From Sulfurimonas crateris (GTDB lineage: Bacteria > Campylobacterota > Campylobacteria > Campylobacterales > Sulfurimonadaceae), in the NCBI GenBank assembly GCA_945883795.1, contig CAMCYC010000014.1, forward strand, positions 1-48,799: a DNA stretch of 48,799 nucleotides, in the 5' to 3' direction. A program made the translations under genes and the position numbers. This document shows, one piece after another, positions 1-48,799 of this stretch; positions within the stretch are counted from its first letter, which is position 1; every line of letters starts with the position of its first letter. The notes beneath the pieces are model-generated. The model ran no database searches, was not told the DNA's origin, and saw only the letters and a program-made list of their open reading frames with translations.

Positions 1-1965
1 TTTATAGTAGGGCTTTTAGCCCCTTTTGCTATTTTAGGATATTATTTAGTCAATATTGATTATGATGTTTCATCTTTGATTGATTACAAACCATCTATAA
101 GCACTAGAATTTATGATAAAAATGGTGAAAAAATTGCAAATATTTTTTATAAAAAACATAGATATTATGCTACTTTTGATGAAATTCCTCCACAGATAAT
201 TGAAGCTCTTTTAGCGATAGAAGATACCACTTTTTTTGAACACCATGGCGTAAATCCTGATGCTATATTTCGTGCAATTATCAAAGATATAAAAGCTGGA
301 AAAATGGTTGAAGGTGCAAGTACAATCACGCAACAACTTGTTAAAAATAGACTCTTAACTAGAGAGAAAAAACTCTCAAGAAAAATAAAAGAACTTGTGT
401 ATTCTATTAAACTTGAACAGGCGCTAACTAAAGAGCAAATTTTAGAGAGATACTTAAATGAGATATATTTTGGACATGCATATTATGGTATCAAAACTGC
501 AGCAGATGGATATTTTCATAAAATATTAGATGAACTCACACTCAAAGAGATGGCAATTTTAGTTGGGCTTCCAAAAGCACCAAGTAGCTATGCACCTACA
601 AAAAATTATGAAATCTCTTTAGGTAGAGCAAATCGTGTTATTGCTAGAATGTACGCTCTTGGTTGGATAAATGATGAAGATTACAATAAAGCTCTCGCTG
701 AGAGTCCACAAGTTTTTGATGATACGCTCACACAAAATAAAGCTCCATTTATTGTAGATGAAGTGATGAGACGCATTTCAGATATGGGTATCACGGATAT
801 TCGAACTGCTGGATATGAGATATACACTACGATAGATTTACGACTCCAAAATGCGGCTAAAGACTCTTTACAATTGGCGTATAATGGTTCTCTTGAAAGA
901 ATTAAAACTTATAAAGAACAAGAATTATCAGCATTTAAGAAAAATCCAGCGTATAAAATGTTTGATATTAATACTTCAGCACTCAATGGTGCATTTGTAA
1001 GTTTAGACTCACAAACAGGTGATATTTTGGCATTGGTAGGAAGTGTTAATTATGAACAAAGTTCTTACAACCGTGCCACACAAGGGCACAGACAACCAGG
1101 TTCTGCTTTTAAACCTTTCATCTACCAAGTAGCGATTGATTTGGGTTATTCAGGTGCTACAAATCTTGTGGATATTGCTAAAACATACAGTTATGAAAAA
1201 AATGGTGAAGAGCTTAAATGGCAACCTGATAATTATGAAAAAAATTATACAGGTCTGATTCCACTCAGAGAAGCACTTGTACACTCAAGAAACCTTGCAA
1301 CTATCAATTTAGTAAATGAGATAGGTCTTTCTCAACTTTTACGAGAATTTAAAAAATTTGGTATTACAAATCTTCCAGCAGATTTATCAATTTCGCTAGG
1401 AACAATCTCTCTTTCACCTTTAGAACTTGCACATTATTACACCTCTTTTGCAAATGGTGGCATCCAAATGAAGCCACATCTTATTAATATGATTTACAAA
1501 AATAATGAAAAAATATATACAAAAGATGAGCAAAAGCGTTTTATTACAGAAAAAACACAAGCATATATCATGACAACAATTTTACAAGATGTTGTAAAAA
1601 GAGGAACAGGCAAAAATGCACAAGTAGAAGGGTTAGAAATAGCAGGAAAAACAGGCACAACCAACAACAATATGGATGCATGGTTTTCAGGTTATTCCCC
1701 TACAATTGAGACAATTGTTTGGTTTGGCAATGATGACAACACACCAATGGATAGAAGAGAAACAGGTGGTAGAATAGCCGCACCTGCTTTTGCAGATTAT
1801 TATAAAAATGTTTTGAAACTATATCCACAAATACAAAGAGAGTTTGAAGTTCCAGAGGGGATAATCGAAGTAAATCTTGATGGAAAAAAAGAGTATTTTA
1901 GTGAAATTTCTAAACCACCTCGTTCAGAAGGTGAAGTTAATCCTGAAGCAGAGTTACTCTTTTAG
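1..1965 (+). CDS. pbpA: Penicillin-binding protein 1A (class A), 5' end outside window
   Basis: Bifunctional peptidoglycan synthase that polymerises glycan strands and cross-links stem peptides on the outer face of the inner membrane. The reading frame is open from base 1 and its first residues (FIVGLLAPFAILGYYLV) form a membrane anchor, so the true start lies upstream of the window; the TTG at base 76 is only the first internal start-like codon. The GT51 glycosyltransferase domain shows EDTTFFEHHG, with the catalytic Glu at about base 220, and GASTITQQLVKN. The transpeptidase domain shows the SAFK nucleophile motif (Ser codon at 1102), SRN as the SxN motif, and KTGT. The symbol follows Campylobacterota usage; mrcA is equivalent. 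The gene converges on the next one, with stop codons sharing a hairpin. Confidence 0.95.
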   Translation, partial: FIVGLLAPFAILGYYLVNIDYDVSSLIDYKPSISTRIYDKNGEKIANIFYKKHRYYATFDEIPPQIIEALLAIEDTTFFEHHGVNPDAIFRAIIKDIKAGKMVEGASTITQQLVKNRLLTREKKLSRKIKELVYSIKLEQALTKEQILERYLNEIYFGHAYYGIKTAADGYFHKILDELTLKEMAILVGLPKAPSSYAPTKNYEISLGRANRVIARMYALGWINDEDYNKALAESPQVFDDTLTQNKAPFIVDEVMRRISDMGITDIRTAGYEIYTTIDLRLQNAAKDSLQLAYNGSLERIKTYKEQELSAFKKNPAYKMFDINTSALNGAFVSLDSQTGDILALVGSVNYEQSSYNRATQGHRQPGSAFKPFIYQVAIDLGYSGATNLVDIAKTYSYEKNGEELKWQPDNYEKNYTGLIPLREALVHSRNLATINLVNEIGLSQLLREFKKFGITNLPADLSISLGTISLSPLELAHYYTSFANGGIQMKPHLINMIYKNNEKIYTKDEQKRFITEKTQAYIMTTILQDVVKRGTGKNAQVEGLEIAGKTGTTNNNMDAWFSGYSPTIETIVWFGNDDNTPMDRRETGGRIAAPAFADYYKNVLKLYPQIQREFEVPEGIIEVNLDGKKEYFSEISKPPRSEGEVNPEAELLF

Positions 1966-1983
1966 CCCAAAGAAATTTGGGCT
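1964..1983. terminator. Bidirectional hairpin overlapping two convergent stop codons
   Basis: Arms AGCCCAAA (1964-1971) and TTTGGGCT (1976-1983) pair perfectly around GAAA. The 5' arm contains part of the stop of the penicillin-binding protein gene, and the 3' arm reaches the stop of the convergent gene. T-rich sequence follows on the + strand. Probably a shared terminator. Confidence 0.65.
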
Positions 1984-2969
1984 TACTTTGTCTCTTTTTT
2001 ATCTTTAAGAGACTTAATATTAATTGCTTTTCCTACTTTTTTAGGGGCATCATATTGCTCTCTTGCACTTCCATCATAACGATGATTTCTATCTCCACTT
2101 TTTCCTGAAAATAGACCTTTACCATTTTCATCTTTGCCTAAGAATTTATTTTTCTTATTAGCTTGTTTATTTTTATCATAAGGTTTCTCGTCAGATTTTT
2201 CATATTTTGGTTTAAACTCTTTTTTATCATCACGAGGTTTGAATTCTCGTTTGTCATCTCTAGGTTTAAACTCTTTTTTGTCATCACGAGGTTTGAATTC
2301 TCGTTTATCATCTCTAGGTTTAAACTCTTTTTTATCATCACGAGGTTTGAATTCTCGTTTATCATCTCTAGGTTTAAACTCTTTTTTGTCATCACGAGGT
2401 TTGAATTCTCGTTTGTCATCTCTAGGTTTAAACTCTTTTTTATCATTACGAGGTTTGAATTCTCGTTTATCATCTCTAGGTTTAAACTCTTTTTTAGTCA
2501 CTTCTTTATCTCTTTCTTGAGATTTTGTTGGTTTTGTAAAAGCTGTTCTTTTAAGTTCAATCTCTTCAGGCTCAAACCCTATAATTATCTCTTGTTTAAG
2601 AGTTCTTCCAAGTAAAGTTTCAATCGGATAAAGATTTTTTTGTTCATGTAAATCAAGTAAAATAATTGCTTTTTCACTAGCATGTGCAACCCTTGCCAAA
2701 TATTCAATCCCAGTAAGTGGTAAATCATAGCTTATTAAAACTTGATATTGAACCTCAGGCGTATTCATAATATCTTCATCATTTTTCACTAAAATAGTTT
2801 TATTCTCAACTCCATCTTTAATTATGTCAAGGTTGTTTGAGGAAACTACAACAATGTTGAGTCCACTATTTTGAGTGATGAGTAAGTTGAGAAGTTCTAG
2901 TTTTTTATCAGTTTTACAAGGGTGAATACGATGGTTATTATGCTTAACTGAGATGCTTGTGATTGACAT
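1983..2969 (-). CDS. Orphan degenerate DEAD-box helicase C-terminal-like domain with basic repeat tail
   Basis: This 328-residue protein has no firmly recognised function. Residues about 20-150 resemble the second RecA-like domain of DEAD-box RNA helicases: a NIVVVSSN strand like motif IV, LISYDLP like the 'vinyDlP' strand, and a tail (ETLLGRTLKQ ... GFEPEE) like the end of that domain. The ATPase half is missing, and the arginine-rich motif VI (HRxGRxxR) is replaced by ARVAHASE, so helicase activity is unlikely. Residues about 155-260 are units of the type EFKPRDDK(K/R), highly charged and probably disordered, resembling basic RNA-binding tails of helicases such as RhlE. A role in RNA binding is inference. 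The start is ATG at 2969 with AGGACC just upstream. Confidence 0.6.
   Translation of the reverse strand: MSITSISVKHNNHRIHPCKTDKKLELLNLLITQNSGLNIVVVSSNNLDIIKDGVENKTILVKNDEDIMNTPEVQYQVLISYDLPLTGIEYLARVAHASEKAIILLDLHEQKNLYPIETLLGRTLKQEIIIGFEPEEIELKRTAFTKPTKSQERDKEVTKKEFKPRDDKREFKPRNDKKEFKPRDDKREFKPRDDKKEFKPRDDKREFKPRDDKKEFKPRDDKREFKPRDDKKEFKPRDDKREFKPRDDKKEFKPKYEKSDEKPYDKNKQANKKNKFLGKDENGKGLFSGKSGDRNHRYDGSAREQYDAPKKVGKAINIKSLKDKKETK
2211..2496 (-). repeat. 54-bp in-frame tandem repeat (five full copies plus a partial one)
   Basis: Units begin at 2211, 2265, 2319, 2373 and 2427, with a partial unit at 2481-2496. Each 54-bp unit encodes 18 residues, read as two nine-residue halves ending KK or KR. 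Copies differ mainly at synonymous TTA/TTG positions and one Asp-to-Asn change. Because 54 is divisible by three, other frames also stay open here; those are shadows. Confidence 0.95.
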
Positions 2970-3091
2970 GGAAGGTCCTTAAAAAATATTGAAGAATTAT
3001 ATCTTTTTATAGATTTAAAAGAGATTTCTTACGGGTTTATGATTAGGAACAAAAATTAAATAAATGAAGAGTTTTCATCAAATATTTTTTA

Positions 3092-4609
3092 TTATTTATA
3101 CAATATCCTCGCAATTCCAAAAACAAAAACCCCAACAGCCAACTCTTTATAATCTCTTTCATAGAGTAAAACAAAAATACCACCAAGTATAAAGGCAAAA
3201 GATAGTGCATACGATTTCACCTCTGCTTTTATATCTTTTTTCATCCACTCAAGTTGGTCATTTGAGAGTTGGACTCTAAGCTCATCAGAACCTATCTTTT
3301 TGATAGCGGATTTAAAATCTTTGAGTATAAATGGTAGCTCTTTTATCTCATCTATAATTGTCTCAATTATCCCATCTTTTGCACCCAAAGCTCTTGGAAT
3401 ATTCTTTTGTAAAATTGGTAAAATATCTTTGACACCGTTAAAATTTTCTATATAAGTTGTCCCTAAACCTTCAATAATTGCACTTACACGCAAAATGTAA
3501 ATGGCATCACTTGGAAGTTTAAAAGGTAAATTTCTTGTAGATTCTAGCACCTCAAAAGCAAGTTGTTGCATGGACTCACTATTTAAATTATCATTTGAAA
3601 ATATTTCAAACATTTTGGATGTAAACTCGGCGAGTTCAGCTGTGGGGGCTTCATACGCAATAGTTCCAAGTTTCTTGTTTGCGGTAATATATTGCTCATA
3701 ATTTTGTTCATTTGCCGCTTTTATAAGTTCTATTATAGCTACACGAGAGTTATTTGGGACAGTTTTAACCATCCCAAAGTCGAGTAAAATTAGTTCCCCT
3801 TCTTTGGAAACAAGTAAATTTCCAGGGTGTGGATCTGCATGAAAATAACCATTGATAAGCATCTGTGTTGTGTAAAAATCGACAAGTTTAGCGATGATAG
3901 CTTTAAAGTCAATATTATGTGCAAAAATCGATTCTTTATCATCAAAACGAAACCCCTCTTCGTAGCTCATAACAAGGGCATCATCACTACAAAACGCAAC
4001 ATTCGCAATAGGAAACTTCACCCCTGCATCTTTATAAATAAAACTAAATTTTAAAAGATTTTTAAGCTCTTGGTTGAGGCTTACTTCCTCTTTTATCATC
4101 TTAGAAAACTCGCTGATTACTGCTTCTATAGAGTTTTTTGTGTAATGTGAAAAAAGTGGTCTAAAGAGTGCATTAAACGAGTTAATAATCCGTATATCTG
4201 CCATTACTTGAGCGTAAATATTTTTGCGTCGAAGTTTTACTGCAAGCTTTTTGTTTTCATGCGTATAGGCAACATGTACTTGACCAATCGAAGCAGAAGC
4301 GATGGGTTTTGTATCGAAGCTTTTAAAAGGGTTATTTTTAAATGCTCTGTTAAAAACTTCATCAAAATCTTCTTGACTCATCGCTGGTAAAGAGTCATGT
4401 AACTCTTTGAGCTCCTCCAAATATTCTTTGTCAAAGAAGTCTGAACGAGTCGCCAAAACTTGTGCGAGTTTAATAAAACTCGCACCCAAAAAAATAATGG
4501 TTTGTTTGAGTTGCAATGGTGCCAATGGAATGAAACCCAAAAAGCTTTTTTTCTTTTTTATCACCAAATAGAGTGTAAGTAAAAAAGTAAAAACTTTGTA
4601 TACTCGCAA
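3092..4609 (-). CDS. ubiB: UbiB/AarF (ABC1) family atypical kinase
   Basis: Protein-kinase-like ATPase family linked to isoprenoid quinone and lipid metabolism at the inner membrane. Diagnostic motifs are present: KPIASASIGQVH (the KxGQ-type N-terminal motif with its Ala-rich loop), the VAIK-like lysine in KLAVKLRR, HADPHPGN for the catalytic loop and LLDFGM for the metal-binding DFG. Two hydrophobic segments at the C-terminus (about 465-500) anchor it. The listed start is a TTG. The frame continues open upstream (SFSKTLKYYSPLR) into the neighbour's 3' end, and an AGAGGA lies about 6 nt before an ATA codon at 4648-4646, so the N-terminus may be longer with a rare start. The organism makes menaquinone, so the usual ubiquinone role does not apply directly. 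Confidence 0.85.
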   Translation of the reverse strand: MRVYKVFTFLLTLYLVIKKKKSFLGFIPLAPLQLKQTIIFLGASFIKLAQVLATRSDFFDKEYLEELKELHDSLPAMSQEDFDEVFNRAFKNNPFKSFDTKPIASASIGQVHVAYTHENKKLAVKLRRKNIYAQVMADIRIINSFNALFRPLFSHYTKNSIEAVISEFSKMIKEEVSLNQELKNLLKFSFIYKDAGVKFPIANVAFCSDDALVMSYEEGFRFDDKESIFAHNIDFKAIIAKLVDFYTTQMLINGYFHADPHPGNLLVSKEGELILLDFGMVKTVPNNSRVAIIELIKAANEQNYEQYITANKKLGTIAYEAPTAELAEFTSKMFEIFSNDNLNSESMQQLAFEVLESTRNLPFKLPSDAIYILRVSAIIEGLGTTYIENFNGVKDILPILQKNIPRALGAKDGIIETIIDEIKELPFILKDFKSAIKKIGSDELRVQLSNDQLEWMKKDIKAEVKSYALSFAFILGGIFVLLYERDYKELAVGVFVFGIARILYK

Positions 4610-4644
4610 AGGCGAGTAATATTTGAGTGTTTTTGAAAAAGAGT

Positions 4645-4908
4645 TTATTGTAAATCCTCTTTGAGCTTTTGCAAGTCTGCTTTTGTGGCAAGACCAAGCT
4701 CATCTATTACCTCTTTGAGAGCAGCTTTAAGTTGTGCTTTAAACTTTGCCTCTTCATCTTTACCTTTTTGCTCAATAGACTCTAAAAAATTTTTAGCATC
4801 TACTTTTTTAAGTTTGCCCTCTTCTTCAAGCTTTTTGACCTCAGCTTCAACTTTTTCTTTTAAAACCATCGCAGCACCTATGCCACTATAAATTAAATCT
4901 TTTAACAT
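4645..4908 (-). CDS. Small phasin-like / coiled-coil protein upstream of ubiB
   Basis: This 87-residue protein has a short hydrophobic start (MLKDLIYSGIGAAMVLKEK), a Lys/Glu-rich helical middle and a C-terminal coiled coil with ELGLATKADLQKLKEDL, a signature also seen in phasin-family (PHA granule-associated) and UbiK/BMFP-like proteins. It lies directly before the UbiB-type kinase gene in the same direction. In other bacteria small coiled-coil proteins such as UbiK assist Ubi enzymes; a comparable scaffold role here is inference. An AAGGATG ribosome binding site precedes the ATG. Confidence 0.6.
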   Translation of the reverse strand: MLKDLIYSGIGAAMVLKEKVEAEVKKLEEEGKLKKVDAKNFLESIEQKGKDEEAKFKAQLKAALKEVIDELGLATKADLQKLKEDLQ

Positions 4909-4918
4909 TTTTTCATCC

Positions 4919-5452
4919 TTAGAGTAATTTTTCTATATCTGATTCTATCTGTGCGGGTGGCGTTGATGGTGCGTAACGCCCTATCACTTTGCCATCACGG
5001 TCAATTAAAAATTTTGTAAAATTCCACTTGATAATCTCTGAATCAAAAATACCACTTGCATTTGCTTTTAAGAAATTGTAAAGTGGGTCTGTATTTGCTC
5101 CATTAACATCTATTTTAGCAAACATATCGAATGTCACGCCAAATTTACTTTTACAGAAGTTTTTTATCTCTTCTTCTGTGCCAGGCTCTTGTGAGAGGAA
5201 CTGATTACATGGAAAGCCTAGAACACTTAATCCTTTCGCATTATACTTTTTATAAAGTTTTTGAAGTCCCTCGTATTGACCTGTGTATCCACAGTGACTT
5301 GCAACATTTACTATAAGCATCACTCTGCCTTTGTATTTGTCAAGTTTCACTGCTTGAGCGTCTATATTTTTTACCTCTATATCGTAAATACTCATAGCAT
5401 TACCTCCAAAAAGTTGTGTCATAAGAAGTAAAATAATTAATAATTTTTTCAT
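4919..5452 (-). CDS. Glutathione peroxidase family thiol peroxidase
   Basis: Reduces hydrogen or lipid peroxides; bacterial members of this length usually draw electrons from thioredoxin. The catalytic Cys form is seen in NVASHCGYT, with the Gln motif (GFPCNQF), the Trp/Asn motif (IKWNFTKF) and a second Cys in FCKSKFG. The N-terminus (MKKLLIILLLMTQLFGGNA) is a cleavable signal peptide, so the enzyme is probably periplasmic. At 177 residues it has normal length once the signal is counted. Its start overlaps the stop of the upstream START-like gene by 4 bp, indicating translational coupling. Confidence 0.92.
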   Translation of the reverse strand: MKKLLIILLLMTQLFGGNAMSIYDIEVKNIDAQAVKLDKYKGRVMLIVNVASHCGYTGQYEGLQKLYKKYNAKGLSVLGFPCNQFLSQEPGTEEEIKNFCKSKFGVTFDMFAKIDVNGANTDPLYNFLKANASGIFDSEIIKWNFTKFLIDRDGKVIGRYAPSTPPAQIESDIEKLL

Positions 5453-5901
5453 CTTTTACCTTCTAATATTTTTTTTGTCACTTCGTGTCTATATGTAAAC
5501 ATTTTACCAAGTTCATGGCTAATAAAAAAGTGAAGTAACCTACCAAAAAAACCAAAAGGGGCTTCATAATGCACAATATCTTTCATTTCACAAAGACCGT
5601 CTGGTTTTTGAGTAAACACATGAGAATGTTTCCAATACTCAAAAGGAGACTTTAGTGCAATATCAACAAGTAAATATGGTTTTTGAACTTTTTGTATTTG
5701 AACTTTCCAAATAATTGGGATAAAATTTTTAACTGTTTTAAGTTTTAAAATATCACCCTCTTTGGGAGTAAAAAGCTCCCCTATAAGTGTTACTTTTGTA
5801 TTTTTTGGAGTAATAATCTTAAGATTGTTTAAATCAAGATGAAAATCAAATAAATCTTCTAGTTTACATTTTATGAGTGAAGTTTTTGTGTATGTTTTCA
5901 T
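5449..5901 (-). CDS. SRPBCC (START-like / polyketide cyclase superfamily) protein
   Basis: The 150 residues fit the SRPBCC fold: an N-terminal strand (MKTYTKTSLIKCKLEDLFDF), a run of beta strands, the typical FxHxHxF-like element (EYWKHSHVFTQ), a core strand with DIVHYEAPFG, and a long C-terminal helix (FFISHELGKMFTYRHE). Members bind hydrophobic ligands; some act in quinone metabolism (Coq10 type). It sits in an operon-like run with a thiol peroxidase and an NMT1-like protein. The ligand cannot be read from the sequence. Confidence 0.75.
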   Translation of the reverse strand: MKTYTKTSLIKCKLEDLFDFHLDLNNLKIITPKNTKVTLIGELFTPKEGDILKLKTVKNFIPIIWKVQIQKVQKPYLLVDIALKSPFEYWKHSHVFTQKPDGLCEMKDIVHYEAPFGFFGRLLHFFISHELGKMFTYRHEVTKKILEGKR

Positions 5902-5918
5902 CTTTTAAATCCTATTGT

Positions 5919-6812
5919 TTAATGATTTGGTGTTTCCCAAATTTTACTATATTGCACAATGTCAAGTTTGACAAGCTCAAGCTCTTCCAAGAACTCATAC
6001 AGCGCTCTCCATCTCTGTGCATCTGCTTTTATATCTATCTCAAAACGAGTAAGTGTATCGACTATTATATTGTCCATGAGAGGTGATTTTTCTTGTTTGG
6101 AATAATCATAAAAAATAGTTTGCGCTTCAAGTGAATGTGTTTTGAGATAACTTGCCATCTCATTTGTAATTTTTATAAACTTCCAAATTGCTTCACCTTT
6201 TGTATCTAAAACATCTTGAGTAGTCATAAGTTCTAGTGCTGAAAAATTTGGATATGGCGATTCAAATTGGTCAATAAATAAGTGTTTAAATCCTTTTAAT
6301 TCTGCCTCAATCCCCTCAAAATTATAAAAGCAAAGCCAAGCTCCATCAAAACTTTTATCGTTTTGCATGTTTGTAATATGCCAAAAATCAGTTTCAATAA
6401 ATTCTACATTTTCTCTATCAATTACAAAGCCGTTTTTCTGAGCATAACGGTTTAGTATTTCAAAACCTATCTTATTTGTCGTAGCATTTGAAGCTGGAGT
6501 AGTAATTTTAATCTTTCCATTGGCTCTGAGTTTTTGAACTCTATCAGCTCGAATCATCACCCCACCTCGTGTTTCAAAAAAGCATCCAAGCGATTTTATA
6601 CCCTCAAAATAGTGTTCATACAAATGAAGTGGTTCGTTCACATGGATATCAATTTTTCCCGACTTTAAATCTTCAAAACCATCATAATGTTCAACAGTCG
6701 GAATAATCTCTACATCAAGCCCAGACTCTTTATATTTGCCACTTACGATACCTGCGATAAATGGCAAATGGTCAGGATTTAAAAACCATTCTAATCCAAT
6801 CTTTATTTTCAT
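5919..6812 (-). CDS. NMT1/THI5-like substrate-binding protein without signal peptide
   Basis: The 297-residue protein has the fold signature of the NMT1/THI5 and SsuA/ThiY group: GLEWFLNPDHLPFIAG at the start, then GLDVEIIP, a DLKSGKIDIHVNEP segment and GGVMIRAD. I chose the second ATG (6812) because GGAG lies 6 nt upstream; the first ATG (6824) has no better site. There is no signal peptide or lipobox, so unlike ABC periplasmic binding proteins it should be cytoplasmic. Yeast THI5 in this fold is a cytoplasmic pyrimidine (HMP-P) synthase, but its Cys-rich CCCFC motif is absent here, so that function is not supported. No permease or ATPase gene is adjacent. Confidence 0.7.
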   Translation of the reverse strand: MKIKIGLEWFLNPDHLPFIAGIVSGKYKESGLDVEIIPTVEHYDGFEDLKSGKIDIHVNEPLHLYEHYFEGIKSLGCFFETRGGVMIRADRVQKLRANGKIKITTPASNATTNKIGFEILNRYAQKNGFVIDRENVEFIETDFWHITNMQNDKSFDGAWLCFYNFEGIEAELKGFKHLFIDQFESPYPNFSALELMTTQDVLDTKGEAIWKFIKITNEMASYLKTHSLEAQTIFYDYSKQEKSPLMDNIIVDTLTRFEIDIKADAQRWRALYEFLEELELVKLDIVQYSKIWETPNH

Positions 6813-6829
6813 GTGCTTCTCCATATTTA

Positions 6830-7126
6830 CTAGTCTGCGGCTTTATAAATTAGCTTGCCTGCTAATTCCATATAAACACTTTTTTTAAGATTATCAATTT
6901 TATCTCTATTGTTAGAACAATAGTTTTTGATTGCTAAATCAAAATCTTCTACATCATGATGCTCTTGCAAAATTGCTTCCATCGCAGCAATACGCTCTAC
7001 AACTGCATCGAACTCTTCTTTTACACCATCTTGAGCGGTTTTATTTGCAATATCCCAATATTTAGACATTGGTGTACCACCAAATATATCATCTTCATCT
7101 TCTAAAAGTGCTTCATAATTATTCAT
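6830..7126 (-). CDS. Small acidic/helical protein of unknown function
   Basis: I do not recognise this 98-residue protein (MNNYEALLEDEDDIFGG...). It begins with an acidic stretch and continues as predicted helices with an ...EAILQEHHDVEDFD... segment and a single Cys. The start at 7126 is chosen because AAGGAG lies 7 nt before it; the frame extends upstream to 7207, but that part overlaps the divergent promoter region. It is just upstream of the NMT1-like gene, whose ribosome binding site follows its stop, so the two are probably co-transcribed. Confidence 0.65.
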   Translation of the reverse strand: MNNYEALLEDEDDIFGGTPMSKYWDIANKTAQDGVKEEFDAVVERIAAMEAILQEHHDVEDFDLAIKNYCSNNRDKIDNLKKSVYMELAGKLIYKAAD

Positions 7127-7280
7127 GTGTAACTCCTTAAATAAAATTCTACCTGATTGTAAAATCATTTCGTAGAAGAATTTTGTTAGTTCATTGGTAA
7201 CGGACATCTATATTTTTATTTCCTCATCATTTCTCCATAATCTTTTTATACAATTGTGTAGATATAAAAAGGGGTTTGTG

Positions 7281-7667
7281 ATGTTTTTAAATGAAAATGA
7301 TTCAATCAAAAAGTTAGATAAATTGGAAGGAAAGAATGTTGCTGGATTTTCACCTCTTGGCGGGGAAGTGTATCGTACTCCTCGTTTTGATATGCAAGAG
7401 GAGCAAAAAAAGTATATTATCTATATGGAAATTCCTGGTTCTCATGATGAGTCAATAAAAACCAAAATAGACCATGGCATGCTCTTAGTCAGTGCTGAAA
7501 TATCAAAAGAAACAGCTGACAAGACCATGAAATATCTTCATAGAGAGCGTCATATAAGAAGTTATAAACATGAAGTGATGTTGCCGACTGATGCAGATAT
7601 TCACTCATTAAAAAATGAGTATAAAAATGGTCTGCTTATTGTTACAGTAGATAAGAAAAAAAATTAA
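7281..7667 (+). CDS. Small heat-shock protein, Hsp20/alpha-crystallin family
   Basis: ATP-independent chaperone that holds unfolding proteins. The 128 residues contain the alpha-crystallin domain: YIIYMEIPGS for the first strands, the GMLLVSAE strand pair, a variable loop (HRERHIRSYKHEVMLP), and the NEYKNGLLIVTV motif that corresponds to the conserved A-x-x-x-n-GvL signature, here with Tyr in place of Ala. The C-terminal I-x-I oligomerisation tail is missing. The ATG at 7281 is preceded by AAGGGG; an upstream extension in the same frame lacks a good start. Confidence 0.85.
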   Translation: MFLNENDSIKKLDKLEGKNVAGFSPLGGEVYRTPRFDMQEEQKKYIIYMEIPGSHDESIKTKIDHGMLLVSAEISKETADKTMKYLHRERHIRSYKHEVMLPTDADIHSLKNEYKNGLLIVTVDKKKN

Positions 7668-7784
7668 TGCAACAGCAACCATGTCAAAAAAATTTACATA
7701 ATAGTGTTTGAATCCTGTCTTTTTTTGAGAAGTTGGAAATGATATTTTAGTATCTCATTGATTACTTGCAATATGAAGAAGGAA

Positions 7785-8240
7785 TTATTTTAATCCATTT
7801 TTTGTAAAAAAGCTGTTAAGTTGGTTAGCAAATGCATGTGCATCTTTTTGGGAAAAAGTGGATGGTCCTCTTGTAATTTCTCCACTTTGACGAATAGTTT
7901 CCATCAAATTTCTCATGGCTAGATATTGTTGAATATTATCTACACTATACAATTCTCCTCGATGGTCGATTGCATGTGCTGACTTTTTGATAACTCTATC
8001 TGCCAAAGGTATATCTGCAGTTATCACTAAATCACCAATTTTTATCATTTCAACTATTTTATGGTCAGCTTCATCTGCACCAGCTTCAACTATCAAATAA
8101 GTTATAAGTTGAGATTTTCCAATATCCACTTTTTTGTTTGATACAACAAATGTTTTTAGATTTAATCTTTCAATAGAACGGAATACAATTGGTTTGAGGA
8201 GATTGGGAAAGGCATCTGCATCGATATATAAAGTTAGCAT
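7785..8240 (-). CDS. YaiI/YqxD family (DUF188, UPF0178) protein
   Basis: The 151 residues match the UPF0178 pattern: LYIDADAFPN at the N-terminus (acidic PIN-like pocket), VEAGADEADHKIVEM, the GDLVITADIPLADR motif and DHRGELYS. The fold is related to NYN/PIN nucleases, and the conserved Asp residues suggest metal-dependent nucleic acid processing, but no activity has been established for the family as far as I know. It is flanked by about 115 bp without a gene on the downstream side. Confidence 0.88.
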   Translation of the reverse strand: MLTLYIDADAFPNLLKPIVFRSIERLNLKTFVVSNKKVDIGKSQLITYLIVEAGADEADHKIVEMIKIGDLVITADIPLADRVIKKSAHAIDHRGELYSVDNIQQYLAMRNLMETIRQSGEITRGPSTFSQKDAHAFANQLNSFFTKNGLK

Positions 8241-8267
8241 TTTTTTTCTTCTTTTTAAAAAATATTT

Positions 8268-8780
8268 TTATTTTGCAATAAAAGCACTATTAGTATGTTC
8301 TAGTTTAGTATTTATTTCGAATGCTAAATTTTTATAAAGTGTAATTAATGCTTGAGCAGAAAATTCCATATTTGTGTCATCTATACAAAAAGATATTAAA
8401 ACGGCATTTTCACTTGAACAAACTATACTTGCATTTCTCTTTGTTTTAAAAATTGCAGCTGATTCTCCAAAAATAACTCCAGGCACAAGCGTAGCAACTT
8501 TTTTATTATCAATAAACACTGCACAATTCCCTTGAATAATAAAATATATATTTTCAGAAATATCACCTTGCTTTATTATGTAATCTTTAAATTTATATTT
8601 AACAAATTTTACATCATAAATAATTGCTTGCATTTCAAGTGGGTCAATATTTTTAAAAATTGATATTTTGTCTTTCACACTTAAAAGTCTTTTTACACTT
8701 GCACTTTCAGGCTTTTCATTTTCAAGTCTGGTTATATCTAAAAATCTTTCTATCTCTTCTACTGAATAATATTCATTCAT
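8268..8780 (-). CDS. Cyclic nucleotide-binding (cNMP) domain protein, no DNA-binding domain
   Basis: The 170-residue protein contains one Crp-type effector domain at about residues 38-150: FKNIDPLEMQAI, YIIKQGDISENIYFIIQGNCAVF, and the phosphate-binding cassette region GVIFGESAAIFKTKRNASI, in which the usual R-A-A is N-A-S. No helix-turn-helix follows, so it is not a Crp/Fnr transcription factor. It starts at the last base before the stop of the upstream unknown gene, which implies coupled translation and a joint function. The ligand is unknown. Confidence 0.82.
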   Translation of the reverse strand: MNEYYSVEEIERFLDITRLENEKPESASVKRLLSVKDKISIFKNIDPLEMQAIIYDVKFVKYKFKDYIIKQGDISENIYFIIQGNCAVFIDNKKVATLVPGVIFGESAAIFKTKRNASIVCSSENAVLISFCIDDTNMEFSAQALITLYKNLAFEINTKLEHTNSAFIAK

Positions 8781-9488
8781 TTATTTATAAACCCTCAAGC
8801 AATCTTTAAAATATTGATAATCTTTTGAATTAGGAACCATCGTACTTATTCTATGTTTCAAGTAATTTTTTGAGCTAACACCATTATTTATTTTTTTTAT
8901 TTTAAAGTGTCGTTGTATAGGTGCAGATTGAGAAGCATTTTGCCAAAACATCTCATGAAGATAGTAAATTTTAGAATTTAATACTAACAATAAAGAAGAA
9001 ATAACATACTTAGTATCTTCTTGAAATATCTTATTAAAAGTTCCAAAACAAATAGCATTTAAATCTTTATAATACTGTAGTAAAAAGCTTAATTCACTTT
9101 TTTCTTCATTTGAGAGATTATCAGCATTTTTATATTTCAATATCTCTTTTATAAATGTCTTTAAAATATTAGATTCTTTTTTGAACTCTTTTTTAAAAAT
9201 TTCCTCAACATTTTGTAGAACTTTTTTTTGTTTATTATACAAGTCATTCAGATGTTTCACATCATGATGCAGTTTTATTAATGTAGAATCCATAATAGTA
9301 CGGTCTAATTCATAAAAATATTCAATCATCATATTTAAATAATCAAGAATCTTCACATAATTCTCTTTTGGCTGAATTAAATCATTCTTTTCAATAAAAT
9401 TAAAACCATCTTCAAATACATCAGAAACTTCTCGAAAAAAAACATCACCAAAATTATAAACTTCATCTTTAATATCTGCTATATCCAT
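8781..9488 (-). CDS. Helical protein of unknown function, coupled to a cNMP-binding protein
   Basis: I do not recognise this 235-residue protein. It is Lys/Glu-rich and predicted almost fully helical (for example DVKHLNDLYNKQKKVLQNVEE), without signal peptide or membrane segments. Its stop codon abuts the start of the downstream cNMP-binding gene. The pair is bounded by about 120 bp upstream and the DUF188 gene downstream, so they look like a self-contained two-gene unit. Confidence 0.7.
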   Translation of the reverse strand: MDIADIKDEVYNFGDVFFREVSDVFEDGFNFIEKNDLIQPKENYVKILDYLNMMIEYFYELDRTIMDSTLIKLHHDVKHLNDLYNKQKKVLQNVEEIFKKEFKKESNILKTFIKEILKYKNADNLSNEEKSELSFLLQYYKDLNAICFGTFNKIFQEDTKYVISSLLLVLNSKIYYLHEMFWQNASQSAPIQRHFKIKKINNGVSSKNYLKHRISTMVPNSKDYQYFKDCLRVYK

Positions 9489-9610
9489 AAAAAATTATAG
9501 CATAATACACACTAGTATTATAATAATAAAAAAAGCAAAAATCGAATGAATACTTTATTTAGTTCGTATATAAGTCTTCAATCGCTTCCTTATTAGGAAC
9601 AATAGAATAG

Positions 9611-10876
9611 CTATTTTAAAGCCACTTGTATATCACTTGCAATTTTTTTTTCATCTACAAAAAATAAAAGTATTCCACCGATAATAAAAAATATTGATAT
9701 TGAAGCAATTGCAACTCTAGAACTATCACTAAATAACGCAACAACTGCTACAAGTGAAGGTCCTAAAATAGTAGCGAATTTTCCTAAAAAATTGTAAAAA
9801 CCAAAAAATTCAGCGGAGTGTTCATGTGGAATCATTTTTGAATAATAAGAACGGCTTAGTGCTTGAATTCCACCTTGGACTAAAGCTATCATGGTTGCGA
9901 GTATGTAAAATTCATTCACCTCTTTCATGAACACTGCCCATGTGATAATAAAAAGATATGTTCCAATAGCTAAAAAAATCGCTTTTTTAGTGTCCCATAT
10001 TTGTGCAAGTTTAGCAAAAAGAAGTGTGGCTGGAAAGCCTACAAACTGAACTATTAAAAGTGCAAGTATCAGATTGTTTGACTTAAAACCAAGTGCCATA
10101 CCATAATCAACTGCCATAAGGATTATAGTATCAACGCCGTCGATATATAACCAATAAGCTCCCAAAAATAGTAATAAACCCTTAAGTTGCGATACCTTAC
10201 TAAAAGTGGATTTTACTCTTAAATAGCCTTGTTTTATAAGGTCTGTTTGCAACCCTTTTTTATCTTTTTTTTCATCAACAAAAAAGAGCAATGGAAGAGA
10301 AAAAAGTGCCCACCAAATTGCTACACTCACAAAAGATGCTTTGATTGCTGCGGCTTCATGAGCAAAACCAAAAAATGTAAAATCTTGAAGCATCCAGACA
10401 TTTAGACCAAAAAGAATACCTCCTCCCAAATATCCAAGAGCAAAGCCAAGACTTGATACAAAATCAACATTTTTTTCTTCAGATACAAAAGAGAGCATGG
10501 AATCATAAAAAGTATTAGAACCCATAAAACCAATATTTCCCAGCACATAAACAAAAACTGCAAGTTGCCATTGCCCCTCACCAACCAAAGATAAAATGGC
10601 ACTCATTGATATACCAAGATAAGAGAGTAAAAATAAAAATCGCTTTTTGATAGAACCAGTGTCGGCAATTGCTCCCAAAAGCGGGGCAAAAAGTACAATA
10701 ATAAAACTCGATATCGAGTTCGCAAAACCAAGATGTGCAGTACTCACTGTGACATCTGCATCTGCACTAAAATATGCCTTAAAAAAGAGAGGAAAAAAAC
10801 CTGCCATGACAGTAGTAGCATAAGCAGAATTCGCCCAATCATACAATGCCCACGAGTAGATACTTTTTTTATTCAT
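9611..10876 (-). CDS. MFS transporter, Atg22-like / UMF1 family
   Basis: A 12-helix integral membrane transporter of 421 residues. The N-terminus SIYSWALYDWANSAYATTVM is the hallmark of the Atg22/UMF1 family, followed by the loop 2-3 signature ADTGSIKKRF. Yeast Atg22 exports amino acids from the vacuole; bacterial members have no assigned substrate. Hydrophobic segments are regularly spaced along the whole length, including QGGIQALSRSYYSKMIP near the cytosolic loop of the second half. Its start lies 20 bp from the relic of a glycerophosphodiesterase gene on the other strand. Confidence 0.88.
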   Translation of the reverse strand: MNKKSIYSWALYDWANSAYATTVMAGFFPLFFKAYFSADADVTVSTAHLGFANSISSFIIVLFAPLLGAIADTGSIKKRFLFLLSYLGISMSAILSLVGEGQWQLAVFVYVLGNIGFMGSNTFYDSMLSFVSEEKNVDFVSSLGFALGYLGGGILFGLNVWMLQDFTFFGFAHEAAAIKASFVSVAIWWALFSLPLLFFVDEKKDKKGLQTDLIKQGYLRVKSTFSKVSQLKGLLLFLGAYWLYIDGVDTIILMAVDYGMALGFKSNNLILALLIVQFVGFPATLLFAKLAQIWDTKKAIFLAIGTYLFIITWAVFMKEVNEFYILATMIALVQGGIQALSRSYYSKMIPHEHSAEFFGFYNFLGKFATILGPSLVAVVALFSDSSRVAIASISIFFIIGGILLFFVDEKKIASDIQVALK

Positions 10877-10896
10877 AAGATATGATACAATAATTT

Positions 10897-11026
10897 ATGA
10901 ATTTTTCAGAACTCTTGAATCATATTGGTGCTCATCGGGGTGCTCGCTCGATTGTTCCTGAAAATACTTCGTGCAAAAGAGCTTTTTAAAATGGGTGTTA
11001 ACGCAATATTTACAGATTTTTTATAG
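10897..11026 (+). pseudogene. Relic of a glycerophosphodiester phosphodiesterase gene (GDPD N-terminus)
   Basis: From an ATG at 10897 the frame reads MNFSELLNHIGAHRGARS, then IVPENT, and stops after AF at 10989. HIGAHRGARSxxPENT is the N-terminal catalytic signature of GDPD enzymes (His, Arg and Glu of the active site). In the frame one base later, KMGVNAIFTDF continues with the expected 'x-x-G-a-d-x-i-E-x-D' pattern and ends at TAG 11024-11026. Removing one T from the T5 run at 10983-10987 would join the two. Nothing of the remaining 200 or so residues is present, so the gene is dead. Confidence 0.6.
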
Positions 11027-11217
11027 AAACAAAATTTAGTAATTGATTCCTAATATTACAAACATCAACTTTGTTGATTAATCAGCTATATGTTATCATT
11101 GAAGTTATCAAAAAATTGATAAGTAGTTCAAAAAAATATGACAAAATGAAATATTTTTAACAGAGCATTTTAAATTGCCATATCATTAAGTTTAAATTTA
11201 ATACAAGTGAGCTCACG
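11027..11217. promoter_or_regulatory. recA upstream region with several dyads
   Basis: AT-rich, no gene. It holds a perfect hairpin ATCAAC-TTT-GTTGAT (11064-11078), the palindrome GATTAATC (11076-11083), two GTTATCA direct repeats 12 bp apart (11092 and 11104), the dyad TTATCA-N6-TGATAA (11105-11122) and the palindrome GTGAGCTCAC (11207-11216) immediately before the recA start. A -10-like TATGACAAAAT lies at about 11138-11148. No LexA-type box was recognised. Confidence 0.45.
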
Positions 11218-12255
11218 ATGGATGCAAATAAACAAAAATCATTAGACCTAGCCATGAAACAAATTGATAAAGCGTTTGGTAAGGGTGCTTTAATGCGATT
11301 GGGTGATAAAGAGATTACACCTATTAAGTCAATTAGTACAGGTTCTCTTGGTCTTGATTTAGCATTGGGTATTGGTGGCGTTCCTCAAGGAAGAGTTGTT
11401 GAGATTTATGGACCTGAAAGTTCAGGAAAAACAACATTAGCACTTCAGATAACAGCAGAATGTCAAAAAGCGGGTGGTGTTTGTGCTTTTATAGATGCAG
11501 AACATGCGCTTGATGTAATCTATGCAAGAAATTTAGGTGTAGATATTGATAATTTACTTGTTTCTCAACCTGATTATGGTGAACAAGCACTTGATATTGT
11601 TGAAACAATTGCAAGAAGTGGAGCAATTGATTTAATTGTAATCGATTCAGTAGCAGCACTTACTCCAAAGTCTGAAATTGAGGGAGAGATGTCTGACCAA
11701 AATGTGGGCGTTCAAGCAAGACTTATGTCAAAAGCACTTCGTAAACTTACGGGTGTTTTGAGTAAAATGAACTGTACAGTTATTTTTATCAATCAAATCC
11801 GTATGAAAATAGGAATGATGGGTTACGGTTCACCTGAGACTACAACGGGTGGAAATGCTCTTAAATTCTACGCTTCTGTAAGAATAGATGTAAGACGAAT
11901 AGCATCACTCAAGCAAGGTGAAAACAGTATTGGTAACCGTGTGAAAGCAAAAGTAATTAAAAACAAAGTGGCACCGCCATTTCGTCAAGCAGAATTTGAT
12001 ATAATGTTCGGTGAGGGTATCTCCAAAGAAGGTGAATTGGTTGATTATGGTGTGAAATTAGACATCATAGATAAAGCTGGTGCATGGTTTTCTTATGAAG
12101 ATATTAAACTTGGGCAAGGCCGTGAAAATGTCAAAGCTAAGTTTAAAGAAGACCCTAAACTGGCTCTTGAGATAGAAGAAAAAATCAAAGCGGCTATGGG
12201 TATAAGTGGTCTTATGGTTATGGATACTTTAGAAATTGATGAGGTGGAAGAATGA
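11218..12255 (+). CDS. recA: Recombinase RecA
   Basis: Forms filaments on single-stranded DNA for homologous recombination and repair. At 345 residues it is standard length. Visible are the Walker A motif GPESSGKTT (about residue 65), the Walker B strand [10 protein letters not shown], loop L1 ([14 protein letters not shown]), loop L2 ([21 protein letters not shown]) and the acidic C-terminus. It overlaps the enolase start by 4 bp (ATGA), so translation is coupled; recA-eno linkage is typical of Campylobacterota. The start is preceded by a GTGAGCTCAC palindrome in place of a strong ribosome binding site. Confidence 0.98.
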
Positions 12256-13517
12256 TATTTATAGATAGTATTAGCGCAATCGAAGTTATGGATTCTCGTG
12301 GGAATCCTACAGTTAAAACGACAGTAGAGTTGAGTGATGGCACTCTAGAGAGTGCAATAGTGCCTTCAGGTGCGAGTACTGGAAAAAGAGAAGCATTAGA
12401 ACTTCGAGATGGTGGCAGTAGATATATGGGTAAAGGTGTTCTTCAAGCAGTTGAAAATGTCAATACTCAAATTTCTGATGTTCTTTTGGGACTTTCACCT
12501 TTTAATCAAGCTGTAATTGATGCTGAAATGAAAAAACTTGATGGGACAAATAATTATGGTAATTTAGGGGCGAATGCAGTTCTTGGAGTATCTATGGCTG
12601 TAGCTCGTGCTGCTGCAAAGAGTTTAGGAATTCCACTTTATCGTTATTTGGGTGGTGCAAACGCTATGGTTATACCAACACCTATGTTAAATATCATCAA
12701 TGGTGGTTCTCATGCTGATAATTCAGTGGATTTTCAAGAGTACATGATTATGCCTATTGGTTTTGATGATTTTAAAGAAAGCCTAAGAGCATCTTCTGAA
12801 GTTTATCACCACTTAAAAGCTATTTTAAAAGCAAAAAAACACAATACAGCACTTGGTGACGAGGGTGGATTTGCACCAGATTTAAGTTCAAACGAAGAAC
12901 CTATACAAATTCTTTTAGAAGCAATTAGTGCCGCTGGATACAAAGCTGGTGAGCAAATGGGAATTGCTATGGATGTTGCTGCAAGTGAGCTTGTTGTTGA
13001 GGGTGGATACAGACTTGATTCTGAAAATAGAACAGTAACTTCTGCAGAATTAGTTGATTATTATGTTGATTTATGTTCTAAATACCCTATTGTTTCTATC
13101 GAAGATGGTTTAAGTGAAGATGATTGGGCTGGCTGGAAACTTTTAACTGAAAAATTAGGTAATCAAGTACAACTTGTAGGTGATGACCTTTTTGTTACAA
13201 ATGCTACTATTTTAAGTGAAGGTATTGCAAAATCAATTGCAAACTCTATTTTGATTAAACCAAATCAAATTGGCTCTGTAAGTGAAACTATGCAAACGGT
13301 AAGACTTGCTCAAAGAAATGGTTATACATGTGTTATGAGTCACCGCTCTGGAGAGAGTGAAGATGCTTTTATTGCTGATTTTGCTGTAGCACTTAACTGT
13401 GGTCAAATTAAAACAGGTTCAACTGCCAGAGGTGAGAGAACTGCTAAATATAACCGTCTTTTAGAGATAGAAAATGAAGTCGTTTATGGTGAATATTTAG
13501 GTGCCACTCTTTTTTAA
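12252..13517 (+). CDS. eno: Enolase
   Basis: Converts 2-phosphoglycerate to phosphoenolpyruvate in glycolysis and gluconeogenesis. The 421 residues show the enolase hallmarks: [10 protein letters not shown], the mobile loop [15 protein letters not shown], metal ligands in [18 protein letters not shown] and VGDDLFVTN, the catalytic Lys in [11 protein letters not shown], and SHRSGESED followed by [15 protein letters not shown]. It is translationally coupled to recA and followed after 17 bp by the divisome gene. Confidence 0.98.
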
Positions 13518-13534
13518 TTGAGAGAAAACTCTAA

Positions 13535-13813
13535 ATGAATAAAGAAGACCTTTATGAAGATATAGATAATACACAAGGTATTTTACAAAGATACCTTGGA
13601 TTATCTGTTGCAAAGTTCTTCCTCCTTCTTTCCATTGTTGCTGTGATAGGTATCTATTTAGGCGTACTCTTTTATGGAACTAATTCAATTGAGATTCTCT
13701 TCGGTCTTGAAGAGTATCAAGATTACCTTCAAACCGAAATTCATCAACTCAAAGACGAAAACTCAGAACTTCAAAGAAAATATTTCGAACTAAAAGAAAT
13801 TTCTGCACAATAA
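13535..13813 (+). CDS. FtsB/DivIC-type septum formation initiator-like protein
   Basis: A 92-residue bitopic membrane protein: a cytoplasmic N-terminus of about 24 residues, one transmembrane helix (VAKFFLLLSIVAVIGIYLGV), then a periplasmic coiled coil (YLQTEIHQLKDENSELQRKY) beginning after FGLEEY. This layout is that of FtsB/FtsL/DivIC, which bridge cytoplasmic division proteins and septal wall synthases. The eno-to-ftsB order is also found in many Proteobacteria, which supports the call. Sequence alone does not separate FtsB from FtsL. Confidence 0.75.
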   Translation: MNKEDLYEDIDNTQGILQRYLGLSVAKFFLLLSIVAVIGIYLGVLFYGTNSIEILFGLEEYQDYLQTEIHQLKDENSELQRKYFELKEISAQ

Positions 13814-13847
13814 TGCTATAATCATAAATTATAAATGAGGGGTAATT

Positions 13848-14477
13848 TTGATTCAGACACTATTTATAACGCTTTTATTATTAGTAAATTTATATGCGAG
13901 GGAAAACCCATTTTTTCCATCTGATGCAAAAAAAGAGATACCGATAACTTCGAATGAAGATATGAGTGTTCCACCTCTTAAAAGAGTAGCTATTACACTT
14001 CCTTCACAAGCGAGAATAATTCAAAAAGTAACAATAGAATATAAAACTCTATCAGGTTTTGTAGAAAATAAAAGTATAGATTTAGAACACTCTATTGATT
14101 GGCACTTACCAATTTTCGTATCTCAAAGCTACACAGAAAATGTAGAGACACCAAAAGTAGTTGTAGAAAAAACAACATTTGAACAAATTGCTTCTATTGA
14201 ATATGTAACTTTGTATGCTTCTGGCAAAGAGTTAAAAGTTGTTACAACAGATAAGATGTTAAGAAACTTTTTAATGGTTCAACCGCATAGAATTGTTCTT
14301 GATTTTGATAGAGATACAACGCTCAAAATGTATATAAAAGAGAATCCAAAACAAATTTTTAATAAAATCAGAGTTGGCAATCATAACAAATATTACAGAA
14401 TTGTAATTGAGCTTGATGGACTTTATACTTATAAAATGCAAACTATTGCAGATGGTTATCTCTTTAAATTACGATAA
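13848..14477 (+). CDS. AMIN domain-containing periplasmic protein
   Basis: The protein (209 residues) starts at a TTG preceded by GAGGGG. A signal peptide (IQTLFITLLLLVNLYA) targets it to the periplasm. Residues about 120-209 form an AMIN domain (VTLYASGKELKVVT, HRIVLDFDRDT, RVGNHNKYYRIVIEL), a module found in cell-wall amidases and secretins that binds peptidoglycan or polar structures. It follows the FtsB-like gene by 34 bp, so a role in wall remodelling at division is a reasonable inference. Its last codons overlap the convergent histidine kinase gene by 9 bp. Confidence 0.8.
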   Translation: MIQTLFITLLLLVNLYARENPFFPSDAKKEIPITSNEDMSVPPLKRVAITLPSQARIIQKVTIEYKTLSGFVENKSIDLEHSIDWHLPIFVSQSYTENVETPKVVVEKTTFEQIASIEYVTLYASGKELKVVTTDKMLRNFLMVQPHRIVLDFDRDTTLKMYIKENPKQIFNKIRVGNHNKYYRIVIELDGLYTYKMQTIADGYLFKLR

Positions 14478-15629
14478 AAGCATTTTTTTCGGAAAAATAT
14501 AGGTAAATCTACTTCCTTTTTTAAGTTGTGATTGAATCTCTAATTGTATATCATACTCCTCAATAATTGAACTTACAATATTAAGCCCTATTCCAAAACC
14601 ACCTTGAAGTGTGTCTTCTCTGTGATATCTTTTAAAAATATTTTTTATATTTTCAATCCCAACCCCTTTGTCCTCAAAACGGATAAAGTATCTTTCCTCT
14701 TCAAAAGCTACAGAAACACAAATACTCTTGCCTTCATAAGAATATTTTATTGCATTCGAAATATTATTATCTACTATCCGTCTGAGTTGTTTTTCGTTCA
14801 TGAATATAAAAATATTTTGCTCAATTTCACTCTGTATTTCGATATTTTTCATAAAAGCCACTTCTGTAAAATATTCAACTCGCTCCTCTACGAATCGGCT
14901 CAAATTCAACCTCTCTCGTGAATATTCAAGTTTGTCATGTTTGATAAGATAATCCATATCGTTATAAATATTGGACAAAACTTTGGAAGCCGCTTTGACC
15001 CTTTGCATATATTTATTTTGAGGATTTTTACGGTTGTACAAATCAATATTCACATTGATAATAGCAAGCGGTGTGTTTATCTCATGAATAGAATCTTTAA
15101 TAAAATTATCTAATTGTTGATTCATCTTTTTAAAAGGAACAACGAAACGGTTTAAAAAAAAGAGATTAAAAAAGAATAAAAATAAAACAACTGAAAATAA
15201 AATTAGCATCACTTTTTCATACACAATGGCAAAAGAGATTTTATTTTTTACAATCAAATAATCTGCTTGAAAATATCTTTCTTTGGGAAGTTGTAAAATA
15301 TAAAAAGCATCTTCTTCTTCAAGATAATATCCCTCTTTCGAATTTGTTACACTCTCTTGAATCAAAGAAAAAATGGGTTTAAAATTTTTATCATAAAGAC
15401 CTGATTCAAAAGTTTTAAACCTTGGATACTCAAAATATTCCTCACTTTGCTGAAAATTTTGCATCGACTTTATAATAAGGAGAGATTTTTGCTTCAAAAA
15501 AAGTTCATTTTGAATTGAGTGAATATTTTTCATATAAATAAAATAAAAAAACAAAGGCATAAGTAATATTGCAGATATGATAGTTGTATAAAATAGAGCA
15601 TTTTGAAGTGCATATTTTTTATCGTTCAA
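14469..15629 (-). CDS. Membrane sensor histidine kinase
   Basis: Two membrane helices (about residues 7-30 and 145-170 of the full frame) flank a periplasmic sensor of roughly 110 residues. The kinase core has the H box DSIHEINTPLAI, N box RIVDNNISNAIKY, G1 box FEDKGVGIE and G2 box GGFGIGLNIV. I place the start at the TTG at 15629, which overlaps the end of the response regulator gene; an ATG in frame at 15668 would extend the overlap to 50 bp. It is the third gene of a coupled sensor operon and probably phosphorylates the regulator encoded just upstream. Confidence 0.88.
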   Translation of the reverse strand: MNDKKYALQNALFYTTIISAILLMPLFFYFIYMKNIHSIQNELFLKQKSLLIIKSMQNFQQSEEYFEYPRFKTFESGLYDKNFKPIFSLIQESVTNSKEGYYLEEEDAFYILQLPKERYFQADYLIVKNKISFAIVYEKVMLILFSVVLFLFFFNLFFLNRFVVPFKKMNQQLDNFIKDSIHEINTPLAIINVNIDLYNRKNPQNKYMQRVKAASKVLSNIYNDMDYLIKHDKLEYSRERLNLSRFVEERVEYFTEVAFMKNIEIQSEIEQNIFIFMNEKQLRRIVDNNISNAIKYSYEGKSICVSVAFEEERYFIRFEDKGVGIENIKNIFKRYHREDTLQGGFGIGLNIVSSIIEEYDIQLEIQSQLKKGSRFTYIFPKKMLLS

Positions 15630-16272
15630 TAATATAGCCCAAACCTCTTCTGTTTTGGATAATTCCATTTGGGAGTTTTTGACGCAGATTTTTAAGTTGC
15701 ACTCGAATAGTGGCAGGTTCTACATACTCTCCCCAAATTTTATCTTGAATCAGCTCAACAGAAACAACAAAATTTCTATGTTTTATAAGTAACTCTAAAA
15801 TATCTTTTTCTGTTTTTCTGAGTAAAACTTCCTCTTCATTCACTGTTAGTTTTGCTTTACTTACATGATACTTTGCAAATTGCCCCAAATCAATGAGTTC
15901 ATTATCGTAAGAATAAAAGCTCTTAATTACTTGGTTGAGTCGTATCTCTAACTCCTCCAAATCAAATGGTTTTCGTATATAATCACAACACCCAGTTTCA
16001 TACCCTTTTTTCATATTTTGCATGTCCGTCATAGCAGTTAAAAAAATAGCAGGAGTTTGTATCCCTTCTAATCTTATGGTTTTTAAAAGCTCAAATCCAG
16101 ATAAAGTGGGTACATTTACATCTAAAAGCAAGACATCAAAAGAGGTATCAAAAATTGCATCCAAAGCCTGTTCTCCATCCATAAAACAGACAACCTGATA
16201 TCCAATATCTTCCAAAAACTCCTCAATACTAATTCGTAAAGAATATTCATCTTCAAGTAACAATATTTTCAT
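15619..16272 (-). CDS. OmpR-family response regulator
   Basis: The 217-residue protein has a receiver domain (acidic pair in LLLEDEYSLR, phosphoacceptor Asp in VLLLDVNVPTLSGFE, Thr in LTAMTD, Lys in IRKPFD) and a winged-helix C-terminal domain (RKTEKDILELLIKHRN, IRVQLKNLRQKL). Its start overlaps the sensor gene upstream by 4 bp and its end overlaps the kinase gene, so all three are translated together. Targets are unknown. Confidence 0.93.
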   Translation of the reverse strand: MKILLLEDEYSLRISIEEFLEDIGYQVVCFMDGEQALDAIFDTSFDVLLLDVNVPTLSGFELLKTIRLEGIQTPAIFLTAMTDMQNMKKGYETGCCDYIRKPFDLEELEIRLNQVIKSFYSYDNELIDLGQFAKYHVSKAKLTVNEEEVLLRKTEKDILELLIKHRNFVVSVELIQDKIWGEYVEPATIRVQLKNLRQKLPNGIIQNRRGLGYIIER

Positions 16273-17357
16273 TTTATCTTTCCATTAACTTTTTTGATGC
16301 TTTTATTTTCAAGTATCATTTGTATCAATTCATCTTTAGAATAATTATCCAATTTTTTATAAGCTTCTTGTAAGAATTCTACTTTGTCTTCTTGGTCTAT
16401 CACATCTTTTAAATCTAACAACTCTTCAAGGCTACTTTTTTCATATTCATTATGAAACTGTTGTTTTTCAACTGAATACAAATCTTGTTTTTTTACATTA
16501 ATCAAAAAAGATATATCATCTTCAGAAGCACGAAAATACTCCAAATACTTTTCAGGTAAAACAAATACGAAAGCACCTATCACTTCGCCTGTTCCATTAT
16601 GCATCGTTTCAAAAAAGATTTTTCTATGTTGGGCTGATAAGATTCTATTCATTTGCAACTCTTTGAAATCTATATTCTCAAGCACTTTTATATGCCCTGT
16701 ATTATAGTTTCTATTGGCAACAATATAGTTTTTGATAGTTACATTCTCTTGCATAAAAACAGCGGTGTTATAGTATTTATCATCCATGAGAACATACAAA
16801 TCTATCCCTATTTCACGAAAATATTCAGTAATATTTTCAAAAAAATCTATCACCTCAATAAAACCAAGTAATACATTATTTTTATAAATCGGAACGGTTG
16901 CTTTTATCCCCAATCGTCTGCCAACTTCTATTGATGTGCGAGGTTTTTTCTCTGCTTTTATGAGATTGAGGTCTGTTCGATAATCTTCCAAAGGCATACC
17001 AGTATAAACATTATCCCAACTTCGTGTAAAAACATGCAAATCACTTGTAATTATTTGAGTTCTGATTGTTTTGCCCACATTTTGCTCTAAGCTTTTCATG
17101 ATGTCAAAAAGGATTTTATACCCCAAATCCTCATCATCATTCTCCAAAGCATTCACTAATGCTTCATTCTTGGATAAAACAAGAGCGATTTCCAAAGAAT
17201 TCATCTGCTCGTTTTTTAGTTTTTTTGCCAAAGAGAGTGTACATTGGTCTAAAACATCTTCAAGCTTTTGCTCTTTAACTTCAAATTTAAGATAAAATAA
17301 AATTACTCCAATGATAATAAGGATAAGAGCAAAGATAGCACTTAGGTTTTTAAGCAC
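16269..17357 (-). CDS. Cache-type membrane sensor protein without output kinase
   Basis: The 362 residues begin with a membrane helix (LSAIFALILIIIGVILFYL) followed by a large extracytoplasmic domain resembling double-Cache/4-helix sensor modules: SLEQNVGKTIRTQIITSDL, FTRSWDNVYTGMPLEDYR, EVGRRLGIKATVPIYKNN and GFIEVIDFFENI are typical of this group. A second membrane helix, HAMP and kinase or methyl-accepting output are not seen. It starts at a GTG directly after the TAG of the YwbE-like gene and overlaps the response regulator, so it probably gives ligand input to the adjacent two-component pair. Confidence 0.7.
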   Translation of the reverse strand: MLKNLSAIFALILIIIGVILFYLKFEVKEQKLEDVLDQCTLSLAKKLKNEQMNSLEIALVLSKNEALVNALENDDEDLGYKILFDIMKSLEQNVGKTIRTQIITSDLHVFTRSWDNVYTGMPLEDYRTDLNLIKAEKKPRTSIEVGRRLGIKATVPIYKNNVLLGFIEVIDFFENITEYFREIGIDLYVLMDDKYYNTAVFMQENVTIKNYIVANRNYNTGHIKVLENIDFKELQMNRILSAQHRKIFFETMHNGTGEVIGAFVFVLPEKYLEYFRASEDDISFLINVKKQDLYSVEKQQFHNEYEKSSLEELLDLKDVIDQEDKVEFLQEAYKKLDNYSKDELIQMILENKSIKKVNGKIK

Positions 17358-17576
17358 CTAATATATCTTTTTCACACGCCCAATCTCACCACTCATCAAA
17401 CGCACTTTTATTCCATGAGGATGTGTTGAAGATTTTGTGAGAATATCTCGTACAATTCCATCTGTTAAAAGCCCACTTTGTTGGTCTTGTTTTAAGACAA
17501 TTGCAACACTTATGCCAAACTTAATATTTTTTCGTTGCGTACCATCTAACATGATTATTTTTCCTTGTTTTAACAT
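17358..17576 (-). CDS. YwbE-like protein (DUF2196)
   Basis: The 72-residue protein matches the YwbE family: G-x-x-V-x-I-V-x-K-x-D-Q-x-S-G pattern (GISVAIVLKQDQQSGLLTDG), then GIVRDILT, SSTHPHGIKVRL and GEIGRVKKI. The function is unknown. I use the ATG at 17576; a TTG two codons earlier is also possible. The stop codon TAG is immediately followed by the GTG start of the sensor gene, which places this gene at the head of a sensory operon, an unusual context. Confidence 0.82.
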   Translation of the reverse strand: MLKQGKIIMLDGTQRKNIKFGISVAIVLKQDQQSGLLTDGIVRDILTKSSTHPHGIKVRLMSGEIGRVKKIY

Positions 17577-17741
17577 GCTCAACTACATAAAGATATTCAG
17601 CGGATAGGCTATCTTCAAATAAATCACAAATACAATTATATTGACGATTAATAAAGATACTTAATCCATATTTTTACTGAATATCTTCAAAAGCAAAAGG
17701 TGGAATAAAATCATACAACTAAACTCTATCTTCCTTATAAT

Positions 17742-18737
17742 TTATATCATAACAGCTTTGCGTTTGCCTTCTTTAATTTCACCAATTAAATATCCATCTG
17801 TTTTAGCTAAAACTGTTGCAACATTTGCCTCTTCTACAACTAAAATCATTCCAACGCCCATGTTAAAGGCTCTAAACATCTCATCAGGATTTACATGTTG
17901 GCTTATAAGTTCAAAAATTGGCAACACTTTTATTGCATCTTTTTGTATCTCTGCTTGTAAATTCTCAGGTAAAACTCTTGGAAGATTCTCAATAATTCCA
18001 CCACCTGTAATATGTGCCATGGCAACTATCTCATTTTTAAGTTCTTTAAACATTTTGACATAAATTTTTGTAGGCTCTAGGAGTGTTTGAATCAAAGGTT
18101 TTCCATGAAAATTATCCTCAAATTTCATCCCCATTTTTTCAAAAAGCACTTTTCGAGCCAATGAAAAACCGTTTGAATGAAGCCCAGAACTAGGAAGTGC
18201 AATCAATTTATGTCCAGCTTTTACAAGTGCGACTCTATCCATTTCACTTTTTTCGGCAACACCTACAGCAAATCCCGCTAAATCGTAATCATCATGAGAA
18301 TACATTCCAGGCATCTCAGCAGTTTCGCCACCAATAAGCGCACACTCAGCTCGTATACAACCCTCAGCAATACCAGAAAGTACGCTTGTCGCAGTTTTTA
18401 CATCAAGTTTACCTGTTGCATAATAATCCAAAAAGAAAGAAGGTGTTCCAAAATTGCATAAAAGGTCATTCACGCACATCGCAACTAAATCTATTCCGAC
18501 TGTATTATGAATCCCAGAATCAATTGCAAGTTTGAGTTTAGTACCAACACCGTCAGTTGCAGCAAGCATAACAGGCTCTTTAAACCCTTTTGGAAGCTCA
18601 AATGCTCCTGCGAAAGAACCTATCCCACCAATAACACCAGGAATTTGTGTAGATTTAACTAAAGGTTTAATATTCTCAACAAAACTATTACCAGCATCAA
18701 TATCGACTCCAGCATCTTTGTAGCTAATTTGGCTCAT
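17742..18737 (-). CDS. purM: Phosphoribosylformylglycinamidine cyclo-ligase
   Basis: Fifth step of de novo purine synthesis, giving AIR from FGAM with ATP. Motifs are YKDAGVDIDAGN at the start, the LAATDGVGTKLKLA loop, NDLLCNFGTPSFFLDY, GGETAEMPGMY and HITGGGIIENLPRVLP. The start at 18737 is preceded by GGAG 8 nt away; the in-frame ATG at 18749 has no site. The C-terminus ends with GYLIGEIKEGKR, and the total of 331 residues is normal. Confidence 0.97.
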   Translation of the reverse strand: MSQISYKDAGVDIDAGNSFVENIKPLVKSTQIPGVIGGIGSFAGAFELPKGFKEPVMLAATDGVGTKLKLAIDSGIHNTVGIDLVAMCVNDLLCNFGTPSFFLDYYATGKLDVKTATSVLSGIAEGCIRAECALIGGETAEMPGMYSHDDYDLAGFAVGVAEKSEMDRVALVKAGHKLIALPSSGLHSNGFSLARKVLFEKMGMKFEDNFHGKPLIQTLLEPTKIYVKMFKELKNEIVAMAHITGGGIIENLPRVLPENLQAEIQKDAIKVLPIFELISQHVNPDEMFRAFNMGVGMILVVEEANVATVLAKTDGYLIGEIKEGKRKAVMI

Positions 18738-18813
18738 GAAGAACTCCATTTATAAAGTCCGAAAGTATATCTTATGGGAGTTTAGATAAGTGTTAAGCAA
18801 CCCAAAAATTGGA

Positions 18814-19005
18814 TTACTTCTTTTGTGGAAGGTCGCATTTTTTTGTAAACATGCACAATGGACAAAAATTAGTTACACCTACAATTAAGGGTGCAATTCC
18901 TAGAAAAAACCAGTAATTACTTGTGATAATACCTATAGCGATAAGAATTAAACCTGCGAGTATTCGTACAATCCTACAAGAAGACTTTATTTTATTGAAA
19001 TTCAT
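18814..19005 (-). CDS. DUF2892 (YgaP-like) small membrane protein
   Basis: The 63-residue protein has the DUF2892 layout: CRIVRILAGLILIAIGI, a second hydrophobic segment (NYWFFLGIAPLIVGVTNF) and the Cys-containing CPLCMF motif that corresponds to the G-x-C-P-x-Y-x-x-x-G segment at the end of YgaP. In YgaP this hairpin anchors a rhodanese domain; here it stands alone. Small DUF2892 proteins of this kind are frequent near sulfur-metabolism genes, but the neighbours here (purM and a spermidine-synthase-like gene) give no clue to its function. Confidence 0.85.
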   Translation of the reverse strand: MNFNKIKSSCRIVRILAGLILIAIGIITSNYWFFLGIAPLIVGVTNFCPLCMFTKKCDLPQKK

Positions 19006-19185
19006 GTGATTCCTTAGTGAAGTTTTCTGAAATTGTAGCGGATAATATGATAAAGATAGATTAGTTTTTATAAATTTGCAATTATCAAATATCCCTTAAA
19101 TATATCTAAATAGCTAGCTTTTTAAAACTACTAAAGGCAAATATGCTAAAATCCACTTCAATTATTAAACATAGGAATTATTATA

Positions 19186-19731
19186 ATGAAATCTTTTATT
19201 TATCCAGAAATGATGGTGCATGTTCCAGTCTGCACAAACAAAACTCCAAAGAGTGTTTTAATTATTAGTAATAATGCAAACCCGCTCCTTATAGAGATGG
19301 AAAAACACAGTGATATAAGTGCAACTGTAGTTGCTTGTAGTTTGGATGCGCTTCGTGATTTAGCTGAAAAAAGTTATGATGTTGTTATATCTGAAATGGC
19401 TGGTGATAGTGCAATTGTGGCTCATATTAACCGTATCATAAAAGAGGATGGACAACTCAGTATTGTGCATGATTCATTAGATGAAACGCATGCGAATAAG
19501 ATTCTTATGCAAGTTTTAGGCAATTATTTTAAAGTTATCATGCCTTATAATATTGGCAACGGTACAACGGCTCTACTCGCTTCAAAAGAGTACCATCCAA
19601 CGGCTGATATTATTTTACAAAGAGCGGATATGCTCGATGGTTTAAAGTATTATAATTGTGATATCCATGTAGCTTCATTTGCGATGCCAAATTATATTCG
19701 TAAAGAGTATTTAGGAATTATTAGAAACTAA
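19186..19731 (+). CDS. Spermidine synthase-like protein lacking the N-terminal domain
   Basis: The 181 residues align by eye with the C-terminal methyltransferase-like domain of Helicobacter-type SpeE: YPEMMVHVPVCTNKTPKSVLII, YDVVISEM, KEDGQLSIV, FKVIMPYNI, and GLKYYNCDIHVASFAMPNYI near the end. The N-terminal beta domain of about 80 residues is absent, since the ATG at 19186 has a proper upstream region (AGGAATTATTATA) and no open frame before it. Usual SpeE GGGDG is replaced by ISNNANP. Whether it still makes spermidine is uncertain. Its stop overlaps the coaE start (TAATG). Confidence 0.75.
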   Translation: MKSFIYPEMMVHVPVCTNKTPKSVLIISNNANPLLIEMEKHSDISATVVACSLDALRDLAEKSYDVVISEMAGDSAIVAHINRIIKEDGQLSIVHDSLDETHANKILMQVLGNYFKVIMPYNIGNGTTALLASKEYHPTADIILQRADMLDGLKYYNCDIHVASFAMPNYIRKEYLGIIRN

Positions 19732-20324
19732 TGGCATTTGAATATGCTATTGCCCTCACAGGCGGGATAGCCACAGGGAAAAGTACGGTTGCTTCTCTTT
19801 TGGCTCTTAATGGCATGAGAGTGATTGATGCAGATACTATCTCTCATGAGATTTTGGATGATTCTGCTTCATGGGTGCGTGATACTTTTGGAGAAGAATA
19901 TCTCAGTGGCATAAAAGTGGACCGTGCAAAACTTGGAACTCTTATTTTTTCAGATACATCAAAAAAAAAGGTGTTGGAAGATTTTTTACACCCAAAAATA
20001 CGAGCAGAGATAGAGCAACGAAGTATCAAACAAGATAGTTTTAAATTTCCCTATCTTATAGATATTCCACTTTTTTTTGAAAAATCTGCTTATGATATTA
20101 AAGAGAGTGTTGTTGTTTATGCTCCAAGTGAAATTCAGCTTGCGAGATTTATGAAAAGAAATGGTTATTCACAAGAGGAATCACTTCGAAGAATTAACTC
20201 CCAAATGGCTATAGAAGAGAAGAAGAAAAGAGCAACATGGGTAATTGATAATTCACAAAATTTAAAACATCTCCAAAAAGAGTGTGAGGATTTTGTGGAA
20301 AAAATTAAGGCAAAATATTTATAG
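19731..20324 (+). CDS. coaE: Dephospho-CoA kinase
   Basis: Last step of coenzyme A synthesis: phosphorylates the ribose 3'-OH of dephospho-CoA. The P-loop is TGGIATGKSTVAS at the N-terminus; IDADTISHEIL, DFLHPKIRAEI, DIPLFFEK and RRINSQMAIEEKKKRATWVIDN match the family. The length is 197 residues. Translation is coupled to the spermidine-synthase-like gene (TAATG), and dapF follows after 8 bp. Confidence 0.96.
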   Translation: MAFEYAIALTGGIATGKSTVASLLALNGMRVIDADTISHEILDDSASWVRDTFGEEYLSGIKVDRAKLGTLIFSDTSKKKVLEDFLHPKIRAEIEQRSIKQDSFKFPYLIDIPLFFEKSAYDIKESVVVYAPSEIQLARFMKRNGYSQEESLRRINSQMAIEEKKKRATWVIDNSQNLKHLQKECEDFVEKIKAKYL

Positions 20325-20332
20325 GAAAATAG

Positions 20333-21091
20333 ATGACTGTAACTAAATATAGTGCAAATGGAAATGATTTTGTGTTGTTTCATACTTTTATCAAAAAAGA
20401 TAGAAGTGAATTAGCAAAAGAGCTTTGTCATAGACAAAATGGGATTGGTGCAGATGGATTGATAGTTTTAGTCCCTCATGCTAAGTACGATTTTGAGTGG
20501 CAATTTTATAACTCTGATGGAAGTGAAGCTGAGATGTGTGGTAATGGAAGCCGTGCATGTGCACATTATGCTTTTGTAAATAACCTTGCAGATGAAAAGA
20601 TGAGTTTTTTGACACAAGCAGGAGTAATCTCAGCTGAAGTAAATAGCAACATGGTTTTAAGTGAACTTACACCACCAACTATTTTAGAAAAGAATATTAT
20701 CTATAATAATAAAAAATGGATAAAAGTAAATACAGGCGTTCCCCATCTTGTAAGTTTTACTGATGATATTAAAAAATTTGATATTCAAGAGGCAAGAGAG
20801 CTAAGATACAAATACAATGCTAATGTGAATATCGTTTATGTTGATGGGAATAATTTACGAGTACGCACTTATGAGCGAGGTGTTGAAGATGAAACACTTG
20901 CATGTGGCACTGGCATGGCTGCGAGTTTTTATGTAGCACTTTTAGAAAAAAAAGTGGGTGAAAATATAGAAGTTTACCCAAAAAGTGGAGATACTCTTTA
21001 TTTAGGTATCAATAGTAAAACAATTACTTTCAGGGGTGAAGTGAAAAAAGTTTTTACATGTGAATTTGAGTCTAAAGTAGAGAATTTTTAG
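20333..21091 (+). CDS. dapF: Diaminopimelate epimerase
   Basis: Isomerises LL- to meso-diaminopimelate for lysine and peptidoglycan. The two catalytic cysteines are seen in EMCGNGSRACAHY and LACGTGMAASF; KYSANGNDFVLF is the conserved N-terminus and NVNIVYVDG and RTYERGVEDET are further family motifs. The 252-residue length is typical of Campylobacterota. A strong terminator hairpin follows. Confidence 0.97.
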   Translation: MTVTKYSANGNDFVLFHTFIKKDRSELAKELCHRQNGIGADGLIVLVPHAKYDFEWQFYNSDGSEAEMCGNGSRACAHYAFVNNLADEKMSFLTQAGVISAEVNSNMVLSELTPPTILEKNIIYNNKKWIKVNTGVPHLVSFTDDIKKFDIQEARELRYKYNANVNIVYVDGNNLRVRTYERGVEDETLACGTGMAASFYVALLEKKVGENIEVYPKSGDTLYLGINSKTITFRGEVKKVFTCEFESKVENF

Positions 21092-21102
21092 TAAAAAAGG
21101 AG

Positions 21103-21135
21103 TTATTCACATGCAAACATGTGAATAATTTTTTT
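21103..21135. terminator. Strong rho-independent terminator between dapF and prfA
   Basis: An 11-bp perfect stem TTATTCACATG (21103-21113) and CATGTGAATAA (21118-21128) with loop CAAA is followed by T7 on the + strand. An A-run before it gives a T-run on the other strand too, so it can end both convergent genes. Confidence 0.9.
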
Positions 21136-21136
21136 A

Positions 21137-22204
21137 TTATAACCCTGCAGCTTCAACAATTTTTGCTTGGTGGTCTGCAATAAGTGGTTCAATAATCTCA
21201 TCTAAAAGACCACCACCCATGATTTCACCAAGTCTGTAAATTGTTAAGTTTATTCTATGGTCACTTATACGGTTTTGTGGATAATTATAAGTTCTAATCC
21301 TTCCACTTCTATCGCCAGTTCCCACTTGAGCAGAGCGATTTGCACTATCTTTTGCTTGTGCTTCTTGCATCTCTAAATCATAAAGTCTAGCTTTGAGTAC
21401 TTTCATCGCTTTATCTTTATTTTTATGTTGCGATTTTTGGTCTTGGTTAGTTACAACCAAGCCTGTCGGCAAGTGTGTAATACGAACAGCAGAATCTGTT
21501 GTATTGACACTTTGCCCACCACATCCACTTGAACGCATAACATCTATTTTCAAATCGTTTTCATTAATCTGAATTTCAACATCTTCAACCTCTGCCATAA
21601 CGGCAACAGTGATTGCTGATGTATGAACACGACCTTGTGATTCTGTAGCTGGAACACGCTGAACTCGGTGTGTTCCACCTTCATACTTCAATCTACTATA
21701 AACTTGGTCACCTTTTATAAGTGCAATAACTTCTTTAAATCCGCCTGCATCTGATGGACTTGTGCTTAAAAGCTCAATTTTCCAATCTTTTACTTCCGCA
21801 TAACGGGTATAAGCATCAAACAAATCACCAACAAAGATAGCAGCTTCATCACCACCAGCCCCAGCACGAAGCTCAACGATAATATTTCTATCATCATTTG
21901 GGTCTTTTGGCAATAAAAGAAGTCTTATCTCATTTTCTAATTCTGGTTTACGAGGCTCAAGTTCTTTGAGTTCCTCTTTTGCCATCTCAAACATTTCAGA
22001 ATCACCAAGCATAATTTTAGCATCAGCAATATCTTTTACAAGAGCTTTATACTCTTTTGCTTTTTCAACTATATCTATAAGTGAAGATTGCTCTTTTGAG
22101 AGATTTGTCATTCTTTTGATGTCAGAAGTTATGTCAGGTGAACTTAGCAATTCGCTAAGTTCATTATAGCGGGTGATAAACGGGGTAAGTTTATCGGCTA
22201 ACAT
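21137..22204 (-). CDS. prfA: Peptide chain release factor 1
   Basis: Recognises UAA and UAG and releases the nascent chain. The class is fixed by [16 protein letters not shown] (GGQ catalytic motif) and [15 protein letters not shown] (the PxT tripeptide, here PAT, used for UAA/UAG). The long N-terminal helical domain and the [16 protein letters not shown] segment fit RF1. The length of 355 residues is standard. It lies 12 bp downstream of rpsT in the same direction. Confidence 0.97.
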
Positions 22205-22216
22205 TAATTGTTAACC

Positions 22217-22477
22217 TTACAGTGCGTTTACAGCTCTGTGTAGACGACTTACTTTTCTAGCTGCAGTTGTTTTTTTCAAAACACCTTTGCTTACAAATTT
22301 ATGAATTTGTTTATTTGCTACTTTCAATGCAACAGTAGCGTCCTCTTTATTTCCTGCTTCAACTGCAGTATTAACACCCTTTACGATATTTTTAAGACGA
22401 GTTCTGTAAAAACGATTTCGCTCAGCACGAACGATAGTTTGACGAATTCTCTTAATTGATGACTTATGATTTGCCAT
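22217..22477 (-). CDS. rpsT: 30S ribosomal protein S20
   Basis: Primary 16S rRNA-binding protein, all helical. [22 protein letters not shown] is diagnostic; KANKQIHK-like and [12 protein letters not shown] segments complete it. The length is 86 residues. The start is preceded by AAGGACTC. It probably shares a transcript with prfA, and it diverges from glmM. Confidence 0.97.
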
Positions 22478-22622
22478 ATATGAGTCCTTCTCATGAAATT
22501 TAGTGCGGAATCTTAGCTTAAAGATAATTAAAGCTAAGTTAAATAGAATTCAAATTACTCTATTTTTCCTTTCTTTAGAGAATTATGTTAAAATTCGTAA
22601 CTTTAATTTAATGGATATTACA

Positions 22623-23963
22623 ATGAAATTATTTGGAACAGATGGGGTTCGTGGTGAGGCTGGCTCATTTTTGAGTGCTGAACTTGCTATGAAAGTTGCC
22701 ATGGCAGCTGGAATTTACTTTAAACAACATTCACTAACAAACAAAATATTAATCGGTAAAGATACAAGAAGAAGTGGCTATATGATAGAAAATGCTATTG
22801 TAAGCGGTCTTACTGCCATTGGTTATGATGTAGTTGAAATTGGTCCTATGCCAACACCCGCAATTGCTTTTATTACTGAAAACATGCGTTGTGATGCTGG
22901 TATTATGATTAGTGCATCACATAATTCATTTGAAGATAATGGAATCAAATTTTTTGACAGAAATGGGGATAAACTTTCAAGTGATGTTGAAAAAAAGATT
23001 GAAGATATTTATGAAGATGCTCAAGCTTTACATGATGCGCAAGTAACCGCAAAAAATATTGGCAAGGCCAAAAGAATTGATGATGTTATAGGACGCTATA
23101 TTGTTCAGCTTAAAAATTCTTTTCCCACAGAGCTTTCTCTCAAAGGGATACGGATTGTATTAGATACAGCAAATGGAGCAGCTTACAAAGTTGGTCCAAC
23201 AGTGCTTGAAGAGCTTGGTGCTGATGTAATTGTGTTGCACAATAAACCAGATGGATTTAATATAAATGAAGCATGTGGCGCACTTCACACAAAAGATTTA
23301 TGTGAAAGTGTCCTTAAATTTAGAGCAGATGTGGGAATCGCACTTGATGGAGATGCAGATAGGCTTGTAGTTGTTGATGAAAATGGAGAAATGATTGATG
23401 GTGACCAACTTTTGGGAGCTTTAGGTGTATATATGCACTCACGAGGTTCACTCAAAGGTGGTGGAATTGTTTCTACGGTTATGAGTAATCAAGGGTTGGA
23501 AGATTTTTTGAATAAAAAAGGACTCAAACTATTTCGTTCAGATGTTGGCGATAAAAATGTTTTAGAAGTGATGAAAAAAGAGAAAATTAATTTTGGTGGC
23601 GAGCAAAGTGGGCATGTCATTATAAGTGATTATGCAAAAACAGGAGATGGACTTGTCAGTGCACTTCAAACATTGGCCTTATTAATTCACACAAAAGAAA
23701 AAGCTTCAAAAATTTTGCGTCCATTTAAACTCTATCCTCAGAAACTAATAAATATCAATATTAGAATAAAAAAACCACTCGATACTATTGAAGGATTAAA
23801 TAATAAGCTCCAAGAATTAGATAAAAATAATATTCGCCATCTTATCCGTTATTCTGGAACTGAAAATAAATTAAGAATTTTACTTGAGTGTAAAGATGCA
23901 AAAATCATGAACTCTTCCATGACAGAGATGGTAGATTTTTTCCAAAAAGCTTTAAATGTCTAA
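22623..23963 (+). CDS. glmM: Phosphoglucosamine mutase
   Basis: Makes glucosamine-1-phosphate for UDP-GlcNAc. I use the ATG at 22623 ([11 protein letters not shown], the invariant N-terminus); the frame extends 120 bp upstream, but that part is promoter (TATGTTAAAAT at about 22584). The catalytic phosphoserine is in [13 protein letters not shown], the metal-binding loop is [11 protein letters not shown], the sugar-specificity loop is GGEQSGH, and the phosphate-binding site is [10 protein letters not shown]. Its end overlaps lspA by 8 bp. Confidence 0.97.
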
Positions 23964-24414
23964 AAATTATCTCTTACGATTAAGTGCCATTTTATCATTT
24001 GCACTTGTTGGAATTTTTATTATTGATCAAAATATTAAATTACTTTTTGTGGATGGATTTCGTTATTATACAGAGTGCATAGACCTTATTTTGGTTTATA
24101 ATAAGGGTGTAGCATTTTCAATGTTTGCATTTTTGCAAGAGTGGTTAAAATATATTCAATTAGTTTTAATTGTAGGTATTCTTTTTTATATCTATCACTT
24201 AAAAAAAATATGTTATGCATTTCCTGGTGGGATTCTTTTGGGTGCAGCACTCTCCAATGTATATGATAGATTTATACATGGCGGTGTGGTGGATATGGTG
24301 TATTGGCATTGTGGTTTTGATTTTGCGGTCTTTAACTTTGCAGATGTCATGATAGATTTCGCTGTGCTTTGGATATTGATTTTGAATTTGAAACCAAAAT
24401 TTTGTAAAAGCTAA
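23956..24414 (+). CDS. lspA: Lipoprotein signal peptidase
   Basis: Integral membrane aspartyl protease that cleaves signal peptides of prolipoproteins. Four hydrophobic helices are present. The family motif is DQNIKLLF near the first helix, and the catalytic aspartates are in [16 protein letters not shown] and FNFADVMID. It overlaps the end of glmM by 8 bp, an arrangement typical of Campylobacterota. Confidence 0.95.
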
Positions 24415-24474
24415 TTAAAAGCACTTTTTAGGTAATATTGCTAAAAATAATAGTTCAACTACTAAAGGAAATTG

Positions 24475-25773
24475 ATGGAAATCAAAGTAAATAAAATTAA
24501 TAGTGCAAATGCTGAAATTTATGCAACTATCTCAGCTGGTGAGATTGACGCAAAAATCAATAAAATTGCTAAGGGCTTAACAAAAACTGCTAAAGTAGAT
24601 GGTTTTCGTAAAGGAAAAGTTCCTGTTGCTACTATCAAAAAACAATATGGTAGCCGTTTAGTTCAAGATGCAGAATCTGAAGCACTTCGTACAGTTTTTG
24701 ATAACGGGTTAAAAGAGCTTAATATTGCTCCTGACACTATAATTGGTGAACCAAATATTTCTCGCTTTGATAAAACTGCTCAAAATATTGAAGTAACTGT
24801 TAAAATAGCAATGCGTCCTTTCATAGACTTAGGTGATTATGTTTCTATGGTTGCAGACTTTGAAAAGCCTGTAGTAAGCGATGAAGCAGTTGATGTAAGA
24901 ATTAAAAACTTAGCAGAACAACAAGCTTCTTTGATTGATGTTGAAGAAGACCGTGAAGTACAAAATGGAGATACTGTTATAATTGATTTTGCAGGCTCGA
25001 TAGATGGTGTAGCTTTTACAGGTGGAACATCTACAAATTTCGCTTTTAAATTAGGTTCAAATCAATTTATTCCAGGTTTTGAAGAGCAAGTTATCGGTAT
25101 GAAAAAAGATGAGGAAAAAGTGATTCAAGTTACTTTCCCACAAAACTATAATCCAGCTAATTTAGCAGGTAAAGATTCAGATTTCAAAGTAAAAGTACAC
25201 AAAATTCAAGTACAACAAGCTATTGAAATTAATGATGAATTTGCTGCAAAAATGCTTCAAGGGGAAGAAAAACAAACTTTGGAACATTTAAAAGCATTAG
25301 TAAAAACTCAACTTGAAAATGAAGAATTAAGTAAACTTTACAATGATTTAAAACCTGTATTACTTGAAATTTATGTTGAAAATATCAAATTTGATTTACC
25401 TGACTTTGTAGTTGAACAAGAGATAGATATTGCTTTAAATAAAAAAGCAGGTGAAATGAGTGAAACAGCAGTACAAGAACTTCGTGATAATCCAGAGAAA
25501 TTGACTGAGTTGCGTGAGAGTTTCCGTGAAGATGCTCGAAAAAGTGTAAGTGCAACATTCCTTATTGATTCTTTAGCACAAGCACAAAATATTCGAATCT
25601 CTGAACAAGAAGTATTACAAACTATCTATTTTGAAGCGATACAAATTGGTCAAGACCCTCAAGCAGCATATGAAAAATATAAAAAAGCTGGATACCTTCC
25701 TGCTGTTCAGATGTCCATGGTTGAAGACAAAGTGCTTACCGTACTTCTCAATACAAAGATAAAAGAAGCATAA
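24475..25773 (+). CDS. tig: Trigger factor
   Basis: Ribosome-bound chaperone and prolyl isomerase. The N-terminal ribosome-binding domain contains [12 protein letters not shown] with the G-F-R-x-x-x-x-P signature; the central FKBP domain spans [14 protein letters not shown] to HKIQVQQ; the rest is the helical C-terminal domain. I start at ATG 24475 with AAGGAAA upstream; a TTG one codon earlier is also in frame. First gene of a run tig-clpP-GGDEF-def-comM. Confidence 0.96.
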
Positions 25774-25777
25774 GGAT

Positions 25778-26368
25778 ATGAGTTATATACCTTATGTAGT
25801 TGAAAAAACTGGACGAGGAGAGCGTTCTTATGATATTTATTCTCGTCTTTTAAAAGACAGAATTGTTATGCTCAGTGGAGAAGTAAATGATGCCGTTGCT
25901 TCTTCAATAGTTGCGCAATTTTTATTTCTTGAAGCTGAAGACCCAGAGAAAGATATCTATTTTTATATCAATTCTCCTGGTGGCGTTGTTACTGCTGGTA
26001 TGGCAATTTATGATACTATGAACTATATTCGCCCACATGTAGCAACAATTTGTATAGGTCAAGCTGCATCTATGGGAGCTTTTTTGCTCTCTTCTGGAGA
26101 AAAAGGGAAGAGATATGCTCTTCCACATGCAAGAATCATGATTCATCAACCTTTGGGTGGTGCACAAGGTCAAGCAACTGATATCGCAATTCAAGCAAAA
26201 GAGATTCTTCGCATGAAAGCAGAACTCAATGAAATAATTGCAAAAAATACAGGGCAAACAGTTGAAACTGTAGAAAAAGATACAGACCGTGACAATTTCA
26301 TGAGTGCTAAAGAAGCTCAAATCTATGGTTTGATTGATGAAGTGTTAATTAAAAACGACAAAGAGTAA
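25778..26368 (+). CDS. clpP: ATP-dependent Clp protease proteolytic subunit
   Basis: Serine peptidase core of the Clp protease. Catalytic Ser is in [12 protein letters not shown], His in [11 protein letters not shown] and Asp in [34 protein letters not shown] is the conserved N-terminal segment. The length is 196 residues. It follows tig by 4 bp. Confidence 0.97.
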
Positions 26369-26381
26369 GGAGTATTAAAGG

Positions 26382-27455
26382 ATGGCTAAGAATTTACGAG
26401 AAAGAGAATCTAATACTATTCGTGCACATGAAAGAGCAACAAGACCTTTAAGTCGCCAAAATTATAGAAGTGATGACAGCTTATCAAGTGATTTAGAACT
26501 TTATTCTAAAGAGGTGTTAGAGTTTTTAATAAGAGACAATATTCCACCTACTCCAAGTAATTTTTCGTCATACTTTGATAGTCTTTTAGAAGAAAAAAAT
26601 GAGAATCTCCGTAAACAAATCTTAGCTGTCCTAGACCTTGAAGAGAGTAATGACGATGAAACAACTATCAATCTTGAGCATAATCTCAAAAAAGGTTTTT
26701 CATCAGTTAAAAATATCTTAAGTGTTACTGCTGGTCTTTATAAAAACACTACATTAATGACTAAAATTTTGGAAAAAAGAAAAGCAGAACTTGTAGATTT
26801 TCAAGATACTGAAATGGTTAAAAGTGTTGTAAACTCTTTAAATAATGATTTATTTAAATTAAATGAAATTTTAAAGAAACAAAATTCACAAATGAAAACT
26901 ATTTACGATGAAACTGCTGGTATTATTAAAAGTGTAGAAAATGAGACTATTTTTGATAATCAGTATGGCGTGTATAATAAACGCTATATTTTAAGTAAAA
27001 TAACTCAAGAAATAGGACAAATAAAAGAATTTAAATATAACAGTTCAGTTTTAATGATAGAACTCTCTCGTGAGCTAAAAGAAAATATTAATAATGAAAA
27101 AATAGTTATTTTAATGACTCGAACAATTGCAAGATTACTTCTAAAAACATCAAGAAGAAATGATATTGTTGCACATTATGGTAATGGTGTTTTTGTAATG
27201 CTTGTAAAACATACAGATATAGAAAGTGCAAAAAAAGCAAGTGAACGACTCGTAGATTTAGTATCTAACAGTAATTTCTTTTTCGCAGACCGTGAAATAA
27301 AACTTAAAATTGCTATTGGTATCACAGATGTTCATAAAGATTTGTCCGTTGAAGAGATTATTGTAAATGCTATGGATGGAGTTGAAAAATCGTATTTAAA
27401 TCCTAAATTTGGATTTGCGGTTTCACAAGCAAAGATAGTTGAAGATAAAAAGTAA
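26382..27455 (+). CDS. Degenerate GGDEF domain protein
   Basis: A 357-residue soluble protein. Residues 190-350 form a GGDEF (diguanylate cyclase) fold: DNQYGVYNKRYILSK matches the usual D-x-L-T-G-l-x-N-R-R-Y start and SRRNDIVAHYGNGVFVML the active site. The signature is GNGVF (267-271) in place of GGDEF, so both active-site acids are lost, and no I-site RxxD precedes it. It is therefore probably not a cyclase; GTP binding or a structural role is possible. The N-terminal half is helical (about 40-185). Its place between clpP and def in one operon suggests a conserved regulatory function. Confidence 0.8.
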   Translation: MAKNLRERESNTIRAHERATRPLSRQNYRSDDSLSSDLELYSKEVLEFLIRDNIPPTPSNFSSYFDSLLEEKNENLRKQILAVLDLEESNDDETTINLEHNLKKGFSSVKNILSVTAGLYKNTTLMTKILEKRKAELVDFQDTEMVKSVVNSLNNDLFKLNEILKKQNSQMKTIYDETAGIIKSVENETIFDNQYGVYNKRYILSKITQEIGQIKEFKYNSSVLMIELSRELKENINNEKIVILMTRTIARLLLKTSRRNDIVAHYGNGVFVMLVKHTDIESAKKASERLVDLVSNSNFFFADREIKLKIAIGITDVHKDLSVEEIIVNAMDGVEKSYLNPKFGFAVSQAKIVEDKK

Positions 27456-27459
27456 TTTT

Positions 27460-27981
27460 ATGCAGTTAAGTATAGTTGAATATCCCGATAAAAGATTAAA
27501 AGAAAAATCAAGTCAAGTTAAAAAATTTGACACAGATTTACATGCTCTTTTAAATGCTATGTATCTTATCATGCTAGATTCCAATGGTATTGGACTAGCA
27601 GCCATTCAAGTCGCACATCCAAAAGCAGTTCTGATTTTAAATATTCCTAACGAAGATGGAGAACAAACTGAGGAGAATTTATTGGAAATAATCAATCCAA
27701 TAATCACTTCTAAAAATGGGATAACAACCTATCAAGAAGGGTGTTTGAGTGTTCCAGGATTTTATGAAGATATCGATAGACATGAAAAAGTGATTATCAA
27801 GTATCAAGATAGAAATGGAAATACTAAAACATTAGAGGCTGATGGGCTTTTAAGTATAGCAATTCAGCATGAAATAGACCACCTTAATGGGATTTTATTT
27901 ATAGACAAACTCTCGTACTCTCGCAGAAAGAAGTTTGAAAAAGAGTATAAAAGAATCCAAAAAGAGAAAAAACGCTCTTAG
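27460..27981 (+). CDS. def: Peptide deformylase
   Basis: Removes the formyl group from nascent N-terminal methionine. The three family motifs are present: GIGLAAIQV, EGCLSVPGF (metal Cys) and HEIDHLNG (HExxH metal ligands). I start at ATG 27460 (MQLSIVEYPDKRLKEKS), which is where homologues begin; a TTG 21 bp earlier lies inside the previous gene. 173 residues, and followed by comM after 51 bp. Confidence 0.97.
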   Translation: MQLSIVEYPDKRLKEKSSQVKKFDTDLHALLNAMYLIMLDSNGIGLAAIQVAHPKAVLILNIPNEDGEQTEENLLEIINPIITSKNGITTYQEGCLSVPGFYEDIDRHEKVIIKYQDRNGNTKTLEADGLLSIAIQHEIDHLNGILFIDKLSYSRRKKFEKEYKRIQKEKKRS

Positions 27982-28032
27982 AAATCAAAATTAAATCCCT
28001 ATTCACATCAACTAAAATAAAAGGTTCAAAGA

Positions 28033-29541
28033 ATGAAAATGGTTGCATGTGCCACCTATGAAGGGATAAATGCAAATGTAGTTCATGTTGAATCAACACT
28101 CACAAAAGGGTTACCCTCTTTTTCTGTCGTTGGCATGGCAAGCACTGCCATTACAGAAGCAAAAGAGCGTGTGAAATCTGCACTTTTAAGCAACGACTTT
28201 TCTTTTCCTCCCAAACGAATAACTATTAATTTATCTCCCAGTGATGTTAAAAAAGAGGGAAGTCAGTTTGATTTAAGTATTGCACTTTTGATTGCACTGG
28301 ATTCTATCTCTGATGATTTAGGCGAGTGGTTTGTTTTTGGAGAGTTAGGGCTTGATGGAAGTGTTAAAGAAAATATACAGCTATATCCACTTGTTTTGTC
28401 ACTTGCCAATCAAAAACTAATAAAAAAAGTGATAGTTCCCCATGAGAGTCTGAGCAAACTCTCAAAAATTCCAAATGTAGAATTTTACGGTGTAAAATCA
28501 CTTAGCGAAGCTATAGAGCTTCTTAAAAATCAAGAGATAGCTCAACCGAGTATAAAGCAAAGTAAAATAGAATCTCCAAGTTATCTTATTGATGCTGTAG
28601 AGTATTATTTCTTAGAAACTTATGAAGAAGATTTTTTGGATGTCAAAGGGCAAGAGGTTGCAAAAAGAGCTGCGCTTATCAGTGCCGCAGGATTTCACAA
28701 CATACTTTTTGAGGGAAGTCCAGGGTGTGGCAAAAGCATGATAGCCAAACGCCTGAGATATATTTTACCGCCACTTACAAATGATGAAATTTTAGACATA
28801 GCAAAACTTCAAGTGCTTGAAGGGTATGAACCAGATTTTAAACCTTTAAGAAATTATCAAAGTCCACACCATACATCTACACAGGCAAGTATTTTTGGTG
28901 GTGGAAGTAGTCGAGCAAAAATAGGGGAAGTTGGTTTGGCTCATGGCGGAATTTTGATGTTTGATGAACTACCACATTTCGCAAAAACCGTTTTAGAAGC
29001 ACTTCGAGAACCGATGCAAGATAATAAAATACGAATTTCAAGAGTAAACTCAAAAATAGAATATCCTGCTGAATTTTTATTTGTAGGTGCTATGAACCCT
29101 TGTCCATGTGGGAATTTGCTCAATGCCAATCTTGAATGCCGTTGTAGTGAACTTGAAATCCAAAGATATAAAAATAGACTCTCAGAACCATTTTTGGATA
29201 GAGTAGATTTGCATGTCGTTATGCAAAATGTAGATGTCAAAGACAAAGCGAGTCTGAGCTCACAAGAGATGCATGCAAAGGTGATTGAGGTGCATAAAAT
29301 CATCAAAAATAGAGGTCAAAAAAACTTCAATGCTAAACTCACAGACTCCGAAATAGAAAAGTTTTGTATCCTCAGCGATGAAAGTAAAATTACTTTAGAT
29401 ATGGCAATACAACGGTTTACACTCTCCTTTAGAAGTATCAAAAAACTTCAAAAAGTTGCTCGAACAATTGCTGATTTGGATAGAAGTGAGTTGATAGAAA
29501 AAAAACATCTCTTAGAAGCATTGAGTTATCGCAGACGCTAA
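28033..29541 (+). CDS. comM: ComM/YifB-type Mg chelatase-like AAA ATPase
   Basis: Hexameric helicase that promotes branch migration during natural transformation. The N-terminal Lon-protease-like fold is at residues about 5-165 (GLPSFSVVGMA, RITINLSPSDVKKEGSQFDL), the Walker A motif is EGSPGCGKSM, Walker B is GGILMFDELPHF, and the sensor and zinc-finger segment is GAMNPCPCGNLLNANLECRC. The YRRR end is typical. Together with recA it points to a transformation capacity, though no competence pilus genes are in the window. Confidence 0.94.
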   Translation: MKMVACATYEGINANVVHVESTLTKGLPSFSVVGMASTAITEAKERVKSALLSNDFSFPPKRITINLSPSDVKKEGSQFDLSIALLIALDSISDDLGEWFVFGELGLDGSVKENIQLYPLVLSLANQKLIKKVIVPHESLSKLSKIPNVEFYGVKSLSEAIELLKNQEIAQPSIKQSKIESPSYLIDAVEYYFLETYEEDFLDVKGQEVAKRAALISAAGFHNILFEGSPGCGKSMIAKRLRYILPPLTNDEILDIAKLQVLEGYEPDFKPLRNYQSPHHTSTQASIFGGGSSRAKIGEVGLAHGGILMFDELPHFAKTVLEALREPMQDNKIRISRVNSKIEYPAEFLFVGAMNPCPCGNLLNANLECRCSELEIQRYKNRLSEPFLDRVDLHVVMQNVDVKDKASLSSQEMHAKVIEVHKIIKNRGQKNFNAKLTDSEIEKFCILSDESKITLDMAIQRFTLSFRSIKKLQKVARTIADLDRSELIEKKHLLEALSYRRR

Positions 29542-29608
29542 CCAATATTATATTACTTTAAGAAATGATTGATATGATTTCATTTAATATAAATCAAAAG
29601 GAATAATT

Positions 29609-29896
29609 GTGAAAATCATAAATTTAGAAACATTAAAAACAAAATTAGTTGTAATTAAAGACTCTTTTACATCAGTAGAAGGGATAAAAAAATTTGAATT
29701 GTCAGAAATAAAAGAAACACCTTACAATCGAATGATTGCAAGTGCGTTTTGGATGGCGAGTAAACTTCCAGTAGGTGGTAAAATAGCGGCGAAAGTGCTT
29801 AAAGATAGCGATTTAGAAAATAAATCAAAAAACTTTGCTAATAAATTTTTTAATCCATTCTATCTTGTTACAAAATTAACTACTATAAAAAAATAA
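29609..29896 (+). CDS. Small hypothetical protein
   Basis: The 95-residue protein starts at a GTG preceded by AAAGGAATAATT. I recognise no family. It is basic with a helical middle (RMIASAFWMASKLPVGGKIAAKVL) that may be amphipathic or weakly membrane-seeking. It follows comM by 68 bp and converges on the molybdopterin operon with two bases between stops. Codon use resembles its neighbours, so I consider it a real gene. Confidence 0.6.
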   Translation: MKIINLETLKTKLVVIKDSFTSVEGIKKFELSEIKETPYNRMIASAFWMASKLPVGGKIAAKVLKDSDLENKSKNFANKFFNPFYLVTKLTTIKK

Positions 29897-29898
29897 TC

Positions 29899-30444
29899 TT
29901 ACACACTCGCATTTATTGCGAGTTGTGCCATCTTTAGCATATATTTTTCTACACTCTCTTTTGCTTCAATTACTTTTTTTAACTCATTTATAAAATAAAT
30001 TTTTGTTCTCTCATCTGCAATATTAAATGAATATAATACCCATTCAACATTAAGTTGAATTTTTTCACTTTTATGCGTTACTTCAAATGTACGATAAAGA
30101 TTAATTGCACTTTGGCTTATTAAATCTAATACTTCGAGATAAAATGGATTTACATTGTAATTTACTAATACTTCTAAATCTTTTAGTGGAATAGAAGCAT
30201 CAATATCTTCAAGCTCATTTTGACCAATAATCAAAGCTTCACCTATTACAATTTGTTCCCCTATAAAATAAGGCTTTTTTTTGAGTGATAGCGCATTTGC
30301 ATCAGCATGTATCATGTGATGATGCAAACTTGCCATGTCATCTATCAAAATAGAAGTAAAAAAAGTGTAAAGTGTGTTTGCTTTAAAATCTAAATTTAAC
30401 TCTTGTATGGTTTGTGTTAATGGGTTTATTGATATTGCTCTCAT
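29899..30444 (-). CDS. Conserved-looking hypothetical protein at the end of the molybdopterin operon
   Basis: I do not recognise this 181-residue protein. It is mostly acidic, with a mixed alpha/beta N-terminal half (RAISINPLTQTIQELN, GEQIVIGEALIIGQ) weakly like DUF3846-type domains, and a helical C-terminus (KKVIEAKESVEKYMLKMAQ). It starts right after the moeA stop, so it is co-transcribed with moaD-moaE-moeA. A 7-bp hairpin (29905-29923) lies in its last codons, and a T-run follows on the minus strand, making a possible terminator. Confidence 0.6.
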   Translation of the reverse strand: MRAISINPLTQTIQELNLDFKANTLYTFFTSILIDDMASLHHHMIHADANALSLKKKPYFIGEQIVIGEALIIGQNELEDIDASIPLKDLEVLVNYNVNPFYLEVLDLISQSAINLYRTFEVTHKSEKIQLNVEWVLYSFNIADERTKIYFINELKKVIEAKESVEKYMLKMAQLAINASV

Positions 30445-31656
30445 TTAAAAATTCTCCAAAAGAATAACATTGACTTGTGTGCCTTTATCCAAATTATTGT
30501 CCTCTTCGCCTGTAATCATCAAAGCGCTATTATTTAAAAGATTAGTTAAAATTGCTGAACTTCCAATTTTTTTGCTCTCAAAATCTACAAAAAAAGCACC
30601 CTCTTCTACTCTTACATTACATGCAGTAAATTCTGTAAGTTTGCTCCGTTTTTTGAAATCTTCACTTAGTTCTGCTTCTATAATAGTATACGCTTTTTCC
30701 CGCCCTAACATTTTTGCTATAAGAGGAAGCACATAAAGTATCGCTGTTACTGTTGAAGAATACGCAAATCCTGGAAGTGCTAAAATAAATTTATTTCCTT
30801 TTTGTGCTACTAAAATATGTTTGCCTGGTTTTATTGCAACACCTTTAAAAATTATTTGTGCATCAAGAATTGGAATGATATCTTTTACAAAATCATAATC
30901 TCCCACACTTACACCACCTGTACTTACAACAATGTCCGCAGAGGATAAAGCATTTTCAAAGATTTGCATGATTGACTTTTTATTGTCGCCAACCGTTCCT
31001 AGTTGTATAACCTCAGCACCAGCGGATTCAAAAAGAGCACCAAGCGTATAATTGTTTGAACTTCTAATTTGCGCAGGATTATCACTTGCAACACCCAAAT
31101 CTAAAATTTCACTCCCCGTAGCAATCACGGCAATACGAGGACGCAAGGCAACTTTTATCATCACATGATTGAGTCCAGCTAAAACACCTATCTCTGCAAA
31201 TCCTATCTTTGTCCCTTTTTTTATTAAGACATCACCAGCTTTATATCCCTCCGCAACGGGGCGAACAGAAGAGCCAAAAGAGACTTTTTCTTTTATAATT
31301 ATTTTGCCATCTTCCACACTTACATTTTCTATAGGAATAAGCGTATCACTCCCAAGAGGCATTTTTGAACCTGTAAAAGTTTTAATACATTGCCCTAAAG
31401 ATATAGCTCTTTTTTCATCATGTCCAGCGGGATTTATCCCTAAAATTTTTATACTCTCTTTGTCCAAATCAGCATGCAAAATAGCATATCCATCCATGGA
31501 TGCTGTAGGAAATTGTGGGTCATTATATTTTGCCACAATATCTTCTGCCAAAATTCGCCCAAGTGAAATATTCAGAGGAACATTTTCACTTCTTGAGCTA
31601 TTTACTTCTAACTGTTCAAACATATTTTGACTTGTTTCATAAGACAATAATTTCAT
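30445..31656 (-). CDS. moeA: Molybdopterin molybdenumtransferase
   Basis: Inserts molybdate into adenylylated molybdopterin. The 403 residues show the MoeA signatures: FPTASMDGYAI (conserved catalytic Asp), GSKMPLGSDTLIPIE, the MPT-binding VVSTGGVSVGDYDFVKD and KPGKHILVAQKGNKFILALPG. Molybdopterin-using enzymes (formate, nitrate or sulfur oxidoreductases) are common in this phylum but not present here. Its start overlaps moaE by 4 bp. Confidence 0.96.
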   Translation of the reverse strand: MKLLSYETSQNMFEQLEVNSSRSENVPLNISLGRILAEDIVAKYNDPQFPTASMDGYAILHADLDKESIKILGINPAGHDEKRAISLGQCIKTFTGSKMPLGSDTLIPIENVSVEDGKIIIKEKVSFGSSVRPVAEGYKAGDVLIKKGTKIGFAEIGVLAGLNHVMIKVALRPRIAVIATGSEILDLGVASDNPAQIRSSNNYTLGALFESAGAEVIQLGTVGDNKKSIMQIFENALSSADIVVSTGGVSVGDYDFVKDIIPILDAQIIFKGVAIKPGKHILVAQKGNKFILALPGFAYSSTVTAILYVLPLIAKMLGREKAYTIIEAELSEDFKKRSKLTEFTACNVRVEEGAFFVDFESKKIGSSAILTNLLNNSALMITGEEDNNLDKGTQVNVILLENF

Positions 31657-32099
31657 TTTTTGACTCCTAAAATTCCACTTCCATTTAAAGCGGTCGACCT
31701 ATCACTTGCATAGATTCTTTTGCCATTTTTGAGGTCATATTTCCAAATTGGTGCAGATGCCTTGAAATCTTCAACAAAGGCATCAATAAATTCTAATGCT
31801 ACTCTGCGTTTTGGAGAAAAAACTGCTGCGATATAAGAAGACTCATGGAGCATAACATCACCACGACTGTGTGCCATTTTGATAATTGCACCTTTTTCTT
31901 TGGCTTTTTGCTCCCATGTGATAAACCAACTTTTCAAGATTGGTTCATAAATATCAAAACTTAACCCCTCAATTTGCGATTCATCTCGAACTGTTCCCAC
32001 AAAAGGGATATAAGCACCATAATTGCTTGAAGCTTCTGCTTCATACCAAGTTTTTAAAATATTCGGCACATCAAGTGCGCCATCATACAAATATAGCAC
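31653..32099 (-). CDS. moaE: Molybdopterin synthase catalytic subunit
   Basis: Large subunit of MPT synthase, adding sulfur from the MoaD thiocarboxylate to cyclic pyranopterin. Motifs are FVGTVRDESQIEGL, the HSRGDVMLHESS strand, and KRRVALEFIDAFVEDFKASAPIWKYD with the catalytic Lys near its end. 148 residues. It overlaps moeA by 4 bp and follows moaD by 3 bp. Confidence 0.95.
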   Translation of the reverse strand: MLYLYDGALDVPNILKTWYEAEASSNYGAYIPFVGTVRDESQIEGLSFDIYEPILKSWFITWEQKAKEKGAIIKMAHSRGDVMLHESSYIAAVFSPKRRVALEFIDAFVEDFKASAPIWKYDLKNGKRIYASDRSTALNGSGILGVKK

Positions 32100-32102
32100 T
32101 TC

Positions 32103-32324
32103 TTAGCCTCCACAAACAGGTGGTAATAAAGAGATTTTATCGTTTTCTTTGAGCTCAAAATCCAAAGAGCGTACAAGTGTGTCATTTACTGCAACTGCTG
32201 AATTTTCAAGCCACTGAGCCAATTCTTCATCTTTTTGTAAAATATCTGCTAATTGTTTTAAATTTGTTATCTCTAACTCTAATGGTTCTTTTTGAATAGG
32301 ACCTAGAAATTCTACTTTTACCAA
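32103..32324 (-). CDS. moaD: Molybdopterin synthase sulfur carrier subunit
   Basis: Ubiquitin-like carrier whose C-terminal Gly-Gly receives the sulfur. The sequence ends LLPPVCGG, as required. The frame opens with a GTG at 32333, but that codon overlaps the AAAGG ribosome binding site, so I prefer the TTG at 32324 (reading VKVEFLGPIQ after the start). It is the first gene of the moaD-moaE-moeA run and is divergent from mqnA. Confidence 0.9.
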   Translation of the reverse strand: MVKVEFLGPIQKEPLELEITNLKQLADILQKDEELAQWLENSAVAVNDTLVRSLDFELKENDKISLLPPVCGG

Positions 32325-32421
32325 AATAAACACCTTTATTATAAAAAAACTTAAAGGGGCGATTATATCAAAATAAGTTAAGCACTGTATAATTTGCTTT
32401 ATAGATTTTTGGGAGATTTGA

Positions 32422-33087
32422 ATGATTTTTGGAAGAATAGGATATTTAAACCTCTTACCTTTTCATGTTTTCATGAAACGATTTATCTCAAATTCAGGGC
32501 AAAAAATGAGTATGAACTATAAAAAAGGGGTACCTTCTAAAATTAACAACGATTTTAGGAGGAGAAAAGTTGATGCTGCATTTATCTCAAGTATTAATGC
32601 TCCAAAATATAAACATGTGAATTTAGGAATTATTGCCAAACAAGAGGTACAAAGTGTTTTAGTAATTCCCAATAAAGAGGATATTAAAGATACGGAATCG
32701 GCAACTTCAAATGTATTAGCTCGTATTTTAAACATCCATGGAGAGGTTCTTATTGGTGATAAAGCACTTAAATATTACTTACAAAATCAGCCTCATATTG
32801 ATTTAGCGCTTGAATGGAATAAAAAGCACAATCTCCCTTTTGTTTTTGCTGTGCTTTGCTATCATAAAGATAAATTACTTTACAAAAAAATACAAACTCT
32901 TTTTTTAAAACAACAGATTAAAATTCCAAGATATATCCTTAAACAAGCATCATTAAGAACAACAATACCAGAACATGCAATACTTGAGTATCTTAAAAAA
33001 ATCTCTTATAAGTTAAATAGCAAAGCAAAATTGGGATTAAAAAAATTTTATAAAGAGGTGAAACTTTCAAAAAATATGCTAAAATAA
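32422..33087 (+). CDS. mqnA: Chorismate dehydratase of the futalosine pathway
   Basis: First step of the futalosine route to menaquinone: chorismate to 3-enolpyruvylbenzoate. GRIGYLNLLPFHVFMKRF at the start and VDAAFISSINA for the ligand pocket fit MqnA of Campylobacterota, which is shorter (221 residues here) than other MqnA. GGGAG precedes the ATG by 7 nt. The C-terminal tail is very Lys-rich. It tells that this organism uses menaquinone. Confidence 0.88.
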   Translation: MIFGRIGYLNLLPFHVFMKRFISNSGQKMSMNYKKGVPSKINNDFRRRKVDAAFISSINAPKYKHVNLGIIAKQEVQSVLVIPNKEDIKDTESATSNVLARILNIHGEVLIGDKALKYYLQNQPHIDLALEWNKKHNLPFVFAVLCYHKDKLLYKKIQTLFLKQQIKIPRYILKQASLRTTIPEHAILEYLKKISYKLNSKAKLGLKKFYKEVKLSKNMLK

Positions 33088-33308
33088 AATCATGCAAATA
33101 GAGAAAATATTCAATTGCTAACTGTTTTTAACGCAACATATAATTTTAGACAATTTTGGAATATGACACAAATAAGCATAAGCGTCTACAGAAATTCCAA
33201 TTGAAATATTTTCTCCCCTCAAAAATGTGAATTTTACGAAATTATCTTAATGAAAGAACGAAATTTCACTAATAATTATTCCATAAAAACCTTCTAAAAA
33301 GAGAAAAA
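33088..33308. other. Intergenic stretch after mqnA
   Basis: AT-rich with stop codons in all frames; no gene, RNA gene or hairpin recognised. It leads into a gene relic, and after that relic a short stretch to 33514 holds the AGTAAAGGA ribosome binding site of the hybrid kinase. Confidence 0.5.
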
Positions 33309-33467
33309 ATGAAAAAAAGCTGATACAAGAAGCAGTTAAAAGATTAAAAAGTCCTGAAAATAAAGCTTTTCATGCAATTATGTAGTGCAGATAAACCCAA
33401 AAAAGCCCAAAAAATAGGCTTTAAAATTTTATGTGATAGCGAATTAGGAATTATTCCAAAAATTTAA
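33309..33467 (+). pseudogene. Relic of a small unidentified gene
   Basis: Starting at ATG 33309 there is MKK, then after a poly-A slip (A7 run) the frame reads LIQEAVKRLKSPENKAFHAIM until a TAG. In the next frame SADKPKKAQKIGFKILC, then DSELGIIPKI, continues to a TAA at 33465-33467. Two frame changes of one base would join a coherent 50-residue protein. I do not recognise the family. Chance is possible in so short a stretch, but the amino-acid composition resembles coding sequence. Confidence 0.35.
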
Positions 33468-33514
33468 AAAGCTTATCACTTAATATAAATTTAATGAAGT
33501 AAAGGAATTATTAG

Positions 33515-34627
33515 ATGAACAATAATCAAACTATACTTATCGTAGATGATATCAAAGAAAATATAGATGTACTTCTTAAACTTTTAGGTAAACAAGATGT
33601 TATTCCTGTGTTTGATGGAGTGACTGCAATAGAAATAGCTACACATGAAAAAAATATAGACCTTATACTCCTAGCTGTCGTAATGCCATACATGGATGGT
33701 TTTGAAGTAGCTAAAAAACTCAAAAAAGACCCAAAAACAGTACAAATACCAATTATCTTTTTAACCACTAAAAATAATGAAGAAGATATTCAAAAAGGTT
33801 TTGAATTGGGTGGCGTTGATTACATAACTAAACCATTTAATGCAAATGAACTCCTCTCAAGAGTCAATACGCACTTAAAACTTAGAGCTTATGAAAAGAA
33901 TTTGGAACAACAAACCCAAAAAGCAATTTATGAAGTAAAATTAAAAGAACAAATGCTCTACCAACAATCAAAACAAGCCTCACTTGGAGAACTTTTGATG
34001 CATATCTCACATCAATGGAAACAACCATTAGCTTCACTTGCTTCCATAAATCTTTTAAATAAAATGAAACTAACAAATTCTGAAACACTTGAAAAAGAAC
34101 TCTTATTAAAATCTTGTATAACTTCAGAAGATTTAATTATGTACATGTCTTCAACTATCGAAACTTTTCAGAATTTTTATAAGCCATCCTATCAAAATAG
34201 ATATTTTTTTCTAGAAGAAGCTATTAAAAGTGTTTTATCTATCGTTGAAGCAACCTTTTATTTTAATGACATTACAATACAAATTACATCAGATGAGCAA
34301 AAAAAGACTTATGCAAATGCAAATGAGATTACACAAGTAATTTTTTCTATCCTCAATAATGCAAAAGATATATTTATGATTAGACAAGCGAAAAATCCTG
34401 AAATTCATATATCTATTGGCAACCAAAAAATTTCTATTAGTGATAACGGAGGTGGCATTGATGAAGAGTTGTTTTCCAATATATTTGAACCGTTTAGTAC
34501 TCTACATAACAAAAAAGGGATAGGATTGCATCTAGCAAAAAATTTAATTACAAAAAATAATGGATTAATCACAGCGTCAAATACACAAGAAGGTGCCATT
34601 TTTACAATGGAATTTACACATGGATAA
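33515..34627 (+). CDS. Hybrid histidine kinase with a receiver domain lacking the phosphoacceptor Asp
   Basis: A soluble 370-residue protein with an N-terminal receiver domain (1-120), then a kinase core: coiled coil (EQQTQKAIYEVKLKEQ), H box SHQWKQPLASL, N box QVIFSILNNAKDIF, G1 box DNGGGI and G2 box KKGIGLHLA. The receiver keeps the acidic pair (IVDD) and the Lys (TKPFN), but position 54, where Asp is expected in DLILLxVVMP, is Ala (codon GCT, bases 33674-33676). It cannot be phosphorylated there, so it probably acts as a pseudo-receiver input. The kinase core looks intact. It overlaps the next regulator gene by 8 bp and is its likely donor. Confidence 0.9.
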   Translation: MNNNQTILIVDDIKENIDVLLKLLGKQDVIPVFDGVTAIEIATHEKNIDLILLAVVMPYMDGFEVAKKLKKDPKTVQIPIIFLTTKNNEEDIQKGFELGGVDYITKPFNANELLSRVNTHLKLRAYEKNLEQQTQKAIYEVKLKEQMLYQQSKQASLGELLMHISHQWKQPLASLASINLLNKMKLTNSETLEKELLLKSCITSEDLIMYMSSTIETFQNFYKPSYQNRYFFLEEAIKSVLSIVEATFYFNDITIQITSDEQKKTYANANEITQVIFSILNNAKDIFMIRQAKNPEIHISIGNQKISISDNGGGIDEELFSNIFEPFSTLHNKKGIGLHLAKNLITKNNGLITASNTQEGAIFTMEFTHG

Positions 34628-35306
34628 TTTAAAATCACTTAGTGTTTTATTTTTAGAAGACAATATAGAATTCGCTAAAAATACTGTCGAGTTATTGGAG
34701 ATGTTCTTTTATAAAATCTTTCATGCATCATCTATTAAAAGTAGCTTAGAACTCTATAAAGAGAATCATATAGATCTTATTATTTCAGATATTAAAGTAG
34801 ATGATGGAAATGGTCTTGATTTTATCAGATCAATACGAAATATGAATCTTTTAATACCAATTATAGTCCTAAGTGCCCACAAAGATGAAGATTTTTTATT
34901 AAAAGCCATACCTTTAAATATCACATCATACGAGTTAAAGCCTCTAAATTACAATACCTTTGTAGAACTCTTAAAAAGAATATCCTCAAAGTTTAAAGAT
35001 GTACATGAAATTTTTATTACAAATAATGTCATTTATAATTTTGAAGAAAAAGCTTTATATTTTGATAAAATTAATATCCCACTCACAAAAAAAGAGATTC
35101 TTTTCATGGAACTGATGATAAACAATATGGATAAATTGGTAACAGAAAAAATGATTCAAACCCAAGTATGGGGAAAACACAAGATGAGTGAAGCGGCACT
35201 TAAAAATCTCATCTTTAGATTACGACAAAAAACAGATAAAGATTTTATAAAAAGAGTTCAAAGTATAGGTTACAAACTCAGTTCAAAAGTCTCTATATTT
35301 ACATAA
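34620..35306 (+). CDS. OmpR-type response regulator, partner of the pseudo-receiver kinase
   Basis: The 228-residue protein has a receiver with an acidic pair (LFLEDNIEFA), phosphoacceptor Asp in LIISDIKVDDGNG, Ser in VLSAHKD and Lys in ELKPLNY, and a winged-helix domain (PLTKKEILFMELMI, EAALKNLIFRLRQK). I use the ATG at 34620 inside the kinase's last codons; an in-frame upstream codon lies further inside the kinase gene. No terminator separates it from the convergent TolC-like gene, which ends 7 bp away. Targets may include the adjacent exporter or the pst genes; that is inference. Confidence 0.9.
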   Translation: MDNLKSLSVLFLEDNIEFAKNTVELLEMFFYKIFHASSIKSSLELYKENHIDLIISDIKVDDGNGLDFIRSIRNMNLLIPIIVLSAHKDEDFLLKAIPLNITSYELKPLNYNTFVELLKRISSKFKDVHEIFITNNVIYNFEEKALYFDKINIPLTKKEILFMELMINNMDKLVTEKMIQTQVWGKHKMSEAALKNLIFRLRQKTDKDFIKRVQSIGYKLSSKVSIFT

Positions 35307-35312
35307 AAGAAG

Positions 35313-36659
35313 TTAAAAGATGGAATCTGCTACATCACGCTTAAGAGCTAAAGATAATTGTTGATATTGTAATTGGTACTCTAAAAGTTTTATTTTTAGA
35401 TTCAATGTTGCTATTTCACGCTGATTGAGGAGGAATAAATTACTAATTCCTAAAATATATCTTTTTTCCTCTGCCTTTTCTAGACGCTCTAATAACACTA
35501 TCTCTTCTTGAGAAAATTGGATAGTCGTTTGAAGCATATTTAATTTTGTGAAATTATTAATAATTTCAGTTTTTAAATTTTGAGAGAAAATATCAATTTT
35601 GGCTTGTAAAGATTTTTTCTTTGTTTGCACTAATTTACTTTTCCCCTCATATTGATTTTGCTGTAAAGCAAAGTTCATATCAAAAGTAACTTTATATCCA
35701 TCTTCGTTATACTTAAAGTCATGTACTCCATAAGTCCCTATCTTAAAAGTTGGATATTGTAATGATTGTATTGCTTTATTTTCTAAAAACAGTTGCTTTT
35801 CTTCTATTTTTAACGCTTTTAAATCAGCTCGCTGTTCAAGTGCTTTTTCAAAGAATTCATCAACTGTTGTGAGAGTTTTTATTGTAATTACTAATGGTTC
35901 TATGTAAAAATTCTCATCAAATAATTCTTGGGATATGCTCAAAAATTTTAAAAGTGTTGTAAGTCCATTTTCATAGAGATTTTTTGATAATAAAAGATAC
36001 TGTTTTGTATTAATTATTTGTTGTTCTATCTCAATTGAAGCAAGTTGTGCAAGAGTACCTGATTTAATTCTTTTTAAGACAAATTTTTCTCGCATTTGAG
36101 TTCGTTTCAATAAATTCTCAACAAGTTTTAAACGAGATTTGTAATAACGAACATTCCAATAAGCTTCCATGACCATAAAATCCAAATCTTGGAGATTGTC
36201 TTGGACACTCTGTTTATTTTTTTCATATTCAAGTTTTGCATTCAAGAGATTGAATTTTGGGGTATTCATATCCAAAAGGAGTGAGGTTGCATCAACATTT
36301 AATCCTATTCTAGCTTCTCCATCGCTTCCTGTTTTAATATTATTATACTCTTGTGTTCCTAGAGATTGTCGCCACCCTGCTTGGAGATTCATTCCATTGA
36401 GTAAAGGTTGATTGAGGCTGATATCACTAAATTCTCCTGTGGTTGTAGGGTAGTTTTTATTGTGATAACTTGCCAGAAGGGTTGTATCATAAAAACCTTG
36501 TGCATAAGTGATTTTATGCAGTGCAGAGTTTTGAGATATTTTGGCATTGATAACATAAGGATTTTCATTTTTCAGAAAATCCTTTAAGTGTTCTGGTTGT
36601 AGCGGTTCTGTTGCAAACATGGGTGTAATAAAAGTAAATAAAAATAAAAGAAAACGCAT
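35313..36659 (-). CDS. TolC-family outer membrane efflux protein
   Basis: Outer membrane channel with a periplasmic helical tunnel. The 448 residues start with a signal peptide (RFLLFLFTFITPMFA) and continue as alternating strands and long helices (YEKNKQSVQDNLQDLDFMVMEAYWNVRYYK; LERLEKAEEKRYILGISNLFLLNQREI) duplicated in two halves as in TolC. It overlaps the HlyD-like gene start by one base, so it is translated from the same operon as the adaptor and the membrane component. Confidence 0.88.
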   Translation of the reverse strand: MRFLLFLFTFITPMFATEPLQPEHLKDFLKNENPYVINAKISQNSALHKITYAQGFYDTTLLASYHNKNYPTTTGEFSDISLNQPLLNGMNLQAGWRQSLGTQEYNNIKTGSDGEARIGLNVDATSLLLDMNTPKFNLLNAKLEYEKNKQSVQDNLQDLDFMVMEAYWNVRYYKSRLKLVENLLKRTQMREKFVLKRIKSGTLAQLASIEIEQQIINTKQYLLLSKNLYENGLTTLLKFLSISQELFDENFYIEPLVITIKTLTTVDEFFEKALEQRADLKALKIEEKQLFLENKAIQSLQYPTFKIGTYGVHDFKYNEDGYKVTFDMNFALQQNQYEGKSKLVQTKKKSLQAKIDIFSQNLKTEIINNFTKLNMLQTTIQFSQEEIVLLERLEKAEEKRYILGISNLFLLNQREIATLNLKIKLLEYQLQYQQLSLALKRDVADSIF

Positions 36660-37951
36660 TAAAAACGCTCAATAAGATTAAGGTTTTGCCGTTCACTTAT
36701 CATTTGTGGAGGCAAAGCATTCATTAAACGCCACATTTCATACCAAACAGTAACTACATCTAATCGTACCCAAGCTGCAGCTTGGGTGCCTATTCTTAAC
36801 ACTGTTTCATCAGGCCATGGTTCGTTAGGATCTTCTACCACATACGCATAATAAAAACCTTTTTCATGCGAGAGTACTTCGATTTGTTTGATAACGCCCC
36901 CAAAAGTACCAAATTTTATTTCAGGCCATCCACTGATTTGGAGCGCTGGCCAACCGTAAAATTTAATCCGAACTTTTAACCCTACTTTGATAAGTGGCAT
37001 ATTAAAATCAGATACTTTTAATTTGATAGTTCGCTCTTTGACATCGGGTGCAAAATGAATTAAAGGTGTATTTTTAGCGATAAAACGGTTGGTGTCATTT
37101 TGCAAAAGTCGTACTATTGTGCCTGATGTTTTCGCTTTGATTGTAGCACTTTCATAGCGAGAGAGTGCTAGTTTGGCATTTTGTAGCGCATGTTCAATAT
37201 TTTTAATATTGTTTTTTTCTGATAAAATTTGATTTTCAAGTGCATTGATTAAATTTTTATTTTTGGCTTGAAGTTGGTTGTATTCCTCTTTTAAAATATC
37301 ACGATTATTTTTTTCTATCTCAATATCTAAATGTACTTTTTGTAACTCTAGTGTTGCTTTTGCATGGGTGTAGGCAATTTTTTCAAAATCTCGCTTTGAT
37401 TCAATCCCCTCTCCATACAAGAGTTTGACTCGATTATAATTTGCATTTTCTATCTCTTTATTTTTCTCACTAGCGATTTGTTTATATTGGAGTGATTGAA
37501 TCCTTTTTTCTAGCTGTTTTTGTTTCTCTTTATAGACTGCAACTTGTGCATCAAATTCAGTTTGAATATGATAACGACGCTCTTCTAAAGAGCTTTTTTT
37601 ATCTTGTGCATTTTGGAATCGTTGTTGTAAGATATTTTCTTGCTCACTTAATTTGTGAAGATAGTTGCTATCTAAATCAACCATATTGAGCAAAATAGTC
37701 TTGGCTTGTACTTTATCGGTTTCATTTACTTCATATTTTTCAACAAAACCATCAATAGGAGCCAAAATTTGATAATCACGCTCTTGAGGGTTGAGTGCTA
37801 TTAAGACACCACTCCCTTGAACTGTTTGTTGCCATGGCAAAAAAAGCAAAGCAATAATAATAACAACAAATATAAAACTTATCTCTAAAGCTTTTTTAAC
37901 AAAAGGGTGTAAATGAGTTTGCTCTAGGACTGTAAAACTGTATTTATCCAT
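36659..37951 (-). CDS. HlyD-type membrane fusion (adaptor) protein
   Basis: Periplasmic adaptor of tripartite exporters, 430 residues. The N-terminal cytoplasmic segment is followed by one membrane helix (ISFIFVVIIIALLFL), a lipoyl half (LAPIDGFVEKYEVNE), a long coiled coil (about 95-255) and a beta domain ending in RIGTQAAAWVRLDVVTVWYEMW. The C-terminal part resembles the family with a G-W-P-x-x-x-x-S-G-W-P motif (GWPALQISGWP). It overlaps the membrane-domain gene by 8 bp. Confidence 0.87.
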   Translation of the reverse strand: MDKYSFTVLEQTHLHPFVKKALEISFIFVVIIIALLFLPWQQTVQGSGVLIALNPQERDYQILAPIDGFVEKYEVNETDKVQAKTILLNMVDLDSNYLHKLSEQENILQQRFQNAQDKKSSLEERRYHIQTEFDAQVAVYKEKQKQLEKRIQSLQYKQIASEKNKEIENANYNRVKLLYGEGIESKRDFEKIAYTHAKATLELQKVHLDIEIEKNNRDILKEEYNQLQAKNKNLINALENQILSEKNNIKNIEHALQNAKLALSRYESATIKAKTSGTIVRLLQNDTNRFIAKNTPLIHFAPDVKERTIKLKVSDFNMPLIKVGLKVRIKFYGWPALQISGWPEIKFGTFGGVIKQIEVLSHEKGFYYAYVVEDPNEPWPDETVLRIGTQAAAWVRLDVVTVWYEMWRLMNALPPQMISERQNLNLIERF

Positions 37952-38918
37952 GTTTGATTTCTGCTAATGCGTGAGATAATTTTTCTACTTTGTAAACACC
38001 TTCAACCATATCATAGATATAATCAATTTGCTTGACAAAACTTTTGATGGCATAGGTAATGGAAACAATAACAATTTCTGCGGCAACAAATTCACCAATA
38101 GGTAAAGTGCCATGAATGACTAGATATCCTCCCATCATTAAAAAACTTGTAAAAATTAAACCCTCAATTAAAAAAGCCCAACTGAGCTGACGGATAATCA
38201 CTTTAAAAATAGCACTTCTTGCTACTACAAATTCTTGTAGATAAATATCAAATTGTGCTAAACGCTCATTTTTACTCAATAAAACTTCTGGGATATGTTG
38301 TAAATAGTAGATACTTTTATGTTTTGCATCAGAGCGGTTAATTGCAAGTTGCATCCCATTTTTACCAAATAAAATTAAAACAATGAGAAAAACAATAAAA
38401 AATACTAAGCCAAATGTAAATAGATGTACATTGAAAGCCAAAAGAAGCAATAGACTAATAGAAGTTTTAATAATCAACGAAGCTCCATCTAAAAGAAGTA
38501 TGGGAAAAATTTTTTGAATAGAAGTAATATCAAAAAAGTAGTTCATTAATTTATCAATAGAACGCTCTTCTTGTGACTCTGTCTCATTCGGATTATGTTG
38601 AGGTAAATTGACAGCCATATTTGCAATTTCAATCCCTGAGGTAATAAATATTTTTTGTTGAAATTTTTCAATGATATATTCTTTCATCACTTGTAAAAAG
38701 GTTGTCATAAAAAATATAGTGATAACAATAATACCGACAACAAACATAGAAACAGAAGTGTGAGCTAAAACACTGTTAATAATAAAAGAGGTAGCAAGTG
38801 GAATGGAAAGCACTAAAATTGCTTCAATTGCGGAGTAATAAAGAAGATAAATGATATTTTGCTTATCTTCTTTCATAATTTTCATAATACTAGCGAGTAC
38901 TTTTTGTTCTATATTCAT
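37944..38918 (-). CDS. ABC transporter transmembrane domain protein lacking the ATPase domain
   Basis: The 324-residue protein matches the type I secretion exporter (HlyB/PrtD-like) membrane domain: first helices NIIYLLYYSAIEAILVLSIPLATSFIINSV, a middle pair (LLDGASLIIKTSISLLLLLAF; FTFGLVFFIVFLIVLILF) and a last pair (LIEGLIFTSFLMMGGYLVI; GEFVAAEIVIVSI). It ends EKLSHALAEIKHG, just where the linker to the nucleotide-binding domain would begin, and no Walker A, signature or Walker B follows. The reading frame is intact and couples to HlyD by an 8-bp overlap, so it is a deliberate short form and not a truncation by mutation. Energy source unknown. Confidence 0.8.
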   Translation of the reverse strand: MNIEQKVLASIMKIMKEDKQNIIYLLYYSAIEAILVLSIPLATSFIINSVLAHTSVSMFVVGIIVITIFFMTTFLQVMKEYIIEKFQQKIFITSGIEIANMAVNLPQHNPNETESQEERSIDKLMNYFFDITSIQKIFPILLLDGASLIIKTSISLLLLLAFNVHLFTFGLVFFIVFLIVLILFGKNGMQLAINRSDAKHKSIYYLQHIPEVLLSKNERLAQFDIYLQEFVVARSAIFKVIIRQLSWAFLIEGLIFTSFLMMGGYLVIHGTLPIGEFVAAEIVIVSITYAIKSFVKQIDYIYDMVEGVYKVEKLSHALAEIKHG

Positions 38919-38943
38919 GTTGAATATTTCCTACGATTGTTAT

Positions 38944-38971
38944 TGATTTCTTATTTTTAAAAAAGAAATCA
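38944..38971 (-). promoter_or_regulatory. Dyad at the presumed transcription start of the exporter operon
   Basis: TGATTTCTT (38944-38952) and AAGAAATCA (38963-38971) form a perfect 9-bp inverted repeat with an AT loop, located between the porin stop and the exporter start. A -10-like TATGAT (minus strand, 38977-38972) lies at its upstream edge. No T-run follows on the minus strand, so it fits an operator better than a terminator. Confidence 0.4.
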
Positions 38972-39012
38972 TAACAGTCATATGGTTAATCATTGACCTT
39001 TAGAGCGTTTGT

Positions 39013-40344
39013 TTAGAAAAAGAATTGCGTTGTTAGTTTCACTCTTGTTTCGTCTGCTTTTCCAGCAACTTCACGAAGTGTTGTACCATATTCATCTTTT
39101 TGCATGCTAAGACCTGCTTTGATACTATTACCCATTAAATACCAGTTTACACCAGCAACTGTAGAGGTAAAATCATAATCTTCACCAGCCGCTGCATCTG
39201 AATATTTATCCCATGATTCATAGCGAACAAATGGTGCGATGTAGCCTAAATCTACAAAAACATATTCCGCTAAACCATACCAACCGTTTGATTTACCTGT
39301 TTCTGTTGTTCCCCATTTTTTAGCAACACCATCAAATCCAAAATATTCAGCACTCATGCTTAAGCCATGGTAATGTGCAGAAATTTCAAGGTTCACAAGT
39401 TCATGGTCTAGTGTTCCAACTGTATCACTTGTTTTAATGTTGTTTGTTTTCCAATAAGCTGCACCAAGTGTAAAGTGTTGCCCTTGTCCAAAATAAGTTT
39501 CAGTTACCTCTTTTTCTTCCCAGCCACTAAATGGAGATAGTTTTACTTTACCACCGTAAAAGAAGTCTTGAGATTCTACTTTTGCAGGAGTTTTTGCATC
39601 CGTAATTTTTTTACCAGTTGCATCAACAAGACCACTTTCTTGTACACCATCTCCCATTGCTACTTGATAATGTACTTTTTTATTCCAATCACCAAACATT
39701 TGAGCATTTGTACCACGACGATTTTGTGTGATGTATTGTGCAGCTTCATCTGCAATATGAGGTCTATCATAATGAACAGTTAATGCAGATTTAGAAGTTT
39801 CTGTACGAGAAACATCAATTTTTGCACGGAAAAGTTTAAAGTTTACAAGTGAAGTATCAAAAGGTTTTTTAATTTGAACATACGCATCACCAACATTAAA
39901 AGCTCCTTCTCCAGCTTGTTCGTAGTTTGCTTTATCATTTCTTACATCCATAACAAATGAAGTCCATTTATTAAAACCTGCTGCTACTTCAAAACGAACA
40001 CGGCGAAGATATGCATCGTTAAAATCTATATCTTTTGTATTATCAAAATAATCTTTATCTTTTGTTTCAAAAGTTCCTTGAATACGAACACCAGCTTTTA
40101 ACCACATATCAGCATTATCTTCAGCTGCAAAGTTCATGTTAATCTGAGTTTGCTTTCCTAAAAGAAATTCTGGAGATTCTTTATCAACAATGGTTATCTT
40201 TTTTGATGCCATATCTAAAGCAGTACGATTTTCTGCTGGTGTTGTAAATACTTGACCGTTTGAGTCTGTGTAAAGTTGAACATTTGCAGAAGCAACCGTA
40301 GCCATTGTTAAAGCTGTAATAGATGATAGAACTATTCTTTTCAT
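39013..40344 (-). CDS. Phosphate-selective porin, OprO/OprP-like
   Basis: Outer membrane beta-barrel porin of 443 residues with a signal peptide (RIVLSSITALTMATVASA) and a terminal Phe (TTQFFF) needed for assembly. The pattern of strands (LRRVRFEVAAGFNKWTSFVMDVRN, FKLFRAKIDVSRT, FTLGAAYWKTN, LEISAHYHG) fits the OprO/OprP group, which moves phosphate or pyrophosphate across the outer membrane. The promoter carries the same direct-repeat box as pstS and pstC, so phosphate regulation is supported. No ABC or sensory gene in the porin unit itself. Confidence 0.75.
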   Translation of the reverse strand: MKRIVLSSITALTMATVASANVQLYTDSNGQVFTTPAENRTALDMASKKITIVDKESPEFLLGKQTQINMNFAAEDNADMWLKAGVRIQGTFETKDKDYFDNTKDIDFNDAYLRRVRFEVAAGFNKWTSFVMDVRNDKANYEQAGEGAFNVGDAYVQIKKPFDTSLVNFKLFRAKIDVSRTETSKSALTVHYDRPHIADEAAQYITQNRRGTNAQMFGDWNKKVHYQVAMGDGVQESGLVDATGKKITDAKTPAKVESQDFFYGGKVKLSPFSGWEEKEVTETYFGQGQHFTLGAAYWKTNNIKTSDTVGTLDHELVNLEISAHYHGLSMSAEYFGFDGVAKKWGTTETGKSNGWYGLAEYVFVDLGYIAPFVRYESWDKYSDAAAGEDYDFTSTVAGVNWYLMGNSIKAGLSMQKDEYGTTLREVAGKADETRVKLTTQFFF

Positions 40345-40378
40345 GATGTTTAATTTCCTTTGTTGTTTTTGTAAGTGA

Positions 40379-40410
40379 ATTGTAAAATAGTTTGGTTACA
40401 TAAAGATTAC
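40379..40410 (-). promoter_or_regulatory. Pho-type box and -10 element of the porin gene
   Basis: On the minus strand GTAAT (40410-40406), six bases, GTAAC (40399-40395), ten bases, then TACAAT (40384-40379). The repeats are 11 bp apart, one helical turn, as in classical Pho boxes that replace the -35 element. The start codon is about 35 bp downstream of the -10. Confidence 0.75.
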
Positions 40411-40475
40411 AAACTACTTTTATAATAATTCGTTATATTTTTGCGATTAAGATTGTAGAATAGGGGATTTTAAAT

Positions 40476-40494
40476 CTCCTCTATAAAAGAGGAG
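40476..40494 (-). terminator. Hairpin downstream of pstS
   Basis: CTCCTCT (40476-40482) and AGAGGAG (40488-40494) form a 7-bp perfect stem 16 bp past the pstS stop. A partly overlapping dyad (GATTTTAAATC, 40466-40476) follows. No strong T-run, so partial termination between pstS and the porin gene is likely. Confidence 0.6.
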
Positions 40495-40509
40495 AGCTTT
40501 GAAGAAGGA

Positions 40510-41514
40510 TTATTTAATATTAGTTGTCCAATATTCTCTAATCATTTTGATAGTATCTTCAGGAAGAGAGATATAACCTAATTTTTTAGCAGAAGCATCG
40601 CCTGTTTTGAAAGCATAATCAAAAAATTGGATAACTTTTTTGTTCATCTCTGCTTTTTCTTTTGGAAGTAAAATAAAAGTTGCAGCAACAATTGGATAAG
40701 AAGTATCACCTGGTTGTAATGTTAACATTGCATAGAAGTTATCCTCTTTTGTCCAACTTGCATATTTTGCAGCAGCTTTATAATTTGCATCTGTAGCTTT
40801 TACCCATTTACCGTTTGCAGTTTCTAAAACAGCAGCTGAAAAATGATTTTGTTCTTTAAACGCATTTTCTACATAACCAATAGAATTTGGAGTTTGTTTA
40901 ATTAAACTTGATACGCCCTCATTTCCTTTACCACCGATACCTGTTGCCCAGTTAATTGCTTTACCTGTACCATAAGTATTTTTCCAATTATCTGAACTAG
41001 CACTTAAATAATAAGTAAAGTTGTAAGTTGTTCCAGAACCGTCAGAACGGTGAGCAACTATAATTTTTTCATTTGGGAGTTTTAAATCTTTATTATCTGC
41101 TACGATTGCAGGGTCATTCCACATCGTAATTTTTCCTGCAAAAATATCTGCAACAACACTATTTTTAAGTTTTAATGTTTCATCAGCGATTCCAGCAACA
41201 TTAAATGCAATTACAATAGAACCAATAACAGCAGGGAATTGTAAGAGTTTTGCTTCTTCTAATTCTTTTGTAGTAAGAGGAGCATCACTTGCACCAAAAT
41301 CTACAACTCGTTCTGTGATTTGTTTAATACCACCACCTGAACCAATTGATTGATAATTGACAGTGTTTTTTGTATCATGCTTGTAGTTATAAGCCCAATC
41401 GTAGTAAAGTGGAGATGGGAAAGTTGCACCAGCACCATTGATTTTATCAGCAGCAAAAGATGAACTCACAGTAACTAATGCAATTAATGCAGCAGAAGCG
41501 ATTTTTTTTAGCAT
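40510..41514 (-). CDS. pstS: Phosphate ABC transporter substrate-binding protein
   Basis: High-affinity periplasmic phosphate receptor. A signal peptide ends VSSSFAAD, and the mature start INGAGATFPSPLY is diagnostic. Phosphate-binding motifs are SGGGIKQI, FGASDAPL and HRSDGSGTT. The length of 334 residues is normal. It is transcribed away from pstC-pstA-pstB-phoU, an unusual divergent order. Confidence 0.96.
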   Translation of the reverse strand: MLKKIASAALIALVTVSSSFAADKINGAGATFPSPLYYDWAYNYKHDTKNTVNYQSIGSGGGIKQITERVVDFGASDAPLTTKELEEAKLLQFPAVIGSIVIAFNVAGIADETLKLKNSVVADIFAGKITMWNDPAIVADNKDLKLPNEKIIVAHRSDGSGTTYNFTYYLSASSDNWKNTYGTGKAINWATGIGGKGNEGVSSLIKQTPNSIGYVENAFKEQNHFSAAVLETANGKWVKATDANYKAAAKYASWTKEDNFYAMLTLQPGDTSYPIVAATFILLPKEKAEMNKKVIQFFDYAFKTGDASAKKLGYISLPEDTIKMIREYWTTNIK

Positions 41515-41546
41515 TTTGTATCCTTGTAAAATTTTGAGATAGTGAA

Positions 41547-41578
41547 AGTATAAAATTGATTTGTTACAAAGTGATTAC
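41547..41578 (-). promoter_or_regulatory. Pho-type box and -10 element of pstS
   Basis: On the minus strand GTAAT (41578-41574), six bases, GTAAC (41567-41563), ten bases, then TATACT (41552-41547). The same layout as in front of the porin gene and pstC. Confidence 0.8.
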
Positions 41579-41593
41579 AAAGTATCTCTATAA

Positions 41594-41625
41594 GTAACCT
41601 ATTTGTAACAAACATTTCCTACAAT
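41594..41625 (+). promoter_or_regulatory. Pho-type box and -10 element of pstC
   Basis: GTAAC (41594-41598), six bases, GTAAC (41605-41609), ten bases, then TACAAT (41620-41625). It is divergent from the pstS site 16 bp away, so two back-to-back boxes serve the two transcription units. The GGAGAA site for the TTG start of pstC is at 41650-41655. Confidence 0.8.
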
Positions 41626-41660
41626 ATCGTAACATTTTATTAGATAAAGGAGAAAATAAA

Positions 41661-42515
41661 TTGAGTATTTTTTTAGATAAACTCTTTGCGCACAGCACGA
41701 AATTTATAGCCATTACAATTTTATTTATTGTTGCTTGGATTTTTACTGTACTTGTTGAGCATTCCATGGAATCGATTCATGCATTTGGATTTGATTTTTT
41801 AACTACAGACATTTGGGCACCTAATTTAGAAAAGTTTGGCGCACTTCCTGCAATTTATGGTTCTGTTGTATCAACATTCTTGGCAATGATTTTAGCAATA
41901 CCCCTTGCTATTGGAGTTGCGATATTTTTAAGTGAACTTGCACCCGCAAGACTTAAAACTCCAGTAGGTGTTTCTATCGAGCTTTTAGCAGCAATACCCT
42001 CTGTAATTTATGGGATGTGGGGACTTTTTTATTTTGTACCTATTATTCGTGATGCCTTTGGAGGTGTTGGTATTAGTATGCTAACTGCGGGAATTATTTT
42101 ATCTATTATGATACTTCCTTTTATGGCAGCGGTTACTCGTGATGCCATGAATACAACACCAGATATTCTTAAAGAATCAGCGTATGCTCTTGGTGGAACA
42201 AAATGGGATGTTATCAAAGATGTTATCATCCCTTACGCAAAAGCAGGCATTATTGGTTCTGTTATTTTAGCACTTGGTCGTGCTATTGGTGAAACTATGG
42301 CAGTTACTTTTGTTATGGGTAATGTACATAAAATTTCACTTGATTTGACCATGCCAGCGACTTCTATTCCAGTCGCACTTGCAAATGAGTTTACAGAAGC
42401 AGATGGGGATTTATATTATTCATCACTTTTTGAATTATCACTCATCTTGCTTGTAATAAGTTTTGCCATTATCTCTGTTGCAAAATTTTATTTCTTACGA
42501 AGAAAAAGGGATTAA
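41661..42515 (+). CDS. pstC: Phosphate ABC transporter permease PstC
   Basis: One of two membrane channel subunits of the Pst system. 284 residues with six hydrophobic helices; LEKFGALPAIYGSVVSTFLAMILA and the EAA loop ESAYALGGTKWDVIKDVIIPYAKAGI (ATPase contact) are visible, as is GRAIGETMAVTFVMGN. It starts at TTG with GGAGAA upstream. pstA follows after 2 bp. Confidence 0.95.
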   Translation: MSIFLDKLFAHSTKFIAITILFIVAWIFTVLVEHSMESIHAFGFDFLTTDIWAPNLEKFGALPAIYGSVVSTFLAMILAIPLAIGVAIFLSELAPARLKTPVGVSIELLAAIPSVIYGMWGLFYFVPIIRDAFGGVGISMLTAGIILSIMILPFMAAVTRDAMNTTPDILKESAYALGGTKWDVIKDVIIPYAKAGIIGSVILALGRAIGETMAVTFVMGNVHKISLDLTMPATSIPVALANEFTEADGDLYYSSLFELSLILLVISFAIISVAKFYFLRRKRD

Positions 42516-42517
42516 TT

Positions 42518-43360
42518 ATGACTCATACTCATAAAAGAATAATTATAAATAGAATTGTAATGAGCCTCTCAAGTCTTTCCGCACTTATTGGCATGGGCTT
42601 TTTATTTTGGATTTTGGGAGTTTTAATTTACAATGGTGTAGATGCACTTAATTGGAATATTTTTCTCAATGAAGGTGCGCCTCCGGGACATGAGGATGGT
42701 GGATTAAAACATGCATTGATTGGTCAACTTTATATTGTGGGTGTTGCAACACTTGCAGGTGTTCCTCTTGGAGTACTCGCAGGAACATATCTGAGTGAAT
42801 ATGGGCAAAAATCAAAACTTGCTGAAACTATTCGTGATATTTCAGACATCATGATGAGCGCTCCGAGTATTGTAATTGGTGCGTTTGTATATGCTGTTGT
42901 AGTTATGCCTATGGGACATTTTAGCGGTTGGGCGGGTTCTATCGCTTTGACTATTATCATGTTACCAATTATTCTGAGAACTACCGATGACATGCTTCAT
43001 CTTGTACCTTCAACTTTGCGTGAAGCAGCTTTTGCTCTTGGCGCTCCAAAGTATAAAGTTATTATTCAAGTGGTTTATCGTGGTGCAAAAGCAGGGATAT
43101 TAACAGGTGTGTTACTTGGAATTGCTAGAGTAGCTGGAGAAACTGCACCTTTGCTTTTTACTTCATTTAATGATAACTTTTTAAATACAAACATGAATGA
43201 ATCTATGGCTTCACTCACCGTTACGATGTTCAACTATGCAACTTCTCCGTATGAAGATTGGCAAAAACTTGGGTGGGCAGCTGCGTTTATACTCAGTATG
43301 TTTATTTTAAGTCTCAATATTGTGGGACGACTATTTTTACTAAAAAAGAAAGGCAGATAA
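42518..43360 (+). CDS. pstA: Phosphate ABC transporter permease PstA
   Basis: Second channel subunit of the Pst system, 280 residues and six helices. Motifs include GGLKHALIGQLYIVGVATLAGVPLGVLAGTYLSEYG, SDIMMSAPSIVIGAFVYA and the EAA loop REAAFALGAPKYKVIIQVVYRGAKAGI, then ARVAGETAPLLFT. pstB follows after 3 bp. Confidence 0.95.
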   Translation: MTHTHKRIIINRIVMSLSSLSALIGMGFLFWILGVLIYNGVDALNWNIFLNEGAPPGHEDGGLKHALIGQLYIVGVATLAGVPLGVLAGTYLSEYGQKSKLAETIRDISDIMMSAPSIVIGAFVYAVVVMPMGHFSGWAGSIALTIIMLPIILRTTDDMLHLVPSTLREAAFALGAPKYKVIIQVVYRGAKAGILTGVLLGIARVAGETAPLLFTSFNDNFLNTNMNESMASLTVTMFNYATSPYEDWQKLGWAAAFILSMFILSLNIVGRLFLLKKKGR

Positions 43361-43363
43361 AAT

Positions 43364-44149
43364 ATGGCAACAATCATAGATATAAAAGAAGAAATAGCAT
43401 TACAAGTAAAAGATTTTGAGTATACTTATGCGGGAGCTGATGCGCCAAGTGTAAAAAAACTAAACATGCCTATTGCAAAAAATAGTATTACGGCACTTAT
43501 TGGACCATCAGGTTGTGGAAAAACTACACTTTTAAGAAGTTTTAACCGTATGCATGATTTATATCCAGGAAACAAGTATGCTGGAGAAATTTTATTTAAA
43601 AATAGAAATATTTTAGATAAAAATGAAGATTTAATCCATTTACGAACACAAATAGGGATGATTTTTCAAAAACCTACAGCTTTCCCTATGAGCATTTTTG
43701 ATAATGTTGCGTATGGACTTAGACTTCAGGGGATAAAAAATAAAACGGAACTTCAAGATAGAGTAGAAAAATCACTTCAAAATGCTGCTATTTGGAAAGA
43801 GGTAAAAGATAGACTCAAACATGATGCAAATGGTCTCTCAGGTGGACAACAACAAAGACTTTGTATTGCAAGAGCGATAGCTGTTGAGCCTGAGGTTTTG
43901 CTTTTTGATGAGCCAACTTCTGCACTTGACCCAATCTCAACTGCAGGTATTGAGGAGTTGGTCGTAGAACTTAAAGAAAAAGTTTCAATTATCATAGTAA
44001 CGCACAACATGCAACAAGCTGCACGAGTAAGCGATTATACGGGTTTCATGTATCTTGGTGAGCTTATAGAACTTGGTGTTACTGAAAACATGTTTGTTAC
44101 ACCAACTGAAAAATTAACGGAAGAATATATCACTGGAAAATTTGGTTGA
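43364..44149 (+). CDS. pstB: Phosphate ABC transporter ATP-binding protein
   Basis: Energises phosphate import through PstC and PstA. Walker A is GPSGCGKTT (47-55), Q-loop [11 protein letters not shown], signature [14 protein letters not shown], Walker [13 protein letters not shown] and switch His in [10 protein letters not shown]. 261 residues. It is the only ABC ATPase in this window. Confidence 0.97.
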
Positions 44150-44195
44150 TTTGTTCTAATCAAATGAGAGTTTTAAAATTAAGGAGAAAAAAAGT

Positions 44196-44867
44196 ATGTC
44201 GGTAAAGTACAACAAACAAACGGAAGATATTAAAGCAAAGATGGTATCTCTTTTAGAAGATATTACAAATTCTAGCAAAATATCGTTAGATGCGTATATT
44301 GCAAAAGATTTAGGAATATTTGGAGATGCTCAAGAAAAGCTAAAAAATATACAAGCACGAGCTGATTTGATTGATAATGAAATAATCAAAACTTTTGCAC
44401 TTTATGGTCCAGAAGCAACGGAACTTCGCACATTGGTTGTTTATTTAAAAATGACAAATGAGATAGTTCGTATAGGTGAGGGAATCAAAAAATATGCAAG
44501 AAGAATGCAAGAACATTCCCAAAGTGATTGTAAATTAGAAGAACTTAATGGCACAATTATTCAACTTCATAAAAGCACTATTAATGCACTTGATTATATT
44601 TTGGAATGTTTCAAAAATATAAACAATTGTTCAGTGGATGACTTTTTTAGAAAAGTGATGGTTGAAGAGAGTAAAAATGATGACTTTTTCTCAATTCTTG
44701 AAAAAGATATTATGAGTATTATTATAAGAGAAAAAGAACTTGCAACAGAATATGTAAGAATATTAGGAACACTTCGCAAACTTGAACGCTCATGTGACAG
44801 GTCTGTAAATATTGCTAATTTACTCCTCTATGCAAAAAATGGTGGCGATATTAATTTCCACAGTTAA
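44196..44867 (+). CDS. phoU: PhoU-like protein
   Basis: The 223-residue helical protein corresponds to PhoU, which links Pst activity to a phosphate-sensing kinase and limits uptake. Two PhoU-type three-helix repeats are recognisable (ATELRTLVVYLKMTNEIVRIGEGIKKYARR and YVRILGTLRKLERSCDRSVNIANLLL), each with the E(D)xxxD-like acidic face. A ribosome binding site (AAGGAG) precedes it, and it lies 46 bp after pstB. Confidence is lower for orthology than for the fold. Confidence 0.85.
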   Translation: MSVKYNKQTEDIKAKMVSLLEDITNSSKISLDAYIAKDLGIFGDAQEKLKNIQARADLIDNEIIKTFALYGPEATELRTLVVYLKMTNEIVRIGEGIKKYARRMQEHSQSDCKLEELNGTIIQLHKSTINALDYILECFKNINNCSVDDFFRKVMVEESKNDDFFSILEKDIMSIIIREKELATEYVRILGTLRKLERSCDRSVNIANLLLYAKNGGDINFHS

Positions 44868-44928
44868 AAATCTTTCAAAGAATACAACTTTTAGAAACAA
44901 ATCCTAAATATGATTAATTTTTACTCAT

Positions 44929-44954
44929 ATTTAAGGGTTTTATTCCCCTTAAAT
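44929..44954. promoter_or_regulatory. Dyad over the glnA promoter
   Basis: ATTTAAGGG (44929-44937) and CCCTTAAAT (44946-44954) are perfect 9-bp arms around an 8-base spacer. A -10 element TATACT sits at 44959-44964, so the dyad covers the -35 region. No T-run follows, arguing for an operator; a weak terminator of the pst operon is the alternative. Confidence 0.5.
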
Positions 44955-44995
44955 CAGATATACTAACCTCTTAAATTACAACTCAGGAGATAAGA

Positions 44996-46426
44996 ATGGG
45001 AAAATTTGTTAATAGCGTAGAAGATTTTTTTACTTTTTGTGAAGAAAATGATGTTCAGTTTGTAGACTTTAGATTTACAGACATAAAAGGTACATGGCAT
45101 CATGTTTCTTACAGAATGAGTGCTGTAAATGCTGGTCACTTTGAGAGTGGATTACCTTTTGATGGTTCATCAATTGATGCATGGCAGCCAATCAATAAAT
45201 CAGATATGTTGCTTAAGCCTGACGCTGGTTCTGCTTTTTTAGATCCATTTACTGCAGACCCAACCATTATTGTTTTCTGTGATGTTTATGATATTTACAA
45301 AAAACAAGCATATGAAAGATGTCCTCGTTCAATCGCAAAAGCAGCACTCAAACATGCTGAATCTTTAGGTATTGCTGATGCTGCATACTTTGGTCCTGAA
45401 AATGAATTTTTTGTTTTTGATGATGTAAAATTTATTGACAATATTAATGAAGCGGGTTATAAAATTGATACCGAAGAGGGTGGTTGGAATTCAAACACTT
45501 CATATCCAGATGGATATAATAATGCACACCGTCCAGGAACAAAAGGTGGTTACTTCCCAGTGGCTCCAACAGATACAGGCGTAGATATGCGTGCTGAAAT
45601 GATGCAAATTATGGAACAAATCGGTCTTGAAGTTGTTCTTGGTCACCATGAAGTAGCACAAGGACAACACGAAATTGGTATAGTATTCTCTGACATCATT
45701 GGTGCAGCTGATAATGTTCAAAAATATAAATATGTTGTAAAAATGGTAGCTCACCTTAATGGTAAAACTGCTACATTCATGCCAAAACCAATGTTTGGCG
45801 ATAATGGAAATGGTATGCATGTTCACCAATCGTTATGGAAAGAGGGCAAAAACCTTTTCTATAAAGAAGGTAACTATGCAAATATTTCTGAAATGGGTCT
45901 TCACTATGTTGGTGGTATTTTTAAACATGCTCGTTCAGTTGCAGCGTTTACTAATCCAACAACAAACTCATACAAAAGATTATTACCAGGGTTTGAAGCA
46001 CCAAGCGTTTTAACTTACTCTTCTCAAAACCGTTCTGCATCTTGCCGTATTCCTTATGGTGCTGGCGAAAAAGCAACAAGAATTGAGATGAGATTTCCAG
46101 ATTCTACTGCATGCCCTTATTTAGCATTTGCTGTTATGATGATGGCTGGTCTTGATGGTATCCAAAACAAAGAGATTCCAATTGGTCCAATGGATGAAGA
46201 TTTATATGAGCTTTCTCTTGATGAAATTCGTGAAAAAGGTATTCCTCAAATGCCTCATACACTTCGTGGTTCATTAGAAGCACTTGTTCGAGATTATGAT
46301 TACCTCAAACCTGTCTTTACAGATGAGTTTTTAAAAGCTTATAGACATTACAGATTTGAGCGTGATGTATGGCCAGACGAAGGTCGTCCAACTGCTTATG
46401 AGTTTAAAACTACTTACCAGTGTTAA
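44996..46426 (+). CDS. glnA: Glutamine synthetase, type I
   Basis: Incorporates ammonium into glutamate with ATP. Signatures are [21 protein letters not shown] (metal Glu), [14 protein letters not shown] (ATP-binding), GMHVHQSLW, and [11 protein letters not shown] with the substrate Arg. The Tyr in [12 protein letters not shown] corresponds to the adenylylation site. 476 residues. The AGGAGA ribosome binding site is strong, and a terminator follows. Confidence 0.97.
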
Positions 46427-46456
46427 TCTCTTTATTTCTTTAATGTAGCCTCTTAT

Positions 46457-46475
46457 TTCCCACTTTTTGTGGGAA
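46457..46475 (+). terminator. glnA terminator
   Basis: TTCCCAC (46457-46463) and GTGGGAA (46469-46475) form a perfect 7-bp stem around five T. It is followed by a T-rich stretch including T7 (46485-46492). Confidence 0.85.
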
Positions 46476-46518
46476 GTAATTTTGCTTTTTTTGCACAATC
46501 ATATTTTATTTTTTTGGA

Positions 46519-46524
46519 TATAAT
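46519..46524 (+). promoter_or_regulatory. -10 element of the soluble kinase gene
   Basis: TATAAT 29 bp before the start codon in a GGATATAATAAACC context; no clear -35 element. Confidence 0.5.
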
Positions 46525-46552
46525 AAACCGAATTTAAACAAATTGAGCATAC

Positions 46553-47488
46553 ATGACACAAGATATCAATCAAAATTCAATAGATGAAATCCTTAATTTA
46601 AGTAGTCAAAATGATGCAAACTTACATGAAAAAGTGGTGCAATTCATTCAAATTTATCAAGAACAAAAGCAAGAGATTAAACAGCTTAAAAAACAGAATG
46701 ATTTTTTTATTAAACAATGGGATAAACGCAATCTGTTAGCTAAAGAAAAAGATTCTAGAAAAGATGAGATGTTAGAACAGCAATCAAGACTAGCCTCTAT
46801 GGGCGAAATGATAGATGCCATTGCCCACCAATGGAAACAGCCATTAAACTCTTTTAGCATGATGAGTGATATGCTCAAAGAAGATTTTCAACATGGAAAA
46901 GTTGACCAAGAATATATAAATAATTTAGATGAAACTTTTCATATTCAAATAAATTTTTTAGTCAATACTTTAAATGAATTTAGAACTTTCTTTCGCCCTT
47001 CAACAAAAAATGAAACTTTTTCTATTCAAAATGCTTTAGATAGTGTACAAGTTCTGTTAAAAGATGAACTCCTCTCCCAAAATGTATATTTAGACCTCAA
47101 TATTGACCAAGCAATTATGATAGATGGAAATAAAAATGAATTTAAACACCTTTTTATCAATCTTATTAATAATGCTATCTATGTATTTCAAGAAAAAAAT
47201 ATAAGCACAAGAAAAATTTTTATTCGATGTTATCGAGAAAATAATAATATTTACATAGAAGTAGAAGATAATGGTGGTGGAGTTTATGAAAGTGTTATAC
47301 ATGATATATTTAAACCAAATGTTACCACAAAAGCAGATGGTAAAGGTACAGGTATTGGTTTGTACATGTGCTCTCAAATCGTCAAAAAAAATAATGGCGT
47401 AATCAATGTTCACAATTCTGATATTGGAGCTTTTTTTACAATAACGATACGACAATCAAGTGATTTTAAACGATTAGAGAAATATTGA
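46553..47488 (+). CDS. Soluble histidine kinase without a sensor domain
   Basis: The 311-residue protein has a coiled coil (about 25-75), an H box (IDAIAHQWKQPLNS), N box (EFKHLFINLINNAIYVF), G1 box (VEDNGGGVYES) and a G2 region (GKGTGIGLYMC). It lacks membrane helices and any PAS, GAF or receiver module. No response regulator gene lies beside it. It is downstream of glnA but has its own promoter and lies behind the glnA terminator, so joint transcription is unlikely. Its partner and signal are unknown. Confidence 0.88.
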   Translation: MTQDINQNSIDEILNLSSQNDANLHEKVVQFIQIYQEQKQEIKQLKKQNDFFIKQWDKRNLLAKEKDSRKDEMLEQQSRLASMGEMIDAIAHQWKQPLNSFSMMSDMLKEDFQHGKVDQEYINNLDETFHIQINFLVNTLNEFRTFFRPSTKNETFSIQNALDSVQVLLKDELLSQNVYLDLNIDQAIMIDGNKNEFKHLFINLINNAIYVFQEKNISTRKIFIRCYRENNNIYIEVEDNGGGVYESVIHDIFKPNVTTKADGKGTGIGLYMCSQIVKKNNGVINVHNSDIGAFFTITIRQSSDFKRLEKY

Positions 47489-47563
47489 AATTTCTATTTT
47501 ATCCCTTTTCACAACGAAATTATTTAAAAAATTAAAATAGATAAAAGAATTGATGAAAAGGTA

Positions 47564-47592
47564 TTGACATTTTATTTATTATTTACTATAAT
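47564..47592 (+). promoter_or_regulatory. Near-perfect sigma70 promoter of the tRNA cluster
   Basis: TTGACA (47564-47569), 17-bp spacer, TATAAT (47587-47592). Perfect -35 is unusual in Campylobacterota, whose promoters often lack it, and fits strong stable-RNA expression. Confidence 0.85.
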
Positions 47593-47634
47593 TTCGCCTC
47601 ATTAATCATCTGGAAAGATGGTTTTTGCGCAGGT

Positions 47635-47712
47635 CGGGGTGTAGCTCAGTATGGTTAGAGTACCTGGTTTGGGACCAGGGGGCCGAAGGTTCGAGTCCTT
47701 TCACCCCGACCA
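47635..47712 (+). tRNA. tRNA-Pro (anticodon TGG)
   Basis: Acceptor arms CGGGGTG and CACCCCG, anticodon stem CCTGG/CCAGG with loop TTTGGGA, T arm with GGTTCGAGTCC; CCA is encoded. First of five tRNA genes in one transcript. Confidence 0.95.
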
Positions 47713-47751
47713 CCTTTTAAATTCAAAATTTTTATCTTTTATACAAACATG

Positions 47752-47828
47752 GTGGGATTAGCTCAGTTGGTTAGAGCATTGGTTTGTGGTGCCGAGGGTC
47801 ACGGGTTCGAGCCCCGCATCCCACCCCA
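47752..47828 (+). tRNA. tRNA-His (anticodon GTG)
   Basis: Acceptor arms GTGGGAT and ATCCCAC, anticodon loop TTGTGGT, encoded CCA. The base before the acceptor (47751) is G opposite C73, giving the extra G-1 identity element of histidine tRNA. Confidence 0.95.
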
Positions 47829-47871
47829 GAAAAAAAAGATATAAAAATTTAATAAATAATAAAATATATTA

Positions 47872-47948
47872 GCGTTCGTGGCTCAATTGGATAGAGTTTC
47901 GGACTTCGGATCCGACGGTTATAGGTTCGAATCCTATCGGGCGCACCA
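47872..47948 (+). tRNA. tRNA-Arg (anticodon TCG)
   Basis: Acceptor GCGTTCG/CGGGCGC (two G-T wobbles), anticodon stem TCGGA/TCCGA with loop CTTCGGA, CCA encoded. Confidence 0.95.
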
Positions 47949-47962
47949 TATAATCAATAGAT

Positions 47963-48039
<77 letters not shown>

Positions 48040-48064
48040 TTTTTTTATTAGAGTTACAATATAT

Positions 48065-48149
48065 GCGGATGTGGTGAAATTGGTATACACGCCAGACTTA
48101 GGATCTGGTGCCGTAAGGTGTGGGAGTTCGAGTCTCCCCATCCGCACCA
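48065..48149 (+). tRNA. tRNA-Leu (anticodon TAG)
   Basis: Acceptor GCGGATG/CATCCGC, anticodon stem CCAGA/TCTGG with loop CTTAGGA, long variable arm as in class II tRNA, CCA encoded. Last of the cluster. Confidence 0.95.
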
Positions 48150-48420
48150 CCCTTTAATATAGGGCTTCATAAGACTTTCAATAGTCACTTTAAGAAAACT
48201 TCAAAAACACTTTTTTACTACATTTTAACTACAAACACTCAATCTTAATATTAAATTCTTTTAACAACTAATTTTAAAAATTCAACTTATAGCTTCATTA
48301 CATTTTGAATATGAAAATATTTATAATATTTTGCAAAATTTTGATAGCAAATGAAATACAATGCAAGTCATTTTCTCTTTATGTACATTCATCTAAAATC
48401 ATCTTATTATTACCCTGTTT
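48150..48420. other. AT-rich stretch after the tRNA cluster
   Basis: No gene, terminator or repeat recognised with confidence; a weak CCCTTTAATATAGGG dyad at 48150-48164 may end the tRNA transcript. Confidence 0.4.
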
Positions 48421-48526
48421 AATTATTCAACGGGGTACCAGGTGTTTCACTTCCCAAAGTGAGGAAGCTATCTTTGGCTTCCCGTTGAGTAATTTCTATG
48501 GGAATATCTGGTACCTATTCCTCACT
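48421..48526. repeat. Composite inverted-repeat element with pseudoknot topology
   Basis: Outer arms of 14 bp (48421-48434 and 48481-48494, one T-G wobble) enclose two small hairpins, TCACTT-CCCA-AAGTGA (48447-48462) and GGAAGC/GCTTCC (48463-48468, 48477-48482). GGTACCAG inside the loop (48434-48441) is complementary to CTGGTACC outside it (48508-48515), which gives a pseudoknot if transcribed. AGTGAGGAA (48458-48466) also matches TTCCTCACT (48518-48526). It may be a structured RNA, or the end or target of the adjacent insertion element. Confidence 0.6.
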
Positions 48527-48662
48527 CAGTTAAATCCATATTGTTAAAAAAATAGATAGGCGTATTATCAAGCGTCTGGTGAAGTATATGTTTTGATTGT
48601 GTTCATCATAGTCTCTGCTCATAATGCAGTACCCAAAACATTGAAAAAATATACAGTAGTCG
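48527..48662. other. Short stretch between the repeat element and the transposase 3' end
   Basis: No gene recognised on either strand; presumably the non-coding end of the insertion element. I could not identify its terminal inverted repeat because the other end is outside the window. Confidence 0.35.
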
Positions 48663-48799
48663 TCATTTTTTAAAATCATCAAATTTCAATCGCTCAAAAA
48701 CACCTAGCAACTCTTTACCTCGAAACTCATAATTCAATAATATTTCAGATAAATATTCAAGACCATAAAGAAATAAACTTTGAGCTTTTCTTCCGTGTT
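48663..48799 (-). CDS. C-terminal part of a DDE transposase (IS4-like), running off the window
   Basis: On the minus strand the open frame reads HGRKAQSLFLYGLEYL, then LNYEFRGKELLG and FERLKFDDFKK, ending at a TGA (48665-48663). The RKxxSxFxxGxxxL pattern is typical of the C-terminus of DDE_Tnp_1 (IS4-type) transposases. The catalytic core and the other end of the element lie beyond base 48799, so completeness cannot be judged. Confidence 0.55.
   Translation of the reverse strand, partial: HGRKAQSLFLYGLEYLSEILLNYEFRGKELLGVFERLKFDDFKK

Follow-up and report, generated by a model that had tools for sequence, protein, structure and literature searches.

Three sites in the window, the 48,799-nucleotide stretch of DNA analysed here, are with a probability of roughly 93% Pho boxes that are switched on via PhosS-PhosR under phosphate limitation. 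The sites precede a porin-like gene, pstS and the pstCAB-phoU genes (Table 1), and the pstS and pstC boxes lie back to back in one intergenic region with a gap of 15 bp. The strict pattern GTAAY-N6-GTAAC-N10-TANNNT matched these three places with no further match in the window, and no match was obtained across 100 dinucleotide shuffles of the window. This confirmed the exact threefold spacing described in the first-pass annotation, whose three -10 hexamers (TACAAT, TATACT, TACAAT) were also correct. The half-sites are TTGTAAY-like throughout and do not match the E. coli PhoB consensus half-site CTGTCAT. In support of the reading as Pho boxes, with 11-bp repeats replacing the -35 element at a fixed distance from the -10, orthologous pst and porin promoters keep the box, it is rare in the rest of the genome, and phosRS is linked to these boxes in related genomes. 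No published Pho box for Sulfurimonas or Arcobacter was found in a literature search with most subscription journals outside its coverage; the box, which is real and conserved, is thus a new half-site variant of a known operator type.

Table 1. Genes, Pho boxes and regulators. Positions refer to the window, except for PhosR, which is encoded on another contig (C4) of the same genome.
Feature	Position	Strand	Basis or remark
OmpR-type response regulator	34620..35306	+	PF00072 + PF00486
Porin-like outer-membrane protein, 443 aa	39013..40344	-	no Pfam or PDB match
Pho box + -10, porin gene	40379..40410	-	GTAATCTTTATGTAACCAAACTATTTTACAAT; pattern match
Parts of porin box	GTAAT 40406-40410, GTAAC 40395-40399, -10 TACAAT 40379-40384	-	
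pstS, phosphate-binding protein	40510..41514	-	PF12849, E 1e-35
Pho box + -10, pstS	41547..41578	-	GTAATCACTTTGTAACAAATCAATTTTATACT; pattern match
Parts of pstS box	GTAAT 41574-41578, GTAAC 41563-41567, -10 TATACT 41547-41552	-	
Pho box + -10, pstCAB-phoU	41594..41625	+	GTAACCTATTTGTAACAAACATTTCCTACAAT; pattern match
Parts of pstC box	GTAAC 41594-41598, GTAAC 41605-41609, -10 TACAAT 41620-41625	+	
pstC, permease, TTG start	41661..42515	+	PF00528
pstA, permease	42518..43360	+	PF00528
pstB, ATPase	43364..44149	+	PF00005
phoU-like	44196..44867	+	PF01895
PhosR	C4:12410-13081		best fit to PhoB model in own genome; kinase gene (PhosS) next

The porin found no relative in Pfam or PDB, so phosphate selectivity cannot be claimed for it. 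Beside it, at 35313-38918, lie outer-membrane-efflux-like, membrane-fusion-like and ABC-transporter-like genes that, judged by eye, are of the type I secretion type.

Each site has two 11-bp direct repeats of TTGTAAY-N4 in the -35 position, ending exactly 10 bases before the -10, and these repeats would functionally replace the -35 element. When phosphate is limiting, the histidine kinase PhosS is expected to phosphorylate PhosR, which, by analogy with PhoB (PMC4415409), may bind both repeats in a head-to-tail arrangement and, by the same analogy, recruit or hold RNA polymerase at the -10 of a promoter lacking a -35. The porin, pstS and pstCAB-phoU would in this way be switched on under low phosphate, with transcripts predicted to start near 40372, 41540 and 41632.

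Conservation was assessed at 80 named Campylobacterota pstC loci from Sulfurimonas, Sulfuricurvum, Hydrogenimonas-like, Arcobacter-like and enterohepatic Helicobacter genomes, 79 of which had usable upstream DNA, by scanning the 250 bases before pstC. GTAAY-N6-GTAAY was present in 66 of the 79 loci, and each of the remaining spacers between 0 and 20 was seen in no more than one locus, apart from 17, which represents a third repeat. TANNNT followed the pair at exactly 10 bases in 58 of the 66 regions, compared to nine regions for the next most frequent distance. Markov resampling of 62 pstC regions gave an expectation of 0.04 regions with the pair, compared to 51 observed. Around the half-sites the sequence has diverged with the spacing unchanged. 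The 13 loci that have no box at pstC often have pstS preceding pstC and the box at pstS instead. At pstS starts in named relatives the wider form GTWWY-N6-GTWWY-N10-NANNNT was found in 35 of 39, with strict GTAAY twice at 23 of them, and among the 17 related porin genes whose upstream DNA was usable, 14 had the box module together with a -10. Conservation before orthologous pst genes, which had been set as a test beforehand, was therefore borne out at both pstC and pstS.

The boxes are most likely controlled by the PhosR-PhosS pair encoded at C4:12410. PhosR scored 184 bits against the PhoB equivalog TIGR02154 (NCBIfam), below the cut-off of 296, and the kinase encoded after it fits PnpS and PhoR best in its C-terminal half. 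The earlier statement that the cluster has no phoB/phoR-like pair next to it holds for this genome, since phosRS is encoded on a different contig. The phosR gene was located within 4 kb of pst in 31 of the 80 relatives. One genome of the same family (L192) has the order pstB, pstA, phosS, phosR, phoU, a boxed pstS and two boxed porins, the porin adjoining pstS being 57% identical to the window porin and having its own box; two loci of family f9 (L185, L191) have a boxed pstS, a boxed pstC, pstA, pstB, phoU, phosR and phosS. A tree placed 33 PhosR sequences in one group (support 100/99), outside which fell all 17 other regulators of this genome that were included and E. coli PhoB, which served as an outgroup only. 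In Campylobacter the regulator gene stands in the order serA-phosR-phosS-ABC-flgL, which we take to be Cj0891-Cj0887, and the best match of its product among the response regulators of this genome is the C4 protein (39%); by sequence, C. jejuni PhosR is thus an ortholog of the C4 regulator. Autoregulation is common in Pho systems; with a box upstream of 0 of 31 PhosR genes, it was not seen here. In two loci of genus g6 (L176 in G294, L177 in G270) a second PhosR-type regulator was observed about 5 kb from the first.

The boxes might instead be bound by another OmpR-type regulator, such as the protein encoded at 34620-35306, which the first-pass annotation had pointed out as the nearest regulator. 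It is a true OmpR-type response regulator and so of the right class, it is encoded 5 kb away, and 19 proteins of this genome in all match the OmpR-type DNA-binding domain (Trans_reg_C). We consider this very unlikely. Among the 80 relatives no regulator of its type was found near pst, where 32 of 33 response regulators were PhosR-type; it is among the proteins excluded from the PhosR clade; and it is the C4 PhosR that is this genome's best match to the Campylobacter regulator. The 34620-35306 protein is therefore very probably not the relevant regulator and was rejected in favour of PhosR.

Occurrence of the box across the genome was low. The looser pattern GTAAY-N6-GTAAY-N10-TANNNT gave seven matches in 2.41 Mb, with none for the reversed control. 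A profile search from sequence only, trained on 43 boxes that included the three window sites and left out the site at C16:40755, returned four clear matches in the 2.41 Mb, namely the three window sites and C16:40755. The matches were concentrated on phosphate genes; one lies at a chemoreceptor transcript and another at C8:56274, in the rpsG-fusA region, which we regard as chance. A match at C16:40808 before a pyruvate-kinase-like gene was dropped as a target because it was not conserved in 13 relatives. Across the 299 genomes of the order, the family of this genome had 145 box matches over 29 genomes compared to 21 in the control (sums added by hand), and family f11 was at control level with five matches compared to four. 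Family f11 is taken as Campylobacter because 26 of the 28 genomes with a 16S string that we presume to be Campylobacter-specific belong to it. A search for TTGTAAY-N4-TTGTAAY with two mismatches gave 334 matches compared to 191 in the control, which is too loose by itself, and exposed a four-repeat array before an OlsF-like gene.

These counts bear on whether the pattern is simply the general vegetative promoter architecture of Campylobacterota, an AT-rich periodic signal with a -10 and no regulator site. Campylobacterota promoters have weak -35 elements and periodic AT signals, and TANNNT is a normal -10. Such an origin is nevertheless highly improbable, as a vegetative signal does not accord with seven genomic matches, against none in the control, that are concentrated on phosphate genes, nor with GTAAY at control level in Campylobacter, where GTTTC fills the same frame. 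Chance spacing spread by common descent of a single intergenic region, to which the shared location of the pstS and pstC boxes could be credited, is already refuted by conservation of the same geometry at unlinked porin, OlsF-like and metallophosphoesterase genes in several genera and by half-site surroundings that diverged with the spacing kept.

The boxes may also control genes beyond phosphate uptake. Downstream of the C16:40755 box lie a reading frame of 29 residues and a chemoreceptor gene. In a locus of family f20 (L193:2141-6294) two chemoreceptors about 54% identical to this boxed chemoreceptor come right after pstB, an arrangement that hints at phosphate chemotaxis under the same control. 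At C103:26-65, four half-sites in 11-bp register with CATAAT at N10 precede a conserved small reading frame and then a 571-residue protein, which was identified as an OlsF-like ornithine-lipid synthase due to the presence of an acyltransferase (PF19576) and an OlsB-type domain (PF13444). Over 30 family copies of the OlsF-like gene, including the one in this genome, a GTWAY pair was found upstream in 13, several with three or four repeats, compared to one copy with the control spacer, and boxes also precede OlsF-like genes in families f20 and f6. The small frame between box array and OlsF-like gene, about 59 residues long (MQIFSITLTNHLTKRYNLS...IYMVA; L110:118-297 on C103, L198-L201), is conserved in several Sulfurimonas genomes and had no Pfam match.

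A further box (C90:4311) lies 7 bases upstream of the start of an LpxH-like metallophosphoesterase gene, and the module occupies the same place in four genomes of genus g4 and one of g82. In this genome and these relatives (L010:4311-4349, L226-L229) the -10 lies about 6-8 bases before the ATG, and the transcript may therefore be leaderless or nearly so. The OlsF-like and metallophosphoesterase boxes are weaker or multi-repeat compared to the window boxes. Their targets suggest a regulon in which phosphorus-free lipid would replace phospholipid in response to phosphate. Sulfurimonas gotlandica is known to contain ornithine lipids, which in one condition made up 40% of its lipids (PMC9789136); a connection with phosphate is our own inference. 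The prediction is that these bacteria trade phospholipid for ornithine lipid under phosphate control. The box can also serve as a consensus in searches for phosphate-starvation genes of sulfur-oxidising Campylobacterota and enterohepatic Helicobacter, for which no published one was found. This wider regulon, with ornithine lipids and phospholipid turnover, is of most interest together with the switch in half-site.

That switch is seen in Campylobacter and a few other genomes, where GTTTC-N6-GTTTC-N10-TANNNT, often with a CCAAA tail, precedes pstS and a PhoX-like phosphatase gene; the GTTTC pattern had no match in the genome analysed here. In C. jejuni, PhosR has been reported to control both kinds of target (PMC3197622). 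GTTAC or mixed half-site forms occur in families f6 and f20. In genomes with GTAAY, the recognition helix of PhosR reads [RK][TS]VN or [RK]TVD; the regulator was read in six GTTTC genomes, and its helix there is KTIN or KTLN. The exception is G041, with the helix KSIT and yet GTAAY matches; given this exception and the few lineages involved, the data are suggestive of a correlation between helix and half-site. Four loci of family f6 (L178, L179, L186, L187) have two PhosR paralogues per genome with different helices, KTIN compared to NAVN or NAMN, and close to these paralogues lie a pst cluster with GTTTC/GTTAC boxes and a PitA-like transporter plus porin-like gene with GTAAC boxes. Tentatively, and with somewhat less than even odds, the phylum could have had GTAAY as its ancestral Pho code, with the GTTTC of C. 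jejuni as one of several later switches that left the frame unchanged, each with a change in the PhosR helix ([RK]TVN to KTIN/KTLN), in which case the f6 genomes with two PhosR may run two separately addressed phosphate regulons. Together with their regulators, the boxes form a natural series for studying how the DNA word of a response regulator can change while the architecture of the promoter stays the same.

Half-sites of Pho boxes are expected to vary between species (PMC4415409). The half-site of Desulfovibrio vulgaris PhoB (DVU1083), (c/t)GT(n)AC (PMC3333781), has a formula that covers TGTAAC and likewise stands in tandem repeats before pst; that box is from another phylum, is described as 6-bp repeats with a 4-bp spacer and was compared by half-site and repeats alone. 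The E. coli PhoB box shares with the present one two direct repeats of 11 bp that take the place of the -35, a distance of N10 from the end of the 7-mer to the -10 (at pstS) and control of pst. The E. coli pstS promoter reads CTGTCAC-N10-TATTTT, found in 5,372 E. coli genomes, and the geometry is thus identical to the base. The first-pass annotation had proposed E. coli Pho logic with a different half-site; the logic holds, but the difference is small, with period and N10 the same and the 7-mer CTGTCAT/C replaced by TTGTAAC/T, and PhosR groups apart from E. coli PhoB. The C. jejuni PhosR box was reportedly described by Wosten and colleagues in 2006 with GTTTC half-sites. The earlier claim that the present box differs from it is correct as to the half-site, GTAAY (GTAAC) here and GTTTC there, but not as to the frame: the 11-bp period, CCAAA tail, N10, kind of target (pstS, and phoX in Campylobacter) and orthologous regulator are common to both. 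Since Campylobacter puts GTTTC in the same frame, its box is another dialect of the same operator, and the geometry of the 'non-classical' C. jejuni box is the classical one.
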